From a virus, in IMG/VR virus record IMGVR_UViG_3300010403_000705, positions 124,001 to 188,000 of that record: DNA of 64,000 bases; one strand, 5' to 3'. The translations under genes were made by a program, and so were the position numbers. The notes under the pieces were generated by a model that had not been told where the DNA came from, searched no databases, and saw only the letters and a program-made list of their open reading frames with translations. Shown in pieces: positions 1 through 64,000 of this stretch; within the stretch, counting starts at the first letter, position 1; each line of letters starts with the position of its first letter.

Positions 1-329
1 AAACATTTGCTGAATTTTTAGGAGAATTATTTAAAGATAAATTCATAGAAATTTATTTCGGAGAATCATATGAAGAAGTAAGCACAGAACAAGTCTCTAC
101 TTCTTATCCAGCCGTTTTTTGTGGAAAAGTAATAGCAGCTTATAAAACATGCTTGATTGTTAATGGGGCATATGTAAATAATAAAAAAATGCAGATTGGC
201 AACATAATTTTTATAAACGAAAGTGCTATTAAAGCTGTAACAGAGATTGACGGTAAAGGCATTTTAGAAGAGTTATTATTAAGAAGCAAAGAATCTTTAA
301 ATGTAAAAACAAATTTTATAAATAAATAA
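1..329 (+). CDS. C-terminal part of an unknown protein (5' truncated)
   Basis: The window opens inside a gene: the frame beginning at base 3 is open for 108 codons and stops with TAA at 327-329. The visible part reads TFAEFLGELFKDKF at its start and ends in ...SLNVKTNFINK. It has alternating hydrophobic stretches (VFCGKVIAAYKTCLIVNGAYV), suggesting a beta-rich C-terminal domain, and two cysteines. I do not recognise a family. It lies 4 bases upstream of the next gene on the same strand, so it probably belongs to the same transcript leading into the head genes. In many phages the portal or a portal-linked gene sits here, but nothing in this fragment shows that. Confidence 0.6.
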   Translation, partial: TFAEFLGELFKDKFIEIYFGESYEEVSTEQVSTSYPAVFCGKVIAAYKTCLIVNGAYVNNKKMQIGNIIFINESAIKAVTEIDGKGILEELLLRSKESLNVKTNFINK

Positions 330-333
330 TAAC

Positions 334-1074
334 ATGTATAACCTAGATCAAATTACGAAGATGGCGTATATGTATGAAAATGTATGCTTATCTTTTACTA
401 AAGAAAGTCGTATTGTAAAATTACCTAACGATAAGTACCGTGTACTTTCTGAAAAAGGTAAAAATCTAGGTACTTCTAATTCAAAAGCCGAGGCTAAAAC
501 AAGATTAAAACAAATAGAATATTTTAAGCATAAAGATGATAATAAGGCAGAAGATAGTCAACATTTAGACTTAACTAAAACAGATGAATTTTCTTACTCA
601 GCTATTATGCGATGTTTAAGACAACAAGCTTCAAAAGAACAAGTGGTGGATTTTTTGAAACTCTTTAAGAAAGAGTTTGATAGAGCTGTGAAAAATAAGT
701 TACAAAGACCAGAAAAAATAGCTCTACAAAATTCTTTAATAAAATTAAACAAGATTCATCCAATAAAAATAAATAGAAAATTAGTTAAAACAGCGGCTAT
801 TAGTGAATTAGGAGATCCTATATGGGTTGGAAAATATCTAGCGGATATTATTAGATTTAGTTTAAATAGAATATCTGCTGACAAACGTCCTCTGGCATTG
901 AATAGATTAAGAAATAAAATTTATAATATGAATGAAAATGAGATTGGATCCAAGAATATGCCAGCCACCTCTTCTATGGGGCAATCCATTACTTTCGTCA
1001 AACATGTGCTATTTAATCATGATCCACAATATGTACGAGCTGTGTTAAATAACATAACTAGGAATTTGGTATGA
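334..1074 (+). CDS. Conserved phage protein with a small Lys-rich N-terminal domain, head operon
   Basis: Protein of 246 residues. Residues about 26-68 contain the pattern RIVKLPNDKYRVLSEKGKNLG followed by an A..RL.QIEYFK helix. I recognise this as a small module that recurs in phage structural regions; its function is not established. The rest is helical and basic and ends in a conserved-looking NNITRNLV tail. Residues 7-12 (ITKMAY) match the short hydrophobic-x-K-x-A motif seen near the N terminus of several head-module proteins here. Its stop overlaps the start of the phosphatase-like gene by 4 bases (ATGA), so the two are probably translationally coupled. No good Shine-Dalgarno is visible before the ATG. 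Function unknown. Confidence 0.75.
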   Translation: MYNLDQITKMAYMYENVCLSFTKESRIVKLPNDKYRVLSEKGKNLGTSNSKAEAKTRLKQIEYFKHKDDNKAEDSQHLDLTKTDEFSYSAIMRCLRQQASKEQVVDFLKLFKKEFDRAVKNKLQRPEKIALQNSLIKLNKIHPIKINRKLVKTAAISELGDPIWVGKYLADIIRFSLNRISADKRPLALNRLRNKIYNMNENEIGSKNMPATSSMGQSITFVKHVLFNHDPQYVRAVLNNITRNLV

Positions 1075-1802
1075 TTCAAAAGCTACAAAAAGTTACTAAC
1101 GGTTTATATCGAGGTGGCGCCCCAACTCCTAAAGATGTGCTATGGCTCAAAGAGAATTTACATATTAATAAAATAATAAGTTTAGATCAAATGGCAGGTA
1201 CTAAAATTAATCGTGTATGTGAGATGTTACATATACAACATATTAATTTACCTATTGATAGCTCTCGCCAATCATTATTAAATGTGCTACAACATGATTT
1301 AAAAAAATTATTATTAAACAATGGACCTACTTATATCCATTGTCAAGCAGGCAAAGATCGCACAGGTTTAATTATCGCTTTATTCAAATGTAAATATATG
1401 AATGTTGATCCAGAAGTATCTATCAAAGAAGCTAAATCTTTAGGTTTTGGAATTGGAATTGATCCTCGTATTACTCAATTATATGAAAAGATAATTAGAA
1501 AATGCAAACCATCTAGAGATATAAATAATTCAGATATAGTCTCTAATGAAAGAGAATATAAAAACGATAACCAGGATTCTTTCTTAGAAACAACGTATCA
1601 AGGATCTTTTTCAACATATTTAGATACCACTATACAAAATTCTATGGATGATGCATATAATTATATGAACGTACAAGTCTATGAGCCAATAAAAATGCAT
1701 CAATCTAAGAATAATATACCGCAAGTAGGAATATTTAATAACGATGCTGGAGTAAAAGGTTTTGGTCCTACTGAAAATTATGGTGGGTTTTTTTATGATT
1801 AA
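1071..1802 (+). CDS. Dual-specificity/tyrosine phosphatase-like protein
   Basis: Protein of 243 residues. The N-terminal 140 residues form a cysteine-phosphatase-like domain: an early LYRGGAPTPKDVLWLKE segment typical of DSP-like proteins, a possible general-acid loop around PIDSS (D63), and the signature HCQAGKDRTG at residues 90-99 with the CX5R pair Cys91 and Arg97. All catalytic residues are present, so dephosphorylation of a protein or another phosphomonoester is plausible. The C-terminal 100 residues are a polar extension without recognised domain, ending in a Gly/Phe-rich GVKGFGPTENYGGFFYD. It overlaps its neighbours at both ends (4 and 8 bases) and sits just upstream of the prohead protease, which is an odd place for a phosphatase. 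Substrate unknown. Confidence 0.85.
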   Translation: MIQKLQKVTNGLYRGGAPTPKDVLWLKENLHINKIISLDQMAGTKINRVCEMLHIQHINLPIDSSRQSLLNVLQHDLKKLLLNNGPTYIHCQAGKDRTGLIIALFKCKYMNVDPEVSIKEAKSLGFGIGIDPRITQLYEKIIRKCKPSRDINNSDIVSNEREYKNDNQDSFLETTYQGSFSTYLDTTIQNSMDDAYNYMNVQVYEPIKMHQSKNNIPQVGIFNNDAGVKGFGPTENYGGFFYD

Positions 1803-2445
1803 AAAATCTTATTCAGTTCAAATGACATATGATGTGTCAGATTCAGAGAAGCTACAAGCAGAGCGCGCCTTATTATGTTTTAATCATGTATTAAAATTAT
1901 TGGACATTGCTTCTAATCATTTAGATATTATGAAAACGCCATTCAAAAATAATCCAGAGATGTCTCCCGAAGAAGTAATGAAAGCTCGTGCGGCTATTAG
2001 AAGATTTAGGGATAAATCTATTGAAAATTTTAATGAATTTAAAATAGCTTCTTTTAAGTGTGTGAATGTAATGCAAATTTTTTCATCAGATACTCAAACA
2101 CTAAAATTAATGAAATCATTTATTTCTTCTATTGATGACTTAGAAGTAAAAGTCAATGATTTTGCAGACTTATTTAATGATTTGGAAGATAAAGATTTTC
2201 CAAAAAATGTTATTACTTGTATTGAAGGTATTCAAAAGCAATGTGAAGAGATTGACGAAATAGTAGATGAAAGAGTGAAATCACATATTCAATCTAATAT
2301 CTTAGCTAAAAATTGGGTAGATACAGTTAGTGATGATTTGCAGATGAGAGTGCAAAAAAAAACTCCGTTAATACTAGATCTTTTTAATAAAAGACAAGAT
2401 CAACTAAATAACATAATAAAAGAGAAATCACAATTAGGTAATTAA
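1795..2445 (+). CDS. Helical protein of unknown function, head operon
   Basis: The ATG at 1795 is preferred: it overlaps the previous stop by 8 bases and follows GGTGGG. An ATG 33 bases earlier would lie deep in the upstream gene. The 216-residue product is almost entirely predicted alpha-helix with heptad-like hydrophobic spacing (for example LEVKVNDFADLFNDLEDKDF and IQKQCEEIDEIVDERVKSHI) and is acidic. There is no signal peptide, membrane segment or known motif. Its position just before the protease-scaffold gene would fit a prohead core or portal-associated component, but that is inference from context only. Confidence 0.7.
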   Translation: MIKKSYSVQMTYDVSDSEKLQAERALLCFNHVLKLLDIASNHLDIMKTPFKNNPEMSPEEVMKARAAIRRFRDKSIENFNEFKIASFKCVNVMQIFSSDTQTLKLMKSFISSIDDLEVKVNDFADLFNDLEDKDFPKNVITCIEGIQKQCEEIDEIVDERVKSHIQSNILAKNWVDTVSDDLQMRVQKKTPLILDLFNKRQDQLNNIIKEKSQLGN

Positions 2446-2558
2446 ATTGGTAATAATATCATATACGGATAGGACCATACTATATTTTAGTAAATTGTAG
2501 TAATAATTCCCTATAATAATTGATACTTATTGTGATTCTCTCAAATGGAGAGTATATA

Positions 2559-2720
2559 ATGTTTATAAAACATGGTGATGGAAAAATAATGACTGTTATT
2601 GACGAAGAAGAATTAACTGATAAACAAAAAAAAGCAGTTGATGATTTATCTAAAAAATTAGTAAAACAATCTTATAATGATCGGGCTGATTCTTCAACAG
2701 AGAAGAATTCAGGGAGATAA
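2559..2720 (+). CDS. Small acidic/basic protein, 53 aa
   Basis: The start at 2559 follows TGGAGAG at good spacing; a longer reading from 2520 lacks a ribosome site. The product begins MFIKHGDGKIMTVIDEEELTDKQKKAVDDLSKKLVK and ends in a Ser/Asn/Arg-rich tail. It has a short beta-like start followed by one helix. It ends 6 bases before the protease-scaffold gene, which suggests co-transcription and coupling. Small proteins of this kind are common just before phage protease genes. Function unknown. Confidence 0.65.
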   Translation: MFIKHGDGKIMTVIDEEELTDKQKKAVDDLSKKLVKQSYNDRADSSTEKNSGR

Positions 2721-2726
2721 TATAAT

Positions 2727-5700
2727 ATGACATTTATTAAATTAGGTGAATTTATTGAAATTAACAGAGTAGAAAATACTGAATCTTGTATTCCTGCCGT
2801 TAGTGCTGAAGTATTAGAAAATTTTAAAAAAATTGCAATGAACTTAAAAAAAGTTGCTCCAAGAGCAGAAGATTTTTTATATTTTTCTGCAGTTATGATG
2901 CACGCCGCTGAAGCTTCTGGACTTAATGATGATGGCACGCCTAAATTAAATTCTAAAGGTGAAGAAGTTCAAGTTGGCTGGGATAAAAAAAATGGTACTT
3001 GGCGATGGACAACTAACGATCCTAATATTAGACCATATAAAAATTCTAATGGTGATATTTTTCCAGAGGAAGAATTAGTTAAAGCATATAAAAAATGGAT
3101 ACATAAGCCTTTATGTGTTGATCACAAATCTAGTTCAGTTGATCATACAAGAGGATTTATTGTTGATACATACTATGATAGGAATTTAAAAAGAGTTATT
3201 GCGTTATGCGCTTTAGATAAAGCTAATTATCCAGATTTAGCAAGAAAAATTTCAACAGGAATGCAAACTTGCGTATCTATGGGAACTGCTGTAGGACGAG
3301 CTATTTGTACAGAAGAAGGTTGTCATCGTGTAGCTCGTGCTGAATCAGATTTTTGTGAGCACATGAAGCGTAAGACATGCTATGGTGAAATTAACATTGA
3401 TTTAAATCCTATTGAATTATCAATTGTTGTTAATGGCGCTGATCCAAAAGCAAATATTAAGCACATTATCGCTTCTGCTCATACACTTAATAGTTATATT
3501 GAAACTAAACAAAAAGAACTTAATAAATTAGCAGAACAAGAATTTATAGCTAATTTAACATTCAATAATGATAGTGATAGTAATAATACAATAACTAATA
3601 TTAGTGTTAGGTCTGGTTCTTTGGATAGTTTTAAAAAAGATTTAGAAAAAGCTATTGATGATTATCAATCATTAAATTCTTCAATACAAGAAGAAAATAT
3701 TAATTTAGATACTAATGATCTTGCATTTAATCAATCATCTGGCACTGTTGCGATGGACGAATCTCAAATTTCTAACACTGATTCTGGATTAGCACCACCT
3801 CATGCAAGATATGCATCACAAAAGATATTAGATGCAAATTCTATTAAAGAATTACGTGAAATAACAGCCACCATTGAATATAAATTAAATTATATGAAAG
3901 ATAGTTTAAATAAGTTAGCAAATTCTATAAATATACACGAGGAAATCATGCCTTCAAAAGAAATAAATAAAAAGGGTTATTACCTAGGAACGGAAGAGCC
4001 CACCCCTGGTCAGCCTAAATATCCAGTAGATAAAGGTCACATGACTTATGAAGAGGATAAGCATTTACATGGTCAAAAACCATTTCCTGACACGGGTCCA
4101 ATAGATGGAATGCATCCTGGTGTAGAAAGCGCAGGCGTTTCTGAATTAGAACGTAAAAAAATGTTAGCTCGTGCTGAGGCAGAAGAAAGAGCAATCCGCC
4201 GCCAAGCAATAGTTAATCTTGCTAAACAAGCTTTAGAAGATAAAAAAGCACAAGCTTTAGAAGATAAAAAAGCTTATTACGGTAATGGAGATGAAAAAAA
4301 TCCTGGCTTCCCAACTCCCGGCAAACCTAAATATCCAGTAGATAAAGGTCACATGACTTATGAAGAGGATAAGCATTTACATGGTCAAAAACCATTTCCA
4401 GGTGTTGGCGCAGTAGATGGATTACATCCAAGTCCAGAATCAGCTGAAGTATCTGATGAGTTAAAACGTAAAGAATTACTGCATAGAGCAAATACACTAC
4501 ATGGTAGATTTGTAAGAGCAGCTAAGAATGATGGTACTAGAGACTTAGATAATAGTGCTTGGGAAATCCGCTTAGGTGATAAGTTATTGTTAACTGCATC
4601 TGTAAAAGATCTTTCTGGTGGACGATCAGAAATGATGTATGATAGTATCAATACTGCTGAATTTGGGCAAAGACTACTAGAAAAAGTAAAAGTATATGGA
4701 GCTGACAGAGTGCGTTCCTTGGTAAAAAGTGGTCAAGAAACACCGGCGCCTGCTGCACCTCCGGCTGATGCTGCTCCAGCCGTTCCGCCAGAAACAACAC
4801 CTCCAACTGAAACTCCTACCCCTAATGGAGAAGATACTGGTAAAAGTGGAGATCCAAAAGAATCAGCCATAGAATTATCTGAGAAAGTTAGAGATGTAAG
4901 TTCAGATTTAGTTGAAGCTGTAAGAGCTTTAACTGGTGAACAAGCCGAAATGGGTGCTGATATGGGTGCAGCACCTGAGATGGCAGCCACAGCTTCTGAT
5001 TTCAATACCGAACACATGAATGCTTTAAGAGGTGAACTTAATGAATCTCTTACAAGTGCTATGAAAGAAGTTATTGCAGAACTTAATGACCACCAACAAG
5101 AATTAGACATGATAGTTGGTATGTATGATAAGGGCGCAGTAGTTGCTTCAAATGAAGATTTTATTAATACTATTGTAAATGACGCTTTTAATGAAGCTAA
5201 AACTGCAGTTGCCAATGGTTTCAGATTAATGACTGCCTTTGTTAAATACGCTCGTGGCACCAAAGCCATTGTCAAACGTGCAGAAATAGAAGCAGAGCTA
5301 CAGGCATTAGCAGAGGGAGGAGATACTTCGATGAATTCAGAGATTGGTAGTGATGAAGATTTAATGAATCTTATACAAGATACAAATTCAGATTTAAATT
5401 CTGTCCAAGAATTAATGTTTGAGGACACAGATGATGATACAGGTACTGATTTAGAAGGTGGAGATGATTCATTAGAGTCTTTAGAAGAACAGTCGCTTGA
5501 GTTACCTGAAGAAGAACTTACAAATAGTGAAGATCCTCTTGATTTAGAATCTTTACCTACTGATGATAATGATTTAATGGCAAAACCAGAAGAATTAAAA
5601 GATCTACAAGTTAAACCAGGTACTACTGTTCAAATAACAGCAAACTTGCAAACAAAACAAGGACGCGCTGTCCTTCGTGCCAAATTAGCGGCAGATGCTT

Positions 5701-6407
5701 TAGGTAAACCAGATGACGGTCAACTTCAAGACATGTCGAAAGCTAAGTTTAGTGATATGCTAGATGAAGCAGATAGTTTAACCAATGGACAAATTAAAGG
5801 ATTAGACACTAAGCCTTCAGATAATATGGCTTATGTAGAAACTTTACCAGAAGTTAATAAAGCCATGATGGATCTAGCCAAGGCTCCACCAAAAGTACGT
5901 AAAGAGGCGGAAGCAATTCACAGATTAGTCAGCGAAGGCAAACTTGATCCATCAGATTTAGAAGCTTTAGTGGCAGAAGGTCTGGATAAAGATGCTGTGT
6001 CATACTATAAAAAATATTATGGACAAACTGATGGAGGTAGTGAATTTGCAAGTGAGTTAGTTAAAGAGCATGTAAAAGCTCAATTAGAGGATGAGTTAAA
6101 TAAATATAGAATTAAATTAGCTAGGGCTTATGAAGTAGCATATGATATGGTTGAACGCGGATTATGTCATAATGATAAAATAGCTATCTCTTCACAAGTA
6201 GATGAGATTATGAAATTTAACGATGATAGTTTTGATACTCTTAAAAGAGTTGTCGCAAGACATGCTCCTATATTACGTAAAGAAGCTGGACGTATGCCAC
6301 AAGTTGGAATAATTGGATCTGGTGAAAGTAACACATCAGTAACCCCAGAAGACGATTGGTCGCTATTATCAGCAGCATTTGCTAAGACTTCTACAAGGAT
6401 GTTTTAA
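2727..6407 (+). CDS. Prohead protease fused to a long acidic scaffold-like region
   Basis: Protein of 1226 residues. The first 250 look like a phage prohead protease: H126 and D132-H133 in HKPLCVDHKSSSVDH, a GMQTCVSMGT segment with S185, a Cys/His cluster (C194, C199, H200, C210, H212) that could bind zinc, and NPIELSIVVNGADP at the end. The likely role is processing head proteins inside the procapsid. Residues about 250-1226 are acidic, helical and low in complexity, as in scaffold or core proteins, with a Pro/Ala linker near 670-700 and an acidic stretch near 900-950. Two nearly identical segments (PKYPVDKGHMTYEEDKHLHG) lie 104 residues apart. A strong internal start at residue 408 suggests a separately made scaffold. 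The protease assignment rests on motif and position; the catalytic triad is not proven. Confidence 0.7.
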   Translation: MTFIKLGEFIEINRVENTESCIPAVSAEVLENFKKIAMNLKKVAPRAEDFLYFSAVMMHAAEASGLNDDGTPKLNSKGEEVQVGWDKKNGTWRWTTNDPNIRPYKNSNGDIFPEEELVKAYKKWIHKPLCVDHKSSSVDHTRGFIVDTYYDRNLKRVIALCALDKANYPDLARKISTGMQTCVSMGTAVGRAICTEEGCHRVARAESDFCEHMKRKTCYGEINIDLNPIELSIVVNGADPKANIKHIIASAHTLNSYIETKQKELNKLAEQEFIANLTFNNDSDSNNTITNISVRSGSLDSFKKDLEKAIDDYQSLNSSIQEENINLDTNDLAFNQSSGTVAMDESQISNTDSGLAPPHARYASQKILDANSIKELREITATIEYKLNYMKDSLNKLANSINIHEEIMPSKEINKKGYYLGTEEPTPGQPKYPVDKGHMTYEEDKHLHGQKPFPDTGPIDGMHPGVESAGVSELERKKMLARAEAEERAIRRQAIVNLAKQALEDKKAQALEDKKAYYGNGDEKNPGFPTPGKPKYPVDKGHMTYEEDKHLHGQKPFPGVGAVDGLHPSPESAEVSDELKRKELLHRANTLHGRFVRAAKNDGTRDLDNSAWEIRLGDKLLLTASVKDLSGGRSEMMYDSINTAEFGQRLLEKVKVYGADRVRSLVKSGQETPAPAAPPADAAPAVPPETTPPTETPTPNGEDTGKSGDPKESAIELSEKVRDVSSDLVEAVRALTGEQAEMGADMGAAPEMAATASDFNTEHMNALRGELNESLTSAMKEVIAELNDHQQELDMIVGMYDKGAVVASNEDFINTIVNDAFNEAKTAVANGFRLMTAFVKYARGTKAIVKRAEIEAELQALAEGGDTSMNSEIGSDEDLMNLIQDTNSDLNSVQELMFEDTDDDTGTDLEGGDDSLESLEEQSLELPEEELTNSEDPLDLESLPTDDNDLMAKPEELKDLQVKPGTTVQITANLQTKQGRAVLRAKLAADALGKPDDGQLQDMSKAKFSDMLDEADSLTNGQIKGLDTKPSDNMAYVETLPEVNKAMMDLAKAPPKVRKEAEAIHRLVSEGKLDPSDLEALVAEGLDKDAVSYYKKYYGQTDGGSEFASELVKEHVKAQLEDELNKYRIKLARAYEVAYDMVERGLCHNDKIAISSQVDEIMKFNDDSFDTLKRVVARHAPILRKEAGRMPQVGIIGSGESNTSVTPEDDWSLLSAAFAKTSTRMF
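3948..6407 (+). CDS. Candidate nested scaffold gene (internal start of the protease-scaffold gene)
   Basis: In frame with the protease-scaffold gene, ATG at 3948 is preceded by CGAGGAAATC, a good Shine-Dalgarno with a 5-6 base gap. It opens at MPSKEINKKGYYLGTEEP, just where the protease-like half ends and the repeat-bearing acidic half begins. Initiation here would give an 819-residue protein without the protease domain. Lambda C/Nu3 and related phages use the same layout, a scaffold nested in the 3' part of the protease gene. Seen: the ribosome site, the frame and the domain boundary. Inferred: that ribosomes use it. Confidence 0.4.
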   Translation: MPSKEINKKGYYLGTEEPTPGQPKYPVDKGHMTYEEDKHLHGQKPFPDTGPIDGMHPGVESAGVSELERKKMLARAEAEERAIRRQAIVNLAKQALEDKKAQALEDKKAYYGNGDEKNPGFPTPGKPKYPVDKGHMTYEEDKHLHGQKPFPGVGAVDGLHPSPESAEVSDELKRKELLHRANTLHGRFVRAAKNDGTRDLDNSAWEIRLGDKLLLTASVKDLSGGRSEMMYDSINTAEFGQRLLEKVKVYGADRVRSLVKSGQETPAPAAPPADAAPAVPPETTPPTETPTPNGEDTGKSGDPKESAIELSEKVRDVSSDLVEAVRALTGEQAEMGADMGAAPEMAATASDFNTEHMNALRGELNESLTSAMKEVIAELNDHQQELDMIVGMYDKGAVVASNEDFINTIVNDAFNEAKTAVANGFRLMTAFVKYARGTKAIVKRAEIEAELQALAEGGDTSMNSEIGSDEDLMNLIQDTNSDLNSVQELMFEDTDDDTGTDLEGGDDSLESLEEQSLELPEEELTNSEDPLDLESLPTDDNDLMAKPEELKDLQVKPGTTVQITANLQTKQGRAVLRAKLAADALGKPDDGQLQDMSKAKFSDMLDEADSLTNGQIKGLDTKPSDNMAYVETLPEVNKAMMDLAKAPPKVRKEAEAIHRLVSEGKLDPSDLEALVAEGLDKDAVSYYKKYYGQTDGGSEFASELVKEHVKAQLEDELNKYRIKLARAYEVAYDMVERGLCHNDKIAISSQVDEIMKFNDDSFDTLKRVVARHAPILRKEAGRMPQVGIIGSGESNTSVTPEDDWSLLSAAFAKTSTRMF
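4014..4087 (+). repeat. 74-bp perfect direct repeat, copy 1
   Basis: This sequence is repeated without a mismatch at 4326-4399, 312 bases (104 codons) downstream in the same frame. It encodes PKYPVDKGHMTYEEDKHLHG and the following QKPF. Flanking residues also resemble each other (P-G-Q/K before; G-x-D-G-x-H-P after), so the repeated protein unit is about 40-45 residues, while the exact DNA identity covers only its core. Confidence 0.95.
4326..4399 (+). repeat. 74-bp perfect direct repeat, copy 2
   Basis: Second copy of the repeat at 4014-4087, identical over 74 bases. Between the copies lies a smaller tandem duplication encoding ALEDKKAQ/ALEDKKAY (about 4230-4275). The complete identity of synonymous positions in an AT-rich gene points to a recent duplication or ongoing gene conversion. 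Confidence 0.95.
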
Positions 6408-6424
6408 GTTATAAAGGAAACAAA

Positions 6425-7129
6425 ATGAGAAATAAAAGTGTATCAGATTTTGTCGCTGCCTCTATGGATGCAGTATTAAAGAGTGCGACACACCAATCTA
6501 TGTTTAACAACACATATAAATTTGCATCACAGCAATGTGAAAAATGTCATAAAACTATGGAAGAATGTTCATGTGATAGTAATAGCGCAGATGATAATGA
6601 TGTGAAAAAGAATTCAGATTCATCTAGTGATAGTAGCTCTAGTGATTCTAGCAGTGCTTTTGATGGCATACTAGATACAAATGACGTATCAGATAAAGAA
6701 GAAGATTGCACTGAAGAAATGGAATCATCTGCTCTTGATGTAGCAATAGATAGTTTACTTACAGCGTCCGCTGCTCTCGATCGTGCAGGATTAGAAAGAG
6801 GATCTTCTCTCAGTTTGAAACTAGCATCATTGGTAGTAGAAGCTAAGAAAAAAGAAGATAGCAAAAAGAAAGATTCTAAAAAAAGTAACAGTGATTCTAA
6901 AAAGAAAAGCGATTCTAATGATGCTAGAGCCAAGAAAAAGAAAGAAGAAGATATGAAGAAAAAGAAGGAAGAAGCGGCAAAAGCTAAGAAATTAAAAGAT
7001 TCTAATGACGCTAGAGCCAAGAAAAAGAAAGAAGAAGATTCTAAAAAATCTTCCTCAAGATCATCTTCATCGTCCTCTAGTTCCAGCTCTAGTAAAAGAC
7101 CTAATCCATTTCTAAAAAAAAGTAAATAG
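6425..7129 (+). CDS. Low-complexity Lys/Ser-rich protein with Cys motif and helical-hairpin module
   Basis: Protein of 234 residues, preceded by AAAGGA. Parts in order: an N-terminal helix; a possible metal site with C38, C41, C48 and C50 (CEKCHKTMEECSC); an Asp/Ser-rich linker; a helical hairpin at about residues 105-140 (SALDVAIDSLLTASAALDRAG) that resembles modules in the next two genes; and a highly charged tail of KKKEED, DSNDARAKKKK and poly-Ser ending PNPFLKKSK. A 42-bp unit of the tail is duplicated. The basic tail could bind nucleic acid. It directly follows the protease-scaffold gene. A packaged head-interior protein is a reasonable guess; no family recognised. Confidence 0.75.
   Translation: MRNKSVSDFVAASMDAVLKSATHQSMFNNTYKFASQQCEKCHKTMEECSCDSNSADDNDVKKNSDSSSDSSSSDSSSAFDGILDTNDVSDKEEDCTEEMESSALDVAIDSLLTASAALDRAGLERGSSLSLKLASLVVEAKKKEDSKKKDSKKSNSDSKKKSDSNDARAKKKKEEDMKKKKEEAAKAKKLKDSNDARAKKKKEEDSKKSSSRSSSSSSSSSSSKRPNPFLKKSK
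6911..6952 (+). repeat. 42-bp direct repeat in the Lys-rich tail, copy 1
   Basis: Encodes DSNDARAKKKKEED. It is repeated at 6998-7039 with a single base difference (a synonymous GAT/GAC change), 87 bases apart and in frame. Such repeats in charged tails usually arise by replication slippage. Confidence 0.9.
6998..7039 (+). repeat. 42-bp direct repeat in the Lys-rich tail, copy 2
   Basis: Second copy of the 6911-6952 unit, one synonymous mismatch. Confidence 0.9.
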
Positions 7130-7173
7130 TACTAGTTAAAAATATTGTTAAGTTTTTATAATGGATAAATTAT

Positions 7174-7395
7174 ATGTTTAAAATTAGCAGCTCCGAAGAA
7201 GAACTTTATCGTTCTATGCAAAATAAAATGTGTTCTAACCAATTAGAAAATAAATACAGTTTTGATAAAATTTCTAGAGCTGCTGATTATCTAAATTCTG
7301 CTGCTTCAATTTTTGATCAAGCTGGAATGAAAAAAGAAGCAGCAGAAATAACTGAAGTATTATCAGATTTAGCTAAACAAATATCTTCTAAGTAA
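7174..7395 (+). CDS. Small helical-hairpin protein, 73 aa
   Basis: The 73-residue product ends in SRAADYLNSAASIFDQAGMKKEAAEITEVLSDLAKQ, a two-helix unit (about residues 33-70) that is clearly similar to residues 30-65 of the next gene and to the hairpin of the preceding Lys-rich protein. The N-terminal third is polar. It is separated from the next gene by only 7 bases. The repeated unit is seen; the function of the family is not known to me. Confidence 0.75.
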   Translation: MFKISSSEEELYRSMQNKMCSNQLENKYSFDKISRAADYLNSAASIFDQAGMKKEAAEITEVLSDLAKQISSK

Positions 7396-7402
7396 GGCAA
7401 TA

Positions 7403-8059
7403 ATGATTAAAAAAAGTGTATTTGAAAATGAGTTAATTACTGGTATGCACAATCAGTTACTGAAGCAAGCCAAGCATCAAGATGATGAGCATCTTGAAAA
7501 GGCGGCAGATTATATTAATTCAGCAATTGAAATTTTTGAAGATATGGGTATGTATAAGCATGCTGATAAATTATTATATATATTAACCAAAATTGCCACT
7601 CATGATACTAAGGTTAAAAAATTGCCCTCCGAAGAAGCCTTAAAAGAAGAGGGAGCATCATATAATGATTTTGGTGCCATGAAATATAGTACATATGCTA
7701 AGGCTAAAGTTAATAATGCGCTTAGAAGATTAGGGTATACTGATAGAGAAATTAAAGAGCTAATTGGTGACCATAATTTTATTTCTTTCGAGGAACAAGA
7801 AAAATTACTAGACATGCCGCCATCATTTAAAGTCAGATTGCAGAATATCAGAGAAAATGTAAGAGCTTCTCATTTATCAGATCGTCATACAAAAGGATTA
7901 ACATCTGAAAAAATGATATCAAATTTAAAAGACCATGGTACAGTCTTCAATTTATCTGATGATGGTAAAATAGGAGATTTAGATATTGGTGAAGATACAT
8001 TAGAAGTATCTGATAATACTATTACTGAAATTCAAGATTTTGAAGATGAAATAGATTAA
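7403..8059 (+). CDS. Helical-hairpin protein with an acidic C-terminal part
   Basis: Protein of 218 residues. The N terminus carries LLKQAK at residues 19-24, the motif common in this head module, then LEKAADYINSAIEIFEDMGMYKHADKLLYILTKIA, homologous to the module in the two genes before it. The remainder is mixed helix and strand and ends in a very acidic DLDIGEDTLEVSDN...FEDEID tail. The three genes together look like a diverged tandem family with different C-terminal additions. Probably a minor or internal head protein, by position only. Confidence 0.75.
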   Translation: MIKKSVFENELITGMHNQLLKQAKHQDDEHLEKAADYINSAIEIFEDMGMYKHADKLLYILTKIATHDTKVKKLPSEEALKEEGASYNDFGAMKYSTYAKAKVNNALRRLGYTDREIKELIGDHNFISFEEQEKLLDMPPSFKVRLQNIRENVRASHLSDRHTKGLTSEKMISNLKDHGTVFNLSDDGKIGDLDIGEDTLEVSDNTITEIQDFEDEID

Positions 8060-8113
8060 TATAATTGTTATATAAGTATGAGAGTTTATAATATTGATTA
8101 ACAAGGATGTCTC

Positions 8114-8803
8114 ATGCTTAGATTAGTACAAGTTGGAAACACATTACCTGGTAGTTTTATCGTCGATCCTTCGGCAGAATTTCAACCTGGACAAATTGCT
8201 GAATTAACTGTTTTAGGAAACCAAGTAATGGTAACAGTGAGTAATGGAACTGCACCACTTGGCATCATTGATGATATTAAAACTAGAGCATTTACTAATG
8301 TATCTTGGAACGAGGAAGTACGAGTTCCTGCAGTTGGTGTACCTGGACCTAACAATGTTTTAGTAACTCCTATTGATATTAAAGCTGAATTAAGAAGACC
8401 TAATATAATACGTTCTAGTTTTTCTTCTACTATTAAAGCAGAATTAAATCCCGTTAATGGTGTTATTACTTTTTTAGCAGGTACACCTCTTAACATCGAT
8501 TTAATAGGTGCGGGTCAACCTAATGGCATTAAAGCTATTGTTAATTACACATATCAAGTAGCAAATATCCCAGGTGATGATAGTACACAAGGATCTGGTA
8601 GAGTTACTGTATGGTTTAATAGAATGTTTTTTCAAACCGATCAATATGAGACTAATCAACAATATCCTGTCAAAGCTAATTTATATGTTAGTGAAGTTGG
8701 ATTTTTAACTACTAGAAGACCTAGTACTATACATCCCGCAGTTGCTATGGTAACTGCACCACCTACTCCAATTAATCCCATGATAGAATGTCTTTGGTAC
8801 TAG
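8114..8803 (+). CDS. Beta-rich virion protein, head module
   Basis: The 229-residue product begins MLRLVQVGNTLPGSF after AAGGATG and ends in a TAG stop. It is Gly/Pro/Val rich with alternating hydrophobic residues, no long helices and few charged runs, which fits a beta-sandwich or barrel virion protein. The opening GSFIVDPSAEFQPGQIAELTV resembles phage capsid-associated proteins that begin with a short barrel. Like the gene just before the major capsid protein, it lies in the head module and may decorate or stabilise the capsid. The homing gene follows directly. Function inferred from composition and position. Confidence 0.6.
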   Translation: MLRLVQVGNTLPGSFIVDPSAEFQPGQIAELTVLGNQVMVTVSNGTAPLGIIDDIKTRAFTNVSWNEEVRVPAVGVPGPNNVLVTPIDIKAELRRPNIIRSSFSSTIKAELNPVNGVITFLAGTPLNIDLIGAGQPNGIKAIVNYTYQVANIPGDDSTQGSGRVTVWFNRMFFQTDQYETNQQYPVKANLYVSEVGFLTTRRPSTIHPAVAMVTAPPTPINPMIECLWY

Positions 8804-8840
8804 AGGTAAAAGTTGATATATATAGTAGTGTGGAGAAATT

Positions 8841-9547
8841 ATGCACTATTTATATAAAATTACAAATGTTATTAACAACAAAGTTTACATAGGACAAACT
8901 AATAGTCCAAATTATAGGTGGTATCAGCATTGTTCTTACGCAAAAAAGAAAACAAACACAAACAATATATACATTATGCCATGGCAAAATATGGTGTTGA
9001 AAATTTTACATTTACAATAATTGCGTCTTGTATTGTAAATGATCAAATTGATATTGATAATATAGAAAATATTATAATTAATCAATACAATAGCAGAAAT
9101 AAAGAATTTGGTTATAATTTAAGAGTTGGCGGTAGTCGCGGTTTTCATTCTGAAAAAACAAAACAAAAAATAAGACAAGCTACTTTAAAATAAATCGCAG
9201 AAAAAGGTCATCCTGCTTTAGGTCATAAATGGACACAAGAACAAAAAGATAAATTAAGTATTGCTTTAAAATCTTTAGATAAAGAAAAAATATATACTTC
9301 TGAAGTTAGACAGCATATGTCAGAGGCTCATCTTGGTCATCAAGATTCCAAGGAAACCAAAGAAAATAAATCAGAAAGTGCCAAGCGAGTATGGGTGCAA
9401 AGAATTGATTATTCTGAAATAAAATGTCAAGCAACAAATTGCTCCATTACGGGGAAGGCAAAATATAAAATTGTTGATAACATTAGATATTGTAATAAAC
9501 ATGGCTTAAGAATGTTACGTCATGGAAAATTAGAAAGATTAAAATGA
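8841..9547 (+). pseudogene. Broken GIY-YIG homing endonuclease (one -1 frame change, one in-frame stop)
   Basis: The ATG at 8841 follows TGGAG and starts a GIY-YIG domain: HYLYKITNVINNKVYIGQTN, with the conserved R and H in YRWYQH. At 8942-8948 the frame must shift by -1 to continue as YIHYAMAKYGVENFTFTII and onward. The shift point is A AAA AAG, a strong bacterial -1 slippery heptamer. A TAA at 9191-9193 then interrupts the same frame, which continues as GHPALGHKWTQEQKDKL (NUMOD3-like) and a C-terminal Cys/His part (IKCQATNC...RYCNKHG) to 9547. Two lesions make a decayed gene more likely than programmed recoding. It stands alone between two head genes, as free-standing homing genes do. Bases 9548-9703 hold no gene I can support, only AT-rich sequence leading into the next gene. 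Confidence 0.8.
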
Positions 9548-9703
9548 AGTTTATAAATGTTTGAGATGTGATTCACTAATATCTCTGGCTGAGTGGAATA
9601 AAATTTATAGATTTTCTATTATCACACAATATATTTTATTAATTAGTTATACTGCATATATTTTCATATAATATAGATTATACTATATATTTGAGGCTTA
9701 CCT

Positions 9704-10810
9704 ATGACTTTTAAGCATATAAAATTTGAAGATTCCTCTACAATGCGTTCTTTAGAAAAAGTAGCGCGAGATAAAGGTTGGATTAGTAACACACCAATAT
9801 CTAAAATTGCCTCTATAAGTAAAGTTGATTTATCAATCTCAACTAATTTAACAGAAAATATTATGAAACTATGTGCGGGATTGAGATCATCCGGATTAGA
9901 TAAATATGCAAATGAAGTTGAGTCAAAATTCATGAATTATAAAAAAGCTCAAACTTTGTATGAAACATCAAAAGAAGTTGGTGAGGATCTAATTGATAAC
10001 GCTCATCCTAAAGGATCTCATAAGTTAAGTGGTATTGAAGGTGATAATATTATTGAAACTATTATTGATCAACATCTTGCAACTATTAAATTAACAGAAA
10101 AAAAACCAACTGGTAAACTATCTTCTCAAGATATTTTGCGATCAGTTAAAATAGTACTTTCACAAGCTGCTAGCAACCCTACTATTGTACAAGCTCTTAC
10201 TTCAGCGTTAAATGCCATGAAGACTATATTCAGTCTTCATAGCGAGCAATCTTTTTTAACACGTCCAATTGCATGGGGCGAAGATACATTGATAGAAAAT
10301 ATTAATTATGCTTTAAACAATACACATGATGTAAATGTACTAGAGAGAATTTATCCTAAAATTAAATTAGGTGTAGACAATTTTTATCTTGCCTACAAAC
10401 CAGGTACTGTTATTGGAGGTTCTAGCGCAGAAGTGTGGGCAGGTATGTTACCACTGTTTAATAAAGTATATGCTGCATTAACTACTATAAAACAAACAAT
10501 GGAAAATTCAAATAGTAAGATTCAACCAAAAACTTCAGTAGATGTATTAACTCAATGGTTACATAATGCTAATTCTACCTTAAAAGGTTTTCAAGCTAAG
10601 ATAAGTACAGATCCAGATCTAACTGAAAGTGAGAAACAAGAAGCTAGCACTTGGATAGTTAAAAAGATGAATAATGTCGCTAATGTAGAATCTCAGTTTC
10701 AATCTATGGACGATGACGAGAAAATACAAAATGCTGAATTACTATTATCTAATTTAAAAAAAATAACAACTCCTAGTTTCGGACAATTTAAAAAAGCATG
10801 GATAGATTAA
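9704..10810 (+). CDS. Large helical head-module protein, paralogue of the 14653 gene
   Basis: Protein of 368 residues, start preceded by TTGAGG. It is helical throughout. Features: LEKVAR at residues 17-22 (shared N-terminal motif); LRSSGLDKYANEVESKF at about 60-76; and GEDLIDNAHP at 93-102 followed by KKPTGKLSSQDILRSVKIVL. The last two resemble NIIEDAHP and KVPNGHLTGHKYAAKDLILSLV of the gene at 14653, so these two genes are probably diverged copies. It begins a run of five large helical proteins ahead of the capsid gene, each overlapping or nearly touching the next. Most likely a structural or inner-head protein; the exact role is unknown. Confidence 0.75.
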   Translation: MTFKHIKFEDSSTMRSLEKVARDKGWISNTPISKIASISKVDLSISTNLTENIMKLCAGLRSSGLDKYANEVESKFMNYKKAQTLYETSKEVGEDLIDNAHPKGSHKLSGIEGDNIIETIIDQHLATIKLTEKKPTGKLSSQDILRSVKIVLSQAASNPTIVQALTSALNAMKTIFSLHSEQSFLTRPIAWGEDTLIENINYALNNTHDVNVLERIYPKIKLGVDNFYLAYKPGTVIGGSSAEVWAGMLPLFNKVYAALTTIKQTMENSNSKIQPKTSVDVLTQWLHNANSTLKGFQAKISTDPDLTESEKQEASTWIVKKMNNVANVESQFQSMDDDEKIQNAELLLSNLKKITTPSFGQFKKAWID

Positions 10811-10818
10811 AAGGGTTT

Positions 10819-11973
10819 ATGTCTGATAAATTAAATTTAATTAAAAAATACGCACAACAAACTGAAGATATACCTATTCCAACTAGAAAATCTCCTAAAA
10901 CTAAACAAGTCTCACAACAGAATGTAGATTCCAATATACCAGTAGCAAAAAAAATGGGACCAACTATTAAGGAACGTCTTCAAAATATAGTACCAGGATT
11001 TGCTTCCAAAAAAAATGCGCCAGGTAACTCTGCGCAGCAAATGGCAGATGCTATTAGTGCAGTTAAAGAAATGCAAACTGCAATGCAAAACTTAGCACAA
11101 ACAGTAATTACAGATGCGGAGTCTGGCACTATGGCATATAAACCAAAAGATGCCACTCAACCAGGAGCTAGTGATGAAGTAAAAACATCTAAAAAAAGTT
11201 TTAATGATTTTATTGCTGAGCAATATTTAGGTGGTTTAGACGAAGATAAGAAAGGTGTAGAATGGACCAAAGATACGCATGTAGTAACTTTACCAGGCAA
11301 GCAAAAAACACAAACAGACATTTATGAATTAGATGTTGTTATGGATACTTTGCGTAGAGTAGGTGCAAGTACTAAAGAATTTACAGTAGACGGTAAATGG
11401 GATTTTAGAACAGATAATGCATTAAGAAATATAATGGGTTTTGCTTATGCTTTATTACAATTAGAAGGTGATTTTGGACTAGAAAATAATATTTATACTT
11501 TTGATCACTGGAAAAATTTTAATAAAGCTTTATCTGAGTATAAAATAGAAAATGGAATAGTAAAACTTTCAGCGGCACATAAAATAACAAGAGCCAACGC
11601 TATCACTAAACATTTGAGAGCAATTAGTAAATTATATAATCATTTTAGACAACAAGTATTGGCTAGACCAGAATTTAGACCCACTATAGAAGGAAAAAGA
11701 CCTTTTGATAGGTATACGACACAAGGTTCTAATAAAAATGTTTTAACAGCACCAGAGGAACAAATGTCAAAATCAGATGCTATCAAAATTCCGCTTAACA
11801 CACCTTATTCTGCGCCTAATTTACCTAATAAAAAATTAGATTATATTCCAATTAAAGCACTACTTAATAGAAGCGAGTACATAAAATGGATGGTTAATTA
11901 CGCTGGTAATACAGAAGTTGCTGCTATGGATATTTTCAATAAAATTATAAAACCTAAAATTGAATTAATGTGA
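10819..11973 (+). CDS. Helical head-module protein, candidate inner-head protein
   Basis: The start at 10819 is chosen because AAAAGGG precedes it; an ATG at 10798 would overlap the previous gene by 13 bases but has only a weak site. The 384-residue product starts MSDKLNLIKKYAQQTEDIPIP with the IKKYAQ motif at 8-13, then a polar Pro/Lys/Gln-rich stretch to about residue 110, and then a compact helical region (for example DVVMDTLRRVGASTKEFTVDGKWDF and YALLQLEGDFGL). The phrase VDGKWDFRTDNALRN resembles peptidoglycan-binding-like helical repeats, but the match is too weak to assign. Function unknown; position suggests a packaged or core protein. Confidence 0.7.
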   Translation: MSDKLNLIKKYAQQTEDIPIPTRKSPKTKQVSQQNVDSNIPVAKKMGPTIKERLQNIVPGFASKKNAPGNSAQQMADAISAVKEMQTAMQNLAQTVITDAESGTMAYKPKDATQPGASDEVKTSKKSFNDFIAEQYLGGLDEDKKGVEWTKDTHVVTLPGKQKTQTDIYELDVVMDTLRRVGASTKEFTVDGKWDFRTDNALRNIMGFAYALLQLEGDFGLENNIYTFDHWKNFNKALSEYKIENGIVKLSAAHKITRANAITKHLRAISKLYNHFRQQVLARPEFRPTIEGKRPFDRYTTQGSNKNVLTAPEEQMSKSDAIKIPLNTPYSAPNLPNKKLDYIPIKALLNRSEYIKWMVNYAGNTEVAAMDIFNKIIKPKIELM

Positions 11974-11981
11974 AGGATACT

Positions 11982-13517
11982 ATGTCTTTTTTATATGATT
12001 TATATAATGAGTCTATGAATGATTTTCTTTTTAAAAAAACTGCTCAAAACATACCACCTATATCTCCTAATGAAGTTGCTAAAAAATTAGTTAGTAGACT
12101 AGAAAGAGAAATATCGGGTATACCAGAATCATTAAATATTTCTTCTGAAAATTCTAGTTCTGTTGATTTAGGAGTTAATCAATTACAAAATTTAGGAAAA
12201 TTACTTCAGTTCATGTCAGCTAATAAAATAAAAGTTGATAATATAAGAGTAGTATTTCCAGAGGCTGAAGCTAGTTCTTTACCAGAAGAAGAAAGACATA
12301 AACTATCTCCTGTTAGTGTCAATATGTCTAGAGATGCTGTTAGTAGAAAATGGAACACTGCCGATTTTTACACAAATCTTCCTTTATTAATAAAATATGT
12401 TACTTATCTACAAAATAAAGCTCAGGAATTAAAAAGAAATGGGGATGTCCAGGGCAGAATATTAGAAGTAATGATTGGTAAATTAATAGATTCTGTAAAT
12501 AATATCAAACCTGATTCTGGACTTTCTAGATCTCCTAAATCTAAACCAGATTTGCCTAATGAAATGCCGCAAGAAACAGTGGTAGATAATTTCGGAACAA
12601 AAATTTTCGACATTAATAATCCATATACTGATAAAGGACCACTAGTTCTAACTGGTAAAGATTTATTTAGCAAAGAATCTTTAAATGCTTGGATGAAACA
12701 GGCTCCAGAAGCACAAATTTTAGATGGACAATCATCAATAAAATTTACGGATCCTTCAGCGAATCATTGTAATATAATTAATGTGTTACACAAACGTGCT
12801 TCTAATTTAGTTAGAATTTCTTCTTCACCAGAAGATACAAAAAAATATAATTTTTATTTGAATAAGATAACCCAATTAGGACCCGCATTTACAGATCCTC
12901 AAGGGAAAGCTTGTAGTATTGGAGGGTCAACTTCACCTTCAGCAGGTCTATATAATAAACATAATTTTTTGGGACAGCCGGGGGGAGATGGTACTGGTGG
13001 TACTGGCATTTCTACACAAATTCTAGAACAACTTGTTCAAAGCCTTCCTCTTGATCCGCAAGATATAGATTTTAATCGTATTAGAAACTTTTTTAATTTA
13101 TATACTAGAGTAACATCTAGTGATAATGCACAATCTGCTATTACTTCTATGGGAACCGCTTTATATGCTATGACCACTGTTTCTGGATTAACACTAACAG
13201 GAAACCAACAAAATTTTAGGATAACTAGAAACGTACAAGAATTAATTACATGGTTAAAATCACCTGCCGGTAATAATGCTCTTCAATTTTTATATGCATT
13301 ACAGCAAATTATAACAGAGACTGGTAAAGTATTAAGAATGTTCTATAATGAATTTGTTAGAACTACTTATTCTGGAGATAGACAAACTTTAAATAGTGAG
13401 CAAAAAGCTTTAGTAGAGTCACAGATTCTGGGAGCTAATTCTATTTACTCGCAAAACCTTAGAGATATACAATCTTTAATAGCAAATTTTAAAAATACTG
13501 TGAGTACACAAAAATGA
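11982..13517 (+). CDS. Large helical head-module protein, candidate inner-head protein
   Basis: The ATG at 11982 follows GAAGGA at 11972-11977; a GTG 12 bases earlier is less likely. The 511-residue product begins MSFLYDLYNESMNDFLFKKTAQ, an amphipathic helix ending in the FKKTAQ motif (17-22). It then alternates helical parts with Pro/Ser-rich linkers (SGLSRSPKSKPDLPNEMPQ) and a Gly-rich loop GQPGGDGTGGTG. It resembles its neighbours in layout: a short N-terminal helix with K-x-A, a flexible part and a helical C-terminal domain. The next gene starts inside its stop (ATGA). Function unknown. Confidence 0.7.
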   Translation: MSFLYDLYNESMNDFLFKKTAQNIPPISPNEVAKKLVSRLEREISGIPESLNISSENSSSVDLGVNQLQNLGKLLQFMSANKIKVDNIRVVFPEAEASSLPEEERHKLSPVSVNMSRDAVSRKWNTADFYTNLPLLIKYVTYLQNKAQELKRNGDVQGRILEVMIGKLIDSVNNIKPDSGLSRSPKSKPDLPNEMPQETVVDNFGTKIFDINNPYTDKGPLVLTGKDLFSKESLNAWMKQAPEAQILDGQSSIKFTDPSANHCNIINVLHKRASNLVRISSSPEDTKKYNFYLNKITQLGPAFTDPQGKACSIGGSTSPSAGLYNKHNFLGQPGGDGTGGTGISTQILEQLVQSLPLDPQDIDFNRIRNFFNLYTRVTSSDNAQSAITSMGTALYAMTTVSGLTLTGNQQNFRITRNVQELITWLKSPAGNNALQFLYALQQIITETGKVLRMFYNEFVRTTYSGDRQTLNSEQKALVESQILGANSIYSQNLRDIQSLIANFKNTVSTQK

Positions 13518-14599
13518 AGCGAAACTGTAATAGTGAAATAGATTTTTATGTAGATAGTATTATAGTAGAAACTATTTTAAGAGATGAAAAAATAACTAAA
13601 TATGCTGATACGACTAGTAGCGGATTAGTATTATCATTAATTGATAAAGTTAAAAATTATGTAAGTAATCATATTGATCCTGACGATAAGTCTGGCAGTC
13701 TTATTAGCATATTAGGACCTGGTGCTATATCAGTTGCTTTTAGCGCCATGGGACTGAGTTGGTTAGGCACGTTAATTGGTTTAGCTATGAGAGTATTTAA
13801 TATTAATGTAAAAGACATTATCAGTTCTATTTGGGACAAACTTAAATCTGCGATAGCTGGAGATAAACCAGTATCTTCCGCACAAGTAGATTCTTTTGTT
13901 CAAAGTGCGATACAAGAACATTCTCAGCCAGCTACACAAGAAGAAGCAGAAAAAGCTGCAAAAAATATGGAAAGCAAATCATTTTCAAAACTTGTTAGAG
14001 ATGCACAATTTGTTAAGTTAGCTATGATAAATTATGAAAATGATTCTTTTAGAAAAGAAGCTGGATTTTTTGAAATGTTCAGTAGCAGAAAATCTAAAAC
14101 TGTTTCGATTTTAACAAGAGTGCTTAGTTGGATTTTTAAGATTGCTCTAGCATCTGCTGGGCTCATGGTAGCAGGAGATGTTGTAAACAAATTTGTAGGT
14201 AGACCTAATGCCATTGATAATACTATTCAAAAAGGTAAGCCTATTGAACAACCCATAGTTCCCGCTAATATATCTAAACAAAAAAAATTTTTAGTTAAAC
14301 CTACCTATAATGCTAACGAAAAATACAACACCAGAGATTCTAATTGGATAGAAAGAATATCTAATGATCCATCTTCTATTGAAAACATGTTAATATCTTT
14401 TGTTAAAGAAGTATATGAAGGATTAAACGGCAAAGAGAATATTATTAAAAGCTCACCAGCTTTTCAAATGGTTAAAAATAGAATTATTTGGTATAATCAT
14501 ACTAGTCCTAATTCACCTATGATATGGATTCCAAAATATTTTTCTTCCAAAAAACAAATTGTCGATTATTTCATTGATGATGTAGCAGAAAGGGCATAA
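13514..14599 (+). CDS. Membrane-segment-bearing head-module protein, candidate ejected protein
   Basis: Protein of 361 residues. It carries ITKYA at 27-31, then a long hydrophobic Gly-rich segment at about 61-95 (SISILGPGAISVAFSAM-like) and a second one at about 199-224 (SWIFKIALASAGLMVAGDVV). Between them is an acidic helical region, and the C-terminal 130 residues form a soluble domain with Trp-rich IWYNHTSP..PMIWIPKYF. Membrane segments in a head operon are unusual for a capsid component and recall inner-head proteins that leave with the DNA and insert in the host envelope. That role is inference. Confidence 0.7.
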   Translation: MKRNCNSEIDFYVDSIIVETILRDEKITKYADTTSSGLVLSLIDKVKNYVSNHIDPDDKSGSLISILGPGAISVAFSAMGLSWLGTLIGLAMRVFNINVKDIISSIWDKLKSAIAGDKPVSSAQVDSFVQSAIQEHSQPATQEEAEKAAKNMESKSFSKLVRDAQFVKLAMINYENDSFRKEAGFFEMFSSRKSKTVSILTRVLSWIFKIALASAGLMVAGDVVNKFVGRPNAIDNTIQKGKPIEQPIVPANISKQKKFLVKPTYNANEKYNTRDSNWIERISNDPSSIENMLISFVKEVYEGLNGKENIIKSSPAFQMVKNRIIWYNHTSPNSPMIWIPKYFSSKKQIVDYFIDDVAERA

Positions 14600-14652
14600 T
14601 AAAATTGTGCATATGCTGACATATCTTTGTAATTTTGCCTGTGAGATAATCA

Positions 14653-15888
14653 ATGAATAAACGTAGAAGCGATGTTTTAGATAATTTCTTTAAAATAGCA
14701 CAAGAACAAGGTTTAATTTCAAATAAAAATACAACAGAAAAAACTAAACGAAAATTAGAAAAAACACACCGAGCTGATTCGTTAAGTGCCAAAGATATTG
14801 AAGAACTTTATGGAATCAAACCAGAAATGTCTAAAGGTAATCAATATACAAGAAATATTATTGAAGACGCTCATCCTACATCATATATCGCTGCTCCTTC
14901 ATATGATAAACTAAATGGTTTAGTGGAAAACGAAAATGAAAGACAAGATATTACATTACATATTTTAAATAAAGTTCCTAATGGACATCTGACTGGTCAT
15001 AAATATGCTGCAAAAGATTTAATATTATCACTAGTAAGAGTGGGTAATGATTTAGATCATAAAAATAATGATCGATTACGAATATTAGCAGATACTTGTT
15101 TGCTACAAGTTAGCCAACCAATGAAAAAAAATGCAGCTGCCGTATTGATAGCAATTCCGGTATTACTTGGATCCTTATATCTGCAACAACATTTATCATT
15201 CGTTAATGAAGGGTTTGAAAAAAATCATCAAAAAATAATTGCTGAAATAGACGATTTATTACAATCTAGTTCTTCGTGGGGAATAGGATATGATTATAAA
15301 TCAGATTTCAAAAATATGGTGCAAGATTTTAAAACTAAACTAATGAATTTTTATACACTATATAAAAAAATAGAACCTATAATTACTGATTTAGAAAAAC
15401 CAAGAACAGCAAAAGATTTAATAGAATTATCAAAACAACCACAAACAGATACAGTGGTAAAAGCTTACGGTGCCCTTAAATCCGCAGCAGACAATATGTT
15501 ACCTTATATTATTACTATTGAAAAAAACTTTGCTTCAGAAACTTATAAAACTAGACAAATAGAAGATAAAGGATTTATGTCTTCTCTAGTTGATAATCTA
15601 CAAGTTTTTCATGGAGGAAAAGGACTAGTAGCTGATGATTTTGAGGATATTGTAAGAGCTATTGATCCATACAAAAAATCTATAAATGATTTAGTTAATA
15701 TATTAAAAAATGCTGAATCTATTGAGAAATCAGCACAGCAGAAAATACAGGAAGCATCTGCATCAGAAACAAATACTCCTAATGAATTTGATTCTACAAC
15801 TCAAAAAGTTGAACCAACAATGGAAAAATCAGATGTTGATCAACAAGTGGAAGATTTAGAAAAAGATCTTGCCGGTGGACTATTATAA
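14653..15888 (+). CDS. Helical head-module protein with one hydrophobic segment, paralogue of the 9704 gene
   Basis: Protein of 411 residues, start after TGTGAGATAATCA. Seen in order: MNKRRSDVLDNFFKIAQEQG with the FFKIAQ motif (12-17); NIIEDAHP at 68-75; KVPNGHLTGHKYAAKDLILSLVRVGNDLDH at about 107-136, the strongest conserved-looking block; a hydrophobic helix at about 160-178 (AAAVLIAIPVLLGSLYL); a long coiled-coil-like region; and an acidic tail. The AHP block and the following G.L..... block align with the 9704 gene. Last of the five large helical proteins before the capsid genes. Candidate inner-head protein. Confidence 0.7.
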   Translation: MNKRRSDVLDNFFKIAQEQGLISNKNTTEKTKRKLEKTHRADSLSAKDIEELYGIKPEMSKGNQYTRNIIEDAHPTSYIAAPSYDKLNGLVENENERQDITLHILNKVPNGHLTGHKYAAKDLILSLVRVGNDLDHKNNDRLRILADTCLLQVSQPMKKNAAAVLIAIPVLLGSLYLQQHLSFVNEGFEKNHQKIIAEIDDLLQSSSSWGIGYDYKSDFKNMVQDFKTKLMNFYTLYKKIEPIITDLEKPRTAKDLIELSKQPQTDTVVKAYGALKSAADNMLPYIITIEKNFASETYKTRQIEDKGFMSSLVDNLQVFHGGKGLVADDFEDIVRAIDPYKKSINDLVNILKNAESIEKSAQQKIQEASASETNTPNEFDSTTQKVEPTMEKSDVDQQVEDLEKDLAGGLL

Positions 15889-15926
15889 CAAAATAAATTA
15901 TTATTACTACAATTTGTTAATAATAT

Positions 15927-15951
15927 ATCAATAACAAAATATGTTATTGAT
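15927..15951 (+). other. Small hairpin in the leader of the 16027 gene
   Basis: ATCAATAACA and TGTTATTGAT form a 10-bp stem around a 5-base loop, with no strong T tract after it. A second short stem (GCCG at 15980-15983 with CGGC at 15999-16002) follows before the AGGAAA ribosome site. The 138-base gap holds no gene. It could act as a weak terminator or an mRNA leader structure. Confidence 0.4.
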
Positions 15952-16026
15952 TTAGTAAGTTAAGATGTAAGTATAGCGTGCCGAATTGTAAATTTATACG
16001 GCATTAAAAGATTATAGGAAAATGAA

Positions 16027-16725
16027 ATGGCTTTAAAATTATTACAACCAGGCGTACAACCTTTAGGTCAGTATGATGGTCTCGATACAGAATTTTTAAC
16101 ATTAAAAGGTGGAGAAATTGTTAGTTTCACTTCAGTTCCTGTTTCTGGATCTGATAAAGCGGCTAGAGACGTACTTGATGGATATGTAAATCCAGGTTCT
16201 GTTCAAAAAAGAGTAGCAGTAACCAGAAACGTTCCCACTACAAAAAGACCTCTTATGTTATCTGATGATGGTATTACTGGATATGGAACTTTATTTGGTT
16301 CCATAATTGGTGGTAGTTTAGGTGGACAAGTAGTTGGAGTTACTATAGGACCACACACTTCTTTAGGTTCAGGTAAAGTAACATTATGGGAAAAACCTGG
16401 TATCTATGCTGTATCTTTAGATGCATGTGATACATCATCTACTGATGGATTACAGCCTACTAATACAACTTTAGATACAGGAGCGGCATTAACTTGGGTT
16501 CCAGCTAGTACTTCTGGGGGTCGGCTAACTCCAGTTGGTAGTGCAGCGGCTGCTGGTAACACAGTGGTTGTGGGTCGCTTTATTGATTTTGAAAGTAATG
16601 GTTCTCTTGTTACTACTCCAAGTAGTTTAGTAGCGGCACTTAATGCACCAGATGGCACATTAGGGGGAGCACTTCCAAAACAATTTGCTTTTGCTACTTT
16701 CTATTTTAATCCTCCATCTGCTTAA
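16027..16725 (+). CDS. Beta-rich capsid decoration/stabilising protein candidate
   Basis: The 232-residue product begins MALKLLQPGVQPLGQYDGLD after AGGAAAATGA. It is rich in Gly, Thr, Val and Ser with almost no helix-forming runs, and contains Gly-rich GSIIGGSLGGQVVGVTIG followed by SGKVTLWEKPGIYAV, a typical ending of a beta-barrel domain. It lies immediately upstream of the major capsid gene, where lambda-like phages encode their head decoration protein. It shares composition, but no obvious sequence, with the protein at 8114. The assignment rests on position and composition. Confidence 0.55.
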   Translation: MALKLLQPGVQPLGQYDGLDTEFLTLKGGEIVSFTSVPVSGSDKAARDVLDGYVNPGSVQKRVAVTRNVPTTKRPLMLSDDGITGYGTLFGSIIGGSLGGQVVGVTIGPHTSLGSGKVTLWEKPGIYAVSLDACDTSSTDGLQPTNTTLDTGAALTWVPASTSGGRLTPVGSAAAAGNTVVVGRFIDFESNGSLVTTPSSLVAALNAPDGTLGGALPKQFAFATFYFNPPSA

Positions 16726-16738
16726 TTAATTTATATTC

Positions 16739-16831
16739 TAGCCGAGGGGCTGGAATAATTCTCTTCGGGGAAACCCCTCAACTTTTAATAATGTTTAGCT
16801 GGTAAAACTGGCAAAAATTCCATTTAGGAGA
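16739..16831 (+). promoter_or_regulatory. Structured leader of the major capsid gene
   Basis: The 114-base gap before the capsid gene is GC-richer than its surroundings and can fold in competing ways. GAGGGG (16744-16749) pairs with CCCCTC (16774-16779). AGCC/GGCT (16740-16750) forms a small alternative hairpin. TGGAAT (16751-16756) can pair with ATTCCA (16817-16822), which abuts the TAGGAG ribosome site at 16825-16830. This could tune capsid translation or protect the transcript. Pairings are seen in sequence; function is inferred. Confidence 0.45.
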
Positions 16832-16839
16832 AAATTTAT

Positions 16840-17853
16840 ATGAATATGTTCAATAATCAAAACACAATGAACGCCTCCTCTTTAAAAGATATGTTGCAAC
16901 AACTAGTAAAATATGCAGCAGTTTTAGAAGAGAATCAACCAGCCAATATGGGTCTAGCTGGTCAAGTTTCATTAAGTGATGATAAAAGAGATGAGTTAAT
17001 TTCACGTGCTATTGTTACTCAAGATGGTAAAATTGCTTTAGCACAAGCTATGGCAAATCCAATTAGAAGAAACTTAGATTATCATGGTATTGCACGACGT
17101 GCACTTGTTGTAGATCCTTTACCTCAAGCAGCTACACCAAGTTACGATAGAGATATTGATGTCGCAGCTGTTGTTATTTCATCCAATGGTACTGGACCAG
17201 AATCTAGGGTGTTTGGTGATAGAGTAGTTGTTCCTACATTTGAAATATATGCAAATCCTACTGTTAGAATTTCTGAAGTAAGACGTCGTAGATTTAATGT
17301 TATTGATAGAGCTGTACAAAAAGCCCGTCAAGAAATTATGGCTCAAGAAGATGCAAATATCTTTGCAGCTATGGATGCCGCTGCTTCAGTAGAAAATACT
17401 TTAACTGATATTGCAGATGCAGGTCTTCTAAAAAGAGATCTTGTAGAAATAAAACAACAAATTGATCGTTGGGATTTAGTAACCACTAAATATTTTATGA
17501 ATATCAATGAATTCACTGATATGCTAAAATGGGGTTCCGGTGGTGGTCAAGGTGTTGGCGGTGGAGATTTTGATCCTGTGACTATGAGAGAAGTATTACA
17601 AACTGGTTTATATGCTCATATTTGGGGTACAGATATTATGGTAAGTAAAATTGTACCACCAGGCACAATTTATGGAGCAGCAGATCCTGAATTCGTGGGA
17701 GTAATGCCAATTAGACAAGATATCGAAGTTCTTCCTGCAGACGAACCAAAACAACTAAAACTTGGTTGGGTAGTTTCAGAAGAAATTGGAATCGGAATTG
17801 TAAATCCAAGAGGCGTCGCTGCCGGTAGAAAGAGTGTTGTTCTAGGCGCTTAA
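16840..17853 (+). CDS. Major capsid protein, HK97-fold type
   Basis: Protein of 337 residues with the strong site TAGGAG. Residues 1-30 form a helix with LVKYAA (22-27), then a Gly-rich turn; the body has features typical of HK97-fold shell proteins: a long basic spine-like helix (SEVRRRRFNVIDRAVQKARQEIMAQEDANIFAAMDAAA), a P-domain-like stretch and a beta-rich C-terminal half ending in EEIGIGIVNPRGVAAGRKSVVL. Length fits the family. It forms the icosahedral shell. It is flanked by a structured leader and a good terminator, as expected for a highly expressed gene. The N-terminal part may be trimmed by the prohead protease. Confidence 0.85.
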   Translation: MNMFNNQNTMNASSLKDMLQQLVKYAAVLEENQPANMGLAGQVSLSDDKRDELISRAIVTQDGKIALAQAMANPIRRNLDYHGIARRALVVDPLPQAATPSYDRDIDVAAVVISSNGTGPESRVFGDRVVVPTFEIYANPTVRISEVRRRRFNVIDRAVQKARQEIMAQEDANIFAAMDAAASVENTLTDIADAGLLKRDLVEIKQQIDRWDLVTTKYFMNINEFTDMLKWGSGGGQGVGGGDFDPVTMREVLQTGLYAHIWGTDIMVSKIVPPGTIYGAADPEFVGVMPIRQDIEVLPADEPKQLKLGWVVSEEIGIGIVNPRGVAAGRKSVVLGA

Positions 17854-17886
17854 TTAAAGTATATACACTTGCACATTAAAAAAACT

Positions 17887-17912
17887 AAAAGGCATATTTT
17901 TATATGCCTTTT
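17887..17912 (+). terminator. Rho-independent terminator after the capsid gene
   Basis: AAAAGGCATA and TATGCCTTTT form a 10-bp stem with a 6-base loop, followed by a run of T. It lies about 35 bases past the capsid stop codon. Confidence 0.85.
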
Positions 17913-17986
17913 TTTAATTTCTAACAAATAAAATACTATTAATATAATATGTTAAGTATACATCTTTAATGGATTAAATAAATAAT

Positions 17987-19639
17987 ATGAATATTTTTGC
18001 TACTGGAATAAGTGACAATGTTTTATTTGTTGTAAAGAATGTTACAATTTCACCAAAAAAAATAATTAAAGTATTTAATACTCCAATGTATCCTGGTACT
18101 ACATTAGATGTTATGCAAATTCCTGGTATTTCTGAAGAAGATATTAGAACATCTTTGATTAAGGGTGATTTAAAAAATAAATTGAAGACAGGTCAATTAC
18201 AAGTTGTATCATCTACGGTAGCTTTTCCGGAATCTGATACAGCTTTTATTAAGGAACTAGGTATAATGGGCTTATCTAATAATATTATCAATCCCGATGT
18301 TATTGCTGATATTTCTACTCAGGGAGATGGTTTGCCGGATGGAACGGTAAAATTTACCTCTCCTCCCCGTGCCGCTATGTGGACTTTAAATAAAAATATT
18401 GATTCATCTAAGGCTGATGGTATTAAATATATAGCTGCCCGAGGTGGAGGAGTATGGATCAGAAATATGGCTAATGGCTCACCAGGTGCTAATTTACAAG
18501 ATACCTGGTATGTAAATTTTGATACAGGCAATAATAATGCAGATGGTTTAACTCCATCCACTGCTGTTAAAAATGTAGATGAAATACAAGCTAGGTGGGG
18601 TAACCAAATCATTGATGGATATTTTACTCCATCTGTATTTATTCATATCTCTGGAAATGATTCAAAGCCACATACTTTTTCTCCATGTATGTCAAATTTC
18701 GTATTAATATATTTCAAAGGTACTAGAATAAATACTCCAGGATTATCCGGAACATTAACAACCTACCAAAATTGGAATGGTAATACTAAAACTCAATGTG
18801 AATTTTCTTGGTCATCTTTAATAGGAACATGGACACCTGGTCAATTTTTATCTTTGCCTTCATTAGGAAATGTCAGTGTAGTCGTTGGTAGAGATATTGG
18901 TTCAAAAACAGCAGTTTCTTGTGATGCAGTAGATTTAGATAATATTGCTTCTGTAGATGGTGCTGCTGTTACATTTCAAGGATATAGTTTTAATAAATTA
19001 AATGGAAAAATCTCTTTATCACCATCTGGAGAAGGTACTTTGATCTTTCAAGATATTCAACTTGGCGACCCTGATAATATAGATTTACATTGGGTTAATA
19101 TTACGGGTACAAATGGTGGTGGCGGACAAGTTTTATTTATTGGCTGTAGTATTTATGGAGTAGATAATTATAATGATACGTTAGCTGCTGCGGTGGGATG
19201 TTACATTGTGGGATGGCGTAATTATGGCAGAGATTTAATGCTAGGTAATATACATGATTCTGTAGGTGGCGCTATTTACAGAGTTCATGAACAAGGATTT
19301 TCTGATATCATTTCTAATGTTCTGTTATTGGGTGTACCATCTATAGATCCTTCTGGAGCACTTCTTATCGAATCTAATTGTTCTTGCTATAATGCATTTC
19401 AAGGTTGGTTAGTAAAAGGAGAAATAGAAATTGACGGATCTTTTTGGGTAAAAAATGCAAACATAAATGGGAGCGTATTACAAGTAACAGCCGGGGCAAA
19501 AGTAACATACACAGATGCTGCTAAAATTGGAAGTACTGGTACATCACCTACTAATCGTTATGTCGTTCCAGGTGCTAGTTCTAATACACTACCTTTAGTA
19601 TCACCTAATAGTCTTTGTGGAATTATCAAATTAATTTAA
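17987..19639 (+). CDS. Beta-helix fibre/tailspike-like protein
   Basis: Protein of 550 residues. An N-terminal 110-residue domain (attachment part) precedes YVNFDTGNNNADGLTPSTAVKNVDE at about 175-200. This phrase is typical of the entry of right-handed beta-helix domains of the pectate-lyase type in phage spikes. The body is beta-rich with short repeated turns and no helices. It follows the capsid gene and its terminator, so it may be a head fibre as well as a tailspike. No catalytic residues could be assigned. The start has only a weak ribosome site. Confidence 0.65.
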   Translation: MNIFATGISDNVLFVVKNVTISPKKIIKVFNTPMYPGTTLDVMQIPGISEEDIRTSLIKGDLKNKLKTGQLQVVSSTVAFPESDTAFIKELGIMGLSNNIINPDVIADISTQGDGLPDGTVKFTSPPRAAMWTLNKNIDSSKADGIKYIAARGGGVWIRNMANGSPGANLQDTWYVNFDTGNNNADGLTPSTAVKNVDEIQARWGNQIIDGYFTPSVFIHISGNDSKPHTFSPCMSNFVLIYFKGTRINTPGLSGTLTTYQNWNGNTKTQCEFSWSSLIGTWTPGQFLSLPSLGNVSVVVGRDIGSKTAVSCDAVDLDNIASVDGAAVTFQGYSFNKLNGKISLSPSGEGTLIFQDIQLGDPDNIDLHWVNITGTNGGGGQVLFIGCSIYGVDNYNDTLAAAVGCYIVGWRNYGRDLMLGNIHDSVGGAIYRVHEQGFSDIISNVLLLGVPSIDPSGALLIESNCSCYNAFQGWLVKGEIEIDGSFWVKNANINGSVLQVTAGAKVTYTDAAKIGSTGTSPTNRYVVPGASSNTLPLVSPNSLCGIIKLI

Positions 19640-19651
19640 TATTGGAGTTTT

Positions 19652-19786
19652 ATGCGTGATGAAAAAGCTAAAAATGATTTGCGTCGTATTGCTGAGATTT
19701 TAAAAGAAGAAAAAATTAGAAGAGAAAAAGAAATTATAAAAGATTCATCCAGTAAAAAAGAAGGATCTAAACAAAAAAAACAATAA
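19652..19786 (+). CDS. Small charged protein, 44 aa
   Basis: An ATG at 19652 lies 5 bases after GGAG and opens a 44-codon frame: MRDEKAKNDLRRIAEILKEE and then Lys/Glu-rich helix ending in KKEGSKQKKQ. The spacing from the fibre stop (12 bases) and to the next start (4 bases) fits a compact operon. It is a single charged helix; function unknown. Confidence 0.55.
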   Translation: MRDEKAKNDLRRIAEILKEEKIRREKEIIKDSSSKKEGSKQKKQ

Positions 19787-19790
19787 TTTA

Positions 19791-20387
19791 ATGAACTCAT
19801 TTTTTAACATATTAAAAATAGCTAAAAAGTTTGATAGTAAAAATTCGAACAAAAATCAATATATTTATCATATAAAAAATAAATCATTTAGAGGTAAATA
19901 CATTTATCCACTTTCAGAATTAAAAGAAATATATCCAGATATTTACAAAAAAGAAATTAAAAAATACGAAACAAGAAAACAACATCCTAAAATAAAAATA
20001 GACATTATCAATACAACTTGGGAAGATTGTGTTAATTTTTCTACTCTTAATCCAATTAAAATATTTCAATTAGAAGAATTATTAGGTACTCCAGGCTATA
20101 AAAATATTAAAGATATTGACGTATTTAGATTCAACATTAAAGATTTAAAAAATTTTGATATGTGTTTATACGACGATAGTAAATCTCCTAAAAATGATGA
20201 GGCTTACAAAAAAATTAATCCAAATACTTATAAAGAAACTCAATTTATACCAAATGAGACAACTAAATATTTTATTAAAAGCAAAGATAATCAAGAATAT
20301 CCATTACTTTTTGGATACATTACTCATCTATTAGTAAAAGGTAAGGTGCCAGTAAGTAAAGCAGATATAATTAATTTTGAAGATTAA
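19791..20387 (+). CDS. Conserved hypothetical protein (group-specific protein-like)
   Basis: Protein of 198 residues. It begins MNSFFNILKIAKKF (short K-x-A motif) and contains YIYHIKNKSFRGKYIYPLSELKEIYPDIYKKEIKKYETRK, then TWEDCVNFSTLNPIKIFQLEELLG. I recognise this pattern from uncharacterised bacterial proteins annotated as group-specific proteins; no function is established for them. It differs from its structural neighbours in being basic and rich in Tyr, Lys and Ile. No clear ribosome site precedes it, so translation may be coupled to the small gene 4 bases upstream. A gene of bacterial origin carried in the structural region is plausible. Confidence 0.65.
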   Translation: MNSFFNILKIAKKFDSKNSNKNQYIYHIKNKSFRGKYIYPLSELKEIYPDIYKKEIKKYETRKQHPKIKIDIINTTWEDCVNFSTLNPIKIFQLEELLGTPGYKNIKDIDVFRFNIKDLKNFDMCLYDDSKSPKNDEAYKKINPNTYKETQFIPNETTKYFIKSKDNQEYPLLFGYITHLLVKGKVPVSKADIINFED

Positions 20388-20469
20388 TTTGATATTTGTA
20401 AAATAAAATAAATATCACTTATTATTAAAGTATATAATAAACACTATCTTATAATTTGAGGTGCTAATT

Positions 20470-23277
20470 ATGTCTGGATTTGGAATACCTGGAACTGTTG
20501 GTGGCGGAGGGGGTGGTGGAGGAGGCGGAGATGCTTCGTCCGCAAATCAATTAACCCAAATTAATTTAGCCAATAGTACTAATAATTTACTAAATGCTGG
20601 TTTGCCATCATCTCTAGGAGTAGGTGGTGGATTAAAAATTGATGGATCAGGTTCCGCATTACCAATATCTGGAACTATTACTGCTAACATTGGTTCATCT
20701 GGCTCCCTAGCCCTTGATAGTTCAATTACATCATTATCACAAAAATTTAGTTCTTTGGGTCAGAAAACTTCAATTAATTCTACACCAGTTGTATTAGCAT
20801 CTGATCAGTCTATTATTGCTATATCTGCTGTATCTTTACCTTTGCCTACTGGAGCGGCTACAGCTACCCTACAAAATACAGGTATCAATTTATTAACTTC
20901 TCTTGATACTAAAGCTCCAACTTTAATTGGCGGAAGATTACCTGTGGATGGCTCTGGAGTTACTCAACCAATTTCTGGTTCAGTCACTGCTAATATTGGA
21001 TCAACCAATGGCTTAGCTTTAGATTCTAGTATTACATCATTAAACAATAAATTTGCAACTTTGGGTCAAAAATTATCTACTGGATCTACTCCTGTTGTAA
21101 TAGCATCTGATCAATCCGCTATTCCTATTTCTGGAAATATATCAATTTCAAATTTTCCATCTACACAAAATATTTCAGGAACTGTGACTGCTAATATAGG
21201 TACTACTAATGGAATAGCTTTAGATACAACACTGTTATCATTGTCTGCTAAATTTAATTCTTTAGGTCAGAAAACTTCAGCTAATTCAAGTCCAGTAGTA
21301 ATTGCTTCTGATCAGTCATCAATATCCGTAAATGCAAGTAGTCTTCCACTTCCAACTGGAGCATCTACTTCGGCTCTTCAATCTTCTACCAATTCTTTAC
21401 TTACTTCTATTGATAATAAAATAACTACAGTTAATACTGGGGCTGTAGTAGTAACTTCTTCTACTTTACCAACTGGAGCTTCAACTTCATCCCTACAAAC
21501 CACAGGAAATAATTCTTTATCTTCTATTGATACTAAAGTTCCTGCTTTAGTATCAGGTCGTGTACCAGTAGATGGTAGTGCTGTAGTTCAACCAGTTTCT
21601 GGTAACGTTGCAATTTCTAATTTTCCAGCTTCGCAGCCAGTAACTTTTTCTGGTTCTTTACCAGCTGGAACTAATCAGATTGGTCATGTTATTACTGATA
21701 TTGGTTCTACTGTTGCTGTAAGTAATTTTCCTGCTACACAGCCTATTTCAGGCACAGTTACTGCTAACATTGGTACAACTAATGGTTTAGCATTAGACAC
21801 TTCAGTAAATAATATTAACTCTAAATTAGGTTCTTTGGGTCAAAAAAATTCTGCCGGCTCAGCACCAGTAGTAATTGCTTCTGATCAGTCTACTCTACCT
21901 ATCTCTGCTAGCTCGTTACCTTTGCCAACAGGTGCCGCTACTTCAGCTTTGCAAACCAGCGGCAATGCTTCTTTAACATCAATTGCATCTTCTGTAACAT
22001 CTTTAGATAACAAATCACCTATTTTAATTTCTGGTAGAATACCAGTAGATGGAAGCGGAGTCACACAACCTATTTCAGGAACTATCACTGCCAATATTGG
22101 TACTACTAACGGTCTGGCATTGGATACTACTTTAGCTAAACTTAGTGTTTCTCAAGGTGTGGCTTTAGGTGCAAATACTCAAACTTTGATTGGAGGATCT
22201 GTAACCACTGCGGCTCCTACTTATATTACTGGTAATATCAATCCATTATCTTTAACTACCGCAGGAGCGCTAAGAGTAGACAATAGTGGTAACACACAAC
22301 CAGTGGCTGGTACGATTACTGCTAATATAGGTACCACTAATGGATTAGCCTTAGATTCTACATTATCCTCTTTGAATTCTAAATTTAATACTTTAGGACA
22401 GAAGACATCTGCTAATTCTACTCCAGTTGTTATTTCTTCTGATCAATCTTCTTTGTCTGTTACAGTAGGTAATTTTCCAGCTACACAAGCTATTTCAGCA
22501 ATTTCATTACCATTGCCGACAAATGCAGCCACTTCTGCTTTACAAACCACGGCAAATAATTCATTATCATCTATTGATGGAAAAATTATTGCTGTTAATA
22601 CAGGTGCAGTAACTGTTTCTTCTTCTGTTTTACCTACTGGAGCATCTACTGCTACTTTACAAACTTCAGGAAATGCATCTCTAACATCTATTGACTCTAA
22701 AACAGCTGCTTTAGTATCTGGAAGAGTTCCAGTTGATGGATCTGCGGTAATACAACCTATTTCTGGCACTATAACAGCTAATATTGGGACTACTAATGGA
22801 TTAGCATTAGATTCTAATTTAACGAGCTTAAGAAATCAGATCCCTACTACTTTAGGACAAAAAACTTCTGCTAACTCTTTGGCAGTAGTTATTGCATCAG
22901 ATCAATCTGTTGTATCTATTACCGGATCTGTGAACGCAGCTGCTCCAGTTTGGAATCGTACTGCTACTGGATCTATTACTGCTACATCTACAGGCACTAT
23001 TAAAAATAGTGCTGGCAGATTAAGAACAATAAGAATCTTATATAGTGGAGGTGGAACTAATTATTTTCAAATACATGATAAATTAACCGCTACTGCTTTC
23101 AGTAATGCAACTTTGGTTGGATTTGGATATGAAATTTCAAATACATTAGATTCCTTATTATTAGATTTTTCTGAGGAATTAGTAATGTCAGTCGGTATTT
23201 GCTGGGGCATCTCTTCGACTCAAGGGACATACACTGCTGCAGCTCAAAATGCAATTGTTTTTGCGGAATTCATTTAA
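20470..23277 (+). CDS. Repetitive fibre-like structural protein
   Basis: The ATG at 20470 follows GAGG. The 935-residue product opens with MSGFGIPGTV and a run of ten Gly, then a modular body. A unit of about 16 residues, G-T-I-T-A-N-I-G-T-T-N-G-L-A-L-D, appears seven times. A second unit, LGQKTSANSTPVVIASDQS, appears six times. LPLPTGAAT and GRVPVDGSAV linkers recur between them. The last 115 residues form a different beta-rich knob ending in IVFAEFI. Such repeats are known from phage head-fibre and tail-fibre proteins and usually make an extended trimeric shaft. Whether it sits on head or tail cannot be decided here. Confidence 0.7.
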   Translation: MSGFGIPGTVGGGGGGGGGGDASSANQLTQINLANSTNNLLNAGLPSSLGVGGGLKIDGSGSALPISGTITANIGSSGSLALDSSITSLSQKFSSLGQKTSINSTPVVLASDQSIIAISAVSLPLPTGAATATLQNTGINLLTSLDTKAPTLIGGRLPVDGSGVTQPISGSVTANIGSTNGLALDSSITSLNNKFATLGQKLSTGSTPVVIASDQSAIPISGNISISNFPSTQNISGTVTANIGTTNGIALDTTLLSLSAKFNSLGQKTSANSSPVVIASDQSSISVNASSLPLPTGASTSALQSSTNSLLTSIDNKITTVNTGAVVVTSSTLPTGASTSSLQTTGNNSLSSIDTKVPALVSGRVPVDGSAVVQPVSGNVAISNFPASQPVTFSGSLPAGTNQIGHVITDIGSTVAVSNFPATQPISGTVTANIGTTNGLALDTSVNNINSKLGSLGQKNSAGSAPVVIASDQSTLPISASSLPLPTGAATSALQTSGNASLTSIASSVTSLDNKSPILISGRIPVDGSGVTQPISGTITANIGTTNGLALDTTLAKLSVSQGVALGANTQTLIGGSVTTAAPTYITGNINPLSLTTAGALRVDNSGNTQPVAGTITANIGTTNGLALDSTLSSLNSKFNTLGQKTSANSTPVVISSDQSSLSVTVGNFPATQAISAISLPLPTNAATSALQTTANNSLSSIDGKIIAVNTGAVTVSSSVLPTGASTATLQTSGNASLTSIDSKTAALVSGRVPVDGSAVIQPISGTITANIGTTNGLALDSNLTSLRNQIPTTLGQKTSANSLAVVIASDQSVVSITGSVNAAAPVWNRTATGSITATSTGTIKNSAGRLRTIRILYSGGGTNYFQIHDKLTATAFSNATLVGFGYEISNTLDSLLLDFSEELVMSVGICWGISSTQGTYTAAAQNAIVFAEFI

Positions 23278-23293
23278 AAATAGGAGTTATAAT

Positions 23294-23710
23294 ATGCAGA
23301 TATCTTATGGCAGACCAGCCCAAGAATTATACGTTTTTTTTGGTGCTAATACTATTGGTAATAATACTACTGTTCGTTTTCTGATGCCTGGGTATGTAGG
23401 TACTTTAGCTCCTACAACTCCCAAAGGTCTTAGAATAACAGATTCAAGAAGAATTAATAGAATTTCTGTTTATGCTAACACAGCTGGCACAGGAACAGGA
23501 TCATATACTTTTACCTTGGTTAAAATTGTTGCTGGTGTTGCTAATGCGACCAGCCTATTACTTACTATTTTATCTACAGCTTCCTCAGGCACTGCAATTG
23601 GATCTGTTGATTTAGTAGAAGGAGATATTATTGGGATACAAATCACTCCTACTGGTACTATTTCTAGTGGGAATGATTATTTTGTTTCATTAGGATCAAC
23701 AGATAAATAA
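23294..23710 (+). CDS. Small beta-rich virion protein
   Basis: The ATG at 23294 follows TAGGAG at 23281-23286. The 138-residue product (MQISYGRPAQELYVFFGANT...) is beta-rich, with SRRINRISVYANTAGTGTGSYTFTLVKI in the middle and LVEGDIIGIQITPTG near the end. This is the composition of a small jelly-roll or fibre-knob domain. It resembles the final knob of the repetitive fibre in style, and lies directly behind it, so it may be its partner or a head-surface protein. No family recognised. Confidence 0.65.
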   Translation: MQISYGRPAQELYVFFGANTIGNNTTVRFLMPGYVGTLAPTTPKGLRITDSRRINRISVYANTAGTGTGSYTFTLVKIVAGVANATSLLLTILSTASSGTAIGSVDLVEGDIIGIQITPTGTISSGNDYFVSLGSTDK

Positions 23711-23721
23711 GGAAATTATAC

Positions 23722-24345
23722 ATGCCTACATATAGATATAAAACCATTGGTGTAACACAATCACAAATTCAAAATATTCTATCAGTTGGAACAACTGTTT
23801 CAGTCAGCTCAACTATGCCAGAATCTTTTCAAGATGTAACTATTAATGATAGTAATGAATTAAGTAATCTAACAGATTATATGTCATCTGTAGGTTATTC
23901 TTTTTCAGAAAGTAGTCCGGAAGTTTCAGCAGCCAAATCTATTTTACAAATTCAATCTAATAGATTAACTTCAAATTTAGCTACCATTAATGTTGGTGCG
24001 GGTTTCGTTGATGTACTTTCATTAGATATTAAGTCTAAAGGAAATTCTGCTTTTGGTATTGTTGCTTCTCTTAGTGCGACAGTTTTAGTAGGTGGTTCTA
24101 TAAGAATAACTATTAATGGTGGTACTTTTTCTAACCAAGTATTAATGGGTCAAGCATTACCAGTTCTTGGTGGAGGAGGAGCTTCATTTACTGTGCCTTT
24201 GATCATCCCGTCATCTACATCATATACTACTTACACGGTAAAACTTCAAGCACAAGCTATTGGTTTATTAGCTTCTGTTAGTGTGGATGCTGCTACAAAT
24301 CCAGGATCTTCTGGAGCCACCTTAGTAGTTTTTGAATACGCATAA
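23722..24345 (+). CDS. Beta-rich virion protein with N-terminal helical segment
   Basis: The 207-residue product starts 11 bases after the previous stop, behind AAGGAAATT. Residues 1-75 are polar with a helical part (DVTINDSNELSNLTDYMSSVGY), followed by a beta domain rich in Ser, Val, Ile and Gly (SGSIRITINGG-like, Gly-Gly-Gly-Gly turn) ending VVFEYA. It looks like a fibre-tip or capsid-surface protein. A strong terminator follows at once, closing this group of fibre genes. Confidence 0.65.
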   Translation: MPTYRYKTIGVTQSQIQNILSVGTTVSVSSTMPESFQDVTINDSNELSNLTDYMSSVGYSFSESSPEVSAAKSILQIQSNRLTSNLATINVGAGFVDVLSLDIKSKGNSAFGIVASLSATVLVGGSIRITINGGTFSNQVLMGQALPVLGGGGASFTVPLIIPSSTSYTTYTVKLQAQAIGLLASVSVDAATNPGSSGATLVVFEYA

Positions 24346-24354
24346 TTAAATCAT

Positions 24355-24383
24355 ACCTGGTAGAGTACCGTACTCTACCAGGT
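24355..24383 (+). terminator. Rho-independent terminator after the small fibre genes
   Basis: ACCTGGTAGAGTA pairs with TACTCTACCAGGT over 13 bp with a 3-base loop (CCG), followed by TTTT. Perfect stem, 9 bases past the stop codon of the preceding gene. The rest of the gap to 24497 is AT-rich and contains AAGAGGA at about 24462. Confidence 0.85.
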
Positions 24384-24496
24384 TTTCTGATATTAAAATA
24401 ATATAGATATTTTGTGTGGCTATGGAATAATTTAGTATAGTATCAATATAATAGAAACTCTTAAGAGGATAAAATATACTATTAAAATTTACTTTT

Positions 24497-24850
24497 ATGC
24501 TAACTAATAAATTTCCTAACATAGGTAAAATAACTCGTGGAAGAGATTTTAATTTTCATCAAAAGATGATTGTAACTGCTAGCGATTTTGGTAGTAATTC
24601 CATTGATGGTTATCAACCAGACATGATTATTACTTTTTCCACGCAAGGCGTAATGTTTTTTAATGAATCTGGTGCTGGGGTAGTAGAATATAGTTTTAAT
24701 GGAACCACTGTACATGGCGAGTTAGATCCTACTTTACCTAGTAGAGCTTTATCTTTTGATAATAGAGTCATTTCTTTAATTTGGTTTAGAATTAAACCTG
24801 GTAGTTTTGGTCCTGTAGTAGTAAGAGTGGATGCGTGGGCAATCAGATAG
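24497..24850 (+). CDS. Small beta-rich virion protein
   Basis: Protein of 117 residues. It is beta-rich with alternating hydrophobic residues (MIITFSTQGVMFFNESGAGVVEYSFNG) and ends in IKPGSFGPVVVRVDAWAIR, a typical last-strand pattern of small phage jelly-roll proteins. No good ribosome site is seen before this ATG, so the start is uncertain. It stands first in a new transcription unit after the terminator and is followed closely by the HNH gene. Confidence 0.55.
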   Translation: MLTNKFPNIGKITRGRDFNFHQKMIVTASDFGSNSIDGYQPDMIITFSTQGVMFFNESGAGVVEYSFNGTTVHGELDPTLPSRALSFDNRVISLIWFRIKPGSFGPVVVRVDAWAIR

Positions 24851-24856
24851 GCTATC

Positions 24857-25183
24857 GTGAAAAACAAGCAAAAATTAATTAAAGATAAATGCGAAATAGA
24901 AGATTGTAATGTAAATACACCACAAGCCTTACATCTTCATCATATCATAGAAAAAACAGAAATTAATACTACAAATCATATTTATAATTTGGCTATTATT
25001 TGCGCTACTCATCATGCCTATGTACATTGTGGTAGATTAAAAATTATTGGAGTTTATCCATCTACTAAGTTGCCAAATAAAAGAGTTTTGATATATGAAT
25101 TAGATGGCAAGAAGAATTTAAATATTGACGTTCCCTACACAAATTTCAAAAATAAATCATTTAAAATACAAGGTAAGAAATGA
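24857..25183 (+). CDS. HNH endonuclease-like protein
   Basis: Starts with GTG at 24857, 6 bases after the previous stop. The 108-residue product has C12 and C17 (KCEIEDCN), then LHLHHIIEK, then NLAIICATHHAYVH at about 43-56: the HH...N...H...H layout of a small beta-beta-alpha metal HNH nuclease, with an extra Cys pair for a structural metal. The C-terminal half is Lys-rich and variable. Small HNH proteins of this kind occur in phage late regions, either as homing genes or as packaging helpers. It overlaps the next gene by 4 bases. Confidence 0.75.
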   Translation: MKNKQKLIKDKCEIEDCNVNTPQALHLHHIIEKTEINTTNHIYNLAIICATHHAYVHCGRLKIIGVYPSTKLPNKRVLIYELDGKKNLNIDVPYTNFKNKSFKIQGKK

Positions 25184-25461
25184 TGAGCTACAAGATTGAT
25201 GCAAGCGATCCAAATAATTTAAGTGATAAAATCTTATCAGAACGAGAAACCAGACGTCGTTTATTAACACATGCAAGGTTATTAGGTTTTGAAAAAGATA
25301 TGTTGTTGTTATTTTTAAAATATGATAAATTGCTTAGGAATTGTAGTAATGAAAAAGAGAGATTAGATATCTCTAAATTAGGAGCAGTAGAGACATATAG
25401 ATTACTTGGTGGGGGTGGTGAATTGTATATTGATGGAAAATTAATTATGAAGGAAGATTAA
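25180..25461 (+). CDS. Conserved small phage protein, 93 aa
   Basis: Starts ATGATG at 25180 (either codon possible) overlapping the HNH gene stop. The helical core RETRRRLLTHARLLGFEKDMLLLFLKYDKLLRNC is followed by LGAVETYRLLGGGGELYIDGKL, a Gly-rich turn that looks conserved. I have the impression of a small family that recurs in large phages, without known function. It ends one base before the cold-shock gene, so HNH, this gene and the cold-shock protein form a tight trio. Confidence 0.65.
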   Translation: MMSYKIDASDPNNLSDKILSERETRRRLLTHARLLGFEKDMLLLFLKYDKLLRNCSNEKERLDISKLGAVETYRLLGGGGELYIDGKLIMKED

Positions 25462-25462
25462 A

Positions 25463-25687
25463 ATGAATGATAAATTTAATGGTGAAGTATTATGGTTTGA
25501 TCCTAAACGTGGATATGGTTTTATTGGTTGGGAACAGCTAGGTTTACAACAAAAAGACTTGTTCGTGCATTTTTCTGATGTTTTATGTGAAGGTTTTAAA
25601 ACTCTTTATAAAGGTCAAAAAGTAACCTTTGGAGTAGGTGTTAATAAACATGGCACTCCAAAGGCTACTGAAGTAAAAACACTGTAA
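25463..25687 (+). CDS. Cold-shock domain protein
   Basis: Protein of 74 residues that is one cold-shock OB fold: GEVLWFDPKRGYGFIGWE at residues 7-24 contains the RNP1-like GYGFI, and DLFVHFSDV at about 33-41 the RNP2-like FVHF; GQKVTFGVG and ATEVKTL close the barrel. All aromatic nucleic-acid-binding positions expected for the family are present. It should bind single-stranded RNA or DNA in the cytoplasm, possibly as an RNA chaperone or antiterminator for phage transcripts. Finding it in a structural operon is unusual. Confidence 0.9.
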   Translation: MNDKFNGEVLWFDPKRGYGFIGWEQLGLQQKDLFVHFSDVLCEGFKTLYKGQKVTFGVGVNKHGTPKATEVKTL

Positions 25688-25846
25688 TTATTTAGGAGGA
25701 TCTGGTGGACTATTTGGTCCTAAAGATACTTCTAGTTCCTCAGTTGTAATCATTGTATATAAAGTATGTAAGCTTATATACTCCTCTTTATCAATAGTAG
25801 TTAATTTTTTCTCTAATGCATTTCTCAATTGTAAATAAGTTAACAT
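25688..25846 (-). CDS. Small minus-strand protein, 52 aa
   Basis: Reading the minus strand from 25846 gives MLTYLQLRNALEKKLTTIDK and ends GPNSPPDPPK with a TAA at 25688, directly behind the cold-shock stop. An AAAGGAT ribosome site precedes the start at good spacing (inside the facing gene). The start codon abuts the start of the plus-strand membrane protein in CATATG. The helix-plus-Pro-tail composition and the ribosome site make it a credible small gene. Function unknown. Confidence 0.55.
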   Translation of the reverse strand: MLTYLQLRNALEKKLTTIDKEEYISLHTLYTMITTEELEVSLGPNSPPDPPK

Positions 25847-26461
25847 ATGGATCCTTTAATTATATTGTTATATGTGTTAGAATTAACTACTGCTATAGTA
25901 GCTATTCGTCAACATTTTAAATGGACAGCGTGCTTTTTATCTTTTTCCTTTTTATTAGATATTATCAATTTATTAATAACCCAGTACAACAATCATTATT
26001 CCAGCAAACCATATGCTGGAATTAATTTTTTATTGTGGATTATTAGTATGGCATGTTATTTAGGTATTTGTAACTTACTTTGTTTCATTACTAGTATCGT
26101 TTATAAAAACAAAAAATGGGCTTGTATCAATATTTTTGTTTATTTTATATCTATTTTTTATTTAACTATATATTATTTATCATTATCTGATATTGTAACC
26201 TCAAAACTTATAAATATATATTATATTATATTTATGTTTATTAATAGTTTAATATTAATTAGTAAAATTAAAGCAGGTTTTGGCATGGATAAATTTGTTT
26301 TGTTATTATGCTCTATTGGTGGACTAACAGAATTTCTAATTATTCAACAATATTCTTTTTCCAAATATTATCTATTAAATATTAGTAATGCTATTTTTTA
26401 TCTGATGGTGATTGCGATAATATGGATGCACGGGAAGTTAAATCGTTTAATTCCTGTATAA
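25847..26461 (+). CDS. Polytopic membrane protein, unknown function
   Basis: Protein of 204 residues with about six or seven hydrophobic helices, spread over the whole length (LIILLYVLELTTAIVAI, LLWIISMACYLGICNLLCF, IFVYFISIFYLTIYYL, and others), with short charged loops. It has no soluble domain and no recognised family motif. The ribosome site is weak. It starts back to back with the 52-aa minus-strand gene and converges with the next minus-strand gene, overlapping it by 71 bases. It could modify the host membrane, act in lysis timing or block superinfection, but nothing in the sequence selects one of these. Confidence 0.6.
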   Translation: MDPLIILLYVLELTTAIVAIRQHFKWTACFLSFSFLLDIINLLITQYNNHYSSKPYAGINFLLWIISMACYLGICNLLCFITSIVYKNKKWACINIFVYFISIFYLTIYYLSLSDIVTSKLINIYYIIFMFINSLILISKIKAGFGMDKFVLLLCSIGGLTEFLIIQQYSFSKYYLLNISNAIFYLMVIAIIWMHGKLNRLIPV

Positions 26462-26690
26462 GAGTAATTGATTTATTTTGTACTTGTATTGATATTTTAG
26501 TTAGTTCAATTAATTTTATTTCTTCTTCTTTTAATTGATGTCTAATTATTTTATTACGGTAGAACAAATATTTCATTTCTGCAACTAAATAAAAAAAAAG
26601 GCAACCCGCAATTAATAAGATAGATATAGTAATATACAGAAAAAAAATTCCTAATTTATATATTAGGTTTAGCAGGATTAGATAAAACAT
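26391..26690 (-). CDS. Small membrane-anchored coiled-coil protein, 99 aa
   Basis: The minus-strand product begins MFYLILLNLIYKLGIFFLYI and has one or two hydrophobic helices up to residue 39, then a basic segment (YRNKIIRHQLKEEEIKL) and a helical tail. GCAGGAG precedes the start, which lies inside the 3' end of the upstream gene (35-base overlap), so translation is probably coupled. LLIAGC resembles a lipobox, but the residues after Cys stay hydrophobic and the positive charges follow the membrane part, which argues for a cytoplasmic tail. Unknown function. Confidence 0.55.
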   Translation of the reverse strand: MFYLILLNLIYKLGIFFLYITISILLIAGCLFFYLVAEMKYLFYRNKIIRHQLKEEEIKLIELTKISIQVQNKSITLIQELNDLTSRASILSQSPSDKK

Positions 26691-27171
26691 CTTTTTTGGC
26701 TCCTGCTGTCTTTAAATCAAACTCATTAGTATATAACCGTCTTGCTTCAAGCGTAAAATTAGGATTGCTTTTATCTCTTTCTTTGTTAAGCACTAATGTT
26801 AGTTGATCAATTTTATTATTTCTTATCTCTTCTCTAATTTCTTCCATTTCCTGATCTATTTTACTAGTTAATCTTGCTTCAACCATAAATAAACCTTCTT
26901 TAAAAGAAACTATTGCTTCAGATACTCTTTCTAAAGCTCGAGATGAGTTTTCATATAAACTAAAATATCTTTCATTTATTTTGATTAGTTCGTCTGTTTT
27001 GCGATCTAGTGCTACATTACGGGCATCAAAATAAATTTTAATTCCATTTATTAACGCGTCTCGTTTAAACCAAAAAACCAAAAGCACAAATGTTAATACT
27101 AGCGCTAAAGAATGATTAATAGCTGCTTGTAAAATAGAGTCAAAACTAATGATTATATCTTGATTTGGCAT
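26656..27171 (-). CDS. Single-span membrane protein with long coiled coil, 171 aa
   Basis: The minus-strand product has one N-terminal membrane helix (LALVLTFVLLVFWF at about 22-35), followed by FKRD and a long heptad-patterned region (DRKTDELIKINERYFSLYENSSRALERV, IDQEMEEIREEIRNNKIDQL) to about residue 130. The acidic N terminus and the basic residues after the membrane helix predict the coiled coil on the cytoplasmic side. AAGGA lies upstream of the start. It pairs with the overlapping downstream gene. The architecture resembles small phage membrane proteins near lysis genes, but topology argues against a spanin. Confidence 0.6.
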   Translation of the reverse strand: MPNQDIIISFDSILQAAINHSLALVLTFVLLVFWFKRDALINGIKIYFDARNVALDRKTDELIKINERYFSLYENSSRALERVSEAIVSFKEGLFMVEARLTSKIDQEMEEIREEIRNNKIDQLTLVLNKERDKSNPNFTLEARRLYTNEFDLKTAGAKKDVLSNPAKPNI

Positions 27172-27178
27172 TCTATTA

Positions 27179-27574
27179 TTATCCTTTTTTAATAAGTGGC
27201 TGTGTATCCATTTCTGCTAATTCTGCGTTTTCAGAAGCAAAATCTACATCACTTAAATTAAGTTCTTCATATTTTTCATTCTTAATTATGTATATAGATT
27301 TCTCTCTTGATGGAATCATATTTTCACGCTTGAATGGTACATTATTTGTTGTATTATTTATTTCAGGATTAACTTTCCTTATAAATATTTTATTACGTTT
27401 TTTAAACAAAGATCCTTGAGAAGCTGATTGTATTAACTGATTTTTAGTAAAAGAATAATGCTTATCGTCTAATAAATTAACAGAAGAGAATGCTCTAATA
27501 GTTAAGTTAAGATCTGACAAGCTGACATTCATATTAGAAATATTAGTGACCCAAAAAGATTCTTTGTATTTCAT
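27179..27574 (-). CDS. Conserved phage protein, 131 aa, minus strand
   Basis: The product begins MKYKESFWVTNISNMNVSLSDLNLTIRAFSSVNLLDDKHYSFT, a beta-type start that I recognise from small phage structural-region proteins in which residues WVTNI, SLSDLNL and SVNLLD look conserved. The middle is basic (GSLFKKRNKIFIRK), the tail acidic. It reads leftward as the first gene of a minus-strand group, 7 bases before the membrane coiled-coil gene, and starts 70 bases from the facing plus-strand gene at 27645. Its exact role is unknown. Confidence 0.65.
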   Translation of the reverse strand: MKYKESFWVTNISNMNVSLSDLNLTIRAFSSVNLLDDKHYSFTKNQLIQSASQGSLFKKRNKIFIRKVNPEINNTTNNVPFKRENMIPSREKSIYIIKNEKYEELNLSDVDFASENAELAEMDTQPLIKKG

Positions 27575-27644
27575 TATGTTTATAATGTGTATATATTCAT
27601 AATTTTTAGTTGATATTAAGATATTATCATATAGTGAATTAAAT

Positions 27645-27980
27645 ATGCAAATACTTTCTTATTTCCCAGGACAAAAAGTAGTTATTTTTTTGGAAACTGT
27701 GAACAATAATAATGTTCGTACTGATAGTGTAACTTTACCAATAGTTGATAGAGTCATTTTTCCAGGATTAACTTTAGCTTCAGGATATCCTCAGACTATG
27801 ACACAATTAGACATAGGTTTATATTACTATCAGTTTATCTTACCATCTGGGGCTTCTTCTGTAGGAAATTATTTGATAGATGTTTCATTTGTTAATCCGG
27901 TCAATGGATTTAGTAATAATGAAATATATCAAATTATAGTTAATGCGCCTTTTGGTAATTTTGGCACAACAATAGGATAA
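27645..27980 (+). CDS. Ig-like/beta-sandwich protein, candidate neck or fibre attachment protein
   Basis: Protein of 111 residues. It is a single beta-rich domain: YFPGQKVVIFLETVNN, RTDSVTLPIVDRVIFPGLTL, LDIGLYYYQFILPSGASSVGNYLIDVSFV, with the strand-turn pattern and central Tyr (GLYYYQF) of Ig-like domains used in phage virions. The next gene starts 3 bases further and begins with the same type of domain, so both probably act in one assembly. Divergent from the minus-strand group; the 70-base gap likely holds promoters for both directions. Confidence 0.6.
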   Translation: MQILSYFPGQKVVIFLETVNNNNVRTDSVTLPIVDRVIFPGLTLASGYPQTMTQLDIGLYYYQFILPSGASSVGNYLIDVSFVNPVNGFSNNEIYQIIVNAPFGNFGTTIG

Positions 27981-27982
27981 TT

Positions 27983-28882
27983 ATGTTAATTAAAGCTAGA
28001 GGAGAATTAATTGATGTTACTGATCAGGTAAATCTAACAGTACAATTTAAAGACACTTCTGGTGTGGCAATTGATACTGATTCATTTCCACAAATATCTA
28101 TTATTCAGCCAAGTGGTTTAGTTGCTTTAGCTCCTACTTCTGCTGGTGTCAGTAAAATCGCACCAGGGAAATATTCCTTCATTTACACTGTTCCTATAAA
28201 CGGTCCTTATGGAGTTTTTAATGATATATGGACTGGGTTTATTAATGGTTTTAGGATAGAGGCTACTTTTTCTTTTGTAGTCGCGCATACACAGTTGCCA
28301 GCTATAAATACTGATGGATATGTACATTTGGGCGATGATCCAGGTTTTAACTATTCACAATGTGCTACAAAAAATATTGATAAATTAATCAAGGCTCTTA
28401 GAGCAAGATTAAATAGTGCTGGAAAAGCTAAATCAACTGATTCTTTCGGAAATGTAGTATATGTAGATTGTGATATTTTTTCTATAGATATGTTAGTAAC
28501 TTTTTTAGCCACAGCTCTTTGGGATTTTAATCAGGTTCCATTTTTTACTTTTTTTACTTTTGATGATGATGGTTTTGTTGAACAATTTGGTGAAATCTTA
28601 GTAGAAGGTGCTACTTTATATTCATTATCCTCTAAGGCTTTGATAGAAAGAGGTAGAGAATTTCAATTCACTGATAATGGATTAAATTTTAATCCACCTA
28701 CAATAAGTGAATTAATGAGCACTCAATACAGTACTCTTCTCAGTCATTATTGGGAAAAATTAAAATATATTAAAAATAGTTTAAGACCAGCGCCTAGAGG
28801 TTTAGGAGTATTTAGTATGACAAGTGCTATAAATCCTGCTTTTGCTCGACTTAGACATCTTAGAGCTCGTAGATTAATATAA
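27983..28882 (+). CDS. Structural protein with N-terminal Ig-like domain, neck/connector candidate
   Basis: Protein of 299 residues. Residues 1-105 form a beta domain like the preceding small protein (VNLTVQFKDTSGVAID, APGKYSFIYTVPI). Residues 110-299 are mostly helical with two Cys, and contain ALIERGREFQFTDNGLNFNPPTISELMSTQYSTLLSHYWEKLKYIKNSLRP and a basic end (RLRHLRARRLI). A helical domain that follows an Ig-like domain, between head and tail genes, suggests a neck or connector part. I do not recognise a named family, so this remains a position-based suggestion. Confidence 0.6.
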   Translation: MLIKARGELIDVTDQVNLTVQFKDTSGVAIDTDSFPQISIIQPSGLVALAPTSAGVSKIAPGKYSFIYTVPINGPYGVFNDIWTGFINGFRIEATFSFVVAHTQLPAINTDGYVHLGDDPGFNYSQCATKNIDKLIKALRARLNSAGKAKSTDSFGNVVYVDCDIFSIDMLVTFLATALWDFNQVPFFTFFTFDDDGFVEQFGEILVEGATLYSLSSKALIERGREFQFTDNGLNFNPPTISELMSTQYSTLLSHYWEKLKYIKNSLRPAPRGLGVFSMTSAINPAFARLRHLRARRLI

Positions 28883-28885
28883 TTA

Positions 28886-29677
28886 TTATGAATGTTGAAC
28901 TTTAAGAATTAAAGTTTGAACTAAATCAGGATTAGTATCTATACCTCCCCATGGATTTAATATCTTAGCTAATGGAGTAATATTTTGGTGTGTGATTTTT
29001 TTCCATTTATCCTCAAAATAAGGTATTTTTAGTTCCTCAAAAATAATTGGACATTTTTTTAAATTCCATTGATCAATTTTATTAGTTAAATTTGAGTTTA
29101 AATTTCCTATATGTTTATAGCTATAACCATTATGAAACTCTCCCATTAATTTACAAATAATATGTACTGATAAATTAGATACATTAATATCTAATAAAAT
29201 ACTTAATCTATAGAAATATTGTTTTTCTGTTATTGATTTTATTATAGGAATCTTATATAATTCTTCTATTGTATTAAAATAGTTTATGTGACGATTATAT
29301 TCTTCAGTTATTAACTTATATTTTTTTGATAATAAATTACAGCCACATGATGTAACAAGATTATCACGTAATTTATAAGTTGCGGTAATTATATTTTTTC
29401 CACAATCACATTGACACATCCAATATTTTCTGCCCTTAGAATAATCGGGTCCGATAACAAATAAATTTCCAAATCTTTTTCCAATAAGATTTGGAGAATG
29501 ATTACATCCACATGAAGTACTGTTACCAGTTCTTAAAGAATTTGAAGTAATAATTTTTTGTATACCACATTCACATTGACATAGCCATTGTGTTTTTCCA
29601 CATTTATTTTTATTTTGCTGATTAATAACTTGCCAAAATCCAAATCTTTGATTAGTTAAATCTATAAATTTCCCCAT
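28886..29677 (-). CDS. Zinc-ribbon protein, probable homing-type selfish gene
   Basis: Minus-strand protein of 263 residues with AAAGGGG before its start. It has two copies of a zinc-ribbon unit: (i) TNQRFGFWQVIN...WLCQCECG (C33, C35, C37) ...SCGC (C56, C58), and (ii) IGKRFGNLFVIG...WMCQCDCG (C88, C90, C92) ...SCGC (C111, C113). This repeat is familiar from phage proteins that carry HNH or AP2-type DNA-binding modules and move as selfish genes. The C-terminal 140 residues are basic and helical without a clear HNH motif, so the nuclease part may be absent or diverged. Opposite orientation to the neighbouring structural genes supports insertion. Confidence 0.65.
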   Translation of the reverse strand: MGKFIDLTNQRFGFWQVINQQNKNKCGKTQWLCQCECGIQKIITSNSLRTGNSTSCGCNHSPNLIGKRFGNLFVIGPDYSKGRKYWMCQCDCGKNIITATYKLRDNLVTSCGCNLLSKKYKLITEEYNRHINYFNTIEELYKIPIIKSITEKQYFYRLSILLDINVSNLSVHIICKLMGEFHNGYSYKHIGNLNSNLTNKIDQWNLKKCPIIFEELKIPYFEDKWKKITHQNITPLAKILNPWGGIDTNPDLVQTLILKVQHS

Positions 29678-29693
29678 TTTAACCCCTTTATAT

Positions 29694-29733
29694 GTTGAAA
29701 TAAGTTTGAGTTTAAACTCAAACTTATTTCAAC
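29694..29733. repeat. Perfect 40-bp palindrome
   Basis: GTTGAAATAAG...CTTATTTCAAC: two 20-base arms with no spacer and no mismatch, centred on TTTAAA. It lies between the minus-strand coiled-coil gene (stop at 29763) and the minus-strand zinc-ribbon gene, ending 11 bases before that gene's AAAGGGG site. In RNA it forms a long hairpin with a minimal loop. No T run follows on either strand, so it is not a canonical terminator. It may reduce read-through into the zinc-ribbon gene or be a recombination relic. Confidence 0.9.
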
Positions 29734-29762
29734 AACTATTCAAATTGCTATAGATATAAAAA

Positions 29763-30749
29763 TTACACAGGTATTACTGGAGCAACACCTCTAGCAAAAT
29801 AAGCAGCCAATTGAGCTTCAGCTTTTGTAGCTTTATCACGTAAACGATCTGTTTCTATTCTATTAATAATATCTCTTGTATGAGAATTTTCAACTTGAAT
29901 TTTTTCTTTTAGATCATTATAACGATCTGAAACTTCTTTAGATAATTGTGCAGCAAGTTTTTCTGACAATAATGTTTGATCTTTAAATTGTAATAAGTTT
30001 TGCATTTGGTTAGTGTATGCGGTTTTCTCAGTTTCTGCATGTAATTTTAGTGTAAGAATTGCTTGATCTTTAAAAGCAAGAGCATTATCTCTAAAACCTT
30101 CAAATGATAATATTTGTATTTCTTTGCGCGCATCTTGAATTTTGTTTCCTAAATCATCAAATTTTTCACAGTTATTCATTAATATTTCTCTAAAATTTGA
30201 TGCTAACATTTCTCTAGTTCTAGTTTCTGCTTTTAAATTTTCTAATTCTGAATCTTTTATTTCTTGAACAATTTTTGCTTTAGTTTTTTCAGTTATGAAT
30301 TGAGATTCTTTAACATCTTCAATAGTTTTAATAAACCTATCAGCAGATGATCTATCTAATCTTGCTTCAGCATCTTTAATATCTTTAATAGTATGCATGA
30401 ATCTATTACTTGATGCTCTATCTAATTCTGCTTCAGAATCTTTTATTGTTTTTACAATATCAGCATACTGTAAACCGCCTGATCTTTCTAAATCTGCTTG
30501 TGCATCTTTTACGGTACATAATACATCAGCCTCAGCATCTTTAATAGTACATACTACATTGCCATACCTAGTACCTTCGTTATTACTTAAATCAGTAATA
30601 GCTGATAATACATGTTCAGAAGGACTATATCTATTACAGTCTTCTTTTGTTGCAATAATAGTTTTTACACTCACACTTTTTTCTTTATTATTTGTGCCAT
30701 CTTCTGCTACCACTGTATTATTTCCTGTTGGAATAAGTTCTACTACCAT
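29763..30749 (-). CDS. Coiled-coil repeat protein, minus strand
   Basis: Minus-strand protein of 328 residues with strong AAGGAG. After a short acidic start it has an array of imperfect units: CTIKDAEADVL, CTVKDAQADLERSGG, KTIKDSEAELDRASSN, DIKDAEARLDRSSAD, then related helix down to about residue 270. It ends in AAYFARGVAPVIPV. The units are helical with heptad spacing, so the protein is likely an elongated coiled coil, perhaps a trimer. It may be a fibre shaft or an assembly rod, and its orientation separates it from the plus-strand structural operons. A 7-bp hairpin sits just upstream of its ribosome site (30769-30793). Confidence 0.7.
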   Translation of the reverse strand: MVVELIPTGNNTVVAEDGTNNKEKSVSVKTIIATKEDCNRYSPSEHVLSAITDLSNNEGTRYGNVVCTIKDAEADVLCTVKDAQADLERSGGLQYADIVKTIKDSEAELDRASSNRFMHTIKDIKDAEARLDRSSADRFIKTIEDVKESQFITEKTKAKIVQEIKDSELENLKAETRTREMLASNFREILMNNCEKFDDLGNKIQDARKEIQILSFEGFRDNALAFKDQAILTLKLHAETEKTAYTNQMQNLLQFKDQTLLSEKLAAQLSKEVSDRYNDLKEKIQVENSHTRDIINRIETDRLRDKATKAEAQLAAYFARGVAPVIPV

Positions 30750-30882
30750 TTTATTCTCCTTCTTTATATTGGTAAATTATTTTGAATTACCAAATAACTG
30801 ATTAAATAGTAAAAGAATAGCAGAAAGTCGCATGTACATACATCACTTTTAAATCACATTATAGAGTGGTATCAAGCTAACA

Positions 30883-31458
30883 ATGAATATACCATCAGTT
30901 AAATATAATTATAATATGTCGTTATTTTACTATAAAAGTATGTCTAAAAATAAAAAACTACCATTATCACAAGTGAAAAAATTACCTTATCAGTCTCTTA
31001 ATCGCATGTTAAAAAAATTAAGAGAATTCTTAAAAAATGATGAAGTAGTAAAAAAGATGTTTAAAGAATATGAAGTGGATATTGCAGAAATAGATTATAT
31101 TCCCATGAAGTTTGGTAATCTTGATGTATCCGCGAAAACAGATCACGGAGTGATAATTTATAATTATAGATTGTTAACGGATGGAGATTTTTTTAAAGAT
31201 TTTTCTTATGGTGTACATGAGATGACGCACTGGTTACAGCAAACAACTGGAACAAAACCAACACAAAGTTCTGATGATGGTAATTATTTAGATAATCCAT
31301 ATGAACAAGAAGGTTTTCAAAATCAAGTAAATTATATTGCACAGCATTTCGGGGATGATGAAGCTGAAGAATATGTAGATCAATTATTAGAACATCATGA
31401 AGTAGAGGACAAAGAAGAAAAAGAAGATAAAAAAGAAACGTTAATGGCTAAAGTATAA
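30883..31458 (+). CDS. Zinc metallopeptidase-like protein (HExxH)
   Basis: Protein of 191 residues. Residues 112-116 are HEMTH in YGVHEMTHWLQQTTG, the two zinc ligands and catalytic Glu of a zincin. Downstream, NPYEQEGFQNQVNYI (138-152) offers Glu141 or Glu143 as the third ligand, the gluzincin pattern. The first 60 residues are basic and helical; the last 30 are a Glu/Lys-rich tail. No signal peptide is seen. No clear ribosome site precedes the ATG; ATGs at 30916 or 30940 are alternatives. It might process a virion or host protein. Substrate unknown. Confidence 0.7.
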   Translation: MNIPSVKYNYNMSLFYYKSMSKNKKLPLSQVKKLPYQSLNRMLKKLREFLKNDEVVKKMFKEYEVDIAEIDYIPMKFGNLDVSAKTDHGVIIYNYRLLTDGDFFKDFSYGVHEMTHWLQQTTGTKPTQSSDDGNYLDNPYEQEGFQNQVNYIAQHFGDDEAEEYVDQLLEHHEVEDKEEKEDKKETLMAKV

Positions 31459-31555
31459 TTTACTCACATATAAATAACTACTTCCCCTATTATATAGTCC
31501 CCAACTTTTTGTCGAGAGTCTTTGGATAATCAAATCAATAAAAAAGAATAATAAT

Positions 31556-33133
31556 ATGCCATACTATTTAAATCCAATTAGAGCGGGTCTAGATGCAGTA
31601 TCATCTTTGGGTGACGGATATAGTATAAACATAAGATGGTTCCAAGCTTATCCCAGCATCAAAACAAATAAAATAGCTTATCATATATATTTTTCTACTG
31701 CAAAAGAAAATGTATTTTCAGAAGGGATTAAATATGTTTCTATAGATGATTCATTAGAAGCAAATATTATAGATTTAACTCCTGGTCAAGAATATTTTTT
31801 TAGTGTACGTCCAGTTGAATATAATTTTAACATGTTTAATTTGAATTTGCTTCCTATTGCTTATGATAATATTAGAGTTTATCCTATTAGTATGCTTAGA
31901 CAAAACATTTCAGAAACAGATTTAGTAATTCCTTTATTAGATGTAATAGGATTTCCTAATACTGGCGTAATAAAAATTGGTGTAGAACTAATACAATATT
32001 CCTCAATAGATAACTTGAATAACAATTTATTATTAACAAATTTAAATCAACGTGGTCTATTTAAGAGTAAGATAAGTTTACATACTTCAAATGGTTTTGA
32101 TGGATACAAGTTAAGAGATCCAATAGTTACATTATTTACGGAAGAAGAATCTAATTTATTTGATAGAATTTTTGTCTGTCAGTGTCGTTTTGAATATCCA
32201 AACTATGCTTTTACTATTGTAGACGGATATCATCAAGTTACTAAAGATTTACTGTCAACTGATTTAGAAGCTTCTGATGCTGCTAACACTAATTTTCCTT
32301 CATATGATTATGCCGGATATCACCGCACAGATCCCGTTCAACTTTTAAATGGTACATGTGTAGGTAGTTATATTGGTGGTGAAATGGGCTGCATAGACGG
32401 CTATGGTAATTATAATATATTAAGAGGGCTTAATTTACAAGATCAGAATACGCAAAGACAAGAAATGGAATTGTCTGTTACCGGTAGACCTGCTGTATTA
32501 ATAAGAAGAGTTCAAACAGGTATTACTTGTGCATGTTATTTAGCTTCCAGTGAGTACCCCGATGATCGTTGCCCTCTTTGTTATGGTACCAAGTTTGTAT
32601 TTGGATATGAACAATATTTTAATCCAAAAAGATCAGATGGTAGAATCATGGTTCGTCCAGGACCCACAGATGAAAATACAAAAATGTATGAAGCAGGACT
32701 AGAATCTGAATTTCCATTAAGTTTATGGACATTAACAGTCCCAACAATTAAAACTAGAGATATAATAATTTTATTTGATTTAGCGGGAAATGAAGAATTT
32801 AGATATGAAGTTATTACAGTAACTCGAAATAATACTATTTTAGGTCAACAAGGTGGACAATTACTTAAGGTCATGAGAATAAGAAAATTTGACCCAGCTT
32901 ATCAGATTAGAGTGTTTAGAGATACTTCTATGTTTCCTTCAAAATTATCTACTAGTATTAGTTTTGTACCTGGAATACCACCTCATTTACATGAGATTGT
33001 AATCAACGAAAAAATTATTTCTATAACTCAAATAAATGAGACTACAGCTCTTAGTCAGGGTCATAATCACCCTATTGTAAATGGAAAAATAATGGAAGTA
33101 TTAGGACATACTCATCAAATTATTCTTATTTGA
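31556..33133 (+). CDS. Structural protein with FN3-like domain, Cys cluster and HxH tip
   Basis: Protein of 525 residues. Residues 10-90 look like a fibronectin type III domain (YSINIRWFQAYPSI, AYHIYFSTAKEN, LTPGQEYFFSVRPVEY). The middle has a possible zinc site, CACYLASSEYPDDRCPLCYG (about 323-342). The C-terminal 50 residues contain three HxH motifs (HLH 477-479, HNH 503-505, HTH 518-520), a pattern known from phage fibre tips, where His pairs bind metal along a trimer axis. So an adhesin- or tail-attached virion protein is likely. It precedes the giant beta-helix protein. Confidence 0.65.
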   Translation: MPYYLNPIRAGLDAVSSLGDGYSINIRWFQAYPSIKTNKIAYHIYFSTAKENVFSEGIKYVSIDDSLEANIIDLTPGQEYFFSVRPVEYNFNMFNLNLLPIAYDNIRVYPISMLRQNISETDLVIPLLDVIGFPNTGVIKIGVELIQYSSIDNLNNNLLLTNLNQRGLFKSKISLHTSNGFDGYKLRDPIVTLFTEEESNLFDRIFVCQCRFEYPNYAFTIVDGYHQVTKDLLSTDLEASDAANTNFPSYDYAGYHRTDPVQLLNGTCVGSYIGGEMGCIDGYGNYNILRGLNLQDQNTQRQEMELSVTGRPAVLIRRVQTGITCACYLASSEYPDDRCPLCYGTKFVFGYEQYFNPKRSDGRIMVRPGPTDENTKMYEAGLESEFPLSLWTLTVPTIKTRDIIILFDLAGNEEFRYEVITVTRNNTILGQQGGQLLKVMRIRKFDPAYQIRVFRDTSMFPSKLSTSISFVPGIPPHLHEIVINEKIISITQINETTALSQGHNHPIVNGKIMEVLGHTHQIILI

Positions 33134-33251
33134 TTATTAATATTTCTATATTATGAGTACAACCAATTAGATTATTTTTAAATATAATTCTATAGTTAAG
33201 ATAATAAGATCACATAAATGATACAAATTCATGAAATTGATATGAGGAACG

Positions 33252-36200
33252 ATGAGTAATTTTCCGATTGATTATGACGATGATACAACTTTACCACCTA
33301 TTAATGATAATATTCAGGATTTAGGGGGCGAAGCTATAAATTCACTTCGAGATGCTGTATTTAATATTGAACAGTATTTAGGTATTGGAGGGGCTGGCAC
33401 AACTGATTCTATATCTGCTAGAATTGGTATATCATTGAATCCTGACGGAGATATAAAACCATCTGCTATTGCAGGTTTAGGTTTAGTTACTTTACCAATA
33501 ACTAATGATCAAATTTCTAACACAGCTGAAATACCAGAATCTAAATTGAAATTAGATCATAGAACACAAGATTTATTTAATTATACACAAGATTTAATTA
33601 ATGATATTAATTTATCTTTAGGTTGGATTTCCTTAACTGGTATAAAATTAGAGCCACATTTAATTGGCGCACTCTATAGACATACTTTAAGACAAATTAA
33701 TGTAAGTGACAATCCAATTCAATATTTAAAAAATAAATTCAATGTCTTGAGAGATAATCATGACGGTTATACATTAATCAACAGTATAAATAATGAATTA
33801 CTAACACATCAATTTACTGATGGCTCTATAATTGATAATATACAACCTATAATTACATTTAGTGGATTAAGTTATCCATCTAATTATGGACATACGGCTA
33901 GTGGTATTTTTTTAAATACTTCTAGATTCACAGTTATTCCTCAAACTGCTGAAGACTTGCAGCAATTAGCAGAATTTATAGATAGTTCAAGTATTTTCAC
34001 TTTTGGTGGTAGAATTCAAAATTTATATACGAATGGAATTTCTAGAAGCTCCAGATCAGTAAATCTATTAACAGATGGATATGGTTCTAATATTATTCCA
34101 CCTACTCATGTTATTACTTATTTGCTGAATACGGGTGGTGCAAGCGCACCTTTTGATGATATTAATACTGGTGATGATATTATAGAATTCTTGCCACCTG
34201 CTGATCAAATGATATCTAATTCATTCGACGAGAAATTTGCTTTGGTAAAAATTGGAGATATAATTAGAGTTAATTATGGAACAGTAGAAGCTCAATATAT
34301 AATTAAAGAAAAAAAATATATTCAAAACTCTGGTAATAAAAAATATATAATCAGAATATCTGGTAAAAATTTATTTTACTCTACAAATGCTTCTGCTAGA
34401 ATAGACAAATCTCTTTTTAATAATAACAAGTATGGTGTGTTATCCGTTGCAGCAGCAAACAATACTTTTTCTGAAATACCAAGTTTAATTATTGGTCAAC
34501 CACGTGGGGCGCAATGTTTAGGAGCGGGTTTTAATCCAAATCAATTAGATAATTCTCATTATCTGCTTTATTTAGTTTTATATCCTACTGGTAATCCAAT
34601 TGAAGGATATACGATATTACCAGGTATTGATGTAACAGGTAATGAAGGAACTACGCCAGGACAATATACATTAAATAAAATAGTAGAATCAACAAATAAT
34701 GCATTTAGAAAAGCTGGATATAATTATAGATTCATTGCATTTTCATATAATGGTGAATTTGGAATTATGTTAGCAGATCCATACAACAATGTTGGTTTTT
34801 CTATTATAAGTGCGTTAATGGATAGTGTAGGATTTTACGATAAAACATTAACACTTGCTACTTTTCCTAATAATGTAATCGATGTTTTTACATCGATTAC
34901 AGGATCAGGTCCAGTTGATGCTTTAGGTTTTGGACCACAACATGCTAATGTAGCTAGTCCACCATTTTTGTCATCCTATCCATCTGCCGAAACTTCTCAA
35001 GTTCCTACTAAAATATTTTTACCTTTGAGAAGAAATAACTACTATGTTGATGGTATTGAAAAAGAAAGACTTATATTAGAATTTGAACAAATACCAGACA
35101 AATATGGAGATGGTTATTGGACAGCCATTGTTTCTAATAAACAAATTTTTCCAGGACCTTCTGGCAGAGTAGAGATTACATATAGCATTCCTATAGATTT
35201 ATCTCAGACTAATTTAAAAATTGGTAAAACTATAGTAGTACAACCATTAAATAATATTTCCCAAGCAGGATTAATTAATTATGGTCGCTTTATAATAAAA
35301 GGAATTAATATTATTGGATGCTCACCAAATGCTCATACGGAAATTACTGTGTATGATGCTATTCATGCCACAGCTATTTCCCCCTCTGTCTCTTTAAATA
35401 TTGGAAGTGCAGTAGCTTTATATTTTAATGCTGATTCTGTATCTTTTAATAAAGAATCAGCTACAGATGAAGATATATTAAATGTTTTTAAAAGACATTT
35501 TGAAGTTTATACTGATCCGTTAGGTAATACTTTTACCCATGAAAGGGGCAGAATTAATATTAGCAATTCTGATAAAATTGTAAATGGTGTTGTTTTACAT
35601 ACAGGCTCTGAAATAAGTAAACTTAGTATTATAAAAATATCTAACAAGTTAAGAGGATATCAATTTGGTAGTATAAATAAAATAACTTTAAACATTATAA
35701 GTTATGATATTAACACCGAATTATTTTCTGGCAGATTAGCTTACTATGATGGCATTAGTTATCAAAAAATGGGACCTATAATTAATGGTAAAAAAGGAGA
35801 AATTACTAGATTCTATGATGAAACTAATATAGATTATATTGATATAATTTTCGATTTTGAAGATACAGTATCAAGTTTTAATAATTCTAATATTGATTTT
35901 CAATTATTTCCAACTTTATCATTAAACGAAGAAATTATGTTGATTGCTAGTTGTCAATTTAATGATATTTCAAAATTGATTAATTATGTAAAAGATGAAA
36001 GACAATTTGGTAATACTAGTGAGAAAGATTTAAGTTCTTCTGCGCTTAATTTTGTTTCTTTGCCGGAAAAATTGTTACACAGTAATGGAGTAGTTAATGG
36101 TTTTGATATATCAGATGGCTATAATTTAGTTGGTAATCAAATTTATCTATCTGGAGGTACAGTATTAGTAAATGGTAAATTTATACAAAAAAATAATGAT

Positions 36201-38624
36201 ACTGTTTCCATGCCTGTAGTTAAAGAAATATTTGGAGCCACTTTATTTGACATTGAGTGGGCAGTTTGTATAAACGATAGAGGTGAGTATCAAACTATAC
36301 CATTATTGGATTTCGATCCTTCAATAAATAATCCAACAGATATTTTTAGAAGATTTGTAGTTCATAATCCATTAATTGGAAATAATTATTCATTGGATGC
36401 TGTTACATTTTCAGATTTAGTTGGTAAAAGAAAAGACTTAACTGTTTTATATATTGTTTTAACAGTAGTTGATCATACAGTAGATCCTGCTACCATTACA
36501 TTATTCATTAGAGATGCAAGAAAATATTTAGTTGATGGAGAGTCTAATGATCCTTTAATTTTAACTTCAGATAATTCACAAGGTAATTTTAAATCTTTTG
36601 AGTCATTATCAACCTGGTTGAACAAAAATACTTCTTATAATACACACGTTCTAATCAGAGGTGAAATAGATTTATTTTCTATACAGTCATTACATTTTGC
36701 TAATAAGAAAAAGCAGATAACTTTTGAAGGAGACGGCGGGACGATTAATATCCATTCTAGTATCGGATTTTTTATAAACTCTTATGTTAAATTTAAAAAT
36801 ATTAATTTTGTATATAAACATACACCTACACCAGCCCTTACTTCAAGTGATTTTGTAAATACTGGACAAGGTTTAATATATATTGTGCCAGATGTAGACT
36901 TAATTATAAAAGATATCACAATTGAAGATTGTATATTTTCTGTAGAAAATATAAGCGGAGAAAAATATCCATATATTAATGTCGACATTAAAGATGCATC
37001 GGCTAAAATTAATAATGTTATTATTAAAAATAACCAATTTAAAGTACAAAAAAATAATGATTTCAGTTCTGCAATTGCTATTGTGAATACAGATACAGAT
37101 GTAAGTGGTAATATAAATAAAGCATGTGTAATACAAAATTTGTTGATAGATAATAATATATTGGATAGTGAACAGAGTATTATATTAACTACAGCCAAAA
37201 ATACTAATACTGGCTTTTTTGAATTACCTGGTATTGCATGTATTAATTGCAAAATTTCCAATAATTTATGCGGGGCTATTGGCGTACTAACTACATTAGT
37301 TTTAGGAGCTGATGGTTATTCTGAATTTAATAATGAATTATGTATTGATCATAATTCTTGTAAATATATAGCAAACCTTGATGAAAAAGGAAAATTTATT
37401 GAAGTTTATAATATAAATACAAATACTGTAAATATACAAGGAATTATTGGACCTACTACAATTGCTAATAATAATTGTTCTTTTATACATCATGGTTTTA
37501 TAAATGCTAATAACAGTAATTTAAGAATTACAAAAAATAATTTGTGTTCTAATATAACAGAATTGACAGCACATGGTTTGGATTATTTAAGTAATTTTAA
37601 CTATCCTTTTAATAATAAAAGATATGCTATATATGTAAGCTCTCCGTTTAATTTTAATAAAAATATGAATGTTTTTATAACTGAAAATATAACTTATGGT
37701 ATAGAGACATTAATCAATTTAGCAACAAATAATGCAAATACTGTATATGAATCTTATATACGATCAAATACTTCAAGTATTATTAGTAATAATACCTTAA
37801 GTGGAATAGCGCCTGCTATTAATATTTCTGATTTTGAATATTCTGGAATAATTTTTGATGGATACAATGGTATTATCACTCATAATTCTATAAATACAAA
37901 TAGCATTGCCATTTACTCATATTTAACAACTAGATTTAATTTATCTGTCATAAAAACTTTTGTACAAGCAACTGATAATTTTTTTGATACTCCTTCTGCT
38001 GATAATATTACAACACAAGTAGGAAAGGATAGTTCTGGTAATCCATTATCACAATATTGGTTATTTGAAAGAAATATTAATCAAACAGAAAGTGCATCTA
38101 TAAGAGCACAAACTGGTTTACATTCCTATGGAGGTACTCTATTCCCAGTTGGTGGCAGATACACTATAATTGGTAATACTCAACCTGGCTTAGAAGTAAC
38201 GGTAACAAATAATAATTCAATTGCCGATGACAATATTCGAATTCTTTATACAGCGGCTAATTCTAATTTAGTATATTATCAATGGTGTGTTAAATTAAGA
38301 GATGTTTTACCAGATAATGTATTGGTATTAAGTGTAAATACTAGTACTAGATGTTCTGTACAAGCATCAAATATCAGTTCAGCCTGCAGATTTGTATTTT
38401 TCAAAAAAGACGTCTTAGTACATGAACAGACTGTAAATTTCTCTTCGCCATACATACCTAATACCTCATCTACTGTACCTCTTTTAAATTTTGCATTAAC
38501 TCTTGATCGCAATTTAGAAAATACTGTCATTAATGATTTAACATATCTTGTTGAGGCTGCTATTGGTCACACTGATCCAGCAGCGTTAGTAATAGAAAAT
38601 ATAGATATAACCTATCGTTGGTAA
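33252..38624 (+). CDS. Giant beta-helix fibre/tailspike protein, 1790 aa
   Basis: Start after GAGGAACG. The first 70 residues (SNFPIDYDDDTTLPPINDNI) resemble the beginning of large virion fibre proteins. The central part is beta-rich and includes repeated barrel-like segments, such as NLKIGKTIVVQ...YGRFIIKGINI. Residues about 1176-1570 have short repeated rungs full of Asn and Ile (IKNNQFKV, LLIDNNIL, CKISNNLC, IANNNC, LRITKNNLC, IISNNTLSG, IITHNSIN), typical of a right-handed parallel beta-helix. The C-terminal 200 residues form a separate domain. Probably a receptor-binding or polysaccharide-degrading spike; no catalytic residues assigned. Confidence 0.7.
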   Translation: MSNFPIDYDDDTTLPPINDNIQDLGGEAINSLRDAVFNIEQYLGIGGAGTTDSISARIGISLNPDGDIKPSAIAGLGLVTLPITNDQISNTAEIPESKLKLDHRTQDLFNYTQDLINDINLSLGWISLTGIKLEPHLIGALYRHTLRQINVSDNPIQYLKNKFNVLRDNHDGYTLINSINNELLTHQFTDGSIIDNIQPIITFSGLSYPSNYGHTASGIFLNTSRFTVIPQTAEDLQQLAEFIDSSSIFTFGGRIQNLYTNGISRSSRSVNLLTDGYGSNIIPPTHVITYLLNTGGASAPFDDINTGDDIIEFLPPADQMISNSFDEKFALVKIGDIIRVNYGTVEAQYIIKEKKYIQNSGNKKYIIRISGKNLFYSTNASARIDKSLFNNNKYGVLSVAAANNTFSEIPSLIIGQPRGAQCLGAGFNPNQLDNSHYLLYLVLYPTGNPIEGYTILPGIDVTGNEGTTPGQYTLNKIVESTNNAFRKAGYNYRFIAFSYNGEFGIMLADPYNNVGFSIISALMDSVGFYDKTLTLATFPNNVIDVFTSITGSGPVDALGFGPQHANVASPPFLSSYPSAETSQVPTKIFLPLRRNNYYVDGIEKERLILEFEQIPDKYGDGYWTAIVSNKQIFPGPSGRVEITYSIPIDLSQTNLKIGKTIVVQPLNNISQAGLINYGRFIIKGINIIGCSPNAHTEITVYDAIHATAISPSVSLNIGSAVALYFNADSVSFNKESATDEDILNVFKRHFEVYTDPLGNTFTHERGRINISNSDKIVNGVVLHTGSEISKLSIIKISNKLRGYQFGSINKITLNIISYDINTELFSGRLAYYDGISYQKMGPIINGKKGEITRFYDETNIDYIDIIFDFEDTVSSFNNSNIDFQLFPTLSLNEEIMLIASCQFNDISKLINYVKDERQFGNTSEKDLSSSALNFVSLPEKLLHSNGVVNGFDISDGYNLVGNQIYLSGGTVLVNGKFIQKNNDTVSMPVVKEIFGATLFDIEWAVCINDRGEYQTIPLLDFDPSINNPTDIFRRFVVHNPLIGNNYSLDAVTFSDLVGKRKDLTVLYIVLTVVDHTVDPATITLFIRDARKYLVDGESNDPLILTSDNSQGNFKSFESLSTWLNKNTSYNTHVLIRGEIDLFSIQSLHFANKKKQITFEGDGGTINIHSSIGFFINSYVKFKNINFVYKHTPTPALTSSDFVNTGQGLIYIVPDVDLIIKDITIEDCIFSVENISGEKYPYINVDIKDASAKINNVIIKNNQFKVQKNNDFSSAIAIVNTDTDVSGNINKACVIQNLLIDNNILDSEQSIILTTAKNTNTGFFELPGIACINCKISNNLCGAIGVLTTLVLGADGYSEFNNELCIDHNSCKYIANLDEKGKFIEVYNINTNTVNIQGIIGPTTIANNNCSFIHHGFINANNSNLRITKNNLCSNITELTAHGLDYLSNFNYPFNNKRYAIYVSSPFNFNKNMNVFITENITYGIETLINLATNNANTVYESYIRSNTSSIISNNTLSGIAPAINISDFEYSGIIFDGYNGIITHNSINTNSIAIYSYLTTRFNLSVIKTFVQATDNFFDTPSADNITTQVGKDSSGNPLSQYWLFERNINQTESASIRAQTGLHSYGGTLFPVGGRYTIIGNTQPGLEVTVTNNNSIADDNIRILYTAANSNLVYYQWCVKLRDVLPDNVLVLSVNTSTRCSVQASNISSACRFVFFKKDVLVHEQTVNFSSPYIPNTSSTVPLLNFALTLDRNLENTVINDLTYLVEAAIGHTDPAALVIENIDITYRW

Positions 38625-38626
38625 AT

Positions 38627-39454
38627 ATGAGTTCCAATAATTTTTTTAAATCTGATTTATTTCCAATACATAATGTTATACAAGCATCTATGCTTGTATA
38701 TCCAAAAGAAATTATTATTTCTACTTTAAGAGATTTTTTTTCTAAAGATAGTTATTATCATTATTCTAAAGATCAATGGGGATACGCTAATACTACAGAT
38801 CATACAGATTTACCACCAGGAGCAGATTTACCTTCAGGTCCAGGAGCTCAACCTTTATTAAGTAATACATTAAATTTAAGTACACGTGTATTTATTGGTG
38901 AAAACTATAGGTATGATGGTATTTATTATCCAGCTATTTTAGTAAAAAGTGGAGGCAGTAGATATGTTCCTATTTCGATAAATAGGGACCAGGGTGGTAT
39001 TCAATATGAAAGTATTATTTTTGAAGATGGCTATGGGAATCAGAGTGTTGTCAACAGACCTAAAACGCTTATCACTGCTGGAGCCTGGGAAGGGTCTATA
39101 ATTATTGACGTGTTAACTAGAAGCTTACGATCGCGAGATGACTTGGTAGAATTAATAGCAATGTGTTTTACAGAAATTAATTTCGATACTCTAGTAGATA
39201 TTGGAGTAGTTATTAAACCAATTAATATTGGAGCATCTTCCGAAACTGATGATAGAAATGATAAGTTATTTAGGCAAAGTTTAACATTAGATATAAGAAC
39301 GGAATGGAGAAGAGAAATTCCAATTGAAAATATTATTGATACTATTCTTTTCACTGTTGAATTTGTAAATTTATCTAAACCAGATAATCCAGTAGCTGCC
39401 AATTTGACTATAAATACAGAAACTAGTATAACAGATATGTTATTAAATATATAA
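38627..39454 (+). CDS. Tail completion/terminator candidate
   Basis: The ATG at 38627 starts 2 bases after the fibre stop. The 275-residue product has an N-terminal helix (VIQASMLVYPKEIIISTLRDFFS), a beta-rich middle (RVFIGENYRYDGIYYPAILVKSGG, WEGSIIIDVLTRSLRSRDDLVELIAMCF) and strands at the end. It lies directly upstream of the sheath gene, where contractile phages usually keep the tail terminator or completion protein. The strand-helix-strand layout of the C-terminal half would fit, but I cannot assign a family from sequence alone. Confidence 0.5.
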   Translation: MSSNNFFKSDLFPIHNVIQASMLVYPKEIIISTLRDFFSKDSYYHYSKDQWGYANTTDHTDLPPGADLPSGPGAQPLLSNTLNLSTRVFIGENYRYDGIYYPAILVKSGGSRYVPISINRDQGGIQYESIIFEDGYGNQSVVNRPKTLITAGAWEGSIIIDVLTRSLRSRDDLVELIAMCFTEINFDTLVDIGVVIKPINIGASSETDDRNDKLFRQSLTLDIRTEWRREIPIENIIDTILFTVEFVNLSKPDNPVAANLTINTETSITDMLLNI

Positions 39455-39602
39455 TTTAATTGTAAATTAACAAAATTATTAATATATCTTACCGAATAGG
39501 AATATTAATACATTTTAATGATAATCGTAAAAGTATATTGTATGAGGATTCAATTATCTTGAGCAACTCTACAAAAACAAAAATTCTTAGAGGAGAAAAA
39601 TA

Positions 39603-42377
39603 ATGGCAAATCAACCTGGAGGAGCTGGTCTATTACCAGGAGTTACATCGGTTACTGACGTAATTAGTCGTGGAGTAGCAATTCCTGGAGGTTCCCGTAT
39701 TGCAGCTATGATTGGTGAAGGTTCAACAGATGAAGTAATCATTTCACAAGCTAATGGCAAAGGCGCAGATGGTTTAAATGTATCTTATTCATCTACTTCA
39801 GGAGCTGATGGCAGGCATTTTCAATTGTCTAATTTTCCATTAATATCTAATAGAACTACATTATTTAAAAATGGTGTTCCACTTGTAGGTCTAGAATCAT
39901 TAATTGATTCTAATCCATTTAATAATAAATATGATTATAGAATTGATATTTCTACTGGAAGAATAGAATTACAGACAGCTCACTTGGTTGATCAGGGCGG
40001 GGCTTTTTATGTCCCATTATCTACTAATATAGGCTTAGGAACTTTGAATACATTAATCTTACAGGATGCAAATGCTCCTCCAGAAACTTGGACTATTAGA
40101 TGTGTATCTGTACAAAGAAATGTTTTGAATCAACCTATCGCTGGGACCGCGAAATTTCTAGCCTTTGGTTCCGTATCTGGTGCCAAACTTGATGCAAATG
40201 GAAACCCAATTGTATGGGCTGCTAACAATCAAGTTATAACAAATGGTATAATAAGTTTTTCTATTCAAGAAACACAAGTAATGTCCGTAGTGGTGTCTTC
40301 TTTTAGAGAAGGAGATGCTTTTACAATAAAAGTAGCTAGTGGAGTTTTAGTAAGAAGTGATTCTTTAACAGCAAATTATATACCATCATTATTTTTGAAT
40401 GATCCTATTTTAACACAAGGTTTAGGTGATGTAGTAAACAGACATGGATTTCCAAGTCTAACTAACAATTTATCACTTGGCGCACAGTTAGCTTATGCTA
40501 ACAATGCTCCTAATTTAATTACTGTTCAAGCTGCTCCCGCCATGCCAAGAAGATTATCTTTTATATTGGAAAATGGCGTTAATTCACTATCTACAAATGA
40601 CGATGATTTTATTTTTCCGTTGCCTTTAGGAATAACTCCAGATTTCAATTCTAATATTCATTTTTTTATTAAGAATAATGCGACTAATGTAGAGACACAG
40701 GTTCTTCCAAATAAATTAGATTATTATTTATTAGATACAGCGGGACACCCAACGACGCATCAATTTATTATTGATAACACGCCCGCACCTGCTGGTTTTT
40801 CATATTTTTACACAGTTAAACAAAGCTTAGCAACTATATCTACTGGAGAAGATGGATACATTGGAAGAGACTTAGCATTTACCACTAAAGGTGTTTTCGG
40901 AGCTCCATCAGTAACATTTGATTCAACATACATTGGAAAAAAATTAAAAATCATTGACTCTTCTAATAAAGCTAATGGCGGAATATATACTGTCAATGCT
41001 GTAAGTGCAGGTCAATTATATGTAACACATGATACATTTACCGATTTTACTAATGAGTCTCCCGTTACTTTTGAAATTATTGATGTATCAACAAACTTGC
41101 CATTAGCTGGAGGATCTGCTACTGATGGCAATCTTATATCTTTGATTGCTACGGCAACTGCCACTCTAAATAGTAGCACTACTACAGGTGTAGATTTTGG
41201 AGCTATTAATAATTTGCTAACTCGTCGATTGCAAATCAATGGTTCTATTATTAACGATGGCTTATACGATATTATTGGCTATGACAATTTGACTAACACT
41301 ATTACTATTCAAAAGACCATAGTAAATGAAAGTAATATGAGATATGAAGTATTAGATGCTGATGATGTAAGTAATTATATTGTAATTAACAGAAATGTTG
41401 TTCCAACTGGATTCGCTTTAAGAGTGACAATAATTGATAATAAAGAAGCTTCGTTTTATGATGCTGGATGGATCAATGCGCTAACATCTCTAGAAACTGT
41501 AGAGTGTGATATTCTTGTTCCTTTGCCAAAACAAACTACTTCCATAATTTTTCAAAATGCACTATCTCACTGTAAAGCAATGAGTAATATTCGTAATAAA
41601 AAAGAAAGAATATTATTTATTGGTGCAATAAATGGTTTGAAACCTGAAAATTTAACGGGAATTAAACCTGCTGCCGTAGAAGATATTGGTATACTAGAAG
41701 GAATTCAGGGAGAAACTATTACTGATATTTTAGCTGGAAACATAGAAGATTTATCAAATTATTCTGTACCAGATGCTTTTGGCAATACATTCAGATGTGT
41801 ATATTTCTATCCAGATCAAATTGTAGTACAAGCAGGTTCTGATAATGTTTTAATAGATGGATTCTATATTGCTGCAGCTGCGGCAGGATATGAATCAGCT
41901 GATGTAAGAATTGAAAATCCACTGACTAACAAAGTCTTAACTGGTTTCACAATTCTTAGAAATAAACAATTCTCTACTTCAATTTTAGAACAACTAGCAG
42001 CAGCTGGAATTACAACATTACAACCAGTAGCTGGTGGTGGCAGAGTTATTTGGGGCTTAACTACTTCACAAAGTGGCTTTATAGAAGAACAAGAAATTTC
42101 TATAGTATTCATAAGAGATAGAGTTGCTAAAACATTAAGAGCAGGATTTATAGGATTTATTGGTCAACCACAAACCAAAGACACGGGCGCAATTCTAAAT
42201 ACACGCGCAGTAATATTATTGAACTCTTTGGTATCTCAAGGTCTTATTACAACTTATAAAGATTTAAGTGTGATACAAGATGATGTAGATCCAACACAAT
42301 GGAATATTTCAGTAAGAGTTCAACCAACATATCCAGTAAACTTTATTTTTATTAAAGTAAATCTTGGTCAACTATAA
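39603..42377 (+). CDS. Tail sheath protein
   Basis: Protein of 924 residues with a very strong AGAGGAGAAA site. The C-terminal 120 residues (ISIVFIRDRVAKTLRAGFIGFIGQPQTKD..., ending FIFIKVNLGQL) are the characteristic C-terminal sheath domain. The N terminus (GLLPGVTSVTDVISRGVAIPGGSRIAAMIGEG) fits the family as well. It forms the contractile outer tube. It is longer than usual sheaths because of inserted beta domains; two of them (about 436-497 and 528-586) are similar to each other and to one in the baseplate J protein. A weak 8-bp hairpin (39478-39509) lies in the 148-base leader. Confidence 0.9.
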   Translation: MANQPGGAGLLPGVTSVTDVISRGVAIPGGSRIAAMIGEGSTDEVIISQANGKGADGLNVSYSSTSGADGRHFQLSNFPLISNRTTLFKNGVPLVGLESLIDSNPFNNKYDYRIDISTGRIELQTAHLVDQGGAFYVPLSTNIGLGTLNTLILQDANAPPETWTIRCVSVQRNVLNQPIAGTAKFLAFGSVSGAKLDANGNPIVWAANNQVITNGIISFSIQETQVMSVVVSSFREGDAFTIKVASGVLVRSDSLTANYIPSLFLNDPILTQGLGDVVNRHGFPSLTNNLSLGAQLAYANNAPNLITVQAAPAMPRRLSFILENGVNSLSTNDDDFIFPLPLGITPDFNSNIHFFIKNNATNVETQVLPNKLDYYLLDTAGHPTTHQFIIDNTPAPAGFSYFYTVKQSLATISTGEDGYIGRDLAFTTKGVFGAPSVTFDSTYIGKKLKIIDSSNKANGGIYTVNAVSAGQLYVTHDTFTDFTNESPVTFEIIDVSTNLPLAGGSATDGNLISLIATATATLNSSTTTGVDFGAINNLLTRRLQINGSIINDGLYDIIGYDNLTNTITIQKTIVNESNMRYEVLDADDVSNYIVINRNVVPTGFALRVTIIDNKEASFYDAGWINALTSLETVECDILVPLPKQTTSIIFQNALSHCKAMSNIRNKKERILFIGAINGLKPENLTGIKPAAVEDIGILEGIQGETITDILAGNIEDLSNYSVPDAFGNTFRCVYFYPDQIVVQAGSDNVLIDGFYIAAAAAGYESADVRIENPLTNKVLTGFTILRNKQFSTSILEQLAAAGITTLQPVAGGGRVIWGLTTSQSGFIEEQEISIVFIRDRVAKTLRAGFIGFIGQPQTKDTGAILNTRAVILLNSLVSQGLITTYKDLSVIQDDVDPTQWNISVRVQPTYPVNFIFIKVNLGQL

Positions 42378-42391
42378 TTAGGGAGATATAA

Positions 42392-43090
42392 ATGGCTACC
42401 GCACCAAATACTCAGTCTACGTTAACATTACCAAATGGTGTAAATAAGACAAGTACAGCATTATCGACTAATATAATCATTTTAGTTAACAACACTGCCG
42501 TAGGTGCTGTTCAATCAATGGCTATATCAGAAAAAAGACAAATTAAAATGATAGATGAAGTAGGAACTGATGGTCATGTAGACTCTGTTCCAGTTTCTTC
42601 AACTAATATTACTGGAACTTGTCAGAGAATTAGATTTGACAGGTTAAGAATAACTGAAGCTTTTAGTAGAGGTTTCTTGCATGCTGCTGCTCAAGTTTAT
42701 CCTTTTGATATTGTTATTTTAGATAAACAAAAAAGAGATCAAGGAAGTCAAATATCTACGGTAATAAAAAATGTATGGATATCTGGATTAGATTATACGT
42801 TTCAAGCCAATGATTGGATAATTACAGACTCTATGCAATGGGAAGCAGAAACTATATTTAGCGTTCTGAATGGCGGTTCGTCACCAATTGCTGGTGGAGT
42901 TCCTGCCGCTGTAGGTGGTGAAAGAGGTATTCCACATATGGGTGCTGGTCCTAATGGTATTGTTAATATTACAAGTGGAGATGGTATTGTTAACATTGAA
43001 CAATTGGTTGATACTGGCTCTGCTGGTCGAAGAGGTTCTCTAGATGCTGCTGGATTGATTGATATTGGATCGGCAGGAGACTTATTCTAA
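42392..43090 (+). CDS. Tail tube protein
   Basis: Protein of 232 residues, start after AGGGAGATATAA. It directly follows the sheath, as tube genes do. The core (NNTAVGAVQSMAISEKRQIKMIDEVGTDGHVDSVPVSSTNITGTCQRIRFDRLRI) and WISGLDYTFQANDWIITDSMQWEAETIFSVL match the beta-sandwich inner-tube fold of contractile tails. The last 60 residues are Gly-rich and flexible. Hexamers of this protein form the tube through which DNA passes. A terminator follows. Confidence 0.85.
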   Translation: MATAPNTQSTLTLPNGVNKTSTALSTNIIILVNNTAVGAVQSMAISEKRQIKMIDEVGTDGHVDSVPVSSTNITGTCQRIRFDRLRITEAFSRGFLHAAAQVYPFDIVILDKQKRDQGSQISTVIKNVWISGLDYTFQANDWIITDSMQWEAETIFSVLNGGSSPIAGGVPAAVGGERGIPHMGAGPNGIVNITSGDGIVNIEQLVDTGSAGRRGSLDAAGLIDIGSAGDLF

Positions 43091-43117
43091 GAATAATAGC
43101 TAAAGTAAACTACAATT

Positions 43118-43161
43118 AAAAATATCCTACAATTGATATATTCCAATTGTAGGATATTTTT
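43118..43161 (+). terminator. Terminator after the tail tube gene
   Basis: AAAAATATCCTACAATTG pairs with CAATTGTAGGATATTTTT over 18 bp around an 8-base loop, ending in T residues. It separates the abundant tube and sheath transcripts from the chaperone/tape-measure genes; the next ribosome site (AAGGAG) begins 6 bases later. Confidence 0.85.
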
Positions 43162-43177
43162 ATATAAGGAGTTATAA

Positions 43178-43843
43178 ATGCCTAGTTTTGAGAGCCCTTT
43201 AGGAAATAAAAAATTTGGAACTACTTCACCTTTGAGAGAGTTGGATATTCCAGATGAAACTGAGTTTAACCAAGACAATATAGTAAACCCAATAATGAGA
43301 AGAAAAGCTGCTATGCCAATCTTAGACGATCAGGCTATGCAAAATTTTCAGAATAGATTGCAAGAGAAAGATCCAGCAGAAATAGAAAGAGAATTTAGAG
43401 AGGCAAGAAGAGTCAAAGTCTCTGGTAAAGAAAGATTAAATGAAGGAGCAAAAAGAAGATTAGAAATGCTTCTTAACATGACTCGCACAACACATGAAGT
43501 AAATATTGGTGAAAATATTTTTGTGCTACAAACCATACCTTCAAAATCTATGAGAGAAGCAATTATGGTAGCTTCTGAATATGATGGAACCGTGCAAGCT
43601 CCTTTTGAAGCAAGAAGGCAGTTTCTAGCACGTTCTATAGTACAAATTGCTGGGGTAGAATTTGGTCAGTTCGTCGGCTCAGATTCCTTACAATCTAAAT
43701 TATCTTTCATTGATGAATTAGATGAACCTTTACTAAATACACTATATGGTGAGTATTTAAAAATGTCTGAAATAGCTAAAAATAAATACTCGGTTAAAAA
43801 TAACATAGAGGCAAAGGAGATTGTTGAAGATTTAAAAAAATAA
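43178..43843 (+). CDS. Tail assembly chaperone (G-type, zero-frame product)
   Basis: Protein of 221 residues with TAAGGAG. It lies between tube and tape measure, the standard place for tail assembly chaperones. It is helical and acidic/basic mixed (NRLQEKDPAEIEREFREARRVKVSGKERL) and ends ...EIVEDLKK followed by TAA at 43841. Just before the stop is T TTA AAA, and a hairpin follows, so a fraction of ribosomes should slip to the -1 frame and add the next coding segment. The short form is expected to be the major product and to coat the tape measure during assembly. Confidence 0.85.
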   Translation: MPSFESPLGNKKFGTTSPLRELDIPDETEFNQDNIVNPIMRRKAAMPILDDQAMQNFQNRLQEKDPAEIEREFREARRVKVSGKERLNEGAKRRLEMLLNMTRTTHEVNIGENIFVLQTIPSKSMREAIMVASEYDGTVQAPFEARRQFLARSIVQIAGVEFGQFVGSDSLQSKLSFIDELDEPLLNTLYGEYLKMSEIAKNKYSVKNNIEAKEIVEDLKK

Positions 43844-43870
43844 TATATGAATCGGATCATCGATTCATAT
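43831..43870 (+). promoter_or_regulatory. Programmed -1 ribosomal frameshift site
   Basis: The slippery heptamer T TTA AAA occupies 43831-43837 in the correct phase of the chaperone gene, with a second candidate A AAA AAA at 43834-43840. After a 7-base spacer comes a hairpin: ATATGAATCG (43845-43854) and CGATTCATAT (43861-43870), 10 perfect base pairs around GATCAT. The -1 frame is open from here straight into the downstream coding region with no stop, giving KIIYESDHRFIWFLCKEIYK before the MNMDPVQKMW start. Confidence 0.9.
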
Positions 43871-43920
43871 GGTTTTTATGTAAAGAAATTTACAAAACTA
43901 CTCCTGATGATTTAAGGATA

Positions 43921-44190
43921 ATGAATATGGATCCGGTTCAAAAAATGTGGATGTACGAACATTGGCTTGCTGACCAAAATGAGCAGGCTGAATTATTTAA
44001 AAATCATGCTTATTTATTAGGTTCATTTTGGAATCCAGAAGCAGTGAAACAATTAGTAGGTGAGGGAAATGTACACACTTCAACAGATGAAGAATTCGAA
44101 GAATCCACAAAGATGGTCAAGCAAATAAATGAACAATTAGCTCAAAGTAATCCTCTTAAGTTAAAAAGAAGAAAACGCCGTTCATCATAA
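43921..44190 (+). CDS. Tail assembly chaperone, frameshifted (T-type) segment
   Basis: This 89-codon frame is the -1 extension of the upstream chaperone: the open frame reaches back without a stop to the slippery site at 43837, so the fused product is about 337 residues. Its content (MDPVQKMWMYEHWLADQNEQAELFKNHAYLLGSFWNPEAV) is typical of the C-terminal part of such fusions, which bind tail tube subunits or the tape measure. AAGGATA precedes the ATG, so separate initiation is also possible. The tail is basic (KLKRRKRRSS). Confidence 0.8.
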   Translation: MNMDPVQKMWMYEHWLADQNEQAELFKNHAYLLGSFWNPEAVKQLVGEGNVHTSTDEEFEESTKMVKQINEQLAQSNPLKLKRRKRRSS

Positions 44191-44200
44191 GGAATAATTA

Positions 44201-46357
44201 ATGCCAGATAATGTACCTACAACAACAGAACTAGCAGCCACCGCAGATGCTGCTACCAAAACAGCACAAGCCTTAGATGCATTATCTATATCTTCTGCCC
44301 AATCTGGTGATAGTTTAAATAATTTAGGAGAATTCACTAGTAATACTAAAAACGCTTTTAATGCATTTAATACTACTTTGTCTGCCTATGGTGTATCACT
44401 TAATAATTCCATGGCATTAACAGAAAAACAAACTACTCAATTTGGATTGTTAAGTGCTGCTGTATTAGGAGCTAGAACTTCTTTTAATACTTTACATAAT
44501 ATTGATGTAGGTGGTTTAAATACATTTGTTGATCAGATAGGATATCTAACAGAGACATTTACGGATGCGAAAAGTGGAATTGGTCAATTAGTAAATTTTG
44601 CTCAACAAGCTTTTGGAAGAATGGTCCCACAAACTATAATTTCACAAGGCTTAAGTGCTGTCAAAAATTTTGTGATAAATTTGGCTCAAAGTGCTGATAA
44701 TGCTTTAAGATTACAGAATGCGTATATTCAATTATCTGCTAGAACAGGTAATTTATCAGAAGTATATGCAGCAGCGGGTCCCAATCTTGAAAATTTAAAT
44801 ACGTTATTAGAAAAACAAACTGCACTTGTTGCAAATGCAATAAAAACTACCGGACTAGGACCAGAAGTTGTGCAAAGTTATTATGCACAATTAGGAACAA
44901 TACCTAAAGCATTGGAAGCAACAGTGACTAGTAGTGATAGTGCTTCAGAAACAATTAGTTTACTTACTGCTAGTATTAAAATAGCAAGTGGTACAGGACG
45001 CAATTATGTTGATATCATAGAAGACATGAAAGTTGCATTTAAGGATTATAATTTGACTGGTGAAGAAGCCTTGAAATTTACTTCTCGTATGACTGAAATT
45101 AGTAATAAATTTGGCACTAACCTTGATGTAGTAAGAGATTCTTTAAGAGGCACTGCTGGTGTTTTCAAAATGTTTGGCAATGAAGCTGAAGCATCATCTA
45201 GAATATTGAATAATTATGTTGGAGCATTACAATCAACTGGGTTAAGTGGTGATGCTGCAGTAGAAGTAGTTACTGATATGACACGTGCTATAGGGAATTT
45301 AGGTATAGCCCAAAAGGCATTTCTGTCTGCTCAAACTGGTGGTCCAGGTGGTTTAATGGGAGCATTCCAAATAGAAAAAATGATGCGTGAAGGTAAGATA
45401 GATGAAGTATTTGAAAAAGTAAGAACACAAATGCAAAAGCAATTTGGACAAATAGTTACTCTAGATGATGCCTCATCAAATCCAGCAGCAGCAGCTCAAA
45501 TGACCAAACAAATGATGATTTTAAGACAGGGACCATTAGGGCAATTTGCAAAATCTGATCAAGAAGCTATAAGGATATTAGAAGGTTTTAAAAATAGACA
45601 AGAAAGAAAAACAGTCACTGATCTTTCTAGTAGAATTGTACAAGACAATATGAGTAAAGGTACTCTACTACAAGAAAAATCATATACAGAACTAAGTAGA
45701 ATACGTGGTATTTTAGAAGGAGCGAGAGGTGTGGCTGATATTAGTAATTTAGGGTTTATGCAAAAAAGTTTAACAGCTGGTATGGGTATAGAAGGTCAAT
45801 TATCAGAAGCACAAAGAAAATCTAAGGATAACTTATCTTTATTTATGACTAGTAGTGGTGTTGCTGGCGGCGCTACAGCACAGGATTATGCCAGAGATAT
45901 TAAAACTAGAGCGCCAATTGCAGATGCAGGTAAAAGAGCCGCCTCTTCTATTACAGAATTTTATAAATTATTTGGTGATATTCCAGAAAGTATGAAAGCG
46001 CCTTTGGACGCCTTAACACAAGCAATGGAATCTGGTAAAATCATTAACAAATCTACCGAATTACAGTTAAAAGAAGATGTAGAAAAAATAAAAACAGACT
46101 CCAAAAAATTACCAGGAGATTATGCATCCTCAAGATCTGTAGGTGCTGCAGTAAGTCGAGCTACTAATATATCTAGTTTGCAAAGAATTAATTTAGCTCC
46201 CTCTAATTCTTTTGTGACCCCAAGTAATGGAAATAACTTAGAAAAACTAGGTGATATTAATGTACATGTTACAGGATATTGTATAAAATGTAAACAAGAA
46301 ATTGAGGGCGGACAACAAGCTGCTGCTGTAAATCCAGCAGGCGTAAGAAATTATTAA
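44201..46357 (+). CDS. Tape measure protein
   Basis: Protein of 718 residues, start after AAGGAATAATTA, 10 bases after the chaperone stop. It is nearly all helix, rich in Ala, Thr, Ser and Gln, with long amphipathic segments and a hydrophobic Gly-containing central part (around GGPGGLMGAFQIEKMM). The position directly behind the frameshifted chaperones is diagnostic. It sets tail length; with about 0.15 nm per residue the tail tube would be roughly 110 nm. The C terminus has CIKC, a possible metal pair. No lytic domain is recognised. Confidence 0.8.
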   Translation: MPDNVPTTTELAATADAATKTAQALDALSISSAQSGDSLNNLGEFTSNTKNAFNAFNTTLSAYGVSLNNSMALTEKQTTQFGLLSAAVLGARTSFNTLHNIDVGGLNTFVDQIGYLTETFTDAKSGIGQLVNFAQQAFGRMVPQTIISQGLSAVKNFVINLAQSADNALRLQNAYIQLSARTGNLSEVYAAAGPNLENLNTLLEKQTALVANAIKTTGLGPEVVQSYYAQLGTIPKALEATVTSSDSASETISLLTASIKIASGTGRNYVDIIEDMKVAFKDYNLTGEEALKFTSRMTEISNKFGTNLDVVRDSLRGTAGVFKMFGNEAEASSRILNNYVGALQSTGLSGDAAVEVVTDMTRAIGNLGIAQKAFLSAQTGGPGGLMGAFQIEKMMREGKIDEVFEKVRTQMQKQFGQIVTLDDASSNPAAAAQMTKQMMILRQGPLGQFAKSDQEAIRILEGFKNRQERKTVTDLSSRIVQDNMSKGTLLQEKSYTELSRIRGILEGARGVADISNLGFMQKSLTAGMGIEGQLSEAQRKSKDNLSLFMTSSGVAGGATAQDYARDIKTRAPIADAGKRAASSITEFYKLFGDIPESMKAPLDALTQAMESGKIINKSTELQLKEDVEKIKTDSKKLPGDYASSRSVGAAVSRATNISSLQRINLAPSNSFVTPSNGNNLEKLGDINVHVTGYCIKCKQEIEGGQQAAAVNPAGVRNY

Positions 46358-46369
46358 GGACCAATTGTT

Positions 46370-47230
46370 ATGGCAATAGATGATATTACTACAATTATTA
46401 AAGATATAAATTCTGTACAAAATGCATTAAATGGCGATTCGTTGTTAAGTGAAGATCAAGTTCAGCAATTTAAATCGGATGGTTTTTTATTGCCCGCTAC
46501 CTTCTCCGCTGACGGGACTGGTTTACCTTCAAATAAAATTACTTCATATAGAGATGGACAGCTCAGAAGAAATATTATAACATGGTTTGTTCCACAATTT
46601 GGTATAATAAGAATGTATGTAAATCCAAACTCTATTAGTTATAATCATAAAAAATTAATTAATAAAGATAGAACCAAAGGAGGATATACTTTACAATATT
46701 GGGGGGAAGAATTAGACACCATTAATATTTCTGGTACTACTGGTGCTGCTGGTATTGAAGGAATTAATGTATTATACGAAATATATAGAGCTGAACAATA
46801 TGCGTTTGATGGTTCAGCATTAACTTTGTCTGCTAATAATACTTCAACTTCTTTATCTAGTACTTTTTCTAATGTAGGTCAATCTATAGGTGGATCTGTA
46901 GGAGGGGTAATAGGAAACGTTATTGGAAGTGTTTTAGGTATAGATCCTATAAATAGTAATTTAGCTGTACAAAATATTCCATCACTAGCTCAACTAGCAT
47001 TTACTGTTGAAATGTATTATAATGGTTGGGTATATAGAGGATATTTTGATAATATGACCATAAATGAAAAAGCTGATAATTTTCTAATGGAATATCAAAT
47101 AACATTTATAGCCACACAAAGAAGAGGTTATAGAATCAATTATTTTCCTTGGGCAAAAAGTGCAACTAATGGTCCAAGTCAATACAATTCTCCACAATCA
47201 TTTTCAGGCAATGTAAATTCAGGATTTTAA
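46370..47230 (+). CDS. Tail/baseplate protein linking tape measure and hub (LysM-type candidate)
   Basis: Protein of 286 residues. RMYVNPNSISYNHKKLINKDRTKGGYTLQYWGEELDTINISGTTG at about 81-125 is the NP.S....K.......G....YWGEEL..I.I.G.TG pattern of tube-initiator or tail-tip proteins in contractile tails. A Gly/Ser-rich loop around residues 150-200 separates it from the second half (LAFTVEMYYNGWVYRGYFDNMTINEKADNFLMEYQITFIATQRRG). It ends exactly at the hub start (TAA-ATG). It probably sits at the tube-baseplate junction. Confidence 0.65.
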   Translation: MAIDDITTIIKDINSVQNALNGDSLLSEDQVQQFKSDGFLLPATFSADGTGLPSNKITSYRDGQLRRNIITWFVPQFGIIRMYVNPNSISYNHKKLINKDRTKGGYTLQYWGEELDTINISGTTGAAGIEGINVLYEIYRAEQYAFDGSALTLSANNTSTSLSSTFSNVGQSIGGSVGGVIGNVIGSVLGIDPINSNLAVQNIPSLAQLAFTVEMYYNGWVYRGYFDNMTINEKADNFLMEYQITFIATQRRGYRINYFPWAKSATNGPSQYNSPQSFSGNVNSGF

Positions 47231-50200
47231 ATGAGTTTTTTAGGTAATTTAGCAGGACAAATAGATAGTCAATTTTTAACTGGTGAAAACAACAATCATG
47301 TTTTGGACTCCATAGTAGGTGGGCAAAATATTAAATATGGATCCTTAGGAGATTTTGCGTCTAAGTTTGATCAGTCTGCACAACGTAAATATGTAGAAGA
47401 AGGTTATTTAAGGAGAGATCCTTATAATGTGGATCCAAAACAATTCGAAGTTTTATTCCAAGAACCCAATGCTAGCATTTTAATTAAAAAAAGAATGTTT
47501 TCATCCATAGCTGAAAATTTCAGACCAGACTTCATGGATCAGGATGAAAAATTATATTATAGAGCTATGAAATTTCTATTTCAAAATAAATGTAGAGTAA
47601 TAGCTGCATTGGAAAAATTATCTAAAATACAGAAAGTAACTTCTAGTATTGGTACAATTAGTGATCAATTAATTCCTATTATTGCCACCTTATCAGATGT
47701 CATCAATAACAATTCTGGAAATTTTTTTAGCTCGCTTAGTGGTGGTGGATTGGGCGGAACTACAGATGCTAGTCAATTAGCAAAAGTCATGGATAAAGTA
47801 AGAAGATTATATGGATTTAATAATGGCAACAATGTTACTACATGGATAACTGATAGTACTAATTTATTTCAGTCTCAATTTGGTCAGGGTACGGGTGTTA
47901 TAGAAATTACTAATTTTATGAATTTAAATACCAACGTCTCTGTAGAGGGTATTAAAAACCCTGGATCATTTAGTGTATCCATCAGTGACCCGTATGAATC
48001 TATGTTAATAACAGATTGGGATATAGAAAAAGCTATCAGTGATGCTACTAATATGTTTTTCAATCACGGTATTTTTCAATTTGGAAAACAAGAAATAGAA
48101 CAATCAATTAATGATTTGCAAAATAAATTAAATACAATGAGATCATTACGAGGTGTAAGCAGTATATCTTTTAATATAAGTCCTGATACATTATTAGGAA
48201 AAAGAGTAACGGCTATTATAGATCGTATAGGTATAGAATTAATTTTTGATTATAATTCTGGTTTTGGTGGTTTAGGTAATAGTGTAGAAGTAGGAGTAGA
48301 TTATTTACAAGGAGGCGCTATTGCGGGTGTAGATGGATTGAGTACTAAATTTGGAATTACAAATAATAATGTTAAGCAACTAATTCCTGATACAGAATTA
48401 TCAGTTTTTAGAAATTTAGTTTCTTCTATTTATACTAAAATTCAATTAGATGCTAATTCTAAGAACTCTTTTCAAATTGCTAATAAAAATACCAACTACG
48501 CTAGAAAAAAAATGAGATTTAACTTCTCCGGACATTTAATTATTGAATCTATGGATGTGATTCATGTATACATTAATAGTAAAAGCAGATTTGATAACAA
48601 ATTACTCTCTGGCTTGCAAACTATGTTCACTGGTGTAGGTGTCTTGCAAAATTTAAACAATACCGTAACAAATTTAAATAATGCAGTAGGTGCATTATTT
48701 AATCCGTCTAGTAATATTAATTTGCAGGCTGAAAAATCTGCTTTTGTTGGCGAAGATTTTCCTAACTATTTATGGTTATCACTAAGAGGACAATTTATAA
48801 ATGAGAAAGAAGGAACACACGTTTTTGCTGGCTTGGTAGATAATGCTACTGATTCATGGTCTGATGGAAAATTCACAGTTGATGTTAGGGGTCGAGATAA
48901 TACTGCTTATTTTGATCAAGGCAAAGTTAATTTTAAACCTGGAGTTGATTCTTTTAATGGCGCTATTTTTGATCCTCTGACGCCATTTAAATCCAATTTT
49001 GATACTATCACTAGTAATGCTAAAGATGATAGACCACAATTGTTAGATGAAAATATAGCAATCCTTGGTACTTCTCAAGATAAAAAAGGTTTATTAAAAT
49101 CTAAAGCCGGACCTAATGCAGGACAGAAAATAACTAGTGATTCTTTTTTTCAAGGAATATTAGTCGATCCCAATACCGGAAATGTAAGCAAAGAAGTTTT
49201 CGCTCCTGATGGATTAGTGTATAAATGGAAAGAAGGCATTGGAGTATTTGTACAATTTGGTAATTCATTAGATTTAAATGATCCAAATAAAGTTGGTAAT
49301 CCAAATATTGCTAAAGAACCCTTCGCTGGTCAAGATATAATGAATGTTATTTCATTACTAATAACTGGTCAACCATATAATTACGCTAATTATTGGAAAG
49401 CTGCATCTAACATAGATGGCATTGGAAGAGACTTGCAAAGTCAACAAGATGCCGCTTATTCATATACCGCTTCCTTAAAAAATGATTTGGTTAAAAACAA
49501 CACATTATGGGGTAATTTTATTCCGTTCAAGAATTTAGTAATTGATGAACAGAGCTTTGCTCTCGCTATGCAGTCACAGTTTAGAATAATTCAAAAGAAT
49601 AGAGAATTAGATGCTAAGATACAAAAATTAGCAGATTTAAATAGAGAGGCATCTTTGTTTGGGGCGGTGACCGCATTTTCAAATATTAACAATGGATTTA
49701 ATCCTCAATTATTAGAAGTAAGAGCACAATTAAATAGTCTAGAAGAATCAATTCAAAATGATATTAATAGTATCCAAAAAGAAGATTCTGATTTTAATCA
49801 ATTAGCTGCTGCGTCTGGACCAGACGCCACATTTGATTTTTCTAACACAGACAATTCTAACAAAATTAATATATCTTCTTCTGATCCAAATATTAGAAGA
49901 GAGCTTAGAAGGAAACTTAATTTCTTAACTAGACGTATGTCATATAATATTAGATCAAATGAAGATAAGAATTTATTTATAGTAGATGATTTTTATGATA
50001 AAGATTATGACATTTTAGCATACGAACAATCATTAACTGATGGTATTAGATTATATAATAGTGAGTTTACATCTATTAGAGAAAAAATAATCAATACCTC
50101 TGACTTATTAAACTTAGAAGTTTTTGCAGACACTCAGGGACACATAAGAGTGCGTCCACCTCAATATAATAGAATGCCAAGTTCCGTTTTTTATAGAATG

Positions 50201-52171
50201 ATGTATCTGAAACAAGCTTATGGAATTCAGATTTTTCCTGAATTTTTATCAGATTTATTTGGCAATCAAATAGATACCCTAAGAAAAAGAATAGAGATAT
50301 TAGAAGACTTGGTAAGGCTGGACTGTGCCATTCTTAATCATACTACTGATGACGATGCTACTAAATTTATTTTATCTGGAGGCATAACTGATGGTACAGG
50401 CGCTTCATTTAGTTTTATTTCTGATGATAGCGGGCTTATAACAGATATCAATCAATTAATAAATTCTTCCAAAGAAAATCCAGACACTTCTGTACAAGAC
50501 TTTATCTCTTTGTTAGAAGGACAAGTAAAATCTACTAAAAATGTATTTAGCAATTCTCAAAAATATTCTGAAATAGTTAAACAGCTAATGGCACAAGGAT
50601 TGGGCTTACAAGGATACTCAGTACAAGATATTTTTACGCCTAGCAATGATACATATATTCAAAAACTAATAAATAGAATTCAAACAAAATCAGGTCAAAG
50701 AATAGATAAAAGAGATTATATATCTAATAATACAGATGGATTAAAAGATGTTGTTGTGCCACTTGCACAAACTATAGATGTTTTTAAAGTAACCAAAGAA
50801 TTACAGGAAAAATTACAGGAAAGACAAAAAGTAATTAAATTATTTTATTCAGCTATAAAAAATACCACAGAATTTAAATCTTTAGACGAACAAAGTGATG
50901 TTACAGGTAATCAATTATTAGCTCCTGGAATCTTCGGAAATTCTAATGTACCAGAAATTTATGAACATATGATTGAAGATGAAACATATGATGATTATGG
51001 TCCAGGTTCTGGAGCTAGGTTTATAATTAAAAGATCACAAATAAGAAATATACAAGTTACCATAAATCCCCCAGATTTTACTATGGTAGAAGTACAAGGA
51101 GTACTAAATCCTTTTGCTCCTAATGCATTACCAGAAGGTTTAAATTCTTTTCCAGATAATGGAAATGGATTAGTTACTGCTGTAGCAGTAGATTATGATT
51201 CATGGAGAAACTATGGATTCAAAAACGCTTCTACAATTAGAGTGCCATTTTTAAGTGATCCTAATTCGCAGTGTGCGCCTTATGCTAGTATGATTTTAAG
51301 TAGAAATAGAAAAAATATTATAAGAGCAACGGTTACCATATCTGGGAACGAATTTATGCAACCAGGAGAAGTAGTTTATTTACAGGATAGACAATTATTA
51401 TTTTATGTCTCGTCTGTTAAACATAATTTTGGATTTGGAAGTGGTTTTACTACTACATTAGATTTATCTTATGGACATTCCCCTGGAGAATACATACCAA
51501 CTACAATGGATGTCATTGGAAAAATGATTTATAATAATAAAGATGTAGCCGGCTATACCATACAAAGACAAAGTAATTCTGGGAATGAAAATAATTTAGG
51601 AGTTATTATTAAAGATACAAATGGGAATGCATCTTTATCATTAGATAATGCTAAAACTCCCCCTAATTCTTTTAGCACATTTAATAGTCAAACTTTAAAT
51701 AATATATTATATACAGCTGCTTATACAATTAATTCTAATAACACTAAAGGTAATAATATTATTGCCAATGTAGAATTAAGAATATATCATGATAATTCTA
51801 GTACTTTGAATAATGATTTAAACAAATTTGCCGACGAGATTAGAAACATTTTGACGGACCAAAGAAATTCTCCTGATAATCCAGTAAATAATCAAAAATT
51901 TCCAAAAGAAAATGTAAAAATAGTTATTGTTAATTTAGATAGTGAAATAGATAGAAGATCGCCGTCTCAAAAAGCTATTGATGCTGCACGCAATCAGATA
52001 GCTCTCAATAGCACAACTTCTGATTTATCTTTTGGTTCAGATACTACTACTCCAACTGCGGGAGTCGATAAAATTAGAAAATCTTTATTTAGTTATATAG
52101 TTGATTGTTGGTTAATTTTTCAACAAGTAGATGCCAATATTTCTACCTCCGAAAATAGTAGTGGGTCCTAA
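47231..52171 (+). CDS. Giant baseplate hub protein, 1646 aa
   Basis: Starts directly after the previous stop. The C-terminal third contains ISGNEFMQPGEVVYLQDRQLLFYVSSVKHNFGFG...TTTLDLSYGHSPGEYIP, a pattern of gp27/gpD-like hub proteins that hold the spike. PGSFSVSISDPYESM near residues 238-252 also recalls baseplate hub proteins. The long middle (coiled-coil-like AQLNSLEESIQNDINSI around 840-860) is extra relative to the usual 300-500-residue hub. The tail end is Thr/Ser-rich. No lysozyme or peptidase motif was recognised. Confidence 0.65.
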   Translation: MSFLGNLAGQIDSQFLTGENNNHVLDSIVGGQNIKYGSLGDFASKFDQSAQRKYVEEGYLRRDPYNVDPKQFEVLFQEPNASILIKKRMFSSIAENFRPDFMDQDEKLYYRAMKFLFQNKCRVIAALEKLSKIQKVTSSIGTISDQLIPIIATLSDVINNNSGNFFSSLSGGGLGGTTDASQLAKVMDKVRRLYGFNNGNNVTTWITDSTNLFQSQFGQGTGVIEITNFMNLNTNVSVEGIKNPGSFSVSISDPYESMLITDWDIEKAISDATNMFFNHGIFQFGKQEIEQSINDLQNKLNTMRSLRGVSSISFNISPDTLLGKRVTAIIDRIGIELIFDYNSGFGGLGNSVEVGVDYLQGGAIAGVDGLSTKFGITNNNVKQLIPDTELSVFRNLVSSIYTKIQLDANSKNSFQIANKNTNYARKKMRFNFSGHLIIESMDVIHVYINSKSRFDNKLLSGLQTMFTGVGVLQNLNNTVTNLNNAVGALFNPSSNINLQAEKSAFVGEDFPNYLWLSLRGQFINEKEGTHVFAGLVDNATDSWSDGKFTVDVRGRDNTAYFDQGKVNFKPGVDSFNGAIFDPLTPFKSNFDTITSNAKDDRPQLLDENIAILGTSQDKKGLLKSKAGPNAGQKITSDSFFQGILVDPNTGNVSKEVFAPDGLVYKWKEGIGVFVQFGNSLDLNDPNKVGNPNIAKEPFAGQDIMNVISLLITGQPYNYANYWKAASNIDGIGRDLQSQQDAAYSYTASLKNDLVKNNTLWGNFIPFKNLVIDEQSFALAMQSQFRIIQKNRELDAKIQKLADLNREASLFGAVTAFSNINNGFNPQLLEVRAQLNSLEESIQNDINSIQKEDSDFNQLAAASGPDATFDFSNTDNSNKINISSSDPNIRRELRRKLNFLTRRMSYNIRSNEDKNLFIVDDFYDKDYDILAYEQSLTDGIRLYNSEFTSIREKIINTSDLLNLEVFADTQGHIRVRPPQYNRMPSSVFYRMMYLKQAYGIQIFPEFLSDLFGNQIDTLRKRIEILEDLVRLDCAILNHTTDDDATKFILSGGITDGTGASFSFISDDSGLITDINQLINSSKENPDTSVQDFISLLEGQVKSTKNVFSNSQKYSEIVKQLMAQGLGLQGYSVQDIFTPSNDTYIQKLINRIQTKSGQRIDKRDYISNNTDGLKDVVVPLAQTIDVFKVTKELQEKLQERQKVIKLFYSAIKNTTEFKSLDEQSDVTGNQLLAPGIFGNSNVPEIYEHMIEDETYDDYGPGSGARFIIKRSQIRNIQVTINPPDFTMVEVQGVLNPFAPNALPEGLNSFPDNGNGLVTAVAVDYDSWRNYGFKNASTIRVPFLSDPNSQCAPYASMILSRNRKNIIRATVTISGNEFMQPGEVVYLQDRQLLFYVSSVKHNFGFGSGFTTTLDLSYGHSPGEYIPTTMDVIGKMIYNNKDVAGYTIQRQSNSGNENNLGVIIKDTNGNASLSLDNAKTPPNSFSTFNSQTLNNILYTAAYTINSNNTKGNNIIANVELRIYHDNSSTLNNDLNKFADEIRNILTDQRNSPDNPVNNQKFPKENVKIVIVNLDSEIDRRSPSQKAIDAARNQIALNSTTSDLSFGSDTTTPTAGVDKIRKSLFSYIVDCWLIFQQVDANISTSENSSGS

Positions 52172-52174
52172 ATC

Positions 52175-54187
52175 ATGGTTAATAATCATATATTTGATGA
52201 ACAAGTAGGTCTTTTAAAAACAGGGGCTATTGTTGGATATGACTCTGCCAAAGGTGTACTTAAAGTTAGATTAAATAACGTTATTTCTATTAAAGGACAA
52301 GCACAACCTATAGATGTCCCAGCTCCTCATTCTTTATTTTATAACAATGGATTATTCATTGGTAGTTACCCAGTTTCTGGCACCCCTATTGTTGTAGGTC
52401 AAGGTAGTGGTGGTCAATATTATTTTGTGTCATTCTTGGCTGAAAATTTACCAGAGGTGCCAGAATTACATATCGGTGAGTTGCTAATTAAAACAAACAC
52501 TAATACACAGATATCACTTAATTTAAATAATGATATTAGTATTGGATCATCTGATAACAAAATACATATAAATACAAAATCTAATTTAATTACTACCAAT
52601 TTTTATAATGAAAATCATTTTACACAAGCTAGCAGAAAAATTGAAGGTTTAGTTAAAAGAGATTTAAAGATTAATTCTAATTTTGATCAGGAATCAAAAT
52701 TAGAAAATGATACGTATGATTCTAGGTTTTATCTTATTGGATTAGATCCTACGGTAAGTCCAAATCCAATAATAACAGGTTCTGGTAAAAATCCTCCATT
52801 AGTAGAACAAAGAGAATTAATTTATGAATTTCAATATTCATCAGAAGTTAATGATGATCTATCAGAATCGACTCTATATGGAAATACTAAACCGCCTGCT
52901 ACTTCTTTTACTTTCCCGAATCGTAGAAAAAGTAGATCGGATACATTGAGTTTAACTTTAGCTGCCCCAAATTATTTAATGGAAACCATTAAAGGCACTG
53001 TGGTAGATATTTTCGGTAACATTCTAGATATAAATAGAACTCCTTTATCTGTAGGCAAAGATCAAAATACTTTACGAGCTACTACAAGTATAGACAAAGT
53101 TAAATCATATCAATTAATAAAAGAATTAGAAAGGAAAAGTATAGCATTTCATTTTGAATTGAATGCTAGAAAAGATTTAACTGGTTTAGATGGTAAGATA
53201 TCCCTGCCAGATATTAATTCTAACGCTGATTATGCACGAAATAGAAGTCGTTTTTTCTTTGATATTGACAAAGAAGGTGTGTTTAAATTAAATGGTCCCG
53301 CTTCCAGTGAAAAAGGTAATATACCATTACTAACAAGATATGAAAATTATTCTACTTTTGGAACAGAAGATAATAATAATCCTAACAAACTAATTTTTAG
53401 AGATGATAATTTAGACATATTTCAAGACTCTTTTGCAGCCCCAAATTTTAATATTAGTAATGGTTTATTTTCTGAGAATAAAGGCTCGATAAATTTAGAT
53501 AATAATGGTGCGAACGGCGCTCCTTTAGATAGAATAACTAATGCTCATATAAAACACGGCACTGCTTATCATGATATTTTAGCAACTTGTTATGCTCATC
53601 AAAAATCAGATTTTTTAAAGTATGTTGGTGATGATCAAAATCCAGTTTTCAGTAAAAATGCAATTGATAAAATTCCAGTTATCAATCATATTGCTAAGGA
53701 AACAATCACAATTAGTGGTGATAATGCAAATGCTGGAGGACGTAGTGGCTCTGTGAGTTTTGATGGCTCTATAGATTTTAATATAGGTGCTAATACTTCT
53801 GATAGACATTCATTATGGATTGATACTGCTGGTGCAGTAGTTGCTAATGTAGGACGAGATATTAATAACATGAGCGCCGCATTATCTATGAATGGAGATA
53901 CGTTTGTGCAAGTTGGTGGTATAGGAGTATCTACTGATAGTAGATTTACAAAACAGAATAATGGTCATATTGGTGCAGTTTTAGATATTAGGGTGTTTAA
54001 TTCTGGATTAAGAGTAACTATGATAAGAATAGATGATGAAGGGATAAAAATTTTAACACCAGGTAATTTATCGATTCATGCTGGACAAAACATGCGCATA
54101 TCAGCGGATGCTGATATCACTATGGAATGTGAAACATTAACTGTACAAGGTAGAATGGTTTTGAAAGAGTTCGGAGGATCTATATGA
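52175..54187 (+). CDS. Baseplate central spike protein (gp5/gpV-like)
   Basis: Protein of 670 residues. Residues 10-85 are a gp5/gpV-type OB fold at the N terminus (LKTGAIVGYDSAKGVLKVRLNNVISIKGQ, VPAPHSLFYNNGLFIGSYPVSGTPIVVGQGSGGQYYFVSFL). The middle is variable. The C-terminal 130 residues repeat short beta units with Gly/Asn/Asp turns (LSIHAGQNMRISADADITMECETLTVQGRMVL), as in the trimeric beta-helix needle of spike proteins. It sits at the tail tip and pierces the outer envelope. Overlaps the next gene by 4 bases. Confidence 0.75.
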   Translation: MVNNHIFDEQVGLLKTGAIVGYDSAKGVLKVRLNNVISIKGQAQPIDVPAPHSLFYNNGLFIGSYPVSGTPIVVGQGSGGQYYFVSFLAENLPEVPELHIGELLIKTNTNTQISLNLNNDISIGSSDNKIHINTKSNLITTNFYNENHFTQASRKIEGLVKRDLKINSNFDQESKLENDTYDSRFYLIGLDPTVSPNPIITGSGKNPPLVEQRELIYEFQYSSEVNDDLSESTLYGNTKPPATSFTFPNRRKSRSDTLSLTLAAPNYLMETIKGTVVDIFGNILDINRTPLSVGKDQNTLRATTSIDKVKSYQLIKELERKSIAFHFELNARKDLTGLDGKISLPDINSNADYARNRSRFFFDIDKEGVFKLNGPASSEKGNIPLLTRYENYSTFGTEDNNNPNKLIFRDDNLDIFQDSFAAPNFNISNGLFSENKGSINLDNNGANGAPLDRITNAHIKHGTAYHDILATCYAHQKSDFLKYVGDDQNPVFSKNAIDKIPVINHIAKETITISGDNANAGGRSGSVSFDGSIDFNIGANTSDRHSLWIDTAGAVVANVGRDINNMSAALSMNGDTFVQVGGIGVSTDSRFTKQNNGHIGAVLDIRVFNSGLRVTMIRIDDEGIKILTPGNLSIHAGQNMRISADADITMECETLTVQGRMVLKEFGGSI

Positions 54188-54540
54188 TTAAATTAAATAA
54201 TACTATTTATAATAAAATGCAATTGCAGTCTGAAGAGGCTAAAGAGCAAGGTCTATTGAAATTGGCTGAATCAGTTAAAAATGCTATAGGTGATTCATAT
54301 AATATGGATCATAAATTAGAGTATTCATCTGAAGATTTAGATAAACAAATACATCGATATCTATGGAAGATTGCTACTACTTTAACAGCATTTCATAATT
54401 TAGAAAGTATAGATATAGAGAAAGTTGATAAAACTTTAATTTCTTGGGCAGATAAAATAGTAAATGATTTAGAAAAAACATTACAAATACCAAATACAAT
54501 AAAAGGTCCTTTGGAACCTAAGTTACCGGGTGAAGAATAA
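54184..54540 (+). CDS. Small helical protein, baseplate operon
   Basis: Protein of 118 residues, GGAGGATCT ribosome site overlapping the spike stop. Helical: KMQLQSEEAKEQGLLKLAESVKNAIGDSY, then DKQIHRYLWKIATTLTAFHNL, ending in KGPLEPKLPGEE. LLKLAES resembles the motif of head-module proteins, but here it lies in the tail operon. It could be a chaperone or small baseplate component. No family recognised. Confidence 0.7.
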   Translation: MIKLNNTIYNKMQLQSEEAKEQGLLKLAESVKNAIGDSYNMDHKLEYSSEDLDKQIHRYLWKIATTLTAFHNLESIDIEKVDKTLISWADKIVNDLEKTLQIPNTIKGPLEPKLPGEE

Positions 54541-54564
54541 GTTGATATATAACAAATTACCAAT

Positions 54565-56748
54565 ATGTCACCCTGTAGCCCTAGCGATGTTTCTATAAAT
54601 GTTCCAGATGGTCCAACCGGTCCTTCTATACCAGGTTTTGGAAATCCTTCTTCCATTAACTTACCGAATATAAATCCTTTTCCAGAAGGTTTTCCGGAAG
54701 ATTTGTTGAATTTATTAGATACATTACAATTATTAATTCCTCCTGGAGCTTTAAAACCCGCATTGAACCTTAATTTTGGTAAAGATGTATTTGATGCTAT
54801 TATGAAGTTATTGGATCAGTTTTTACCATTCCTAATGATGTATAAATTTTTCTTACCCGTATTAAATATTATTATTTGTATTATAGAAGTAATTTGCGCT
54901 ATTGCAAATCCTTTCAAATTAATTCCAGCAATTATTAAGCTATTTAAAGAATGCATACCAGCATTCTTATCACTATTTCCTGTATTCGCATTAGTGATTA
55001 TGGTTATTTCATTATTGCTATTATTATTGGCATTAGTTGAATATATAGTGTCACAAATTTTAAAGTTTATCAATACAATATTAAAAAATATTGCTATGCT
55101 AACTAATGCATTCCAAGAGGCTAATGCTAATTCTGTATTAGCAATAGCAAAAAAGATAGGTGCTTTGTTATGCGTTTTTCAAAATTTATTTGTTTTATTG
55201 GCTGTATTCGGAATAATTATTCAAGTAATAAAAGACATTTTAGCTATAGCTTTTGCTATACCTCCCTGTGATGATAATGGTGATTGTTGTACTCCAGACG
55301 TGTGTCCAGCTTTTATTAAATCATCCCCATATACTAGTGTCACAGGTACTTTGCAATATCTAAATGGGGTAGGAGTAAGTACAAATGTAGAGATACCGCT
55401 GCCACCTCCAGCTAACCCTATTTTTCTTACTTATCCTATTAGAACTGAGAGTTGGCAACTATATGATGTAAATCAAACTATTATTCAACAATTTATTAAT
55501 ATCATTAATGCTTTTGATGTGCCTACTTCCACTGACAATTCACCTCCTTTTTTTAAACCAATATTTTTTCCAACTGATAGTGTATATTCTAAAAATACTT
55601 CTCCCAAACAAGCTGCATATACTGTGGATTTAAGAGTTTTTTATAATCCTCAGGAATGGGGGCGTGCAGGCGTACCACGTTTTATAAGGTTTAAAGATTG
55701 TATAGTGACTTCAATTCCATCTCTAAATCTAAATAAATATGATAATTCTACTTCTTCTACATCTACTGGTGTTCTAAATTTGGCTGGTGGTAGAGGATAT
55801 GAAGATGATGGCATACAAGAAATTCATGGTTATGAAATAGATGCTATTACTAGTATTTCTAGTCAAGCAACCTTAGAAAATTTTCTACATAAACCAGATG
55901 TTAATTCAACTGCTCCAGTTTTTTTGCCAAGTGATGGATATTCTTTTAATAATATTGAATACACCTTCAAACCTAATATGTCGGTTCTTTTATCAAAAGA
56001 ACTAGTAACTGCGGGATGCATGCCAGACTTGTCTTTTGCTAAAAATTTCATTAATAATGCATTAGCAGGAGATGTGGCATTAAAAACACAATCATTAAAA
56101 AACATAATCAATAGCGTTAATTTTCCAAATCCTGATGCCGCACAGCAATGCTTATCAACAGCTTTATCTGCATTAAGAGTTAACTTGACGGCACAAGGAG
56201 TATCAGAATTTCAAACTACTGCTACATTATGTTTACAAAAATTAAAGGATGATACTATGACAGCACTTTCAACTTTAATTGGATTAGGATTTGATCCATG
56301 CAAATCAACATTTACAATAAGTCCAGCAGTACAATTTACTAGTAAACCAATTGTCATCAATGTAAATTTAAATGAAAATAATAATATTTCTTTAACAAAT
56401 AATATTCCCATAGAAGTAGCTGATAGTTTGGCACAAAAAATTAAAGGACATGTCACGTTCGGAAATATATCAAATTTCACTTATGATGGATACCAGGCAT
56501 TCACCGCAACTCTCACAAGTACAAATACTGGTAAAGGTCAGATAATGATTTCTTTTGATAATAATATATTTTGTAATAATAATATAGATACATTGAGTCA
56601 TACATTACAAACATTAGATTATCAATTTGTTTATACTCCTAACCAAGGCTCTACAGTACCAGTAGGAGATCAATCTGACGGCACTCAACCAAGAAGAGAT
56701 AATAATGACTTAGCAAATACAGGTCATAATGAAGGTTATAATGGTTGA
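54565..56748 (+). CDS. Tail operon protein with several membrane segments
   Basis: Protein of 727 residues. After a Pro/Gly-rich start (MSPCSPSDVSINVPDGPTGP) come hydrophobic stretches at about 86-115, 131-162 and 197-235 (PFLMMYKFFLPVLNIIICII, VFALVIMVISLLLLLLAL, LLCVFQNLFVLLAVFGIIIQ), then a Cys-rich PPCDDNGDCCTPDVCPAF (C235, C241, C242, C247) and a 480-residue beta-rich soluble part. The ribosome site is weak. It lies between spike and baseplate wedge genes, so it is probably a virion protein, perhaps inserted in the host membrane during DNA entry. That role is inference. Confidence 0.65.
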   Translation: MSPCSPSDVSINVPDGPTGPSIPGFGNPSSINLPNINPFPEGFPEDLLNLLDTLQLLIPPGALKPALNLNFGKDVFDAIMKLLDQFLPFLMMYKFFLPVLNIIICIIEVICAIANPFKLIPAIIKLFKECIPAFLSLFPVFALVIMVISLLLLLLALVEYIVSQILKFINTILKNIAMLTNAFQEANANSVLAIAKKIGALLCVFQNLFVLLAVFGIIIQVIKDILAIAFAIPPCDDNGDCCTPDVCPAFIKSSPYTSVTGTLQYLNGVGVSTNVEIPLPPPANPIFLTYPIRTESWQLYDVNQTIIQQFINIINAFDVPTSTDNSPPFFKPIFFPTDSVYSKNTSPKQAAYTVDLRVFYNPQEWGRAGVPRFIRFKDCIVTSIPSLNLNKYDNSTSSTSTGVLNLAGGRGYEDDGIQEIHGYEIDAITSISSQATLENFLHKPDVNSTAPVFLPSDGYSFNNIEYTFKPNMSVLLSKELVTAGCMPDLSFAKNFINNALAGDVALKTQSLKNIINSVNFPNPDAAQQCLSTALSALRVNLTAQGVSEFQTTATLCLQKLKDDTMTALSTLIGLGFDPCKSTFTISPAVQFTSKPIVINVNLNENNNISLTNNIPIEVADSLAQKIKGHVTFGNISNFTYDGYQAFTATLTSTNTGKGQIMISFDNNIFCNNNIDTLSHTLQTLDYQFVYTPNQGSTVPVGDQSDGTQPRRDNNDLANTGHNEGYNG

Positions 56749-58405
56749 TCAAATACCTAATCAAGCTAATTATCAAGATGCACAAAATTTTGATATTGAT
56801 ATTGATAAAATATATAATGATTTTATCTTAGCTATTGATAGAGTTAGAAGCTATACTAACTGTTCTGCTATTAGTAATCAAAGTGCTATAAATATTTTTC
56901 AATCAGGAGATTTAACTTTATCTAAATTAAAATCTCAAGGTTTTATCAGTTTAAAACCACAGGAAAGTAGATGTCACGCTTTTTTTAGAATTATAGGATT
57001 TCCAGTGGTATCGAATGCTTATAAAATATATAATCCTGGGCATGATATAATTTATGATAGTTCCAGGACCATTGGTGCTGCGGTTAGTTCTGCTAAACTA
57101 AGTATTGCTGGAAACCCTATTGCTAAATTTAGAGAGTTATCATTACAAAGAGAAAATTATGTATCTAGTATATTAAACACATTTAATTTAACAAGAACAA
57201 TAGATGCATCTGTGTTAGCATTATCATCTGGTTTTAAAATAAGACAATTTGCCACACCATTAATTAATAATTCAGAAGCTTTTGATATGGAAACTAAAAA
57301 TCAACAATATAAAATAGATTTAAGTAGTTTAGTAGGACTAAATGAAAAAAAATTAACTGAATATGTTGATATTTTTGGTAATTTACCAACTAAATTACAA
57401 TCACAAAGAACACATATTATAAAACCTTTTATAGTGGATCCAGTAATAGATTTTACAGTTAACGACGCAACAAAATTGATTAGCGTACCATTTGTACAAA
57501 ATAAAATTCAATTAATGGTAAAAGACAATGTATTCGTTAATAGACCTATTATAGAACAAGTGATTAGGGATAGATTTACTGTAATTAACCAGCAGTCTAG
57601 CGTAGGCACAGCAGATAAATCAGTTATAGATTATATAAAAAGTATTCCAGCTATTCAAAATGAGGCTATTATAAATAGTATTAGCAGTGGAGATGTTTAT
57701 AAATTAGGAGAGCAAACCCAGTTCGTTAAATTCATTAATATCATTAGGGCTATGGTATCAAAATTAGTAGAATCTCAGTTAATAATTTTTTCCGCACAAT
57801 CTAAATACTATTGGGTTCCTGTGCCATCATTATCAGGACCAGAAGATGGATGTAGTACTCAAGGAGTATTTTTATCCACTAAAGTACCTAGTGATTTTAT
57901 TACTACACGAGATCAAGCAATTATAGAAGCCAAAATTAGAACAACTATTAATCAAGTAAATGCTCAAACATCGAATATACAAGGAGTGCCAGATGTAGGC
58001 GGCTTTTCTTTTGATAGTTTTAAAACTACTTTTGGTCCTGACACTAGCAATGCTTTAGGAGATATTGGTACACAATCTTTAAAAGAATTAACTAAAAAAA
58101 GATCTAGTGAATTACAGAAGGCTAATGATGCTTTAAGAAGCATAGAGATAATTATGGGAGAGTTTAGTGGCTTAGGATTGTGTGACATAATTGCAATTAT
58201 GGGCGCCTTATATATTATGCCTAAGCAAGATTTATTGGGATTTTTGGATGATGATGCTGTAAAAAGAATGAATATATCCCTAAAATTAAATGAATCTAAA
58301 ACAGATATTCAAACAACTATGAAATCTTTTACTAGTTCTGTAAAAGATTATTATAATTTAATGGATAAAATATACCAAGATCAATCACAAAATAATGGAT
58401 TGTAA
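56741..58405 (+). CDS. Baseplate-region protein, unknown family
   Basis: The ATG at 56741 overlaps the preceding stop by 8 bases and follows GAAGG; an ATG at 56729 is less likely. The 554-residue product is mixed helix and strand, with two helical C-terminal parts (IDYIKSIPAIQNEAIINSI, KELTKKRSSELQKANDALRSIEIIMGEFSGLGLCDI). Its position between the membrane-segment protein and gp25 suggests a baseplate wedge or accessory component. No named family is recognised. Confidence 0.65.
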   Translation: MVDQIPNQANYQDAQNFDIDIDKIYNDFILAIDRVRSYTNCSAISNQSAINIFQSGDLTLSKLKSQGFISLKPQESRCHAFFRIIGFPVVSNAYKIYNPGHDIIYDSSRTIGAAVSSAKLSIAGNPIAKFRELSLQRENYVSSILNTFNLTRTIDASVLALSSGFKIRQFATPLINNSEAFDMETKNQQYKIDLSSLVGLNEKKLTEYVDIFGNLPTKLQSQRTHIIKPFIVDPVIDFTVNDATKLISVPFVQNKIQLMVKDNVFVNRPIIEQVIRDRFTVINQQSSVGTADKSVIDYIKSIPAIQNEAIINSISSGDVYKLGEQTQFVKFINIIRAMVSKLVESQLIIFSAQSKYYWVPVPSLSGPEDGCSTQGVFLSTKVPSDFITTRDQAIIEAKIRTTINQVNAQTSNIQGVPDVGGFSFDSFKTTFGPDTSNALGDIGTQSLKELTKKRSSELQKANDALRSIEIIMGEFSGLGLCDIIAIMGALYIMPKQDLLGFLDDDAVKRMNISLKLNESKTDIQTTMKSFTSSVKDYYNLMDKIYQDQSQNNGL

Positions 58406-58458
58406 ACTCCTTATTGATAATTTATCTATAATTGCGCATTAAGAAGAGAGTTACATAT

Positions 58459-58890
58459 ATGTCATTTGATCTTAAAATAAAAAATAAAGATTTAGTTATT
58501 ATTAATGGTGCTTTACAAACAGTAGTGGATAGTGAAAAACTAATACAAGACATATTAAAAATGTGTTTAACTACTACTGGATCTAACGTATATCAACCGT
58601 GGTATGGATCTTTTCTATCACGAACAATTGTTGGAAATCCTCTTCATACATCTATATTAGTACAAGTTGCTAAATCACAGTTAAATACTGCATTGGATAA
58701 TTTGAAAAATCTACAAAATGCACAAGTACAATCATTTCAAAGAGTTAGCGCTGACGAACAAATTAATGCTATTATAGATATATCTATAATAAGAAATCAA
58801 ATTGATCCTAGGTTATTTGATGTACGTATTCAAGCTACAACCAAGGGATTAAAACCTATTACTACAGCATTTAGGGTTTCTTCAATATAA
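58459..58890 (+). CDS. Baseplate wedge protein, gp25-like
   Basis: The ATG at 58459 follows AAGAGAG. The 143-residue product begins FDLKIKNKDLVIINGALQTVVDSEKLIQDILKMCLTTTGSNVYQPWYGSFL, with the pattern of GPW/gp25 proteins: an early beta hairpin, a conserved helix and a PxYGSxL turn. This family forms the inner wedge and joins the sheath to the baseplate. The gene lies immediately before the J-type protein, its usual partner. An ATG at 58432 would add nine residues without a good ribosome site. Confidence 0.8.
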   Translation: MSFDLKIKNKDLVIINGALQTVVDSEKLIQDILKMCLTTTGSNVYQPWYGSFLSRTIVGNPLHTSILVQVAKSQLNTALDNLKNLQNAQVQSFQRVSADEQINAIIDISIIRNQIDPRLFDVRIQATTKGLKPITTAFRVSSI

Positions 58891-58909
58891 AATTGCTGAA
58901 GGATAACAC

Positions 58910-61900
58910 ATGGTTACAATACGTCACGCAAATGAAATTATTCAAAGTTTAGTAGATTTTTTTAGACTAGCACAACCTGATCTAGATACTAAACCGGGTA
59001 CAGTTGCTAGAGATTTATTTATTGAAGCTCCCTCTAGTCAATTGGCTATATTATATGATGAATTAGCCAGTATTTCAAGTAAACAATCTTTGAGATTGGT
59101 TATCGGATCTGATTTAGATAAGTTAGCTAAAAATTTTGGTATTGTTAGAAAACAATCTACTCCTGCTGTTGGGACAGTGTTATTAACATTTTCAGCCATT
59201 AATTCTCCTATCAATATAAATAAAGGAGATACTATAATTGCCACTAATGGAATATCTTATTCTATTACAGCTGGTGTGTCTGTTTCTCCTAGTAATTCTA
59301 ATTTCTATAAATCTTTAGCAAGTAAATTCAGAGATCAATTGGATACGATTGGTATAAGTGATGAATTCGCGGTGCAAGTCACTGTGATTGCTGTATCAGC
59401 TGGCTCTGCTGGAAATATAGGTACTTTTTCTTTATCACGCACTACTATACCAGGTGTCTCAAATGTTACTAATATAAATTCTTTTTCTGGGGGAACAGAT
59501 CAAGAAAGTGATGCTTCTTTTAGAAATCGCGTCTTAGCTTCATTTAGTGGATCTAGTGTTGGCACGGCTTTAGGTTACTTAAATATTGCGTTAAGTACAA
59601 CAGGAGTAGCTGATGCTTATGTGGCGTCTCCTGGAGATGTATTAATGACCAGAGATGGTACTACTGTAAAAATTAATACAGATGGTTCCAGAACTGTTAT
59701 TTCAGAAGGTTCAGGTGGTAAAGTTGATATTATTGTACTAGGAAATAATCTAATAGAAAATAAAGATAGTTTTATTTATAGAGATAAAAGTAATAACAAT
59801 GATCCAACTAATGTAAAAAATAATATTGTTTTAGGACAAATTGTAGGAGATGAGAATAAAACAATTAATAGGAAACGCATAGACAATATTAAAAATGGTA
59901 CGCTACCAGCCCAACCAGTTAATTCTATTTTAGAAGTCACAGGATCTATTAGTGGATCCAATTTTATACCTAAATCAACAGATACCTTAGGCAGAGTATC
60001 AGGTAATTATGAATTAATTAAAGACAATGGAGTGTACGGAGGTAGTCCATGGGGATTTGATACATTTAAATGGGTTTCTAATAAGATATCATTATTTAAT
60101 GAAGATCGAATTAAAGGTCAATTTAATGGACAAGATGCAGTTACTTTTACCGACGTATTAGAAATACCTAAAATACAACAAAGTATCTCGATTACTAACG
60201 AGAACAGTATAGTAACTAATGATAGATCCATTATACAACTTTTACATACTCCCTCTATTAATGTAACTAGAGTGTTTAATGTTCACACCGGTGAAAGATA
60301 TATTATAACAAATCAAAACTTAGATGGATCTAGCACATTTAATAATACAGGAAGAATACAAATTTCTGGAAACACATTACCTTCACCAAGTGATCAATTG
60401 CAAGTTGATTATAATTGGATAGTAAATTATGATCAATATGCAGATTATGATGGTTTATCCAATACTATAAATGCAAGACCGGTCACTGATAGTATCGATT
60501 GGGGATTTGCATCTATTGTAAATAATGAAAATATATTATTTACAAAGGATATTTCTAATGGATTTTTTTCTGGTATTTCGTCGCATCCGATTAGCGTAGT
60601 TTTATCAGCTAAATCATTTGTAGAAGTTAATGGAATAGTAAAAAAAGTTAATTCAGGTATATTTGTTAATAGATTATCTGTAACAATAAATAATTTGTTC
60701 AAACCTACCACATCGATTGATGAAGTTACTTGGAAAAATAATAATACAGAATTGTATATAACCGCACAAAATAATGGTAGTTTTAGTAACAATACAGTTG
60801 TGTCTGGAATTAATATATTGTATAATACTATTATTATATTACCAAGTGATACAGTAGCAATTGATGGAGATAAAGTATCTGTCATCTTAAATAGCTTTGA
60901 TGTTTTTCATGGAATAGATATTAATGGAAGTAGTACTAACACACAGATTACTATACCAAGCTCTCTTTTAACTACACTTGCAAATGCAATTATGTTAAGA
61001 GTAACTTATATTGCTAATATTTCTGATTTATTTTCTTTGTCTACTACGTCATTACCTAGTAGTAGAGTAGGTAATGGTTTTATACCTAACACAAATATTG
61101 GATTTAATAATTTTAGTCAAGTAAATATTTCAAGAAGAGAACATCAAATTGTACAAAAAAACAATAGTAACCAACTATATATTGATTTAAATTCTTCTGC
61201 CGTAGATTTTTCTTTAACTACATCACAAGTAGTTTCTATAGTTAGGTTGTCTGATAATCTAGAGCTTTGGAATTCGGATAATATTGGGAATATTATTGTT
61301 AGTAACACAGGAAACTACCAAATAGTTTTAAATGGTGTTAATACTCCTAGTACGGGAGATAGGGTTTTAATCATATATTACACATACGATATTCGTAGAT
61401 TTCAACCTTTTAGTTATTCCAATAGTTTAATTAAAAATAAAATAAATACCTTACAAGTTGATCCAAATACAAATAGATTAGCGATACCACTAAATAATTT
61501 TGTTTCACAATCCAACATTGCATTTAGTATAGTAGAGCCGAATACTGATATTGTTTTATTTAATGCTACAGATGGTAATTTAACAGATAATAATACTAAT
61601 GCATTATTAACAAGCGCTAGTATTAATTTTGCCACATTAACTGATTTATTAAATAAAAAGATTAAAATTACTGGGTCGTCTGGTAATTTTAATAATGGCG
61701 TATATGATATTATTAATTATAATACTACAACAAATACATTAACCATCACTAATATTTTAGATAAAATAACTACTGATCAAATTTGTGTGATAAGAATTTC
61801 TGATGGACAAGAAATATGGAATTATGGAGGTATTATAGATAACGGTAATAATAAAATATTATTACCTACTAGTAATTTTGCGCATGCCGGTGATAAAGTG

Positions 61901-63004
61901 TATGTTCTATTATTCAATTTTAATGTACTAAGAAAAGCAGCTACTAAAATATCTGGTACTATCGTAGATCAAGTTGTTAATACAGGAGTATTAACAATAA
62001 ATGGTACAACTTTATTTAAAGCAGAAGATGTAATTTTTACAGTTACTAATACTGGTCTAAAATTAAATATCACTGAAGCAGTTAGAAAAGTTCTTGGTAT
62101 TTCTTCTGCAATTTCCATACCTAATAACATAAAAATTGTTAGAGTTACTAAAATGGAAAAAGTAGTAACAGTCAGCGCAAGTAATGATGAAGTACTACAA
62201 GTGTTAACAGTGTATGATTTAAAAAATGCGATAGTGCAAAATAATTTATTATATCCAAATGAATTATTAGCAAATCCTACATTATCAAACTTAGATATTA
62301 TATTGCCTAGTACCACAAATAATATGTTGAATAATAATACACATAATTTACCTACTTTAGGTGATAAAATTAAAATAACTTTTTATTATATTATTGAAAA
62401 TGATTCGGAAAATTTGTCATATACCAGAAATGGCACACTATATACTAATAAAAAATTCGCTTTTATCAATAAAACTTATATATCTAGCGGTTTCAAATCT
62501 TCTCAATCTACTAAATTTACCGCTACCTCTTTTACTCAGCCTAGTTTGGGATCTCGATATAAAACATTCTATGATTATTTAGCTCCAAAACCAAACGAAA
62601 GAATCGTGGTTCGTTATAACTATAATAAAATAATCTCCGATGTTACTTTTAATTTAGAAAATACAAGACCCATTAATGCAGATGTTATTGCTCGTGAAGC
62701 AAAACAAGTGCTTATAGATTTAACTATGAATGTAGTAATAAACGAAACTGCACAATCGTCTACAACAACAATTTTGCAAAACTTACGAGATCAATTAATT
62801 TCTGCCATGACTACTACTAAATTAGGAGATATAGTTGATACATTTAGTTTGATTAATGTGGCTCAAGCTGTAAAAGGTATCGCTCGTGCTAGAATACTTT
62901 ATTTTAATAAGAGTGGCAAATTAGGGCAAGTATTAAATGTTCAAGCCCAACAAGACGAATATCTAACACCTAATAATGTGATTATTAATACAGAGACCAG
63001 ATAA
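58910..63004 (+). CDS. Baseplate J-like wedge protein, expanded (1364 aa)
   Basis: GAAGGATAACAC precedes the start. The N-terminal 280 residues are a J-type baseplate domain: PDLDTKPGTVARDLFIEAPSSQLAILYDE, GTVLLTFSAINSPININKGDTI, then GGTDQESDASFRNRVLASFSGSSVGTALGYLNIA. The C-terminal 130 residues (VIAREAKQVLIDLTMNVVINE...VKGIARARILYFNKSGKLGQVLNVQAQQDEYLTPN) match the end of such proteins. Between them, about 700 residues form repeated beta domains of the type GD(K/R)V..(Y/F)..(D/N), seen at least three times, plus a unit shared with the sheath. J proteins usually have 300-660 residues. It forms the wedge ring of the baseplate. Confidence 0.85.
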   Translation: MVTIRHANEIIQSLVDFFRLAQPDLDTKPGTVARDLFIEAPSSQLAILYDELASISSKQSLRLVIGSDLDKLAKNFGIVRKQSTPAVGTVLLTFSAINSPININKGDTIIATNGISYSITAGVSVSPSNSNFYKSLASKFRDQLDTIGISDEFAVQVTVIAVSAGSAGNIGTFSLSRTTIPGVSNVTNINSFSGGTDQESDASFRNRVLASFSGSSVGTALGYLNIALSTTGVADAYVASPGDVLMTRDGTTVKINTDGSRTVISEGSGGKVDIIVLGNNLIENKDSFIYRDKSNNNDPTNVKNNIVLGQIVGDENKTINRKRIDNIKNGTLPAQPVNSILEVTGSISGSNFIPKSTDTLGRVSGNYELIKDNGVYGGSPWGFDTFKWVSNKISLFNEDRIKGQFNGQDAVTFTDVLEIPKIQQSISITNENSIVTNDRSIIQLLHTPSINVTRVFNVHTGERYIITNQNLDGSSTFNNTGRIQISGNTLPSPSDQLQVDYNWIVNYDQYADYDGLSNTINARPVTDSIDWGFASIVNNENILFTKDISNGFFSGISSHPISVVLSAKSFVEVNGIVKKVNSGIFVNRLSVTINNLFKPTTSIDEVTWKNNNTELYITAQNNGSFSNNTVVSGINILYNTIIILPSDTVAIDGDKVSVILNSFDVFHGIDINGSSTNTQITIPSSLLTTLANAIMLRVTYIANISDLFSLSTTSLPSSRVGNGFIPNTNIGFNNFSQVNISRREHQIVQKNNSNQLYIDLNSSAVDFSLTTSQVVSIVRLSDNLELWNSDNIGNIIVSNTGNYQIVLNGVNTPSTGDRVLIIYYTYDIRRFQPFSYSNSLIKNKINTLQVDPNTNRLAIPLNNFVSQSNIAFSIVEPNTDIVLFNATDGNLTDNNTNALLTSASINFATLTDLLNKKIKITGSSGNFNNGVYDIINYNTTTNTLTITNILDKITTDQICVIRISDGQEIWNYGGIIDNGNNKILLPTSNFAHAGDKVYVLLFNFNVLRKAATKISGTIVDQVVNTGVLTINGTTLFKAEDVIFTVTNTGLKLNITEAVRKVLGISSAISIPNNIKIVRVTKMEKVVTVSASNDEVLQVLTVYDLKNAIVQNNLLYPNELLANPTLSNLDIILPSTTNNMLNNNTHNLPTLGDKIKITFYYIIENDSENLSYTRNGTLYTNKKFAFINKTYISSGFKSSQSTKFTATSFTQPSLGSRYKTFYDYLAPKPNERIVVRYNYNKIISDVTFNLENTRPINADVIAREAKQVLIDLTMNVVINETAQSSTTTILQNLRDQLISAMTTTKLGDIVDTFSLINVAQAVKGIARARILYFNKSGKLGQVLNVQAQQDEYLTPNNVIINTETR

Positions 63005-63007
63005 ATC

Positions 63008-64000
63008 ATGCAAAATTTAAGAATCATTAATGTACAAGTAAACAATAGTTCAAATATTGATGTTATTTTTACAGACAACTTAACTAGTAATCTTACAACA
63101 TCAAATGTAGTTATTATAACAGATACGCCAGACGTACCTTCTTCTGAGGTGTTAGAAATAAAAGTAATAGGTAATACGCTAAGCATTATTTGTCAACCAT
63201 TAACTCCATTAGCCGCTTATTTTGTTAAATTTGAATCTACAACTTTACACCCATTTATTTCTTTAAATGGAGAAGCTAAAATATCTGAAGATGGCGTTTC
63301 AAATAAATATTTAATACTTGGACCATTAGCTCCAGATAATGCTGTCAAAAATTATTTTCTTTCTTATTTTAAAGATAATGTTTATGATATTAACGATGAT
63401 AATGCTCTTGTCACAAAATATATAAACTCTTTATCTATAGCTTTATCTAGAGCCTTATATGATATTGGTCAATTGAAAAATGAAAATTATCTTTCTTTTA
63501 CTGTTACTGATGAACAAAAAACAAGAGGTGAAGGACCATTTGATAGATTAAATGAAGAGGGAGCATATGATATCATTAGAGTAGGCAGAAATGTAAGTAC
63601 TGCTAATGCAAAAATGATATTTTCTATAGATAATTTTCCTACTTTCCCGATTACCTTACAACAACAGAGTAATATAGAATATTTAAAGACTAATTCTATA
63701 GACGAGGCGGGTTATTTTAACATCAATAATCTAATTTTAAATTTAAATACTTCTCCCATAACAAAAATTAAAAGTATCATTTTTACGTTAACTACTAACA
63801 ATCCAATTTACGTATATGATATAGAAAAATTAGGTTATCAGATAAGAAATTCTAGATATGATCAAGAGTTCGCTTTTGATTATATTTTGTTAAATGATAA
63901 TCAGGTGAAAATTAGTGATAAAATTTTAGAGGATGCTAATTTTTCTTTAAATAATATTTTTAACATAGAAGTTAATTATGAATCAAAGGATTTAGGTAGA
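63008..64000 (+). CDS. Baseplate protein, 3' truncated by the window
   Basis: An ATG at 63008, 3 bases after the J stop, opens a frame that stays open for 331 codons to the end of the window. The start, MQNLRIINVQVNNSSNIDVIFTDNL, has a beta-sandwich pattern, and PLTPLAAYFVKFESTT suggests another Ig-like strand pair; a helical part (YINSLSIALSRALYDIGQLKN) follows. In contractile phages a tail fibre or baseplate wedge gene (I-type) often follows J, which would fit, but the sequence alone does not show it. Confidence 0.65.
   Translation, partial: MQNLRIINVQVNNSSNIDVIFTDNLTSNLTTSNVVIITDTPDVPSSEVLEIKVIGNTLSIICQPLTPLAAYFVKFESTTLHPFISLNGEAKISEDGVSNKYLILGPLAPDNAVKNYFLSYFKDNVYDINDDNALVTKYINSLSIALSRALYDIGQLKNENYLSFTVTDEQKTRGEGPFDRLNEEGAYDIIRVGRNVSTANAKMIFSIDNFPTFPITLQQQSNIEYLKTNSIDEAGYFNINNLILNLNTSPITKIKSIIFTLTTNNPIYVYDIEKLGYQIRNSRYDQEFAFDYILLNDNQVKISDKILEDANFSLNNIFNIEVNYESKDLGR

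Follow-up and report, generated by a model that had tools for sequence, protein, structure and literature searches.

That a -1 slip can yield two versions of a tail chaperone has long been known in phages, the basic phenomenon since lambda. In the lambda G/GT system, a -1 shift close to the 3' end of G leads to two products, G and, as the minority, a GT fusion, and the genes lie 5' of the tape-measure gene (PMC5009743). The Escherichia coli dnaX cassette comprises a Shine-Dalgarno (SD)-like element, an A-run heptamer and a downstream RNA stem, and the accepted spacing of SD-like elements for -1 shifts is 9–14 nt upstream of the slip (PMC5009743). In the record of Bacillus phage G, gp182 is annotated as a tail assembly chaperone whose gene is put together from two segments, and the junction reads GAA TTA AAA AAC TAG.

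We analysed a stretch of 64,000 nucleotides (the window; 31% GC) of a virus record of 432,844 bases. A preliminary description had proposed a -1 frameshift that joins two tail assembly chaperone frames, and comparison of 87 sequences strongly supports this. Our reading, which we hold to be very probable, is a programmed -1 ribosomal frameshift at A AAA AAA, assisted by an upstream SD-like element and a downstream helix, that would produce G and a minority of GT tail chaperones (Table 1).

Table 1. Features of the probable frameshift locus, in window coordinates
Feature	Position	Strand	Remarks
ORF G, zero-frame tail assembly chaperone	43178..43843	+	221 aa; homology to Bacillus phage G gp181
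SD-like AAGGAG	43814..43819	+	14 nt before slip site; AGGAGGT in most relatives
T TTA AAA, slip site of the preliminary description	43831..43837	+	zero-frame phase; not conserved
A AAA AAA, conserved slip site	43834..43840	+	in phase in 87/87 sequences, always exactly seven A
-1 frame extension T	43840..44190	+	stop 44188-44190; open, with protein-level conservation starting at the slip
Zero-frame stop of ORF G, TAA	43841..43843	+	directly after A AAA AAA
Local perfect 10-bp hairpin, ATATGAATCG (43845-43854) / CGATTCATAT (43861-43870)	43845..43870	+	special to the window sequence
5' arm of long-range helix, GAAUCGGAUC	43849..43858	+	8 nt after slip; synonymous constraint
3' arm of long-range helix, GAUCCGGUUC	43930..43939	+	CCG in 63/70 prolines, GTT in 66/66 valines
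Third stretch under synonymous constraint	43984..44011	+	may or may not belong to the cassette
Tape-measure gene, presumed client of G/GT	44201..46357	+	weak Pfam matches; position and length fit

Gene layout and homology

As in systems of the lambda type, two overlapping frames, the second in -1, lie immediately 5' of the putative tape-measure gene. This ORF matches PhageMin_Tail and TMP_3 with E about 1e-5, short of the Pfam cut-offs, and ten bases separate its start (44201) from the end of the -1 frame (44190). On the 5' side of ORF G are a tail sheath gene (phrog_2839, E 2e-10) and a gene in tube position. The sheath gene (39603-42377) is unusually long (924 aa), and known sheaths match its C-terminal third only. 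Moreover, the gap between the tube-position gene and ORF G (43116-43163) carries a strong inverted repeat, AATATCCTACAATTG...CAATTGTAGGATATT, followed by T-rich sequence, which looks like a terminator or processing hairpin.

Relatedness to known tail assembly chaperones runs through Bacillus phage G. ORF G aligned with gp181 (hhalign, 96.8%, E 2e-10), and the -1 part with the T part of gp182 (93.6%, E 2e-7). In Foldseek searches the model of ORF G matched gp181 (E 1.6e-6) and named tail assembly chaperones; the best match of the T model was gp182, which is not significant alone. PHROG chaperone families were matched at weak E-values, and nothing significant was obtained from the PDB by sequence or by fold. 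Among known phages, neither a DNA similarity search with the window nor tblastn with the -1 part gave a match. Rfam returned matches far below gathering scores only, and no tRNA genes were found in the window. In analogy to lambda, G and GT would be the two tail assembly chaperones that deliver tube subunits to the product of the next gene, the tape-measure protein, with GT probably loading the tube on the tape measure.

Slip site and open -1 frame

IMG/VR searches with the -1 protein and with G yielded 29, 167 (80 kept) and 118 (80 kept) loci, and after merging, the comparison set consisted of 87 distinct sequences, namely the window and relatives from uncultured phage contigs. Relatives found with G alone are not selected on the slip region. 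For 30 codons past the slip, the -1 frame is open in 87/87 sequences, whereas the zero frame is closed in all 87 and the +1 frame in 86. In the window the -1 frame runs without break from the slip to its stop, as had been noted from the sequence, and the G–T fusion reads ...DLKK-IIYESDHRF... across the junction.

The 3' end of ORF G reads GAA GAT TTA AAA AAA TAA. Two overlapping heptamers had been noticed here, T TTA AAA as the slip site and A AAA AAA as a second one; T TTA AAA was placed correctly, as were the 10-bp hairpin and AAGGA. The comparison exchanges their roles. A AAA AAA, which abuts the stop codon, is invariant, and A7 stands in the same phase in 63/63 distinct loci found with G alone. 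At the position of T TTA AAA the majority of relatives carry C TTA AAA, C CTA AAA or the codon ATA; the joined frames and the A-run persist in 87/87 sequences, but the proposed heptamer does not. All 87 sequences read NTA AAA AAA; the codon 5' of the two lysines is CTA in 44, TTA in 34 and ATA in 9. Its first base and even the encoded amino acid vary, but its last A never does, which fits the requirement of A AAA AAA; T TTA AAA requires more. Hence the conserved in-phase heptamer before the zero-frame stop, a mark of the lambda type, is A AAA AAA and not T TTA AAA. Synonymous constraint is also highest at the slip (z 13.4).

The codon after the run is TAA or TAG in 80 sequences and a sense codon in 7. 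In four relatives (L058, L067, L101 and L102) the zero-frame stop comes one codon later (AAA AAA TCG TAA or TCA TAA), indicating that an immediate stop is not essential. In E. coli, A AAA AAA is reported to be less slippery than A AAA AAG (PMC5009743). This counts against the frameshift reading, as far as E. coli can stand for the host; a search of GTDB genomes for the host gave no match.

Single pieces of this evidence prove little. The 17,445 codons of the window contain 186 in-phase X XXY YYZ heptamers, with T TTA AAA 17 times and A AAA AAA 16 times, and a scan of the 64 kb for perfect 10-bp hairpins gave 26 hits, some of which overlap one another. Heptamers and hairpins are thus not rare at 31% GC, and it is the comparison that decides. 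Of 33 genes scanned, only 2 carry an in-phase slippery heptamer no more than 12 nt away from the stop, ORF G and ORF 6425-7129; the latter, the sole other case, has an in-phase A AAA AAA 9 nt before its stop. The combination of signals is far beyond chance, above all in its conservation: every one of the 87 sequences has A7 in phase and a -1 frame without a stop over 30 codons.

Could T instead be made separately from a start of its own, with no fusion at all? AAGGA at 43914-43918, which had been suggested to give a separately initiated product, suits ATG 43927 (8 nt) better than ATG 43921 (2 nt), and relatives commonly have an ATG at this residue too. However, a -1 start with an SD core occurs in 6/87 sequences only, the window among them, and separate initiation is therefore not the conserved route. 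Moreover, the 30 codons upstream are conserved as protein: mean identity of the -1 protein is 0.60 between the slip and the conserved Met, against 0.63 in the core after it. Protein conservation that begins at the slip point is expected of a lambda-type G/GT gene pair, and separate initiation would leave the invariance of A7 without explanation. We consider it extremely improbable as the sole origin of T, although a separately initiated T could be an extra, window-specific product.

Signals in the RNA around the slip site

Shuffling synonymous codons within each gene gave constraint z-scores along the locus, with three peaks at 43814-43852 (z up to 13.4), 43918-43939 and 43984-44011. The first takes in an SD-like element, AAGGAG in the window and AGGAGGT in most relatives, which the preliminary description had missed. 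Its distance to the slip site is 14 nt in the window and 13 nt for AGGAGG in most relatives, within the 9–14 nt of a dnaX-like stimulator, and it is absent from some relatives. The Glu codon inside it is GAG in 64/72, and the Glu three codons downstream is GAA in 69/70.

The first and second peaks are complementary to each other (GAACCGG with CCGGTTC), and the long-range helix that they form is held by synonymous codon choice. CCG encodes 58/72 prolines at the 5' arm and 63/70 at the 3' arm. Conserved prolines at other places have it in 5/66, 5/62 and 5/72, and the genes of the window use it for 33 of their 700 prolines; the valine codon of the 3' arm does not vary at all. RNAalifold gave the helix a probability of 1.00. 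It is found in 72/87 sequences, with a mean score of 17.8 versus 8.2 in synonymous shuffles, and the lowest-energy fold of 43841-43960 contains it as an 11-bp stem (whole fold -29.3 kcal/mol, z -3.2). Covariation proper is thin, with 2 double changes and 7 further pair types. Like a dnaX-like stimulator, the locus has an RNA stem shortly after the slip, though with few compensatory changes.

A perfect 10-bp hairpin had been proposed as the stimulator. It exists in the window, 7 nt after T TTA AAA and 4 nt after A AAA AAA, and overlaps the 5' arm of the long-range helix. With T TTA AAA as main slip site and this hairpin as stimulator, both elements would be well spaced in the window, and the hairpin alone is stable (-12.0 kcal/mol, z -3.7). 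However, T TTA AAA is missing in most relatives and several of the hairpin pairs are broken in many, and the joined frames are kept nonetheless. We regard this pair as an improbable main signal, which may add to the conserved one in the window phage; the long-range helix is the better-supported candidate stimulator.

The run of A also raises the question of whether RNA polymerase, and not the ribosome, slips and joins the frames. A homopolymer of seven A does stand at the junction in all sequences, but its length never departs from seven (87/87), and slippage of bacterial polymerase has been described on runs of about nine (PMC5009743). In Bacillus phage G the run is interrupted (A AAA AAC), and polymerase slippage gives no role to a conserved SD-like element or a helix at ribosomal spacing. 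Because the run stays at seven, keeps its phase and has ribosomal stimulators alongside it, slippage by polymerase is very improbable.

According to the ribosomal reading, ribosomes on ORF G would reach A AAA AAA with tRNA-Lys in P and A sites. Pairing of the SD-like sequence with 16S rRNA and the RNA helix that starts 8 nt downstream would both favour slippage. Most ribosomes would then stop at TAA and release G, and a minority, a frequency that we infer from analogy with lambda, would slip back one base before the stop, enter the -1 frame and make the G–T fusion.

The long-range helix is missing in 15 of the 87 sequences, and 7 of these 15 are without a clear substitute; like the scarcity of compensatory changes, this counts against the frameshift reading. 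The 5' arm takes part in a strong local hairpin (e.g. GAACCAGAG/CTCTGGTTC) in 7/15 sequences without the helix versus 3/72 with it. Since the hairpin substitutes fall mostly in one clade of the tree, plus L163, they do not count as independent cases, and the evidence is weaker than the Fisher value of 1e-4 suggests. As a speculation that we consider rather unlikely, the 5' arm may act as a hub with alternative partners, about 70 nt away in some sequences, nearby in others and, in the window, either of the two; ribosome traffic could thereby tune the G:GT ratio, and the stretch 43984-44011 could belong to this control as an additional element not described before.

Located about 150 nt after the slip, this third stretch holds its position in most of the 87 sequences and has the consensus GAACTAGCTAAAAATCACGCATATCTATTAG. 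His is CAC in 57/68 and Ala is GCA in 68/74; the window copy is partly decayed (25/31 consensus bases). Three relatives (L031, L032 and L034) keep the long-range helix and have lost the third stretch, so the two elements are separable. Additional copies, as expected of a recurring motif such as a promoter, were not in excess across 480 kb of loci, and no partner for a long-range pairing scored above shuffle level. A second helix that RNAalifold proposed for it (UGGAUGU/AUAUCUA) was set aside, because Leu codons in the 5' arm break it in about 13 relatives while the third stretch stays.

Comparison with known frameshift systems

The family described here is a well-sampled one of uncultured, often very large phages, in which none of the 87 distinct sequences departs from the common slip site. 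As a natural series it is well suited to finding out what signals determine the G:GT ratio; both the switch of helix partners and the third constrained stretch are testable. For annotation, the two genes should be joined; pipelines would split them and lose the first 30 residues of the second.

Bacillus phage G gp181/gp182 resembles the locus in several respects: both parts are homologous to ORF G and T, the zero-frame stop follows directly after an A AAA AAN heptamer, and the genes are 5' of the tape measure and 3' of sheath and structural genes. The two differ in the heptamer (A AAA AAC in Bacillus phage G) and in the T part, which is much longer there (about 255 codons); they share no DNA similarity, and G lacks the N-terminal ~90 residues.

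With E. coli dnaX the locus shares the SD-like element, the A-run heptamer and the downstream stem. Unlike dnaX, an unrelated gene whose shift leads to a shorter product, the shift here would lead to a longer one; the stem closes over about 70 nt, and the heptamer is A AAA AAA in all 87 sequences and not A AAA AAG. Hence the locus would work like dnaX but is not a dnaX cassette. Compared with lambda, this is a huge phage with a contractile tail, and heptamer and proteins differ; the two would work alike, by a -1 shift near the end of G, before the tape measure. Judged by its sequence and the conservation of its parts, the locus is thus best placed in the lambda G/GT kind, as a new case of it.
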